Shown here: positions 1 to 35,814 of the stretch, piece by piece
How positions within the stretch are numbered: position 1 is the first letter of the stretch
How the letters are laid out: each line of letters begins with the position of its first letter
NCBI GenBank assembly: GCA_020847355.1
Contig: JADLCG010000149.1
Span: 1-35,814, forward strand
Direction of reading: 5' to 3'
From: Anaerolineales bacterium
GTDB taxonomy: Bacteria; Chloroflexota; Anaerolineae; Anaerolineales; Villigracilaceae
Length of the DNA: 35,814 bases
Notes under the pieces: model-generated
Told to the model about the DNA's origin: nothing
What the model saw: the letters and a program-made list of their open reading frames with translations, nothing else
Database searches by the model: none
Position numbers and translations under genes: made by a program

Positions 1-842
1 GGCGTGAAAGTCTCTGTGCCGATAGCGCTAGTTGCAGTTGCGGTACTTGTGACAATAGGCGTATCTGTAACGGTTGGCGCGCTCGTTGAGGTGGGCGTGT
101 TGGTGACGATGGGAATGCTCGTTGCAGTTGCCGTGCTTGTCGGCGGGTTGGTGGCGGTGGGCGTATTCGTCGCAGTCGGCGTTCGAGTCGGCGTGGAAGT
201 AGGCACGCCGTCAAATGAGTTGAGCAAAGGTTGCATCAAGCCGAGGGTTTGCCCATTTTTTGTAAAAGTAGTCACATTAGTCGTGGCGTTGAAGTTGACT
301 GCCCAGCCGGCAAATTTTGTCTCTGCCACTTTAGGACGCATGACGAAATGTAAATGCGGACCGGGAAATTTATTACCAGTACAAACGCGCGCGCGGACGT
401 TATCCGCAATGACGGCGAGTCTTTGATTCCGCGTGACCGTATCGCCAACGCTGACTTGAATATTAGCCAGATGCCAATATTCGGTTGTCCAGCCATTGCC
501 GTGATTAATCACAATATGACAACTGGAAACGGTTGTCACCGTGCCGTTCGCCGCCGCCGCGACCCAGAAATTAGATGTATCTTCGCCGATGACCATATTG
601 GTATGCGGAGCAAAATCAACTGCGCCGCCCATCAAATAATTGTGCGGGCTGGTGGGCGGGCGACGCGAGCCATTATCAAAGCCGCCGTAAGCCACCCAAG
701 CCAAACCTTGCTCCCAGGGGAGTTGGAACATATCCCCTGGCGGCGGGGCGGGCAAGTTGTTTCGCGCTTCTACCGTTTCCGGAAAAGCGGAAAGGAGCAT
801 GGCAAATAGAAGAAAAATCTGCAAGAGGTGTTTTATTTTCAT
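1..842 (-). CDS. Secreted M23-family (LytM-type) metallopeptidase with Pro/Thr-rich C-terminal region; 3' end runs off the window start
   Basis: Manual reverse translation from ATG at 842: MKIKHLLQIFLLFAMLLSAFPETVEA(signal)...HNYLMGGAVDFAPH...WVAAAANGTVTTVSSCHIVINHGNGWTTEYWHLANIQVSVGDTVTRNQRLAVIADN...GPHLHFVMRP..., then PTSTPTRTPTATNTPTATNPPTSTATAT. The HxxxxxxxVDF, HGNGW.TEYWHL and GPHLHF motifs are typical of M23. SD GGAG upstream (GAGGAGCAGAAGTTATG). Not in the supplied ORF track because it is edge-truncated. Confidence 0.88.
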   Translation of the reverse strand, partial: MKIKHLLQIFLLFAMLLSAFPETVEARNNLPAPPPGDMFQLPWEQGLAWVAYGGFDNGSRRPPTSPHNYLMGGAVDFAPHTNMVIGEDTSNFWVAAAANGTVTTVSSCHIVINHGNGWTTEYWHLANIQVSVGDTVTRNQRLAVIADNVRARVCTGNKFPGPHLHFVMRPKVAETKFAGWAVNFNATTNVTTFTKNGQTLGLMQPLLNSFDGVPTSTPTRTPTATNTPTATNPPTSTATATSIPIVTNTPTSTSAPTVTDTPIVTSTATATSAIGTETFT

Positions 843-882
843 AACTTCTGCTCCTCAACGAGCTGGCTTGATACGTTCATTT

Positions 883-1566
883 CTAGCGTTTTGGTTGATT
901 ATTCGCGCCGCGTAATTGGCGAAAGAGAATAAAAATGCCAACTACAAGGATAATTCCAAGAATACCGACCAAGCCGAGCGTCCCCTTTGGTAAAGAGGGG
1001 GAAGCCGGCGTAGCGGCGATTGTGTTTGGCGCAAGCGAAAGCGGCGCGCCGGATACAGCCGGCAATTCCTGAGCCGCGCCTTGCGCGCTATCAATAGTTA
1101 ATGAGACTTTATTTGAGCCAAGGCTAATGCCGCCTAACGGAGCGGCAAAACCCGCTTCGTTACGAATAGCCAGATCAGCTTTTTCTAGAGTTAGTTCAGT
1201 TTGACAGCCGCCCAATGTGGTGAAGCGCACTTCTGCGATTATGCCATTGACGGTTTGCGGCGCGGAACTGGCGAAAGATGCGTCAACCAATCCGCTGTTT
1301 TGCGGGAGGAATAACCCGTTCATTCCGGAAATTGGGCTGGTTGCCGTTACTGGCGTTACACACGCTGGATCATAGCGAATCTGAAAGTTGAAGCCTTGAA
1401 TTGGCGTGGCTGAAAGCGCATTGACATTGACGATAACGGTCTCGCCGGTTTTGAAGGCGGTGAGAGCGCCTGTCAGCCAAATGGTTTCTGGAGCTTGCGC
1501 GTTGACCTTAAATGCTGAAAAAATTGTGATGAAGATCGCAATTAGAGTGGCGGTGATGGATTTCAT
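883..1566 (-). CDS. Secreted cohesin-like domain protein with C-terminal transmembrane anchor
   Basis: Signal peptide, then cohesin-like sequence (FKTGETVIVNVNALSATPIQGFNFQIRYDPACVTPV...GIIAEVRFTTLGG...), low-complexity stalk and C-terminal TM helix GTLGLVGILGIILVVGIFILFRQLR plus basic tail. SD GGAG before ATG at 1566. Confidence 0.75.
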   Translation of the reverse strand: MKSITATLIAIFITIFSAFKVNAQAPETIWLTGALTAFKTGETVIVNVNALSATPIQGFNFQIRYDPACVTPVTATSPISGMNGLFLPQNSGLVDASFASSAPQTVNGIIAEVRFTTLGGCQTELTLEKADLAIRNEAGFAAPLGGISLGSNKVSLTIDSAQGAAQELPAVSGAPLSLAPNTIAATPASPSLPKGTLGLVGILGIILVVGIFILFRQLRGANNQPKR

Positions 1567-1578
1567 TGATTCTCCAGA

Positions 1579-1603
1579 GGAGGCGCGTAAACTACGCGCC
1601 TCC
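1579..1603. promoter_or_regulatory. Perfect intercistronic hairpin (11-bp stem, 3-nt loop) between the cohesin-dockerin gene and the anchored cohesin gene
   Basis: GGAGGCGCGTA (1579-1589) / AAC / TACGCGCCTCC (1593-1603); lies between the stop at 1618 and the SD/ATG at 1566. No U-tract on the minus strand. Confidence 0.7.
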
Positions 1604-1617
1604 CTTTGATTTCTATA

Positions 1618-3087
1618 TTATTGAACTGCCCAAGCCAAAGCGCCAGACTGACCGTAATTGCCAGCCAAAAGCTCAAGGTCAAGGATGTTGATCGTGCCGT
1701 CGTTATTCAAATCGGCGGCGGCGGGCGCGGCGAGGTTGTAGTTCATGCCAATGCTCATCGCGTCAAATTGATCAATCGTATTGTTGCCGTCAATATCGCC
1801 AGCCAACAAGATTACGGTTTGCATGGTCGTTGTGCTTCCGCCAACGATGGTGGGCGAGCCTTGCGCGCTGAGGTATCCTGCGGCGCTAGCGACAACGGTA
1901 TAGTTTCCGCCGAGCGCGGTTAAGTTGAATGTGCCGTCTGGGTTAACTACGGCTGAAGTGTTCAGCGTAGTATCTGGATTGTACAAGCTAACGGTGACGG
2001 GTTTGCTGGCTAGAACTTGTCCGTTTAAATTTCCTTGCGGCGTGGTGACTGTCAAGTTTGCGGTTGTAGAGGGGATCGAGAAGAGCGTATCGCTTCCGTC
2101 TGAGACGCGCACGACGCATTGAATATTTGCAGAACCGGCTTGCAATCCGAGAATATCAAATGTGAATGCGGTTCCCGGCGTTGTGGCTTTGTTCCCGTTG
2201 CTTCCGGCGATGGCGACGATGAATGTGCCGCCGGCAGGTCCGTTGACGACCATCACCGGGCTAGGACCAAAGACGCTACCAGCTACGAAATTGCTGATTT
2301 GAATTATCGTTGGATCGTAGGTACAAGTGAATTCTGCGCTGGTGTAACCGCTGGCAGGCGTATTGTTCAAGATTACGCTTCCAGTTGAAGTCCCATTGAC
2401 GTTGATGCTGACTGGGCTAGCTACAACCGAAACAAAAGGCGTGACGGGCGTGACGGTTGCTGTGACTGGGATGGTTGCGGTCGGCGTGAAAGTTGGGCCT
2501 GCGGTTGAAGTCACTACGCTGGTGGGCGTAGCGGTCGCTGGCGCTGGGGTGAAAGTAGGCGTGAGGCTGGGTCCTGCGGTGGAAGTGACGATGCTGGTGG
2601 GCGTAGCCGTTGCCGGGCTGGGCGTCGAAGTGAATGTCGGCGCAACTGAAGTGGAAGTGGCAGTTGGAACGATCGGCGTGGGCGTGGCGGTTGAACTGTT
2701 CGTTTGACGAATTGTCAGGTTGTAGGTGCCGCTTCCGGAGAATGGCTCAATTTGAACGTAGTATGTCCCGGCGGGTTGCGTGCTGGTGACTGCGCCATTT
2801 TGGGCGGTAATCTCATTACTGTTTTGGTCTAGCACTCTCACCACCGGAATCAAATCTCCGCTGGAAGGGATTGCCGTGATCGTGAAGGTATAAGTTTGCC
2901 CGAAAACAAATTGCCATTTTTCGAAGCGATTGCTATCTACATAGCCGGTATAGGTTGCGTCCCAATAGGTCAGCGTGCGGTCAATAATATCCGATGACGG
3001 CGCGGCTTTGGCTGGGCTGGCGGCGCTAAAACCGCTAACTAACAAAGCCATCAAAATTGAGAAGCGGAGCAAGGCATTGAGTTTCAT
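1618..3087 (-). CDS. Secreted multidomain protein: PPC-like domain, Pro/Thr linker, cohesin-like domain, carboxypeptidase-regulatory-like repeat, C-terminal type I dockerin
   Basis: Start moved to ATG 3087 (MKLNALLRFSILMALLVSGFSAASPAKA) with SD AAGGAGAA. Cohesin-like VVASPVSINVNGTSTGSVILNN...AEFTCTYDPTIIQISNFV. Two dockerin Ca-binding repeats: GDIDGNNTIDQFDAMSIGMNYN and ADLNNDGTINILDLELLAGNYG. Confidence 0.85.
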   Translation of the reverse strand: MKLNALLRFSILMALLVSGFSAASPAKAAPSSDIIDRTLTYWDATYTGYVDSNRFEKWQFVFGQTYTFTITAIPSSGDLIPVVRVLDQNSNEITAQNGAVTSTQPAGTYYVQIEPFSGSGTYNLTIRQTNSSTATPTPIVPTATSTSVAPTFTSTPSPATATPTSIVTSTAGPSLTPTFTPAPATATPTSVVTSTAGPTFTPTATIPVTATVTPVTPFVSVVASPVSINVNGTSTGSVILNNTPASGYTSAEFTCTYDPTIIQISNFVAGSVFGPSPVMVVNGPAGGTFIVAIAGSNGNKATTPGTAFTFDILGLQAGSANIQCVVRVSDGSDTLFSIPSTTANLTVTTPQGNLNGQVLASKPVTVSLYNPDTTLNTSAVVNPDGTFNLTALGGNYTVVASAAGYLSAQGSPTIVGGSTTTMQTVILLAGDIDGNNTIDQFDAMSIGMNYNLAAPAAADLNNDGTINILDLELLAGNYGQSGALAWAVQ

Positions 3088-3142
3088 GTTGAAATTCTCC
3101 TTTGAATATTGAACGATGCGGGATGTAATGTACGTTTGCATT

Positions 3143-3173
3143 ATTGTAAGTGGGGGATTTGCTCATTCGCATT
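3143..3173 (-). promoter_or_regulatory. Candidate sigma-A type promoter of the cohesin/dockerin cassette
   Basis: Minus-strand -10 TACAAT (3148-3143), 17-bp spacer, weak -35 TGCGAA (3171-3166) overlapped by the motif AATGCGAAT (3165-3173). Confidence 0.4.
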
Positions 3174-3306
3174 ACAAAACGATTACGATGCGCGCTGAAC
3201 GATTAATAAAAAACGCCCCAAGACTTAACCCAAACAGGGTTTTATCTCGAAGCGCTTTAATTTTCTCTTACGATTTCGTTACAATGCGAATAGGAACAGA
3301 GTACCG

Positions 3307-3660
3307 CTAGTTTTTTACGCTTTCCGCAATCTTCAATAACCGCGCCACGCTGACCGGTTTAATTAACACGTGATCCGCTTTGCCGGTCACGGTTTTGGCT
3401 TTGATGAAATCGGCAGTGACGACGACCACCACCGTGTTTGGATAGCGTTTACGAATCACTTCTAGAATGTCCACGCCGGAGGCGAAAGGGAGGTGAATGT
3501 CTAGGATCACCAGCGTTGGCTCGGCTTTGTCTAGAAGCGCTGGGTATTTATCTCCATTGGCGTCAATGGCGGTTTCAAAATCCGCCTTTTCTAAAGTCGC
3601 TTGAAAAATTGCGCTAAGCTTGGGGTCGTCTTCGACGATGATGGCGTAAGGTTTTGGCAT
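3307..3660 (-). CDS. Receiver-only (CheY-like) response regulator
   Basis: 117 aa: IVEDD, phosphoacceptor LVILDIHLP, VVVTADF, LIKPV; no output domain. ATG 7 bp after the kinase stop. Confidence 0.9.
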   Translation of the reverse strand: MPKPYAIIVEDDPKLSAIFQATLEKADFETAIDANGDKYPALLDKAEPTLVILDIHLPFASGVDILEVIRKRYPNTVVVVVTADFIKAKTVTGKADHVLIKPVSVARLLKIAESVKN

Positions 3661-3667
3661 ATCTTAA

Positions 3668-6667
3668 TTATTCTCCGGGCGCGTTTTTGATGGGCAGACG
3701 AACGGTAAAACAACTGCCTTGCCCTAGAACGCTGTCTAAGGCGATTGAGCCGTCCATTAATTCGACGAGTTGTCTGGTGATCGTTAACCCCAAACCTGAT
3801 CCGCGATTTTCGCGGGTGATGGAATTGCTAACTTGCCGAAACGGCTCAAAAATGTGTTGACGATCTTCCTCGGCAATGCCTACGCCTGTGTCTTTAATTT
3901 CAATAGACCAATAAGCTGGTTCAGGGCGCTTGAGGTTAATTTCAATTCCGCCAACGCGCGTGAATTTTATGGCATTCCCCGCTAAATTGACGACGATCTG
4001 TTGAAGCCTTTTTTGATCGCCATACAGTTCAATCGGTAGTTCGTCTGAGATGCTGGAGCTAAAAGCGAGATTTTTTTTGCTTGCCAGCACCGCAAGCGTA
4101 GCTTGTATTTTATCAAGAAATTCTTTGGGCGAGAAATATTCGTCGTTCAAACTCATTGAATTGGCTTCGATCTGCGCCTCGTCCAAAAGGTCGTTGATGA
4201 TGTTGGTGAGATAATGCGTGCCTTCGATGATATTATTCACCGCTTTGCCTTGCTTCGCGTCTAAAGCCCCAAACGCTTCAATTTGAAGCAATTCGGCGTA
4301 GCCCAAAATTGTGCCCAGCGGCGTTCGTAATTCATGGCTCACTCTGGAAAGCAATTGGCTTTTTAATTGATTGGCGTTGATGGCTTGATCGCGCGAAAGC
4401 GCAATCGCTTCTTGCGCCTTTTTGATCTGCGTAATATCGCGCGCCACCGCCTGAAAACCGAGGATTTGATCGCCGTCTTTGATCAGTTGTACATTCTGCC
4501 CAATCCAGACTTCTTCGCCGGCGTATGTGTTGGCGGGGAATTCAAGATAGGTGATATCTTCTTTGCGGAGGAGTTGTTTTTCGTAGAATCTTTTGACGCG
4601 ATGCCGCCATTCCGGCACGATCACTTCGGTGAAATGTTTACCGAGCGCATCTTCTTCTTTTTCCGCTCCCATCAGGTATTGGGTGATCGGATTTACATAA
4701 ATGAAGAAGCCGTTATAGTCAGTGCGATAGATAATATCGTTGGCATTTTCAACGATCTGACGAAAACGATTTTCGCTCTCCTGAAGCGACTTTTGCGCCT
4801 GCAGAGATTGCTCGTGAGCGATTTCCAGATCGTGCGTGCGTTCTCCCACGCGCTGTTCCAGCAAATCGCGCTCTTGTTGCAATAAATTCAGCGCCTGAAC
4901 TTCTTTTTGCCAAGCTGTGTTGAGATTATCCAACAACAGAATCACGGAGGTTTGCAATGCGCCCGTACAGGTTAGAAAAACAATCGCGCTGGCTAACCCA
5001 GCTTGAATGGACAGCGGCGAAAGACTTTCGTTGGGCAAAATTTGCGGCGGGCGGAATAGCCCAGCGCCGATCAAAACGCCAAAGCTTGTAATCGTCAGCG
5101 TCCCAAGTATCAAGGCGTAGAGCGCTTCGCGCCAGCCGGTTAGGACTGCGGTGATAATTGCAAAACTCGCAAGGAAGATGAAACTTTCCGCTGAAAAGCC
5201 AAAGTTGAAAATTTCCACAAGCCCGAAGCTATAGATAATAGTCAGAAAGCCGAGGACGCGTACATTGTATTTGAGCGCGCGCTGAATGCCCAAAAACCAG
5301 AGCAAGAGACAAAAGAATCCGTAAGCAAAATTAACCGCCGTAATTTTTTCGCTTGGAATTAGAGAAAGCGCGTAGCCCAACGTGCCAACGCTGGCGGCGA
5401 TTCTAATAATATTGGTGAAAATTCTCTCCCGCGTTTTATGCCATGTCGGGTTGACATTTGGAGGGATGAATAAATCTTCGTTGACCGGGACAATGTAGAA
5501 ACTTTTCGAGCGCTCCCAGAATGAGCTTTTTTTCGTCTGCGCTACAGACGCGCTCTGGCTGGCTTCTGACATGCGAGGAATATTTACCTCGCTGATAGGA
5601 ACAGTCCTTTCCGAGGCGAATCTGGGTTGCGGAATCAAAGCCTGATCGAGCGCGCGAAGCATGATGACCCGCCCAACCGTTTTCTCATGCGCGTCAACGA
5701 GCGGATAAAAGTGAATGTGATATCTGCGAAGCGCATCCCCGGAGCCGACTGCGATCTCCTCGCTGGCTTCAATCACATTGCGGAAGCGTTCAATCAGATG
5801 GGGCCACGGGCTGAACAGCGCCGAGCCGTTTTTTCCGAGCGCATTGACAATTGGCACGCCGATCATTCGCGCGGCGGATAAGTTAATATCCACCACGTTG
5901 CCTTTTGTATCCAAAACGATCATGCCGTCTTGCAGGGCTTCGATGATCAAATCCCGCGCGATTGGAGCAATGTCTATAATGCGGAAGCCAAACATCGCCC
6001 AAGTGAAGGCGACGACAGTGATGGTCAGCGCAAAGGGCGTAATATCCAAATATGGGATTGGGCTATAACCGCTGAAATACAGAATGTTTCCGATCCACGG
6101 CGCGAGGACGGCGACGGTCATGGTGACGGCTTGACGCCGATACATGCCTTTTCTGCGAATGACGGCGCGAATTACCAAAACGGCGCTGACGAGTAAACTT
6201 AAATATGAATACGCAAAATGAACGAAGAACCAAGTTCCATGAGTCACTGCCAACGCTGAAAACGCATCCTCTTGCTGGATGTGGTATTCGCTCCAAATTA
6301 AGCCGTGATATTTTGTGGTTAAAGCGAGGAGCGCGGTAAGCGTTGGAATCACTGCAAGCAGAATCTTCCAGCGCTTAGAGATGGGCTGAGCTTGGGCGCT
6401 AAAATCTAAAGCGAAGATCAATCCGCCATAAGTTGAGAATGGGATGCCGATGTATTGAATTACGCCCCAAATATATTTGGTCTCTAACGTAGCTCCCACA
6501 ATTTCTAAAGCATAGCCGACCGACCAAATCAAAATAGAAAGCGACATGATGAAGAGCGCAAATGCGCCGCTTGCGGAACGGCGCGCCCAAGTGTAGCTTC
6601 CGGTGAATAATGCGATAATCGCCGTGACGATTAATGGCAGAATATATGGATTGTATTCAAAACTCAT
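3668..6667 (-). CDS. Sensor histidine kinase: 7TM N-terminal region, PAS, second multi-TM region, coiled coil, PAS, HisKA, HATPase
   Basis: 999 aa; hydrophobic N-terminal half with two separate multi-TM blocks; PAS (IVLDTKGNVVDINLSAARMIG; FRQIVENANDIIYRTDYNGFFIYVNP), HisKA SHELRTPLGTILGYAELL, HATPase NLAGNAIKF, DTGVGI, GSGLGLTITRQLV. Confidence 0.93.
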   Translation of the reverse strand: MSFEYNPYILPLIVTAIIALFTGSYTWARRSASGAFALFIMSLSILIWSVGYALEIVGATLETKYIWGVIQYIGIPFSTYGGLIFALDFSAQAQPISKRWKILLAVIPTLTALLALTTKYHGLIWSEYHIQQEDAFSALAVTHGTWFFVHFAYSYLSLLVSAVLVIRAVIRRKGMYRRQAVTMTVAVLAPWIGNILYFSGYSPIPYLDITPFALTITVVAFTWAMFGFRIIDIAPIARDLIIEALQDGMIVLDTKGNVVDINLSAARMIGVPIVNALGKNGSALFSPWPHLIERFRNVIEASEEIAVGSGDALRRYHIHFYPLVDAHEKTVGRVIMLRALDQALIPQPRFASERTVPISEVNIPRMSEASQSASVAQTKKSSFWERSKSFYIVPVNEDLFIPPNVNPTWHKTRERIFTNIIRIAASVGTLGYALSLIPSEKITAVNFAYGFFCLLLWFLGIQRALKYNVRVLGFLTIIYSFGLVEIFNFGFSAESFIFLASFAIITAVLTGWREALYALILGTLTITSFGVLIGAGLFRPPQILPNESLSPLSIQAGLASAIVFLTCTGALQTSVILLLDNLNTAWQKEVQALNLLQQERDLLEQRVGERTHDLEIAHEQSLQAQKSLQESENRFRQIVENANDIIYRTDYNGFFIYVNPITQYLMGAEKEEDALGKHFTEVIVPEWRHRVKRFYEKQLLRKEDITYLEFPANTYAGEEVWIGQNVQLIKDGDQILGFQAVARDITQIKKAQEAIALSRDQAINANQLKSQLLSRVSHELRTPLGTILGYAELLQIEAFGALDAKQGKAVNNIIEGTHYLTNIINDLLDEAQIEANSMSLNDEYFSPKEFLDKIQATLAVLASKKNLAFSSSISDELPIELYGDQKRLQQIVVNLAGNAIKFTRVGGIEINLKRPEPAYWSIEIKDTGVGIAEEDRQHIFEPFRQVSNSITRENRGSGLGLTITRQLVELMDGSIALDSVLGQGSCFTVRLPIKNAPGE

Positions 6668-6767
6668 AGAATCACCCTAAATGTTGAGATTGTGCCGGTA
6701 ATTCTACTGTATAAACCCCTTTTTTAGCTTGCAAGTTAATTAAAGAGAAAACGGATTCTAGCTCCCT

Positions 6768-6809
6768 GCTCAAGCCGCCGTCCTCGGCGGCGGGGACGCC
6801 GCTTTGAGC
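6768..6809. repeat. GC-rich nested inverted repeat in the intergenic region upstream of the histidine kinase
   Basis: Outer GCTCAA (6768-6773)/TTGAGC (6804-6809), inner GCCGCCG (6774-6780)/CGGCGGC (6785-6791), competing GTCC/GGAC. Confidence 0.5.
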
Positions 6810-6841
6810 GATAGTTTGTAAAATTTATTTCGACCGACTAC

Positions 6842-7429
6842 CTAGCTGGCGGCTTGACTGATAAATGGTGCATAGTCGAAGATCGCAATTAATACAGTCA
6901 TCAGCAGGGTGATTAAGCCAACTTTGGTCAACAGCGCTTTAGGCGTAGCAGAATCCGCGGCGTAACGGATCAGCGTGACCAAACATCCGCTGGCGAGCAT
7001 AAAGCCGGCGGCATGAAGCGCGACCAACAAGAGCGGAAAATGATTGAGCGCTTCGCTAAGCGCAATTCCTCCGCCGACGAGCGCGCCAAAGATCCAATCT
7101 GCAAGGTAAGGCTTCTTCAGTTTTCCGGTGAAGAGAATATACGCCAACAGCAAGGCGCAGGCAATCGAGAAAATGATTCCCGATGATCCAACGGTGGGCG
7201 CGTCAAAAGGTCTGGCTTCGAGCGTGGTGGGGATAATTTTGAGCGGCTCGGTGGCGCTGATGATGAAGGCGCATAAAAAGCTACTGCCAATCATCATAAG
7301 TAGGCTTTTCCACCATGCCCAACCTTGCTTCAATTTCGCTAGGCTGAAGACGATCCCTAGAATGATCGGCAGATTTTGAATGTATTCGATCAGTAAGACC
7401 CAGCTAAATTTGAGAATCCAATCTATCAT
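6842..7429 (-). CDS. Multi-TM membrane protein of unknown function
   Basis: 195 aa hydrophobic; 4-bp overlap with the upstream DUF1385 gene indicates translational coupling. Confidence 0.75.
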   Translation of the reverse strand: MIDWILKFSWVLLIEYIQNLPIILGIVFSLAKLKQGWAWWKSLLMMIGSSFLCAFIISATEPLKIIPTTLEARPFDAPTVGSSGIIFSIACALLLAYILFTGKLKKPYLADWIFGALVGGGIALSEALNHFPLLLVALHAAGFMLASGCLVTLIRYAADSATPKALLTKVGLITLLMTVLIAIFDYAPFISQAAS

Positions 7430-8307
7430 AAAACAGATTCCGTCTCAGCTTTACGCATGGATTGGAAAGAAGCGATGGCAACTTCCAGCATGGTCGCGTC
7501 TGGCGTGCGCGTTGTGAGATGTTGCATGGCTAAATTAGGTTTGATCAACAATTTCACCAGCGGATTGTTGAGGTGATTCGCAGTCCAGCGGATGTATTCG
7601 ATCGCCAGACCCGCTAAAATTGGAATGAATAAAACGCGGCTCAGTAAGCGCCAAACGATTGGCAATGGACCTAAAGCGGTGAAGATCAAAATGGAAAATA
7701 AAATTACCGTCAATAGAAAAGCAGTGCCGCAACGCGCATGTTCGATGGGGTATTTGGCGACAACTTCAGGCGTTAATTCCGCGCCGGCTTCATAGGCGTT
7801 GATGGTTTTATGTTCCGCGCCGTGATACATGAATAAGCGCTTCACGTCTGGCGTGAAGCTGATCGCCCAAATGTAAACGATGAAGAATAGCAAACGTAAA
7901 ACGCCTTCGGCAAGGTTGTTGAGCCACGGACTCCAGCCGAGATAATGTTCCGCCAGCCCGCCCAGACCGGCGGGGAGCAAAAAGAAGAGTCCAATGCCGA
8001 GGGCGAGCGAAATGCCCAAAGTTAGGTAAAGAGCCGGACCTTCTAGTTTCTCATCCTCGCCCGTTTGCGTATTCGCGGAGATGGTCAAGGCTTTCATGCC
8101 GAGTCCCAGCGCGTCCCACAATAAAATCACGCCGCGCAAAAAAGGGATTTTTGTAATTTTGGAACGATAGACGTTAGCAAGCTTTTCAGTGTGGGTGACA
8201 ATGCTTCCATCCGGCGCGCGCATGGCAATGGCAAACGCTTTTTGACCGCGCATCATCACGCCTTCAATCACGGCTTGCCCGCCATAAGCGATAATTCGAT
8301 CTTCCAT
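7426..8307 (-). CDS. DUF1385 (YqhQ-like) membrane protein
   Basis: YGGQAVIEGVMMRGQKAFAIAMRAPDGSI..., FMYHGAEHKTINAYEAG, ARCGTAFL: diagnostic DUF1385 motifs. Confidence 0.93.
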   Translation of the reverse strand: MEDRIIAYGGQAVIEGVMMRGQKAFAIAMRAPDGSIVTHTEKLANVYRSKITKIPFLRGVILLWDALGLGMKALTISANTQTGEDEKLEGPALYLTLGISLALGIGLFFLLPAGLGGLAEHYLGWSPWLNNLAEGVLRLLFFIVYIWAISFTPDVKRLFMYHGAEHKTINAYEAGAELTPEVVAKYPIEHARCGTAFLLTVILFSILIFTALGPLPIVWRLLSRVLFIPILAGLAIEYIRWTANHLNNPLVKLLIKPNLAMQHLTTRTPDATMLEVAIASFQSMRKAETESVL

Positions 8308-9678
8308 CTAGGCGCTCAAATTGTTGATCATGTGAATTAATGCGTCAATGCCTTTGTACCACGTGGGCAGGTGCAGTTTTTCGTTGGGAGAGTGCGCGTC
8401 GCCGTCCGGCAGGGCGAAACCGCAGAGGACAGAATCCACGCCGACGTATTGTTGCAATTGAACGACCACGCCAATCGAGCCGCCTTCGCGCGCGAAATAA
8501 GGCTTTCTACCCCAAATTTTTTCTTGCGCTTTGGCGAGCGCCTGCACGCCGATGTTATCCACTTCGGTCAGCGCCGCGCCAGCGTTGTGCAAGCCGATCA
8601 ATTCCCATTTGATTGTTTTGGGCGCGTTCTTCTTCAAATAGGCTTTCAGTTGTTTGAAAACTTCTTCAGGAGTTTGATTCGGCACGAGCCGGCATGAAAT
8701 TTTTGCCATTGCCCAAGCCGGCAACACCGTTTTAGAACCCTGACCCGTAAAACCGGAGAGTAAACCGTTGATCTCTAAAGTGGGTCTGCCGCCGACTCTT
8801 TCCGCGGGCGAAAATTGCGGCTCGCCCCATAACTCTGGCGCGCCGGTAATCTTGAGCAATTCTTTGCGGTTATCGCTGGGCAGACGTTTGAATTCGGCGT
8901 GTTCCTTCGCGCTGATCTTGCGGACTTTATCGTAAAAGCCCGGCAGAGTCACTTTGCCTTTTTTATCGTGCATTCCGGCGATCAATTCAGCTAAGGCTTG
9001 CGCCGGGTTATGGATTGTGCCGCCAAACCCGCCGGAGTGTAAATCTTTGCTTGGTCCATACACGCGCAATTCGGCGTACATCAAGCCGCGCAAACCAGTC
9101 ACAATTGCCGGTTGATTCGGTCCCAACATTCCCGCATCCGGGTTCAAACAAAAATCGGCTTTCAACATGCCTTTATGTTTCTTGATGAACTCGCCGAGAT
9201 GTTCCGAGCCAATTTCTTCTTCGCCTTCGATCAGCCACTTGATATTCACTTTCAAAGCGCCGCTTTTCAAAACGGATTCAACCGCATAGATCGAAGCCAT
9301 AACTTGCGCCTTCATATCCGAAGAGCCGCGCGCGTATAAATTTTCGCCGCGCACTTCTGCCTTAAAAGGATCGGATTTCCATAACTCAAGCGGGTCTACC
9401 GGCTGAACGTCATAATGACCGTAGATCATCATCACTGGCGCGTCTTTTCCGGCGTTCAGCCAATCGCCATAGACCACTGGATGTCCGCCGGTTGGCATAA
9501 TTTGCACGTGTTCCATGCCGATACTTTTTAACTTATTAGCGATCCACTCGGCGCCGCGTTGCATGTCCTGATTATTTTCATCTAAAGTGGAAATGCTCGG
9601 AATGGCGATAATTTCTTTCAACTGTTCCAAAAAGCTGGCTTGATTTTGACGAGCGTATTCAAGGGCAGTGTTTGACAT
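8308..9678 (-). CDS. M20-family dipeptidase/peptidase
   Basis: MIYGHYDVQPVDPLELWKSDPF, ARGSSDMKAQ, IEGEEEIGSEH, REGGSIGVV; SD AGGAGTT. Confidence 0.93.
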   Translation of the reverse strand: MSNTALEYARQNQASFLEQLKEIIAIPSISTLDENNQDMQRGAEWIANKLKSIGMEHVQIMPTGGHPVVYGDWLNAGKDAPVMMIYGHYDVQPVDPLELWKSDPFKAEVRGENLYARGSSDMKAQVMASIYAVESVLKSGALKVNIKWLIEGEEEIGSEHLGEFIKKHKGMLKADFCLNPDAGMLGPNQPAIVTGLRGLMYAELRVYGPSKDLHSGGFGGTIHNPAQALAELIAGMHDKKGKVTLPGFYDKVRKISAKEHAEFKRLPSDNRKELLKITGAPELWGEPQFSPAERVGGRPTLEINGLLSGFTGQGSKTVLPAWAMAKISCRLVPNQTPEEVFKQLKAYLKKNAPKTIKWELIGLHNAGAALTEVDNIGVQALAKAQEKIWGRKPYFAREGGSIGVVVQLQQYVGVDSVLCGFALPDGDAHSPNEKLHLPTWYKGIDALIHMINNLSA

Positions 9679-9767
9679 CTTGAACTCCTATGTGATTTTA
9701 TGACGCGCGCTTCGGGCTTAAGCTGAAGCCTGATCAGCGCTTCTTGAACAGCCGCTTCGCCCAAGCT

Positions 9768-11459
9768 TTAGGGTGCGATCGTCGGCACGGCAGTTTCTTC
9801 CAATGCGCGGCGCGTCACCAGATACCATGTATTGATTGAAGATAATCTATCGCTGGTATCGTAAAGCGGCGCAACTTGCACGCCTTGCACTTGCGCGTCC
9901 ACGGCGTACGTGTAAACCGGATAATACAAAGGCAGAGAGGGCATTTCCTTTGTAAACACAACTTGGAAGTTGCGATATAACCGCGCCCTGTCTGAAAAAT
10001 CCGCTGTGATGCGGGCAGTCTCTAAATATTCGCTGGCGGTGCGGTTATCCCATTGCGAATAATTTTGTCCGCCGGTGGCTTCGGCTTGATGCCAAAAAAG
10101 GTAAGGGTCTGGGTCTGGCGTGCGCGCGGTGTTGAGATCCGCTAACGCCGCCTGATAATTTCTGGTCGTTAGAAAATCTTTCACCAAAGAATCATAGGAT
10201 ACGGCTTGCAGGTCCACTTTCACGCCGACTAACGCCCAATTTGCCTGAAGCGCCTGAGCGATTTGAGTGTGGAGTTCATCGTCTGGGTGGGTCAAGGTAA
10301 AGGTCAGGAATTGACCGTCTTTGGCGCGCACGTCTCCGCCGCCCGCCGGAATGACATAACCCTCTTGTTTGAGTAATGCGGCGGCGGCATCTGGGTCATA
10401 ATCCAGATGTTCAATATCCGTGTAGTAAGCCCATGAGCCGGGCAGGATCGGTCCATCCGCAACAATGGCTTGACCTTTCAAAATCTTTGAGGCGATTACG
10501 TTGCGGTTTGTCGCCAGCAATAAAGCGCGGCGCACATTGGCGTTTTGCAGAAATGGCACGGCGGTGTTGTTGTTATTGAGAAATACGAGGCTCAACTGCG
10601 GCAGACGGCTGGTGTAGATGGAGAGAGTCGGCTCGGTCAGCGCGGCTTGCAATACGTCGTCGGTGATGTGGCTCACGCCGAGAACTTCGCCGCTGTTGTA
10701 AGCGTCTAGCGCGCTGGCGGAAGTGGGGTAAAAACGAAAGACGATTTGCTCAATAAAAGCGCGGGGCAAGTAATATTCTTCATTGACCTTGAGCGTTATG
10801 CCGGTGATCTGACCGTTATTGACGATCAACGAATCGAATTTGTAGGGACCAGTTCCAATGGGTTTTAAATTGAACTCAGCCGCCGCAAGTTGATCCGCGG
10901 GAATATTTTCAAGCAGGTGTTTTGGCAAAATCCCAAAAGTGGCGTAATCTAAAAACGGCGCAAACGGTTCAGGCAGAATGAATTGCAAAGTCTGCTCGTT
11001 GAGTTTACGCACTTCAATTTGCGACCACAAATCTTTGATATCTTGAGGGAAGAGCGAGCCGGCGCCTTTGATAGTATCAATGGTGAAGATCACATCGTCG
11101 CTGGTGACTGGCTTGCCGTCATGCCATTTGGCGTTACTGCGAATGGAGAAATTGTAGGTCATGCCGTCTGCGGATTCGCCCCACGAATCTGCGAGGTCTG
11201 GTTGGGGCAAGCCGTCTCCGTCAAACTTAATCAGCCCGCTGAAGATTAAGCGGTCAATATCGCGGTCTACGGAGTTGTTCCAATCCAGCGCGGGGTTGAG
11301 CCGCCCGATTGAGCCGATCAAAGCCTCGGTGTAAATTCCGCCTGGGGCGGGTTTCGGCAGGATCGAAATACTCCCCGGCGATTGCTGACTCAATAATAAG
11401 AGCGCCACAATTACCAGCGTAACCGTCACAACCAAGATTTGCCAACGTAATTTCTTCAT
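9768..11459 (-). CDS. ABC transporter substrate-binding protein, family 5 (peptide-type)
   Basis: GGIYTEALIGSIGRLNPALDWNN..., YNFSIRSNAKWHDGKPVTSDDVIFTID, GTGPYKF; N-terminal hydrophobic anchor, no lipobox Cys. Confidence 0.9.
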   Translation of the reverse strand: MKKLRWQILVVTVTLVIVALLLLSQQSPGSISILPKPAPGGIYTEALIGSIGRLNPALDWNNSVDRDIDRLIFSGLIKFDGDGLPQPDLADSWGESADGMTYNFSIRSNAKWHDGKPVTSDDVIFTIDTIKGAGSLFPQDIKDLWSQIEVRKLNEQTLQFILPEPFAPFLDYATFGILPKHLLENIPADQLAAAEFNLKPIGTGPYKFDSLIVNNGQITGITLKVNEEYYLPRAFIEQIVFRFYPTSASALDAYNSGEVLGVSHITDDVLQAALTEPTLSIYTSRLPQLSLVFLNNNNTAVPFLQNANVRRALLLATNRNVIASKILKGQAIVADGPILPGSWAYYTDIEHLDYDPDAAAALLKQEGYVIPAGGGDVRAKDGQFLTFTLTHPDDELHTQIAQALQANWALVGVKVDLQAVSYDSLVKDFLTTRNYQAALADLNTARTPDPDPYLFWHQAEATGGQNYSQWDNRTASEYLETARITADFSDRARLYRNFQVVFTKEMPSLPLYYPVYTYAVDAQVQGVQVAPLYDTSDRLSSINTWYLVTRRALEETAVPTIAP

Positions 11460-11476
11460 AATTTATGTAAATAAAG

Positions 11477-11537
11477 AAAGCCGCTTCAGCCTGAACCAAC
11501 ACCAGCACGGCGTGTTGAGTAATGGCGTAGCGGCTTT
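11477..11537. terminator. Nested inverted repeat between secG and the family-5 binding protein gene; possible terminator or structured leader
   Basis: Outer AAAGCCGCT (11477-11485)/AGCGGCTTT (11529-11537); inner CAACAC (11497-11502)/GTGTTG (11512-11517); followed by CTTTATTT on the minus strand. Confidence 0.45.
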
Positions 11538-11553
11538 TGAGGGAAATGAATGC

Positions 11554-11781
11554 TTAATTTCCGCTGATGATAATGATGGCAATGACGAGCCCGAAAAAGA
11601 GCACGCTCAGAACAATTGTCATCCAGAAGAGCACGCGTTCCACCCCGCGGCGCGCGGTGAAAACTCCGCCGGTATCCGCGCCGGATAAACCGCCCAGCCC
11701 GGCGCCCTTGCTTTGCAAGATCACGCTGAGGATTAACCCAACCGAGATTATAATTAAAGAAATATCCAAAAAGTTTGACAT
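11554..11781 (-). CDS. secG: Preprotein translocase subunit SecG
   Basis: MSNFLDISLIIISVGLILSVILQSKGAGLGGLSGADTGGVFTARRGVERVLFWMTIVLSVLFFGLVI; start at 11781 preferred over the longer ORF (SD AGGAGGCTC). Confidence 0.88.
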   Translation of the reverse strand: MSNFLDISLIIISVGLILSVILQSKGAGLGGLSGADTGGVFTARRGVERVLFWMTIVLSVLFFGLVIAIIIISGN

Positions 11782-11876
11782 TCGAAGAGCCTCCTTAAAT
11801 TTAGCGGGCAAATTATACCTGTTTGTAAAGCGAATCGTCAACAAGGCTTGGTTTAATTTATTTGCGAGGAATGTCC

Positions 11877-12938
11877 ATGCACGAAGTCGTCGTCAATTTG
11901 CACATGCACACCCGATATTCTGACGGAAGCGGAATTCACAAAGACCTTGCGGCGGCGGCGCTCAAAACGGATGTGGATGCGATCATCGTCACCGACCATA
12001 ATATTTTAACGCACGGTTTTGAGGGGTATTACAAAGAAAAGAACAAAAAAATTTTAATGCTCATCGGCGAGGAAGTGCACGATCAGGCGCGCAACCCGCA
12101 GAAAAACCATTTGCTTGTCTTCAATGCGGGGCGGGAAGTCGCTACATTTGCGGACGATCCGCAGAGGTTGATTCAGATTGTCCGCGAATCGGGCGGGCTG
12201 GCTTTTTTGGCTCACCCAAACGATCCCGAAGCCCCGGCTTTTCGGGAGACGGATATCTCGTGGGAAGATTGGTCTGTGCAGAACTATACCGGCATAGAAT
12301 TGTGGAACGCGCTCAGCGAGTTGAAAACTGTTGTGCCGACGAAATTGCACGGCGCGTTTTATGCGTTCTTCCCAAGTTTTGTAGCCAGTCAGCCCATCCC
12401 CGCCACATTGACAAAATGGGACGAACTGCTCGCCAGCGGCAGGCGCGTGGCGGCGATTGGCGGCTCCGACGCGCACGCTTTGCAGATGAGTATGGGCGCT
12501 ATTCGGCGCACAATTTTCCCGTATGAATTTCACTTTCGGACGGTCAACACGCACGTTTTGATTTCCGAGCCGTTGAGCGGCGCTGTGGACACAGATAAGC
12601 GCTTGATTTATGAAGCTCTCGCCAATGGACAATGTTTTGTAGGCTACGATTTACCCGCTTCGACGCGAAATTTTCGCTTCACTGCCCAAGGGAAGGATGG
12701 TTCGGTTTCGATGGGCGCTGAGATACCCGCGAAGGGCGGCGTGACTTTGCAAGCCAAACTCCCGTTGGCGGCGGAATTGCGCTTGCTGAAGGATGGCCAG
12801 GTTTTGCAAACTCTGAAAAATCAACAAGCCTGCATCCATATCACTACTGAGCCGGGCGTGTATCGCATTGAGGCTTACCGAAATTATTTGGGCAAGCGTC
12901 GCGGCTGGATTTATAGCAACCCGATTTATGTCAGATGA
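11877..12938 (+). CDS. PHP-domain metal-dependent phosphoesterase-like protein
   Basis: VVNLHMHTRYSDGSGIHKDLAAAAL...DAIIVTDHN..., LAFLAHPND, IGGSDAHA. Start ambiguous (11862, 11871 or 11877); GCGAGGA SD favours 11877. Confidence 0.88.
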   Translation: MHEVVVNLHMHTRYSDGSGIHKDLAAAALKTDVDAIIVTDHNILTHGFEGYYKEKNKKILMLIGEEVHDQARNPQKNHLLVFNAGREVATFADDPQRLIQIVRESGGLAFLAHPNDPEAPAFRETDISWEDWSVQNYTGIELWNALSELKTVVPTKLHGAFYAFFPSFVASQPIPATLTKWDELLASGRRVAAIGGSDAHALQMSMGAIRRTIFPYEFHFRTVNTHVLISEPLSGAVDTDKRLIYEALANGQCFVGYDLPASTRNFRFTAQGKDGSVSMGAEIPAKGGVTLQAKLPLAAELRLLKDGQVLQTLKNQQACIHITTEPGVYRIEAYRNYLGKRRGWIYSNPIYVR

Positions 12939-13113
12939 GAAAATGCCTTTCGGACGGAAGCCAGTTTCGGCGGAGTCCGGGGCGGTTTTTCGTCAAGAAG
13001 TGTGGTAAACTCACGCTCGTTAAATTTAGGTGCGTGGTTTTATACGTGCCTTTCCGTTCTTGGCAAGCCGACGGTTTGAACAAGAGCATACCCATGGAAA
13101 GGAGGATTTCCCA

Positions 13114-13398
13114 ATGCGTAAATATGAGTTAGTTTGCATCTTCCAACCCGATTTGGATGAGACCGCGTTTAACGGCGCGCTCGACAAGGTGAAGGGTTGG
13201 ATTAGCGAATCTGGCGGTAGCGTTGATAAGGTGGATGTTTGGGGTCGGCGCAAGTTGGCTTACATCATCAAGAAACACCGCGAAGGACAATACGTCCTTT
13301 TGAACGTCTCTTTGGCGCCAGCCGCTACGACAGATTTGGAACGAAATATTCGTTACCAAGAAAATATTATGCGTCACATGCTTTCTGTGGTTGGTTAG
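13114..13398 (+). CDS. rpsF: 30S ribosomal protein S6
   Basis: MRKYELVCIFQPDLDETAFNGALDKVKGWISESGGSVDKVDVWGRRKLAYIIKKHREGQYVLLNV; SD AAAGGAGG before ATG 13114 (internal to the supplied ORF). Confidence 0.95.
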   Translation: MRKYELVCIFQPDLDETAFNGALDKVKGWISESGGSVDKVDVWGRRKLAYIIKKHREGQYVLLNVSLAPAATTDLERNIRYQENIMRHMLSVVG

Positions 13399-13446
13399 TT
13401 GACGCTTGTCTTCGCCCGGCAATTTTAGAATGACAAGGAGATTGAT

Positions 13447-13866
13447 ATGAGCCGAGGACTTAATAAAGTTCAGATCATCGGTCATCTCGGAAAAGACCCT
13501 GAAATGCGTTATACGCCTTCAGGCAAACCGGTGACCACTTTTTCTGTGGCAGTCAGCCGCGCTTGGAATAGCGCCGATGGCGAACGTCATAATGAAACTG
13601 AATGGTTCAACGTGGTGACTTGGGGCAACCTAGCTGAAATTTGCAAGCAATACTTGGTCAAAGGTCAGCAGGTTTATATTGAAGGTCGGCTTCAAACCCG
13701 CCACTGGGACGATAAAGAAGGTCAAAAGCGAACCAGCGTGGAGATTGTCGCCAACGAGATGATGATGCTGGGCGACCGACACAACGGCAACAACCATGCC
13801 CAAGATGAAGACGCAACCTCGGCGGAGCAGACTCCCGCTTCTGCTGAGGATGAATTTCCGTTCTAA
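13447..13866 (+). CDS. ssb: Single-stranded DNA-binding protein
   Basis: LNKVQIIGHLGKDPEMRYTPSGKPVTTFSVAVSRAW...ETEWFNVVTWG; acidic tip EDEFPF. Confidence 0.96.
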   Translation: MSRGLNKVQIIGHLGKDPEMRYTPSGKPVTTFSVAVSRAWNSADGERHNETEWFNVVTWGNLAEICKQYLVKGQQVYIEGRLQTRHWDDKEGQKRTSVEIVANEMMMLGDRHNGNNHAQDEDATSAEQTPASAEDEFPF

Positions 13867-13907
13867 CGCTTAAGCCTAAGTTTGAGCGAATTTGTTTGGA
13901 GTAAATT

Positions 13908-14186
13908 ATGAGTGACGAACGAAATTTTTCCGGCGGCGAAACTGGCGGCGGCGACCGCAAGTTCTTCGCAAAGCCTAAAGTCTGTCAGTTTTGCAACGAC
14001 AAAGCGATTACGATTGATTATAAGAATACGGATTTGCTACGCAAATACGTAACCGAAGAAGGCAAGATCCGCCCGCGCCGTCAAACTGGCGCTTGCGCCA
14101 AGCATCAGCGCTTGGTAGCCGCCGCCGTGAAGCAATCTCGGCATGTGGCTTTATTGCCCTTTGACGGAAAAATCAACGACCGCTAA
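13908..14186 (+). CDS. rpsR: 30S ribosomal protein S18
   Basis: [61 protein letters not shown]. Confidence 0.95.
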
Positions 14187-14196
14187 ACGCTAAATG

Positions 14197-14233
14197 AATA
14201 CAGGGCATGGGAAAGCCCATGCCCTGTATTTTT
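14197..14233 (+). terminator. Rho-independent terminator after rpsR
   Basis: Perfect 15-bp stem AATACAGGGCATGGG (14197-14211) / AAAG / CCCATGCCCTGTATT (14216-14230), then TTT. Confidence 0.85.
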
Positions 14234-14318
14234 AAGCCTGAGCATCTTGCAATTTAGGCAGGATGATTATTTAACCTGTGGAGAAGCCGAAACGCTTCTG
14301 CATAAAGGAGTACGGAAT

Positions 14319-15731
14319 ATGTCGAACGAACCAGGTCATAAGCCTGCGGCGCATAAAAAGCACATTGCCCGCCTTGAACGCGAGCGAAAACAAACCAAAA
14401 TTGCCCTGTATACATTTTTTGGGATTTTGGCGGCGGTCGTCTTGTTGCTTGTTTATGGCTTTTTAGATGTAAATGTATTTCAATTGAACAAACCCGTCGC
14501 CAAAGTGGGCGATGTGGAAATCCCCGCTTCCGAATTTGAAGCCCGCGTCAAGCTTTATCGCGGTCAGCTTTTATCCAGCTACAACATGTATATGCAGTAT
14601 CAACAGTTTGGCATGGATACGACTCAGCAACTTCAGCAAATCGAAACTAGCTTGAACACGCCCGGCTTAATTGGAAAAACAATTGTTGAGCAATTGGTGA
14701 ATGACGAAATCATCCGTCAAGAAGCGGCGAAGTTAGGCATCACCGTCTCGCCTGAAGAGTTAGAGCAAAAAATTCAGGAAAGTTTTGATTACTACCCAAG
14801 CGGAAGCCCCACGCCAACCGTCACCCCAACTGAATTTGCGACTCCGGAGATTCCTGCCGAAGCCTTTACAGTTGTGACTAAAACGCCGCTGACTTCGCCC
14901 ACGCCTGAAGCAACCGCCACGTTGACCAGTTTGCCCGCCGTCACTGGCACGGTCGAATCCACGGCGACGCTTCAACCGACCGCTACCGCCACTTTCACGC
15001 CCACAGCCGTCCCAACCTTAACTGCTACCGTTGGACCAACGGCTACAGTTACGCCCACCGCCACGCCTTATACCTTAGATGGCTATAAAAATTTGTACGC
15101 TACAACCGTAGCCGGGTTTAGCAAATCTGGCATGAGCGAGGCGGATTATCGCAAATTTATTGAAACGCGCCTCTTGCAGAAAAAACTTGAAGATGCGGTG
15201 ATCAAGGACGTTGTGACAACCAAAGAAGAAGTGTGGGCGCGTCATATCTTAGTCGCCGACGCTACGCTGGCTGTCACAATTATTGAGAAATTAAAAGCCG
15301 GCGAGGATTTTGGCGAACTAGCGAAACAATATTCAACCGATACCGGCTCAGCCGTTAATGGCGGCGACCTCGGTTGGTTTAGCTCTGGTATGATGGTTCC
15401 AGAATTTGAAACTGCGGCGTTTGCGCTTGAAAAATCCGGCGATATTACCCAAGAGCCGGTTAAATCGCAATTCGGATATCACATCATTCAATTGATCGCC
15501 AAACGCGAAATTCTGCGCACCGAATCTGAAATCCAGACGGCGAAAGACGAAGCCTTCGCCAAATGGATCGCAGATGTGCGCGCAAAATATACAGTTGAAA
15601 TTTACGATAGCTTCTGGAAAACCCGCGAACCGCAAGAGCCGAACTTCATCACTATCGCTACCGAAGGCGCCGGGACTGCCATCGCGGCTCAAACTGCAAC
15701 CGCTAAAGCAGAACCAACTTCTACGCCGTAA
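14319..15731 (+). CDS. Membrane-anchored SurA/PrsA-like peptidyl-prolyl isomerase (parvulin domain) with internal Pro/Thr-rich insertion
   Basis: N-terminal TM helix; SurA_N-like PVAKVGDVEIPASEFEARVKLYRGQ; parvulin WARHILVADATLAVTIIEKLKAGEDFGELAKQYSTDTGSAVNGGDLGWFSSGMMVPEFETAAFAL...QFGYHIIQL. Start 14319 with SD AAAGGAG. Confidence 0.92.
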   Translation: MSNEPGHKPAAHKKHIARLERERKQTKIALYTFFGILAAVVLLLVYGFLDVNVFQLNKPVAKVGDVEIPASEFEARVKLYRGQLLSSYNMYMQYQQFGMDTTQQLQQIETSLNTPGLIGKTIVEQLVNDEIIRQEAAKLGITVSPEELEQKIQESFDYYPSGSPTPTVTPTEFATPEIPAEAFTVVTKTPLTSPTPEATATLTSLPAVTGTVESTATLQPTATATFTPTAVPTLTATVGPTATVTPTATPYTLDGYKNLYATTVAGFSKSGMSEADYRKFIETRLLQKKLEDAVIKDVVTTKEEVWARHILVADATLAVTIIEKLKAGEDFGELAKQYSTDTGSAVNGGDLGWFSSGMMVPEFETAAFALEKSGDITQEPVKSQFGYHIIQLIAKREILRTESEIQTAKDEAFAKWIADVRAKYTVEIYDSFWKTREPQEPNFITIATEGAGTAIAAQTATAKAEPTSTP

Positions 15732-15750
15732 GCGGAAGAAAAATATAAAT

Positions 15751-15788
15751 AAAGAGACAGTCCGCGAAAGCGGACTGTCTCTTTATTT
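15751..15788. terminator. Bidirectional rho-independent terminator between the convergent PPIase and smc genes
   Basis: Perfect 15-bp stem AAAGAGACAGTCCGC (15751-15765) / GAAA / GCGGACTGTCTCTTT (15770-15784), T/A tracts on either side. Confidence 0.88.
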
Positions 15789-15797
15789 CGCTCTAAA

Positions 15798-18700
15798 TTA
15801 TCCGCGCTTCAGCATATCGTCAGTCACCTGATCGAGCCGCAAACTGATCACCTGACTGGCTGAATCTTTGCCCATCGTAATTCCATAGATCACGTCCGCG
15901 GCTTGGACGGTATTGCGATTATGTGTGATGACGATAAATTGCGTATCTTTGCTCAAATCCACCAGCAAATCGCGGAAGCGCCCCACGTTGGCTTCGTCAA
16001 GCATGGCGTCCACTTCGTCCATTACGCAAACCGGCGTGGGCGAGACTTTGAGCAACGCAAAGACCAAAGCAATCGCGGTCAAACTGCGTTCGCCGCCGGA
16101 AAGCAAACCCAAGCCTTGCTCGCGCCGACCCGGCAAACGCGCTTCAATTTCAATTCCCGTTTCGACTAAATTTTCAGGATCGGTTAATGCCAGCCGCGCC
16201 GAGCCGCCGCCAAACAAGCGCACGAACGTCTCGCGGAATTGTTTATCCACCGCGTCAAATGTGCGCGAAAATTCTTGTTTAGTGAGTTCGTCCAACTCAG
16301 CCACCACTTGTTTGAGATCCGCTTCGGCTTTGTTCAAATCTTCCACTTGCGATTTCATAAACGTATAGCGTTCGCTCTCTTGCTCGTACTCATTTTTCGC
16401 ATCCGGGTTGATCGGTCCCATGCGGCGAATTTGTCCGCGCGCCTGAGCAAGTTGCTCTTCAAGTTTCGGGTCAAGTTCCGTGAGGACGGGCAATTGCTCC
16501 ACCATGCCGTCTAACGGCAAAGGCACAGGTCCAGAAACCTCTGCCGCGTATTCAAACATCACCAAGCCGAAATCATCCATGATTTTTTGGCGTAAATTAT
16601 CGAGGGCTTCCTGCTTGCGCGTTTGCTCTAATTGCACCTGACCAAATAATCTTTCTGTGCCGGCAAACCCGCGTTGCGCGTGCGCTTCGGCTTCTTGCAG
16701 GCGCGCTTCTTCTTGTTCGGCAGATTCTAAATCTTTTTCAACCGGCTCAATTTGTACGCGCATTTTTTCAATTTCAACATGTAAGGCGCTTTCGCGTTCG
16801 CGTAAGTTGGCTTTATCGCTGTCTAAACTATTCAGCGTTTTTTCGGTTTCCTGCAAGCGCGAAGCCAATTCCACGCGGCGCGCGTCTTCTCTGGTAATTT
16901 CTTTGGCTCTTTCGTCGCGCTTCGCGTTTGCCGCCTGAACGCTTTGTTCGCTCACTGCCATGCGCGTCGCCCAATAGGAAGTCTGTTCCAACAGTTCATC
17001 GGCGGAAGTTTCGCCAAATTTAGCCGCGATACTTTTCAATTCAGCTTGGGCTTCAGCGGCGCGGGTTTCCACTTCGTTTTGCGCCTCAAGAACTTTTTGT
17101 TGAATGGATTTTGATTCTTGCGTTTCATTTTCCAGTTGACTTAATTGATTCCTCTGCCATTCAAGTTGGCGCGCAGTCGCTTCAGACTCAAGCGAAGCTT
17201 GTTGCTCATGCTCTTGCATTTCTCCCAGCCGAATACGCGCTTCGCGCGCGTCTGTTTCCGCTTGGGTCAATTCGCGTTGGGCTTGAGCTAGCTGATTGGA
17301 CAGCCCTTCAACGGCGGTATTTGATTCGGCTAATTGCGCGAGGAGTCTGCTGAGGGTGGCTTCAAAAGTTTGCTTTTGGCGCGACCTGCCCAAAGTCGAG
17401 GAAGAGGCGGTTTTTCCCGCGATCACCAGCCCGTCTCCGCGAAAGACTTCGCCGCGCAGAGTCACGATCCGCGCGTGTGTTGGCAAGCGTTGAATCAATT
17501 CGTATGCGGCGTTGCGGTCGCGGACGATTAAGGTCTGCCCCAATAAAATCTTGACGGCGTTTTTATATTCGTTTGAAACGCCGACTAATTCCGAAGCGAC
17601 TCCGAGAATGGTTTCGGAAGCGCTTGGGACGCTTAATATTTCCGCAGTGTGGTGCGTGGGTAATAATGCGGCGCGGCTGGCGTCGCCGGATTCGAGCAGT
17701 TGGAGCGCGTCTTCAAGTTGATCGGTTTCAATCAGCACGGCGTCCAGCGCATCGCCGAGCGCGGCGGTGATCGCAGTTTCAAGTTCGGCAGGGACTTCTA
17801 AGGCGGCGCTCAAAGCGCTCTGCGCGCCTTGCAATTTGGCTTGGCGAGTCGCATCCAGCAGATAACGCGCGCCTTCGGCGTAGCCAGCCAGCGTTTGCTC
17901 GGCTTGTTCCAATACTTCAAGTTGCGCTTTGGCGCGGGAATGTTCGGATTCTTCGATGGTGCGCTGTTCAAGCGCCGCGCGCCGCGTTTCTTCGATAGTA
18001 GCGGCTTCGCTCTTTTTATTGAGCAAGCGCTCTTCGGCGGCTTGTAATTCAAGGCTGGCTTTTTCTTTTTCGCGTTTTGCATTTTCAAAAAAAGCTTTTG
18101 CTTGATTGGCTGAAATTTCATTGGAACGGATTGAAACTTTAGTTTGTTCGATCTTTTGATTTTGCGTTTCAAGGCGCGATTTCAATTCATCGAGACGAGC
18201 GTTGTTTTCGGCGCGCGATTGACTCAGCGCTTCAATTTGACTGCGCGTTTGCGCGGATTGCGCTTCTAAAGCGCCGCGTTCCGCCTGACGAGTTTGCAGA
18301 GCGTTTTGCGCGCTGGTCAGTTGCGCTTTAGCTTCTTCCAACTCCGTTTGAATGCGCGCTACTTCTTGTTCGGCTTCTGCAAACCGCTCGCGGGCGAGGT
18401 GTAAATCGTTGGTTGCATGTTCCTGATCGGAGAGGATGGAAACTTGCGCGGAAGTGAGCGCGCGGCGGCGTTCTTCAAAAACGGCGAGTTCGCGGCTGAT
18501 GGCTTCTCTTTGCGTGTGCAGTTCCGCCGATTGACGATGCCAGCCGTTTAGCTGTAAGCGCAAACCGGAGAGTTTTTCGCGGAAGGAAGCGTAGTGCGCT
18601 TGCGCTTGTTCGTGGATTTCGCGCGCTTCTTGAACGCGCAGTTCTTGCGCGCGCGCGGATTCGCGCACGTCGGTTAGATCGCGTTGGGCGCGATGCCAGT

Positions 18701-19403
18701 GGAATCCATACCAATCGCGCAGAATCAACTTCAAGTCCGCTTGGATGCGGGCAAAATCAATTGCGCGTTTTGCTTGGCGTTCCAAACTTTTTAGGCGCGG
18801 CTCAAGTTCTGCCATAATATCCAGCACGCGCTCTAAATTGTGCTTGGTGCTTTCCAGCCTTTTTAGCGCATCATCGCGGCGCGCGCGATACAAACCGACG
18901 CCCGCGGCTTCTTCAAAGAGACGGCGGCGATCGTCGGCTTTTAGCGCTAAAGATGCATCCACCAAGCCTTGACCGAGAATCGTGTACGTTCGTTCGCTCA
19001 AACCGGCTTGGGCGAGGAGTTCGTTCATTTCGCGCAGGCGGATATGTTGACCGTTGAGCAGATATTCGTTACGTCCATCGCGATGGGCAACGCGCGACAT
19101 TTCCACTTCGGAGAAATCTACCGGCAACCATTGCGTGGAATTATCAAAGGTGATCGTGGCTTGGGCTAAGCCGGCGCGCGCGCGTTGTTCCGAACCGGCG
19201 AAGATCATGTCTTCGGTTTTTTTACCGCGCAGTAAAGCGTAGGATTGTTCGCCGAGCGCCCAGCGTAGCGAATCGGCAATGTTGGATTTGCCCGACCCGT
19301 TAGGACCGACAATGGCGGTAACGCCCGGCGCAAATTCAAAGACCGAGCGTGAGGCGAAAGTTTTGTAACCTTGTAGTTCGAGTGATTTTAGACGAAGAGG
19401 CAT
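15798..19403 (-). CDS. smc: Chromosome segregation protein SMC
   Basis: Walker [24 protein letters not shown], long coiled coil, hinge, signature [43 protein letters not shown]. Confidence 0.97.
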
Positions 19404-19433
19404 GTTGATTGACGGCTTCTGTATTCTATAATT

Positions 19434-20150
19434 TTATTGGCTTGTCCAGCGCTTGAGCGCATCTTTGGCGGCGGCGCGTTCGGCGGCGCTTTTGCTTGTG
19501 CCAGAACCGCGCCCTTTTACTTCTCCCGCAATTTCAACTTCCACTTCAAAAACTTTGGCGTGATCGGGTCCGCTACTTTGGACGACTTTATAATGCGGCA
19601 TTCCCAGCTTGACGGATTGCGAGCGTTCTTGCAGTTCGCTTTTTGGATCTTGAATTTCATCGAGGATTGATTCGCGTCTGTGTTCAAGCAGGGGATTGAC
19701 GAACTGTCGGACTGCGCTCAAGCCTGCTTCTAAATAAATAGCGCCGATCAACGCCTCAAAAGCAGAACCTAAAACGCTCTCGCGGGCGTGACCGCCAGTG
19801 GCTTGTTCTCCGTGACCCAGCCGAAGCGCCGCGGCGAGATTGATCTGGCGCGCAAAATTGGCAAGTTGCGCGTTTTGAACGAGGTTGGAGCGTATCTTGG
19901 TGAGAGCGCCTTCCGGCAATTCCGGAAAGCGGTGATACGCCCATTCGCCGACGATGAAATCCAGCACGGCATCGCCGAGGAATTCCAAGCGTTCGTTGTC
20001 TTCGCTGGTTTCGTGCGCGTGTTCGTTGGCGTAAGAGCGATGGGTAAGCGCGCGCGTCAGCAGGGATAAATTTTCAAAGGGCAAACCCAGCCTGCGGTTG
20101 AAGGCTGAAGCGGATTCTTCATCCCGTTGCGAATGTGTGTGAGGCTTCAC
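19434..20150 (-). CDS. rnc: Ribonuclease III (GTG start)
   Basis: NERLEFLGDAVLDFIVGEW, GSAFEALIGAIYLEAG, C-terminal dsRBD DPKSELQERSQ...GRGSGTSKSAAERAAAKDAL. Start GTG at 20150 with SD GGGAG at 20161-20157. Confidence 0.96.
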   Translation of the reverse strand: MKPHTHSQRDEESASAFNRRLGLPFENLSLLTRALTHRSYANEHAHETSEDNERLEFLGDAVLDFIVGEWAYHRFPELPEGALTKIRSNLVQNAQLANFARQINLAAALRLGHGEQATGGHARESVLGSAFEALIGAIYLEAGLSAVRQFVNPLLEHRRESILDEIQDPKSELQERSQSVKLGMPHYKVVQSSGPDHAKVFEVEVEIAGEVKGRGSGTSKSAAERAAAKDALKRWTSQ

Positions 20151-20311
20151 GGAAATCTCCCGTTGAACTCAGGGAGCGATGTTCCCTCACGTCCGGTGAG
20201 GAAGCTTCGTTCACGTAGTTCGTTAAAATTTGAGCGGGCTGAATTGTAACCTGATTTTTTTCAAGAAGCTATTTTTTAAGATAGAATCAACCAGTTTTGC
20301 GAGGAGAAACA

Positions 20312-21253
20312 ATGACTGAAGTGAGCAACGAAACTAGATTTTTACACGCCGTGCAGATGGGCTTAGGCGCGTGGCAGTGGGGCGACCGCGTGATCTGGGG
20401 TTATGGGCAAGCTTATACGGACGACGATATCCGCAAAGCGTTTGAGGCTTCTTTGAATATGGGGGTTCAGTTTGTAGATACGGCTGAAATTTACGGTTCG
20501 GGATATTCGGAACGTTTGTTGGGGATTTTTTTGAAGGAGACCGAACAGCCGGTTTTGGTAGCGACAAAATTTTTCCCCTGGCCCTGGCGGTTTTGGAAAA
20601 GTTCTTTACTTTCAGCTTTGAAACATAGCTTGGAAAGACTGGGCTTAGAATCTGTGGATTTATACCAAGCCCACGCGCCGTCTTGGGTGATGACTCCAGA
20701 GACGATGATGGAGGGGATGGTGGAATGCGTTCAACGAGGCTTGACCCGTACGGTGGGCGTTTCTAATTTTGGGCAAAAGAATATGATCCGCGCTTATACA
20801 ACTTTGGCGCGGCATGGCATTCCGCTGGCTTCTAATCAGGTGCATTATAGTTTGTTGAATCGTGAAGTGGAGAAGAATGGGACGCTGGCGCGCTGTCAGG
20901 AATTGGGCGTGCGCTTGATCGCCTATTCTCCTTTGGAAGAAGGCTTGCTCACCGGAAAATATTCCGTCGAGAATCCGCCGCCGGGCATTCGCAGTTCGCA
21001 ATATGCCGACTTGCTTAAAAGAATTCCGCCGGTGATTAAGTTGTTGCAAGAGATCGGTTTGAATTACGGCGATAAAACCATCGCGCAGGTGGCTCTGAAT
21101 TGGCTGATCTGCAAAGGCGCGCTCCCGATTCCGGGCGCGAAGAATGCCGCTCAAGCCGAGCAAAATGCCGGCGGCGCAGGCTGGCAGTTATCTGCGGAAG
21201 ATGTCGCCAAATTGGATGAAGCGACCGATAATATTAAAGAGTATGGGAAATAG
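20312..21253 (+). CDS. Aldo/keto reductase
   Basis: MGLGAWQWGDRVIWGYG..., FVDTAEIYGSGYSERLLG, VDLYQAHAP, GVSNFG, AYSPLEEGLLTGKY, PIPGAKNAAQAEQNAGG; SD GGAGAAAC before ATG 20312. Confidence 0.94.
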   Translation: MTEVSNETRFLHAVQMGLGAWQWGDRVIWGYGQAYTDDDIRKAFEASLNMGVQFVDTAEIYGSGYSERLLGIFLKETEQPVLVATKFFPWPWRFWKSSLLSALKHSLERLGLESVDLYQAHAPSWVMTPETMMEGMVECVQRGLTRTVGVSNFGQKNMIRAYTTLARHGIPLASNQVHYSLLNREVEKNGTLARCQELGVRLIAYSPLEEGLLTGKYSVENPPPGIRSSQYADLLKRIPPVIKLLQEIGLNYGDKTIAQVALNWLICKGALPIPGAKNAAQAEQNAGGAGWQLSAEDVAKLDEATDNIKEYGK

Positions 21254-21271
21254 GAAAAACCGCAACATCAG

Positions 21272-21751
21272 TTACTTAACTTGCACGATTTTCCCATCCG
21301 TCATTTTTTGCAAATCGTCGGTTTTCAACTCAAAGATGGCGTTGGGCGTTCCCGCCGCCGCCCAGATCGTTGGATATTGTAAGAAATCTTCGTCTAAATA
21401 AGTTTCCATCTTTTGCGCGTGACCAATCGGCGGCACGCCGCCAATGGCAAAGCCGGTGACGGCGCGCGCAAAATCCGCGTCCGCTTTGCCAATTGGCTCG
21501 CCGGCGTATGCGCTGATAAGTTTTTCGTTGACGCGATTCGCGCCGCTGGTCAAAACCAGAATAGGTTTTTGACTTGTTTTGCCCATAAAAATCAGCGACT
21601 TAACGATTTGACCAAGTTCGCAACCGGCGCGGTCGGCGGCTTCTTGCGCCGTGCGCGTGGATTCGACATGCTCGATAACCTGATAGGTATAGCCGAGCGA
21701 ATTTAATAAATCTTGAATTTTTTGCGCGGAAGGGGAAAGGTGATTTGTCAT
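21272..21751 (-). CDS. YbaK/EbsC-family aminoacyl-tRNA deacylase
   Basis: HVESTRTAQEAADRAGCELGQIVKSLIFMG...VLTSGANRVNEKLI...GFAIGGVPPIGHAQKMETYLDEDFLQYPTIWAAAGTPNAIFELK. Confidence 0.93.
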   Translation of the reverse strand: MTNHLSPSAQKIQDLLNSLGYTYQVIEHVESTRTAQEAADRAGCELGQIVKSLIFMGKTSQKPILVLTSGANRVNEKLISAYAGEPIGKADADFARAVTGFAIGGVPPIGHAQKMETYLDEDFLQYPTIWAAAGTPNAIFELKTDDLQKMTDGKIVQVK

Positions 21752-21755
21752 CGCT

Positions 21756-21767
21756 CAATTATAATTG
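21756..21767. promoter_or_regulatory. Palindromic -10 element CAATTATAATTG shared by two divergent genes
   Basis: Contains TATAAT on both strands (plus 21760-21765; minus 21763-21758); each start codon begins 7 nt beyond the last -10 base. No SD sequence on either side. Confidence 0.65.
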
Positions 21768-21771
21768 CTGA

Positions 21772-22464
21772 ATGCCCACTCAAGCGGAGATTTACCGAAC
21801 CGAAGGCGATAAGTATGAAGCTTTGGTCGCCCGAGAAGATTATCAGGGGAATATTCTCAAAGCCCTGACTGAAATTGTTGATTTACAAGATCGCCGCGCG
21901 CTGGACCTCGGAGCTGGCTCTGGACGATTGACTTGTTTGCTCGCTCCGTACACGCGTTCAATTAAGGCATTTGACCTTTCAAAAGAGATGTTGCGCGTTT
22001 GCCGTAATAAACTTTCCAAGACGAAACTGACCAATTGGCAAGTTGGGCTTGCCGACCATCGTCAACTGCCCGTTGCGAGCGCCTCCGCAGATTTGGCTGT
22101 CTCGGGCTGGAGCGTGAGTTACCTTGCCGTATGGAATCCTGATTCGTGGCGGAGCGAATTGGAAAAATGGCTGGGTGAAATGAAGCGCGTGTTAAGACCG
22201 GGCAGTTTTATCGTTCTGTTTGAATCGCTAGGCACGGGGAACGAAGAGCCGCTTCAGTTGGATCATCTCAGAGAATTTTATGGCTGGCTGGATGAAACCG
22301 GCTTTCAAAATAAAATCATCCGCACCGACTATCAATTTGCAACGCTTCAAGAAGCCGAAGAACTCACGCGCTTTTTCTTCGGCTCTGAATTAGGCGATAC
22401 GGTGAAGAAAAATAATTGGACGATTTTGCCGGAATGTACCGGCGTGTGGCGGTTGAAAATCTAA
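21772..22464 (+). CDS. Class I SAM-dependent methyltransferase
   Basis: RRALDLGAGSGRLTCLLAPYTRSIKAFDLSKEMLRVCRNKL...SADLAVSGWSVSYLA...MKRVLRPGSFIVLFESLGTG. Confidence 0.9.
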   Translation: MPTQAEIYRTEGDKYEALVAREDYQGNILKALTEIVDLQDRRALDLGAGSGRLTCLLAPYTRSIKAFDLSKEMLRVCRNKLSKTKLTNWQVGLADHRQLPVASASADLAVSGWSVSYLAVWNPDSWRSELEKWLGEMKRVLRPGSFIVLFESLGTGNEEPLQLDHLREFYGWLDETGFQNKIIRTDYQFATLQEAEELTRFFFGSELGDTVKKNNWTILPECTGVWRLKI

Positions 22465-22471
22465 GCGGAAT

Positions 22472-23032
22472 TTAGGCTTGGATTTTGAATTTATTTTTAA
22501 TCGCCATAACCAGCCCGATCAAGATCAGTAAAATAGACGCGCCTGCAAAGAGCCATTTGATTGCGATGAAACCGAAGAGCGCCCAGCCGAGCGAGGCAGG
22601 TTGGGCGGGAAAAATTGAAAGTAAAGCGACAATAGTTAAGTTTTCAAGCAAATCAAAAAGATAAGCGCCGAGCGGCAGGATGTTCCATTTGCGGATTGGG
22701 TTGCCGGTTTCAAAGCCGCGTTTGAACAGCCAAGAGATCAATAAGCTAAAAGCCAACAAATAGATAATTGGATAAATGAGATCGGCGGTCAATTCGACAT
22801 TGCGATAGAAAGTACGTCCCGTCTCGCCGTATATTTCAATCATTTTGAAGAGTTTGTCTGGCGGGGCTAGGAACATTAGGTCTAAAGGCTGTTCTAAACC
22901 TGTGCCGCTTTTCATCAGACCGCCGATGAGCGGCATGAGAAAACCGACGAAGAATAGGTCTAGGATTATAAGAATTAGAACAACCCAGCCATTTGCCCGC
23001 TCGTATAACTTACTTGAAATATTTTGTAACAT
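22472..23032 (-). CDS. Multi-TM membrane protein of unknown function
   Basis: MLQNISSKLYERANGWVVLILIILDLFFVGFLMPL...; start moved to 23032 by SD AGAGGT. Confidence 0.75.
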   Translation of the reverse strand: MLQNISSKLYERANGWVVLILIILDLFFVGFLMPLIGGLMKSGTGLEQPLDLMFLAPPDKLFKMIEIYGETGRTFYRNVELTADLIYPIIYLLAFSLLISWLFKRGFETGNPIRKWNILPLGAYLFDLLENLTIVALLSIFPAQPASLGWALFGFIAIKWLFAGASILLILIGLVMAIKNKFKIQA

Positions 23033-23069
23033 ATTTACCTCTATTAAATAAATATTGACTTTACAAAGC

Positions 23070-23708
23070 CTAGGGGAATTGCACTCCCTGAGTTCTTCCG
23101 TGATCTGTTTCCAGATCGTAGCTTTCATTCTCAGCGTTTAAGGCTTCCAACACTTGTTGAGCGGCGGCATCTGCGGTGAGGCAAGTTGCGTTTTGAATTG
23201 CAGTTTCCACTTCTTGATAATACTTGACGGTCTTATCAACATGCCCTTTTTCGTGCAAGGCTAAATTTTCGATATACCGATTCCAGCTTTGAATTAATTC
23301 TGGAGAAGCGTCTGCGGGCGGATTCCAGCGTGGAAATTCAACTTCGTTTTCGTAATCAACCACGGCAGTTTCAAGGTCGCATTCTGCCTGTCCGTAGCCG
23401 CTCCACGTCCAGGTGATGCGCCAAGTGGTCAGCGCGTCAAAGGCTTGGTTCGAGTGGTACGGATCGGTTGGGCGCGAGGCGTGGATCGAATCTACGATCT
23501 CGCTTGCGGTTGAGCCGCTCACGTCGTAAAAGAGCATATCCGCATTTTCAATTGAAATTGTTGCGACAGTGGCGTCGGAAAATTCGCTTGTACTGGTGGC
23601 GCTAGCAGAAGGAGGCGGAAGGCTTTCGTTGGGGAGGATTGTCTGGCAGGCTAAACTGGCGGCGATCAGCATAATTAAAGCCGCGCGGCTTGTAATGGAA
23701 AATTTCAT
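23070..23708 (-). CDS. DUF922-like predicted secreted Zn-dependent peptidase (putative lipoprotein)
   Basis: Signal MLIAASLACQ; ALHEKGHVDKTVKYYQE (HExxH) and C-terminal YDLETDHGRTQGVQFP resemble DUF922. Confidence 0.78.
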   Translation of the reverse strand: MKFSITSRAALIMLIAASLACQTILPNESLPPPSASATSTSEFSDATVATISIENADMLFYDVSGSTASEIVDSIHASRPTDPYHSNQAFDALTTWRITWTWSGYGQAECDLETAVVDYENEVEFPRWNPPADASPELIQSWNRYIENLALHEKGHVDKTVKYYQEVETAIQNATCLTADAAAQQVLEALNAENESYDLETDHGRTQGVQFP

Positions 23709-23727
23709 GGGCGCTCCCTTTGTTTTT

Positions 23728-24195
23728 TTATTTAATTAATGTTTCTTGATTGAGGAGCGCGTCTTCCACTCTCATTTTGTGTTGCCCGTGCATGGGCATG
23801 GCTTCCATTTCCGCCAAGCTAAAATAACCGAACGCAGTCGTTTCGTCGCTGAGACTTAATTCGCCTGAGATCAATTCCACCTCAAAACTGAGGATTAGGA
23901 AAGTCGCCTTGTTTCCATCGGGATAGATGACCAGCAAATCCGGGTTGCTATACACGCCGACTAAGCGCTTCACCCTGACTTTCAAGCCCGTTTCTTCCCA
24001 AATTTCTCGCTCGCACGCTTCGGCGGCGCTTTCTCCGGCTTCCATGCCGCCGCCGGGCAAGCACCAACGCCCGTTATCTGCGCGTTGCGTGAGCAGAACT
24101 TTTTCGCGGGTTTCGTCAAATAAAATTGCGCAACAGCCTGCGCGCAATTTTCCCTGCTTGCCGAGGCGCGGACCGTAGAGAACTTCTGTGGGCAT
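23728..24195 (-). CDS. NUDIX hydrolase
   Basis: Nudix box GGGMEAGESAAEACEREIWEETGLKV. Start at 24195 (MPTEVLYGPRLGKQ, SD TTGGAG); the supplied ORF's extension is antisense to the neighbouring Pro/Thr linker. Confidence 0.92.
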   Translation of the reverse strand: MPTEVLYGPRLGKQGKLRAGCCAILFDETREKVLLTQRADNGRWCLPGGGMEAGESAAEACEREIWEETGLKVRVKRLVGVYSNPDLLVIYPDGNKATFLILSFEVELISGELSLSDETTAFGYFSLAEMEAMPMHGQHKMRVEDALLNQETLIK

Positions 24196-24253
24196 GTTCA
24201 CTCCAAATATAGGATTGATATATTCCAAAGTATAATCGTTTGAAGGAGAATTT

Positions 24254-24982
24254 ATGAAAAACAAACCAATCCTCTTTATTACCTTACTCGTATTGGCTAC
24301 GTTGGCTTGTTCGGCGGTTTCAAATATTTTAGCTACGCCAACTCCACTCCCCACGAATACGCCCGTTCCAACCAACACGCCAATTCCGACTAGCACGCCG
24401 CCCCCTTCGCCAACTCTGGCGGCTTCCCTGTTTGAAGAAACTGAATTTTCTGAAACGGGTTGCTTTGGCGGTGAATCAGAGGGAGAGAACGTAAATTACA
24501 TCCCTAAAGACGGTCAATTTCAATTGGAGATAAAGACCCCTTCATGGATTGCTTGGAATTATTGCAACACTTACCTTACGCCGAACGACTTTATCTATGA
24601 AGGCGATGTGACGACGCTGGGCGGTCCCGACGAAAATGCGCTAGGGCTCATCTTCAATTATAGCGATACTTCAAAAGAATTTTACGGCTTTGTGATCAGC
24701 GCAAATGGCCGGTACGCTTTTATAAAAGACAGCGTGAATTATACCGAGACCAAATATTTAGCGGATTGGCAATCTTCATCTGCGATTCAACTTGGCAACG
24801 CCACGAACCATCTCAAAATAGAAGCGCACGGCGCCTCCTTTAAGTATTATGTCAACGGCACGGCGCTGGGCGAAATCAGCAATTCAGATTTGGGGCACGG
24901 CAGAATTGGTTTTGTCGCCAGTACGTTTGGTCAAGGCGGCGTGCAAACCGCGTTTGACAACCTCAAAGTGACTGCGCCTTAA
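24254..24982 (+). CDS. Putative lipoprotein: Pro/Thr linker plus LamG/DUF1080-like beta-sandwich domain
   Basis: Signal ITLLVLATLACSAV, TPTPLPTNTPVPTNTPIPTSTPPPSPT, then EGDVTTLGGPDENALGLIFNYSDTSKEFYGFVISANGRYAFIK...HLKIEAHGASFKYYVNGTALGEISNSDLGHGRIGFVAS. Confidence 0.82.
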   Translation: MKNKPILFITLLVLATLACSAVSNILATPTPLPTNTPVPTNTPIPTSTPPPSPTLAASLFEETEFSETGCFGGESEGENVNYIPKDGQFQLEIKTPSWIAWNYCNTYLTPNDFIYEGDVTTLGGPDENALGLIFNYSDTSKEFYGFVISANGRYAFIKDSVNYTETKYLADWQSSSAIQLGNATNHLKIEAHGASFKYYVNGTALGEISNSDLGHGRIGFVASTFGQGGVQTAFDNLKVTAP

Positions 24983-24987
24983 AAGTG

Positions 24988-25018
24988 AATGCCCCGCAAT
25001 TTGCGGGGCATTTTTTAT
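24988..25018. terminator. Rho-independent terminator between the convergent lipoprotein and pirin genes
   Basis: AATGCCCCGCAA / TTGCGGGGCATT stem with TTTTTT tail on the plus strand. Confidence 0.8.
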
Positions 25019-25854
25019 TTAACGAAATTGCCGCTTCGTAAATCGGCGATGGTTTGTTGTATCTCTGCGGTTGTGTTCATGACGAAAGGTCCATACGGCG
25101 CGATGGGCTCTTTGAATGGCGCGCCCGCCATGAGCATAAAGCGGACTCCCGCTTCGCTCTTAACTTCGAGTTGGTCGCCATCTGCGTTGAATGTAACCAT
25201 GCGGATGGATTCTACGGCTTCTCCCGAAAATTCTCCCGCGCCTTCAAAGACGTAAACGCGGACGGCATGTCCGCTGGGGATGGGGCAAATGAATCTCGAA
25301 GCGGGAGCCAACTTCACGTCCAGATAAAGAGGCGCGGCGGCGATTTCCGTCACGGGCCCGCTGGTTGCATCCATTTTTCCGGCAACGAGACGAATAGATG
25401 CGCCGTCTTTTTCCACAATAGGTATTGAAGATGATTTTATTTCTTGATAGCGCGGCGGACTCATTTTTTGCGCGGCGGGTAGGTTGACCCAAAGTTGAAA
25501 GCCGTAAATATTTCCGCCCGCGCTGCGGCGCGGCATTTCTTCGTGCAAGATTCCGCGCCCGGAAGTCATCCATTGCACATCGCCTGCGCCAATCGTGCCA
25601 GCGTTGCCCAAGCTATCGCGGTGACTGACTTCGCCGTCCAGCATGTAGGTGACGGTTTCAATGCCGCGATGCGGGTGCATGGGGAAGCCGCGCAGGGGAC
25701 CTTCCATAGGGTTGTTGAATGCGAAATGGTCGAAGAGTAAGAAGGGATCGTGTTGGTTGCTGACGTGCGGACCAAAAGACCGGCGAAGCAATACGCCTGC
25801 GCCTTCGATCACTAATTTAGGTTCGATAATTTGAGAGATAGTTATATTCTTCAT
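25015..25854 (-). CDS. Pirin family protein
   Basis: DPFLLFDHFAFNNPMEGPLRGFPMHPHRGIETVTYMLDGEVSHRDSLGNAGTIGAGDVQWMTSGRGILHEEMP. Confidence 0.95.
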   Translation of the reverse strand: MKNITISQIIEPKLVIEGAGVLLRRSFGPHVSNQHDPFLLFDHFAFNNPMEGPLRGFPMHPHRGIETVTYMLDGEVSHRDSLGNAGTIGAGDVQWMTSGRGILHEEMPRRSAGGNIYGFQLWVNLPAAQKMSPPRYQEIKSSSIPIVEKDGASIRLVAGKMDATSGPVTEIAAAPLYLDVKLAPASRFICPIPSGHAVRVYVFEGAGEFSGEAVESIRMVTFNADGDQLEVKSEAGVRFMLMAGAPFKEPIAPYGPFVMNTTAEIQQTIADLRSGNFVK

Positions 25855-25916
25855 GCAATGCAGATGCGCTTGCGCGGGTTGATATTACGTAAGAGTATTG
25901 TAAGCGCGGAAACGCT

Positions 25917-26513
25917 TTACTTTTGCAGGGGCCCGATCCAGGTTTCGGCAAAGGCGAGGAATGCCGAGCTTGAGAAGATGCCGTTTTCATCTTGCGCCAC
26001 TTTGATTTCGCCGAGCAGGTTTTGATTATTGAGTTTGATCGTTCCGTTTTGGCATGGGCAAATGGTGGTAGTTAGATCGTAGTGCGCTTCTCCGGCTGGG
26101 AAACCAGTCCAGATAATTTGTTTGCGATCTAACGGGTTTTTCCATTCCACCTCGATTTTTAGGTTTGGCGTTTGACAGAGGATTTGATATTCGTTTCCAT
26201 TGTAGGTATGGGTGATTTGCGCTTTGCTCAATGGCAAATTATGGACCGGAATTTCTTGAAATTCTGGAAAGTGCCGAGTTAGGTTTTCGATTAAGGTGCG
26301 CGCTAGCTGAGGGTTATCGGTGAAAACCGCTCCGAGATTGATTTCTGGCGCGGTTTCTGCCAGCCAGAGAATCAGGACGCGCCCAACTCCGGACGGACTA
26401 TCCGTGCAATGCCAATAGCTGGCGACGGCGATCCGTTCTTGGGTTTGGGGGTTGAATAAGGCGATGTTTGGGTTTTCGCCGCTGAAGAAAACGGGGCGTT
26501 TGGCTTCGATCAT
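25917..26513 (-). CDS. Hypothetical protein
   Basis: 198 aa intact ORF MIEAKRPVFFSGENPNIALFNPQTQERIAVASYWHCTDSPSG..., coding-like composition in a minus-strand gene run; no recognised family. Confidence 0.7.
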   Translation of the reverse strand: MIEAKRPVFFSGENPNIALFNPQTQERIAVASYWHCTDSPSGVGRVLILWLAETAPEINLGAVFTDNPQLARTLIENLTRHFPEFQEIPVHNLPLSKAQITHTYNGNEYQILCQTPNLKIEVEWKNPLDRKQIIWTGFPAGEAHYDLTTTICPCQNGTIKLNNQNLLGEIKVAQDENGIFSSSAFLAFAETWIGPLQK

Positions 26514-26573
26514 TTTTACCTGCCTGTGGGGGAATAGAATTTTTCAGAGTGGGGAATTTTAGAGAAGGCTGAA

Positions 26574-27815
26574 TCAGCCGTCGGTTAAGAGCGGGGCGAT
26601 TTTGATTTTGGAGAAGTTGTACAAGGCGAAGAGTCCGGTTGAACTGATCAGCCCGATCAATAAGCCGCCGATCCAGATGGCTTGTGGGAAGAAAGCGTCG
26701 TTGAGATAGCCGCCGAGGAGCGGCGCAAAGGTGCGCGCTAAGCCCCAGCCAAACCAATAGACGCTCATGTATCTGCCGCGTAAATGGGCGGGAGAAATAT
26801 CCGCCACGTATTTGCTGGCGGTTGGCACGATGGTGAGTTCGCCGAAAGTGAGGATGATCATGCTTAATAGAAAGCCCCAAAAATCGGTCATTAGCGCCAC
26901 ACTGCCTACGCCGATTGCGTAAAGCAACATGCCGACGGCGACGACGGGCAAGGTGTTGTATTTGCGCGTGATGCGCGTGACGGAGAATTGAACGAAGACG
27001 CACATGAGCGCGTTGGCGGTGGGTATCCAGCCGTAGAGCGCTTCGGTGACGTTATAGTTGGTCTTGGCGTACACGGGCATGAGGACCCAGATGAGAGTTG
27101 GGGCGGTGAGTCCTAAGCCGGTGAGGAGGACGAATGCCATGTAGCTTTGATCTTTGAGGATGTGGAGGTAACTGTTTTGATTGGCGTGAGTTTCTGCGTG
27201 AGGGCGCTCTTCGGCGGCGACTTGATGCGCGTGATGCAAAGTCTCTTTGGCTAAAATAAAAAGTAGCAAGCTGTAAATGAGAAAACCGCTGGTTGCCGCA
27301 TAAAAAGCGAGATTATATGAAACGGCGGCGAGAAAGCCGCCCAGCGCCGGACCAAGGGCGAACGCGGCATTGTGCGCGATGCGATTGATGGCATAACCGT
27401 CGGTGCGTTGTTCGCTGGGGAGCATATCTGCGAGCATGGCGTCCGCGCCGACTTGGTAAAGCGGGTTGGAAAGCCCAATCAGAATCATCAGCGTCATGAA
27501 TTCGGCGTAGGTGTTCGCTTTCATCAGGAAGAAATAAGCGGCGCCGGTCATGGCGAGGCTGAGAACCATTACCACTTTGCGCCCAATTTTATCGGCGAGC
27601 GTGCCGGCGAGGAGCGAAGAAAATAAACCGGTGGCGGCATTTGCAGAAATCAAAGCCGCCACGGCGCTGAGCGGCAGGCTTAACTTTTCGCTGACGTAGA
27701 TCAGGATGAAGGGCCAGACCATGCTTCCGCCAGCGGTGCTGATGACGATGCCCATAATCATCAGCCAATATTGGCGCGGATATTGATTGTAGAATAATTT
27801 TATTTTTGAGAACAT
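26574..27815 (-). CDS. Major facilitator superfamily transporter
   Basis: 12-TM pattern; SSLLAGTLADKIGRKVVMVLSLAMTGAAY; ALGPALGGFLAA. Confidence 0.9.
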   Translation of the reverse strand: MFSKIKLFYNQYPRQYWLMIMGIVISTAGGSMVWPFILIYVSEKLSLPLSAVAALISANAATGLFSSLLAGTLADKIGRKVVMVLSLAMTGAAYFFLMKANTYAEFMTLMILIGLSNPLYQVGADAMLADMLPSEQRTDGYAINRIAHNAAFALGPALGGFLAAVSYNLAFYAATSGFLIYSLLLFILAKETLHHAHQVAAEERPHAETHANQNSYLHILKDQSYMAFVLLTGLGLTAPTLIWVLMPVYAKTNYNVTEALYGWIPTANALMCVFVQFSVTRITRKYNTLPVVAVGMLLYAIGVGSVALMTDFWGFLLSMIILTFGELTIVPTASKYVADISPAHLRGRYMSVYWFGWGLARTFAPLLGGYLNDAFFPQAIWIGGLLIGLISSTGLFALYNFSKIKIAPLLTDG

Positions 27816-27827
27816 GTTTGCAAAAAA

Positions 27828-28760
27828 TTAGGCTCTGGCTGTGAGGTGGATGCCGGCGAGCATACAGCGAACCGATCCGCCCGCCAACTCGATGGTGGGG
27901 ATGCTGACCGGCAGGATTTGCGCGCTACTTTCAATGACTTTGATTTGTTCCGCTTCCAAGGCGTTGAGTCCCCGCTGAGAGATGATCAGGAGGCGGTCTT
28001 TCGCGCCGGTGAGTTCGAGGGCGTTGCCGGAAAATTCTAGGATTTGGCTACGGCTGAGGTTGATGACTTGACGTCCGCTGTGCGTGAGGCGGGCTTGAAT
28101 TTCGTTTCTGCGCGCCGTGTTGGCGATTAAGTCCAAGCAAATCAGCGCGTATTCGGCGGCGACGCTCATCATTACATTGGTGTGATAGATGGCTTTGCCG
28201 CATTCGTCCATTGCGTCGAAAGCCATTGGTTCATAACCAAACGTGGTGCAGAATCTTTCCAGAATGATTGGGTCGGCGCGATTGGAGCGGCTGACGTATG
28301 CCAGGCGCTCAACATGATCAAAAACCATTGCGCCGGTGCCTTCCAGAAAGAGATCGTCATATTCCAGCCCGGAATAATCAATGACTTCTTGCACGCGGTA
28401 TTCTTTTTTTAGCATTTCAATAATGTCGGCGCGGCGTTCGTTGCGGCGATTGGGCGAATACATTGGGTAGAGCGCCACGCGTCCGCCGTGATGTGTCGAG
28501 AACCAATTATTTGGGAAAACCGAATCCGGCGTGTTCTTTTCGCCGAAATCGTCAAAGACGTGAACTTTGACGCCGTGCGCGGTTAGCTCTTCGACTACTC
28601 GATCAAATTCGTCTCGCGCTTGCTGGGCAATCGTTTCGGGAGGAAGTTCGGTTTTTGCAAGTTGAAAAGCGTTGTCCGCCGCTGTTTGCGGGTTGGATCG
28701 GAATTGATGCGGGCGAATCATCACGACTGAAGCCGGGGATTGCACGTGCTGATAATTCAT
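27828..28760 (-). CDS. ctlX: Amidinotransferase-fold hydrolase, CtlX-like (guanidino-group modifying superfamily)
   Basis: VVMIRPHQFRSNPQTAADNAFQ, VFPNNWFSTHHGGRVALYPMYSPNRRNERR, LFLEGTGAMVFDH, YHTNVMMSV, C-terminal catalytic-type Cys GGSVRCMLAGIHL. Confidence 0.85.
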   Translation of the reverse strand: MNYQHVQSPASVVMIRPHQFRSNPQTAADNAFQLAKTELPPETIAQQARDEFDRVVEELTAHGVKVHVFDDFGEKNTPDSVFPNNWFSTHHGGRVALYPMYSPNRRNERRADIIEMLKKEYRVQEVIDYSGLEYDDLFLEGTGAMVFDHVERLAYVSRSNRADPIILERFCTTFGYEPMAFDAMDECGKAIYHTNVMMSVAAEYALICLDLIANTARRNEIQARLTHSGRQVINLSRSQILEFSGNALELTGAKDRLLIISQRGLNALEAEQIKVIESSAQILPVSIPTIELAGGSVRCMLAGIHLTARA

Positions 28761-28789
28761 GGAATCTCCAAAGATATAACTCTATGGGG

Positions 28790-28817
28790 ATTGTAACAGG
28801 GGAGCGTTAAAAGTCAA
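28790..28817 (-). promoter_or_regulatory. Sigma-A type promoter for the ctlX-MFS pair
   Basis: -35 TTGACT (28817-28812), 16-bp spacer, extended -10 TGTTACAAT (-10 at 28795-28790). Confidence 0.65.
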
Positions 28818-28956
28818 AACCTCTTTATGCGAGCGTTTGAGCTTCTTGAAGTTTAATCTGAGGATAAATAAAGCTTTCGAGAAACCAGCCGGAGCGGTGG
28901 AAAAAAATAATGAAGTTGTTTTTGGTCAAGCCGCCCTGAGAAAACTATGCAAGCGT

Positions 28957-30138
28957 TTAATATTTCCCGATTTCTTCCGCTAAAGGCGTAAGCAGTTCCA
29001 ATTTCCAGGGTTCGACGTGCGGCGCAATTGAACAGGCGGAACTGAGGATGTATCCGCCGCCCGGTTTGCCGATTTCGATTCGTTCGCTGGCTTCGGCGAT
29101 GACCTGCTCTTTTTCAGCGTATTCCAAGATCGAGACGGAGTTCATATTTCCCTTAAGAAAGAGCCGCTGACCGACTCCGTTTTTTGCATCCGCTAAATCC
29201 ACGTTGCCGAGCGGGTGCGGGTCAAGCGTGTCAATTCCTTGTGTGCCGGTCTGCTCCAGCAATTCAAGGCGGTCGCCGATCTTCCCGCAAGTGTGCGTGT
29301 AAACTGGCACGCCGCACGCTTTGACCGCTTCGGTGACGCGGCGCTCATAAGGCAAAACATATTCTGCATACATTTTAGGGGAAATGAATCCGCCGCCGGC
29401 AAATGCGGAGGAGATTAATACCGCGTCTACCCCGTGCCGAGCCTGTGCCTGCGCCCAAACAATTACCGCATCTGTGAGCCGCTCTAAAAGCGCTTTGACC
29501 TTTTCTTTTTCTTTTACCAGTCCGATGATTGCGTTTTGATAGCCAATTAATTCAAGGTAATGCGTGAAGGGCGAAAAAACTTCCCCGTGAATAGAAATTT
29601 CGCCGTTGGTTTTAGCGCGGACAAAATCAATGGTATCGAAGAAATAATCTGGCGGTTCGCTTAATAAACCATCGTCTGGTTTGCCTTCCAACCAAGGGAT
29701 GTGATACGTGTTCCACAGATAGCCGACAAATTGATCCACTGAGCCAATTCGTTCGGGGTCGAGCGTTTTCAAATCGGCGCGCGGCGTTAATTCCGGACGG
29801 GCAGAGTAAACGTATAAGGCGTTGTCGTCCCAAGGAATTAAGGTCACATGCCCGTTACGCCAAGTGACGACTTCGCCTTTTTTGGTTTCTTCAATTTTTT
29901 GAATTTGATTGAGGAGATCGCGCGGACGACCCGGCAGATTGATTAAAATCCCGTCAAATTGATAACGCTTTTGCATTCGCACCAACGCTTCGGCGAAACC
30001 TTCGCTGGTGAACCAAATTTCGTGCGGCTTTAGCCCGGCATTGAGAAAATAATGTCCTAATGCCAATTGAGACATGACGGGCACGCGGTCTGCCGTTGCG
30101 TGGCGCATGGCAAGCGCCGTCCGTTCGCGCCCGTTCAT
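28957..30138 (-). CDS. Uroporphyrinogen decarboxylase-family protein (MtaA/CmuA-type corrinoid methyltransferase-like)
   Basis: MNGRERTALAMRHATADRVPVMSQLALGHY..., HTCGKIGDRLELLEQTGTQGIDTLDP, LFLKGNMNSV, GGGYILSSACSIAPHV (HxCG plus C-terminal Cys). Confidence 0.86.
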   Translation of the reverse strand: MNGRERTALAMRHATADRVPVMSQLALGHYFLNAGLKPHEIWFTSEGFAEALVRMQKRYQFDGILINLPGRPRDLLNQIQKIEETKKGEVVTWRNGHVTLIPWDDNALYVYSARPELTPRADLKTLDPERIGSVDQFVGYLWNTYHIPWLEGKPDDGLLSEPPDYFFDTIDFVRAKTNGEISIHGEVFSPFTHYLELIGYQNAIIGLVKEKEKVKALLERLTDAVIVWAQAQARHGVDAVLISSAFAGGGFISPKMYAEYVLPYERRVTEAVKACGVPVYTHTCGKIGDRLELLEQTGTQGIDTLDPHPLGNVDLADAKNGVGQRLFLKGNMNSVSILEYAEKEQVIAEASERIEIGKPGGGYILSSACSIAPHVEPWKLELLTPLAEEIGKY

Positions 30139-30143
30139 TGGAT

Positions 30144-30971
30144 TTAGCCTTTGATCGCTCCAGCCGTGAGACCTTTGATGAATTCACGTGCCAGCAGAAT
30201 GTATAAAATTAACAGAGGAATAGCCGCCAACGAAAGGACTGCAAGCGCGCGCGTCCAATCGGTGTGATATTGACCAAATAATAGCGAAACGCCCAGCGCA
30301 ACAGTGCGCGCGCTTTCTTGACGAATGAAAACCAGCGGGAACCAGAAATCGTTCCAGATTTTGATCATGTTGAAGATGGCGACAGTCGCCAGCGCGGGGC
30401 GCATCAGCGGAAGAACAACGCGGCTGTAAACCTGCCATTCGGAGGCGCCGTCCACCTTTGCGGCGTCGAACATTTCATTAGGCAATTCTTTGATGAAAGC
30501 GGTCAATACAAAAGTGGCGATTGGCATACCCATCGCCACGTATACGGGGATGAGACTCCAGATGGTGTTTTGTAAATTCAAGGCGATGATCAAACGCATT
30601 AGGTCAATTGTCCCTAAGCGGATTGGGATCATCAAGCCGGCGATGAAAAAGACATAAAGAAAGTTGGAGACCCGCGATTTCCATTTGGCGAGGGCGTAAG
30701 CCGCCATCGAACCGATGAAGAGAATTAGCGTCAGCGAAAGAATGGTGACGATCAGCGAGTTTGTAAAATATAAGCCAAAGTGACCGGCTTTCCAAACTTC
30801 AATGTAGCCGTCCAATGTAAAGTTTTTAGGCAGTCCGAACGGGTCTGCGAAAATTTCATTTTGCGGTTTGAAGGAATTGACGATGAGCGTCCAGAGCGGA
30901 AAGAGAACAATGATCGTCCAGACGGTTAAGACGATGTAAGTTAACGCGCGGTTGAATTTAGTTCGTAACAT
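30144..30971 (-). CDS. Carbohydrate ABC transporter permease (MalG-type)
   Basis: 6-TM; EAA-type loop ELPNEMFDAAKVDGASEWQVYSRVVLPLMRPALATVAIF. Confidence 0.94.
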   Translation of the reverse strand: MLRTKFNRALTYIVLTVWTIIVLFPLWTLIVNSFKPQNEIFADPFGLPKNFTLDGYIEVWKAGHFGLYFTNSLIVTILSLTLILFIGSMAAYALAKWKSRVSNFLYVFFIAGLMIPIRLGTIDLMRLIIALNLQNTIWSLIPVYVAMGMPIATFVLTAFIKELPNEMFDAAKVDGASEWQVYSRVVLPLMRPALATVAIFNMIKIWNDFWFPLVFIRQESARTVALGVSLLFGQYHTDWTRALAVLSLAAIPLLILYILLAREFIKGLTAGAIKG

Positions 30972-30982
30972 GGCAGGCGCTC

Positions 30983-31948
30983 CTATTTCGTTTCGTCTGC
31001 ATTACGGCGCGAAAGGTAAAGCCAGAGCAATACGCCGGACATTAAGATGATAAAAGTGATGGTGGCAATGGTTGCGCCCATGCCCATATTGGGAATACCG
31101 GTTGGGTGTTCGCCTGCGATGCCCGTGCGGTAGAAGAGCGTGGCGAGCAAGTCGGTTGAATAAGCCGGTTCGCCTTTTGCGCCTGCCATCGCATAGATCA
31201 CGTCGAAGGCGTTGAAGTTATCCACAAAGGTCAGGATGGCGATAATGCCGAGCACCGGTTGAATGAGCGGAAATTTGATCTTCCAGAAAATTTCCCACTC
31301 GGAAGCGCCGTCAATGCTGGCGGCTTCGAGCAATTCTTCGGAAATGCCGGTTAGTCCGGCGAGGAACATAACGGTCGGCATACCGATCCATTGCCAAACT
31401 GAAGTTAAGGCGATGATGGGCAAGGCTAAATTTTCTCGGCCGAGCCAGGGCAAAGCCCACTGCTCCAAACCAATGCCCACTAAAACTTGATTAACCGCGC
31501 CCCAATTGGGGTTGAGGATTAAGGTCCAAAGAAAGCCAACCACCAGCACCGAAAGCGTGGTTGGGGTAAAGATCAGCGTGCGGAAGAAATTTCGGCCCTT
31601 GAAATCTGAAGATAGAAGGTTGGCAAATAATAAGCCCAAACTGTTTTGGACGATCATGTGAATTGCAAAAAAGATGCAGGTGTTCGTAACGGCGTTGAAA
31701 AATTTTTCGCGCCATAGCGGAACGGTGAATAGATCAATATAATTTTGAAAGCCAATGAATTCGGTTGGGTTGTACCCTTTCCCCGTGTAGAGACTGAGAC
31801 GCAATGAGTCAAAGAGGGGACCCGCCATGAAGACGAGGTAAACCAATAGAGCTGGGAGTAGAAATAGGACCCAGGTGAGTGTGCGCTGATTTTCGGTATT
31901 TAACAATCCTGGCTTTTGATTTTTTGAAAGGTTTGCTTGACTCATCAA
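30983..31948 (-). CDS. Carbohydrate ABC transporter permease (MalF-type)
   Basis: 6-TM; EAA-type loop EELLEAASIDGASEWEIFWKIKFPLIQPVLGIIAILTFVDNFNAFDVIY. Confidence 0.94.
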   Translation of the reverse strand: MMSQANLSKNQKPGLLNTENQRTLTWVLFLLPALLVYLVFMAGPLFDSLRLSLYTGKGYNPTEFIGFQNYIDLFTVPLWREKFFNAVTNTCIFFAIHMIVQNSLGLLFANLLSSDFKGRNFFRTLIFTPTTLSVLVVGFLWTLILNPNWGAVNQVLVGIGLEQWALPWLGRENLALPIIALTSVWQWIGMPTVMFLAGLTGISEELLEAASIDGASEWEIFWKIKFPLIQPVLGIIAILTFVDNFNAFDVIYAMAGAKGEPAYSTDLLATLFYRTGIAGEHPTGIPNMGMGATIATITFIILMSGVLLWLYLSRRNADETK

Positions 31949-31964
31949 CTTTCCTCATTCAATA

Positions 31965-32000
31965 AATTGGCAGGGATGGCGTGCGCCATCCCTGCCAATT
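31965..32000 (-). terminator. Intercistronic hairpin between the binding protein and permease genes (attenuator / 3' stabiliser)
   Basis: Perfect 16-bp stem AATTGGCAGGGATGGC (31965-31980) / GTGC / GCCATCCCTGCCAATT (31985-32000); only a weak T-tract on the minus strand. Confidence 0.65.
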
Positions 32001-32012
32001 ATATTCTATAAA

Positions 32013-33296
32013 CTATTTACACTTTGAAGCGGGTCCGTACCAGTCGGCGACGTCTGCGTTGAAGGCGTTCGCGGCTTCTTCAGGAGTTTTCTCGCCCTTT
32101 AACACGGAAATTACATTGTTATTGAGAGAGGTGTAAGCGTTCACTTTGTCGGTGGGCGCATCCATCAATTTTTCCCAAACGAAGCGGATATCCACGCCTT
32201 TGGCTTGCTTATTGAAGTTCATGAAGTCATTGGCGATCGGGTCGGTCAGGCTCGGAATTTCGTTGGTCATCGGGAAGAAGCCGGGGAGGTTGTTACCGAT
32301 GAGCGCGGCGAATTCAGGCGTTTCCAGCCAAGCGAGGAAGGTCTTGGCGGCGTCTAAATTCTTGGAAGCGGCATTCGCGCCAATAGCGGCATCCACGTGG
32401 AAGGAAACGTAGGTGTCTTTGCCTTTGAGGGCTGGGGGATAGAACACGCCCCATTGGAAGGCGGTGGCGTCTTTCTTGATCTGACCGATGCTCCAAGAAC
32501 CGTCGAAGAACATGGCGGCTTTGCCTTGCGCAAAGAGTTGTTCGGCGTCCGCATAGCTGGTGGCTTCAAAGCCGGCGGGGAGGTAGGGTTTCAAATCAGC
32601 CATTTGTTGGAACGCGGCGACGATCTCAGGATCGTTGAAACAGCGGTCGCCGTTTAAGTAAGCCATACGGCCGTCATAACCGCCGACGTCGCTGGGGAGC
32701 AATTGCATCATCACAACTTCGTTGATATCCCAGGCGTCTTTGGTGCCGTTAGCGAAAGGAGTCACGCCGGCGTCTAACAATTTCTGGGAGGCGGCCATCA
32801 AATCTTCCCATGAAGTGGGGACTTCGATGCCGTTCGCGGCGAAGAGGTCTTTGTTGTAGAAAATGCCGTGTGAAACTGCGGCAATCGGAACTGCATAAGG
32901 TTCGCCGGAGTCGGTTGCCCACGGAGCGCGCGCGCCTGCGCTGAAGGTGTCGTTGATGCCGGGGAGGTCCTTCAGCGAAGCGATGTAGCCAGCGTCAAAT
33001 AATTCGCGTCCAACGCCGAAAGAGCGGACGAAGAATAAATCGGGACCAGTGCCAGTTTCCAGTTGGGAGCGGAGCGTGGCGTTGTAGTCTGGGGGGTTGG
33101 TCGGGTCAAATTTAACAGTGATGTTGGGATATTTCGCGTGGAAGGCGGTGGTGATGGCTTCCCAAGCGGCAACATCGTCTGTGCGCCAGGAACCGAGCGT
33201 GAGGGTTACGTCTTTCGGCGCGGGCGTTCCGCAGGCGGTCAAAACGAGGCTTGCCAAGATCAAAATGGAGAGAACAACGAACAATTTTTTTTGCAT
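32013..33296 (-). CDS. Extracellular sugar-binding lipoprotein (family 1 solute-binding protein)
   Basis: Lipobox LVLTACGTPAP; ITTAFHAKYPNITVKFD..., TGTGPDLFFVRS, AVPIAAVSHGIFYNKDLFAANGIEVPTSWEDL, FAQGKAAMFFDGSW. Confidence 0.95.
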   Translation of the reverse strand: MQKKLFVVLSILILASLVLTACGTPAPKDVTLTLGSWRTDDVAAWEAITTAFHAKYPNITVKFDPTNPPDYNATLRSQLETGTGPDLFFVRSFGVGRELFDAGYIASLKDLPGINDTFSAGARAPWATDSGEPYAVPIAAVSHGIFYNKDLFAANGIEVPTSWEDLMAASQKLLDAGVTPFANGTKDAWDINEVVMMQLLPSDVGGYDGRMAYLNGDRCFNDPEIVAAFQQMADLKPYLPAGFEATSYADAEQLFAQGKAAMFFDGSWSIGQIKKDATAFQWGVFYPPALKGKDTYVSFHVDAAIGANAASKNLDAAKTFLAWLETPEFAALIGNNLPGFFPMTNEIPSLTDPIANDFMNFNKQAKGVDIRFVWEKLMDAPTDKVNAYTSLNNNVISVLKGEKTPEEAANAFNADVADWYGPASKCK

Positions 33297-33395
33297 TTTT
33301 CTTTTCCTTTTATGATTTGAAACAATTCAAACAAACCGGCGATTGATGATTTACTTTGATTTCTTTTCTTCTACTCCTTTCTCACTGCTAATTTA

Positions 33396-33424
33396 AGTAT
33401 CAGGATTTTTCTGCGTCCTGTCAA
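33396..33424 (-). promoter_or_regulatory. Sigma-A type promoter for the sugar-importer operon
   Basis: -35 TTGACA (33424-33419, perfect), 17-bp spacer, -10 GATACT (33401-33396); predicted 5' UTR about 90 nt. Confidence 0.65.
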
Positions 33425-33879
33425 CTTACGGTTTTAGAACGAGCGCGCGAAGCTTGTTTGGCGATAACTCATGCTGAACTTTTGTCCGCTATTTGATTTC
33501 TGAGAGTTTGTGGAATTGAAAAGCCGCGCTCGTTTCGAGGCGGTTGTTGACCGAGGCGTTCGCTCTTGAATCGATCGAAGCCTGTTCGGGCGAAGTAGTT
33601 GTGTCTTTTTCCAAAGGGGAAATAGCCGCGCTTGTTTGACGCGCAAAAAGGGCTTGAAGGGCGTAATTACAGTTCTTTCGACCAACTTGCTGATGGGTTG
33701 TTCTTTGCATGAAATCGCTTTCATAAACCTGTGAGTAGGGTAGAACCACTTAGCAACTTTGTAAATTCACTGTACAAACAAAGTCATTGTACAAACTTTC
33801 ATAACAAGAGTCAACCCTTAAATGAGCGAAAAAGCATTTAGGAAAAATTGCACAAGCCGAGCGTAGGCGGTAGCTGAAT

Positions 33880-33912
33880 CAAAAACACGTTATGAAAGAA
33901 TCATAACGTGTT
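33880..33912 (-). terminator. Rho-independent terminator after pnp
   Basis: 12-bp stem AACACGTTATGA (33884-33895) / AAGAA / TCATAACGTGTT (33901-33912); minus strand continues into TTTTT. Confidence 0.82.
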
Positions 33913-33931
33913 GAGGTTGGTGAGCGTTACT

Positions 33932-35814
33932 TTATCTGCGGTCTCTTCCGCCGCCGCGCCGATCTCGATCGCCGCCACGGTTGAAGCCGCCTTTATCCCC
34001 ATTGCGCCCGCCGTTGCGATTGCCGCCGCCTCGTCCGCCTTTATCTTTTTCTTTGGCTTCTTCGGCAGTCCAGCCTTCGAGAACTGCCTGACGTGACAAA
34101 CGCACCTTGCCTTGCGGATCAACATCCGTCACCATGACGGTCAATTCATCGCCCAGCGCGCAAACATCTTCCACTTTTTCAACGCGCTCGCTGGCAAGTT
34201 GGGAAATGTGTACGAGTCCGTCCATGCCCGGCAAAATATTGACAAACGCGCCAAAGGCTTCAATGCGCACCACTTTGCCCGTGTAAATATTTCCAACTAC
34301 GGCGCTTTCGCCAAGCCCTTCAATGCGTTCTTGCGCGATCTTTGCGCCAACGCCATCAACGGAGGCAATATACACTGTGCCGTCATCTTGAATGTCAATC
34401 GTTGCGCCAGTTTCTTCTTGCAAAGCGCGGATGTTTTTACCGCCGGGTCCGATCAATGCGCCAATTTTATCTACAGGAATTTTCACAGTGATAATGCGTG
34501 GAGCGTGTGGTTTTAATTCAGGGCGCGCTTGCGGAAGCACGGCTAACATTTTTTCCATAATTTCCATGCGGGCGCTATGCGCTTGCGCTAAGGCTTCTTT
34601 CATCATTTGCGCGCTCAAGCCGGAAATTTTTATATCCATTTGCAAAGCGGTGATGCCTGCCGCTGTGCCAGCTACTTTGAAATCCATATCGCCTAAATGA
34701 TCTTCAGTGCCTTGAATATCGGTCAAAATTTGGTAGCGACCATCCGTCCCTGTGATCAATCCCATAGCGATGCCAGCCACAGGCGCTTTGATCGGCACGC
34801 CTGCATCCATCAGCGCCAATGTGGAGCCGCATACCGAGCCCATTGACGTAGAGCCGTTTGAGGATAAAGCTTCAGAGACGACGCGAATGGCATACGGGAA
34901 TGATTCTTCGGCTGGGATGACGGGTTCTAGCGCTCGTTCTGCTAACGCCCCATGCCCGACCTCGCGCCTGCTCTGCCCACGCAGGGGTTTTGCCTCGCCC
35001 GTAGAAAAAGGCGGGAAGTTATAGTGGTGCATGTAGCGTTTGGTTTTGATCGGGGATAAGTTATCTAGCTCTTGCGCTTCGCCTAAAGTGGCTAAGGTTG
35101 CAAAAGATAAAATTTGAGTCTCGCCGCGAGTGAATAAACCTGTGCCATGCGCGCGCGGGGATACGCCAACATCGCACCAGATCGGGCGAATTTGAGTCGG
35201 CGTTCGTCCATCCGGGCGTTTGCCGGCGCTGAGGATTCTTTCACGGACGACATCCATCTCAGCCAATTCAAAAGCTTCTCGGAATGAAGCAACTGTCAGG
35301 TAGGCTGAAGCGTCTGCCCCGGCAGGAACAGTGCACAACTCGGCTTCGGCTTCTTCTTTGATTTTCGCCATGCCGGTATAGAATTCCACTTTGGAAAGCG
35401 GTTTATCCAGCAATTCATTCATCAAGCCGCTCACGCGCTCGAAAACTTTTTGCTTAACTTCATCGGTTGGGATGTAAAGCTTAACTTCGCGCTTGGGTTT
35501 GCCGATTTCTTTGGCAATTTGATTTTGTAATTCAACAATGGGTTGAATGGATTGATGACCTAAATCCAAAGCCTGCGCCATCACGTCTTCTGGAATTTCA
35601 TTGGCGCCACATTCCACCATGAGGATGGCGTCTTTTGTGCCAGCCAGCCTTAAATCTAAATCTGAAATTTCCATTTCAGCGAAAGTTGGGTTGACGACGA
35701 ATTCGCCATTCACGCGCCCGATACGCACCGCGCCCACTGGACCGCCCCACGGAATATCTGAAATCATAATCGCGGTAGAGGCGGCATTGATCGCTAAAAT
35801 ATCCAGCGGATTGA
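33932..35814 (-). CDS. pnp: Polyribonucleotide nucleotidyltransferase (PNPase), 5' end beyond the window; Arg/Gly-rich C-terminal tail
   Basis: Frame is open upstream of 35767 (...[38 protein letters not shown]), RNase PH domains, KH ([26 protein letters not shown]), S1 ([27 protein letters not shown]), tail [35 protein letters not shown]. Confidence 0.96.

Follow-up and report, generated by a model that had tools for sequence, protein, structure and literature searches.

Cohesin-dockerin pairs are familiar mainly from cellulosomes, and the left end of the window raises the question of what such modules do when they are encoded together with a peptidase. The window is the whole stretch of DNA that was analysed (35,814 nucleotides) and constitutes one entire contig of an Anaerolineales genome (2.74 Mb in 358 contigs, 91% complete). 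Its left end carries three minus-strand ORFs, referred to here as DocCoh, CohTM and M23 (Table 1), each of which begins with a Sec-type signal peptide, in agreement with an earlier note on this DNA that had described three consecutive secreted genes.

Table 1. Positions of the three genes, their modules and an intergenic hairpin in the window.
Feature	Position	Strand	Basis or remark
M23CohDoc gene, first 280 codons: signal peptide, LasA-like M23, Pro/Thr linker	1..842	-	Pfam, relatives
M23 gene Pro/Thr linker, cut at contig end	3..206	-	sequence, comparison with relative
LasA-like M23 peptidase region	333..743	-	structure-sequence matches; H67-x8-D76, H124, H163-L-H165
CohTM gene, 227 aa: signal peptide, cohesin, C-terminal TM anchor, short basic tail	883..1566	-	Pfam, AlphaFold2, fold search
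CohTM C-terminal transmembrane helix and basic stop-transfer tail	907..996	-	hydropathy, AlphaFold2 helix
CohTM cohesin	1189..1464	-	Pfam above cut-off; fold match
11-pair GC-rich hairpin between DocCoh and CohTM	1579..1603	.	adjoins CohTM ribosome-binding region, upstream side
DocCoh gene, 489 aa: signal peptide, PPC-like N-terminal region, Pro/Thr linker, cohesin, X-like (CarboxypepD_reg), dockerin	1618..3087	-	ORF, Pfam, AlphaFold2, fold search; ATG at 3087
DocCoh dockerin, two Ca-binding repeats, then conserved G-x3-W tail	1666..1803	-	Pfam, sequence
DocCoh CarboxypepD_reg / X-like Ig-fold module, abutting dockerin	1813..2043	-	E 1.4e-6, XDoc profile matches
DocCoh cohesin (CohA)	2047..2403	-	Pfam below cut-off; fold match
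DocCoh Pro/Thr-rich linker	2473..2697	-	direct sequence reading

Module architecture of the three proteins

The DocCoh dockerin contains two canonical calcium-loop repeats, DIDGNNTIDQFD at residue 431 and DLNNDGTINILD at residue 459, both with the D/N ligands at positions 1, 3, 5 and 12 of a two-F-hand dockerin (PF00404). Its Dockerin_1 score is 22.5 bits in the protein search (cut-off 22.9) and 27.3 bits, above the cut-off, in the genome search, and the cohesin (PF00963) scores a sub-threshold 17-19.9 bits, with orthologues exceeding the cut-off. The Ig-like module that immediately precedes the dockerin (CarboxypepD_reg, 29 bits), an arrangement typical of X-dockerins, matches the profiles of the XDoc structures 3kcp, 4wi0, 4u3s and 2b59. 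The AlphaFold2 model of the Coh-X-Doc region has a pLDDT of 97.4, and its top PDB matches in Foldseek are the CipA Coh-X-Doc structures (3KCP, 4FL4), with which the profile search agrees. The whole-chain TM-score against 3KCP is only 0.45 because the domain orientations differ, whereas single modules superpose at 2-3 Å, as do isolated cohesins aligned to the model. The marginal Pfam scores are therefore not a matter of chance, since relatives pass the cut-offs, the AlphaFold2 models are confident and the top folds are cohesins or CipA Coh-X-Doc. The earlier assignment of a cohesin-like domain and a two-repeat dockerin to this gene is thus borne out by the calcium-loop repeats, the model and the fold match. 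The PPC-like character of the N-terminal region is read from the copy in a relative, and no recognised enzyme domain was found in DocCoh.

The CohTM cohesin (PF00963) scores 29.1-30.1 bits against a cut-off of 24.1, and nearly all of its top-50 PDB matches in Foldseek are cohesins, with the nine-stranded jelly-roll cohesin fold. The best matches in the profile search are the type II anchoring cohesins 5g5d and 3l8q, with mixed ranks in the fold search; the CohA and CohTM cohesins are of different subtypes. Hydropathy gives a single hydrophobic helix at residues ~191-220, followed by a basic tail, and in the AlphaFold2 model (pLDDT 89.8) the helix spans residues 172-198 of the chain as modelled, so that Pfam, hydropathy and fold all uphold the previous description of this gene as a lone cohesin on a C-terminal transmembrane anchor. 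Sortase anchoring was considered and rejected: the LPxGT-like string that precedes the helix lacks conservation, and none of the CTERM sorting models gives a passing match. The hairpin upstream of CohTM has a T tail solely on the plus strand and is suggestive only as a real element, as hairpins of this kind are no more numerous in total than expected by chance; a promoter scan likewise gave matches no better than chance.

The third gene, with a Peptidase_M23 score of 48.8 bits, has its closest solved sequences in LasA (8e-20), pseudoalterin (1e-16) and beta-lytic protease (2e-14), all of the M23A group (3IT5, 6IK4 and 8AF1), with which it shares the PPxxxxQLPWxQG start, the HxH motif and the zinc ligands. 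The residues of the M23A motif as defined in PMC9662197 are present, H124 being the third catalytic histidine, but the H(x)12D spacing of LasA given in the same source is absent, the spacing here being 8, and the domain is for this reason called LasA-like and not a certain M23A member. Nearly all of 41 homologues keep the zinc-binding H, D and H together with the HxH motif, and in nine of them the auxiliary H124 is replaced by F. The window protein also differs from the LasA group in lacking a recognisable pro-domain and in its predicted linker and dockerin tether, as opposed to free secretion.

The M23 gene runs off the contig at window position 1. In congeners the complete proteins have 674-982 residues, and the linker is followed by a cohesin, a CarboxypepD_reg-like module and a dockerin; the nearest relative (G012; 674 residues, ending in YGQSGALAW) is 77% identical over the common 280 residues. 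By comparison with these relatives, the window gene is predicted to continue beyond the contig end into cohesin, X-like and dockerin modules. A search of the rest of the genome with a threshold as loose as E 10 found no second dockerin, which fits an assembly gap. The earlier note was therefore right about the M23 domain, but the Pro/Thr tail that it described is the linker of a truncated gene, and the dockerin that it left off the peptidase is present in the complete genes of relatives, together with a cohesin, so that the enzyme is not a bystander.

Conservation and distribution of the set

The order DocCoh-CohTM-M23CohDoc, co-directional, is kept at 30 of the 31 GenBank loci whose contigs include both flanks, the sole exception being an artefact of ORF picking (the plus-strand frame is open there), and the three-gene synteny that had been expected in relatives is thus observed. 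The intergenic gaps are mostly short (about 20-120 bp, or a slight overlap). Among named records, the complete unit occurs only in Anaerolineales or other Chloroflexota MAGs, one of them labelled Candidatus Villigracilaceae, and the record titles place these MAGs in groundwater, sludge, anammox reactors, lakes and hot springs.

In a survey of 400 Anaerolineales genomes from 130 genera, CohTM was found in 36, all belonging to the window's own family and to five genera. Among 37 congeners, 22 have both CohTM and a Coh-X-Doc cassette, 13 have neither and one each has a single one of the two (Fisher p 5e-8, uncorrected for relatedness). About one third of the well-assembled congeners are without the set, and in these the neighbouring genes (SBP5 - M20 - DUF1385 - (NAGPA) - PDDEXK - NYN - ABC-F) are intact around a clean empty site; in two others (G031 and G074) CohTM has been relocated in the genome, with all three genes still kept. 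The set is accordingly a discrete, dispensable module, as shown by the empty sites with intact flanks and by the co-retention of the genes after separation. The flanking genes for an oligopeptide-binding protein and an M20 dipeptidase are less likely to be functionally linked to the set, since congeners that lack it keep both of them.

Several variants were observed. In G005 and G031 an extra protein, composed of a beta-helix and Spherulin4, bears the same Coh-X-Doc tail as the set; in other genera a GSDH or N_BRCA1_IG-like domain is inserted between the cohesin and the X-dockerin of the M23 protein; and five congeners without the set carry another one, consisting of an X-dockerin protein, a LysM-bearing cohesin scaffold and a single cohesin.

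Docking partners and the predicted surface assembly

The typical congener encodes exactly two dockerins and three cohesins, every one of them from the three set genes. The suggestion that the DocCoh cohesin recruits further dockerin proteins is not supported in the window's genome, which has one assembled dockerin and a predicted second at the contig end. In an alignment of 61 sequences the calcium ligands are invariant or nearly so, and conservation extends to the A-D-L, Y, G and W positions; no other module of the secreted set proteins is as well conserved as the dockerin. Within a locus, the DocCoh and M23 proteins share 77% identity in their dockerins and only 52% in their cohesins, and no type-specific positions distinguishing the two dockerins were found, which suggests that these probably share a partner. 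Mirror-tree partial correlations are positive for all pairs and single out no cohesin as that partner. The simplest reading is that both secreted proteins would dock on CohTM, because CohTM is similar to type II anchoring cohesins, whose X-dockerin partners the plug resembles; chains through CohA are possible.

We consider it reasonably probable that the set is a surface-display system, in which a membrane-anchored cohesin holds an XDoc-tethered M23 peptidase and DocCoh serves as adaptor or extender. CohTM would be exported and then retained in the cytoplasmic membrane through the helix at its C-terminus, with one type II-like cohesin facing outward, and DocCoh and the M23 peptidase, which share the X-like and dockerin dyad, would plug into this cohesin in a calcium-dependent manner. 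Through its own cohesin DocCoh could give the order CohTM - DocCoh - M23, or longer head-to-tail chains. The outcome would be a LasA-type metallopeptidase held at the cell surface by a long and flexible Pro/Thr tether, acting most likely on the peptide bridges of peptidoglycan or on Gly-rich proteins of neighbouring or dead cells, in scavenging, and less likely on the wall of its own cell.

The same tethering with the peptidase directed at its own wall, as a controlled autolysin in filament growth or septum splitting that is subject to Ser/Thr phosphorylation via FHA anchors, is rather unlikely, but it has several observations in its favour. The substrate could be self, since the genome encodes its own peptidoglycan synthases (several PBP transpeptidase domains); the occurrence of the set is vertical and restricted to one family; the predicted surface tether would lie close to the wall; and 11 of the 36 CohTM anchors extend about 100 residues past the helix, all eleven clearly scoring as FHA in Pfam. 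However, the set is dispensable, as its absence from congeners with intact flanking genes illustrates, the FHA domain is absent from the window copy and from most congeners, and M23 enzymes of the LasA/beta-lytic type are secreted bacteriolytic enzymes (PMC9662197, PMC9783410).

An unlikely alternative to surface display is a self-assembling fibre for adhesion or floc structure, in which every DocCoh or M23 protein would bind, by its dockerin, the cohesin of the next copy, with CohTM serving only as the base. This is consistent with the presence of one cohesin and one dockerin in each non-anchor protein, with typical genomes having no other dockerin, with the lack of a recognised enzyme in DocCoh, and with the mirror-tree distances of the DocCoh dockerin, which correlate as well with its own cohesin (0.43) as with CohTM (0.41). 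The Coh-X-Doc of CipA, however, does not self-polymerise, because its two modules differ in type, and CohA and CohTM likewise differ in subtype; furthermore, a conserved peptidase with an intact active site would imply catalysis.

The FHA anchors suggest a link between the set and phospho-signalling, and it is conceivable, if decidedly improbable, that an anchor of this form acts as a transmembrane reporter or controller that couples a wall peptidase docked on the cohesin outside to Ser/Thr phospho-signalling inside; if so, docking through cohesin and dockerin would form part of a switch for signalling or wall homeostasis. The distribution of FHA on the CohTM tree requires about four changes, which may be gains or losses, and the domain is missing throughout the window's subclade. 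No paper on a combination of cohesin and FHA was found in the open-access literature searched. Upstream of the window cassette lie a 7TM/MASE11-PAS histidine kinase and a receiver, which among the compared loci are common to G026 and G012 only.

That the modules are relics without docking, in otherwise ordinary secreted and membrane proteins with degenerate Ig-like and EF-like domains, is very improbable: the weak Pfam scores of the DocCoh cohesin and dockerin are in keeping with it, but the near-invariance of the calcium ligands in the most conserved module and the 70% mean identity of the CohTM cohesin among loci argue against decay. A small cellulosome-like polysaccharide system with its main enzymes elsewhere is barely credible, despite the Spherulin4 protein of G005 and G031 and the GSDH insertions in other genera, as neither a CBM nor a cellulase is attached and the dockerin counts given above argue against it; for the window's genome, the cellulosome-like reading is largely refuted.

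Relation to known systems

The set lacks the marks of a cellulosome, namely a scaffoldin with a CBM and enzymes against plant cell walls that carry dockerins. The non-cellulosomal context proposed in the earlier note is thus supported for the genome, which has no cellulase on a dockerin, but its report of no glycoside hydrolase is not absolute across the lineage, in view of the Spherulin4 protein. The C-terminal Coh-X-DocII of Clostridium thermocellum CipA (3KCP, 4FL4, 2B59) has the same module order and, as is predicted for the set, an anchored type II-like cohesin as its socket. Compared with CipA, the set has no CBM, no type I cohesin array and no cellulases; its trimodule is joined straight to an M23 peptidase, and the anchor is a transmembrane helix instead of SLH repeats.

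The 'planctosome' of freshwater Planctomycetes, a hypothetical cohesin-dockerin peptidase complex (PMC6461901), follows the same logic of a non-cellulosomal anchor, a cohesin/dockerin adaptor and a dockerin-bearing peptidase. Its parts, a 2,210-residue lamin-tail anchor, a hyaline-repeat adaptor and M12B and M14 peptidases (PMC6461901), are not those of the present set, which has a transmembrane anchor, an X-like module, an M23 peptidase and an operon-like arrangement of three genes. In Ruminococcus champanellensis, wall-lytic activity is also recruited by a dockerin, but as part of a large cellulosome, and among its dockerin-bearing cell-wall hydrolases the reported case is a lysozyme activity, not M23 (cited in PMC6403190). 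The module combination of the set was not found in the open-access literature searched, and the cohesin-dockerin-Chloroflexi papers listed there, to judge from titles and abstracts, concern mostly plant biomass or community metagenomics. The system, which had been put forward as undescribed, is therefore, as far as that literature goes, new as a combination of known parts, with the planctosome as a proposed precedent for its logic, executed with different components.

What distinguishes the locus is a compact, precisely conserved three-gene set in one bacterial family, with a LasA-like wall peptidase and without cellulases. If the predicted pairing is true, the set would be among the smallest natural surface scaffolds and would supply a new pair for protein engineering, as well as a mechanism by which the abundant filamentous Anaerolineales of sludge and groundwater may lyse or scavenge other bacteria. 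The best fold match of CohTM is to the cohesin-like modules of Clostridium perfringens (2JH2, 2VO8, 2W1N), which are also non-cellulosomal but sit on secreted glycoside hydrolases, whereas CohTM sits on a membrane anchor.

Domain variants in relatives

In some anchored cohesins of the relatives' loci, a cytoplasmic FHA domain lies C-terminal to the transmembrane helix, and none of the papers in the open-access library searched mentions cohesin, dockerin and FHA domain jointly. At two loci, distant from the cassette, genes encode a beta-helix protein with a glycosidase-like Spherulin4 domain, which ends in the cassette's own tail of cohesin, X-like module and dockerin. M23CohDoc, the complete M23 peptidase of relatives, also has variants with an extra domain (glucose/sorbosone dehydrogenase-like or N_BRCA1_IG-like) between cohesin and X-dockerin.

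Coordinates of protein variants, the alternative set and window features
Feature	Locus	Positions
FHA-bearing anchored cohesin	L102	7896-8870
	L132	4111-5079
	L141	5598-6581
	L149	9007-10008
	L228	8464-9465
	L136, L144, L150, L164, L165, L169, L170	
Beta-helix + Spherulin4	L097	6730-9714
	L107	6782-9736
M23CohDoc, inserted domain	L227	3124-6207
	L168	9713-12619
	L165	10190-12727
Alternative set	L103 (G035)	8376-11619
	L104 (G006)	
	L105 (G022)	
	L106 (G008)	
	(G019)	
Kinase + receiver	window	3307-6667
Hairpin	window	1579-1603
PF19420 match	window	27828-28760

Fragmentary and alternative sets in congeners

The cassette is apparently decaying in G033 (L226/L053), which retains an intact CohTM, the anchored cohesin, together with fragments of the dockerin protein DocCoh containing stops, and lacks the M23 gene. 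Five congeners without the window-type set (G035, G006, G022, G008 and G019) carry a different, second one. It combines a protein ending in an X-dockerin with a lone cohesin that is small and secreted, and with either one or two further cohesins bearing two LysM; a reprolysin-like region and LRRs occur in the G008 version of the dockerin protein.

Surroundings of the cassette in the window

Directly upstream of the cassette lie a 999-aa 7TM, MASE11 and PAS histidine kinase and a stand-alone receiver, common only to the window, G026 and G012 among the loci compared, whereas most congeners have a NAGPA gene there. Between DocCoh and CohTM, a GC-rich hairpin of 11 pairs is a possible processing or attenuation element. 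Elsewhere, a gene adjoining an MFS transporter strongly matches PF19420 (329 bits), the eukaryotic-type dimethylarginine dimethylhydrolase family.
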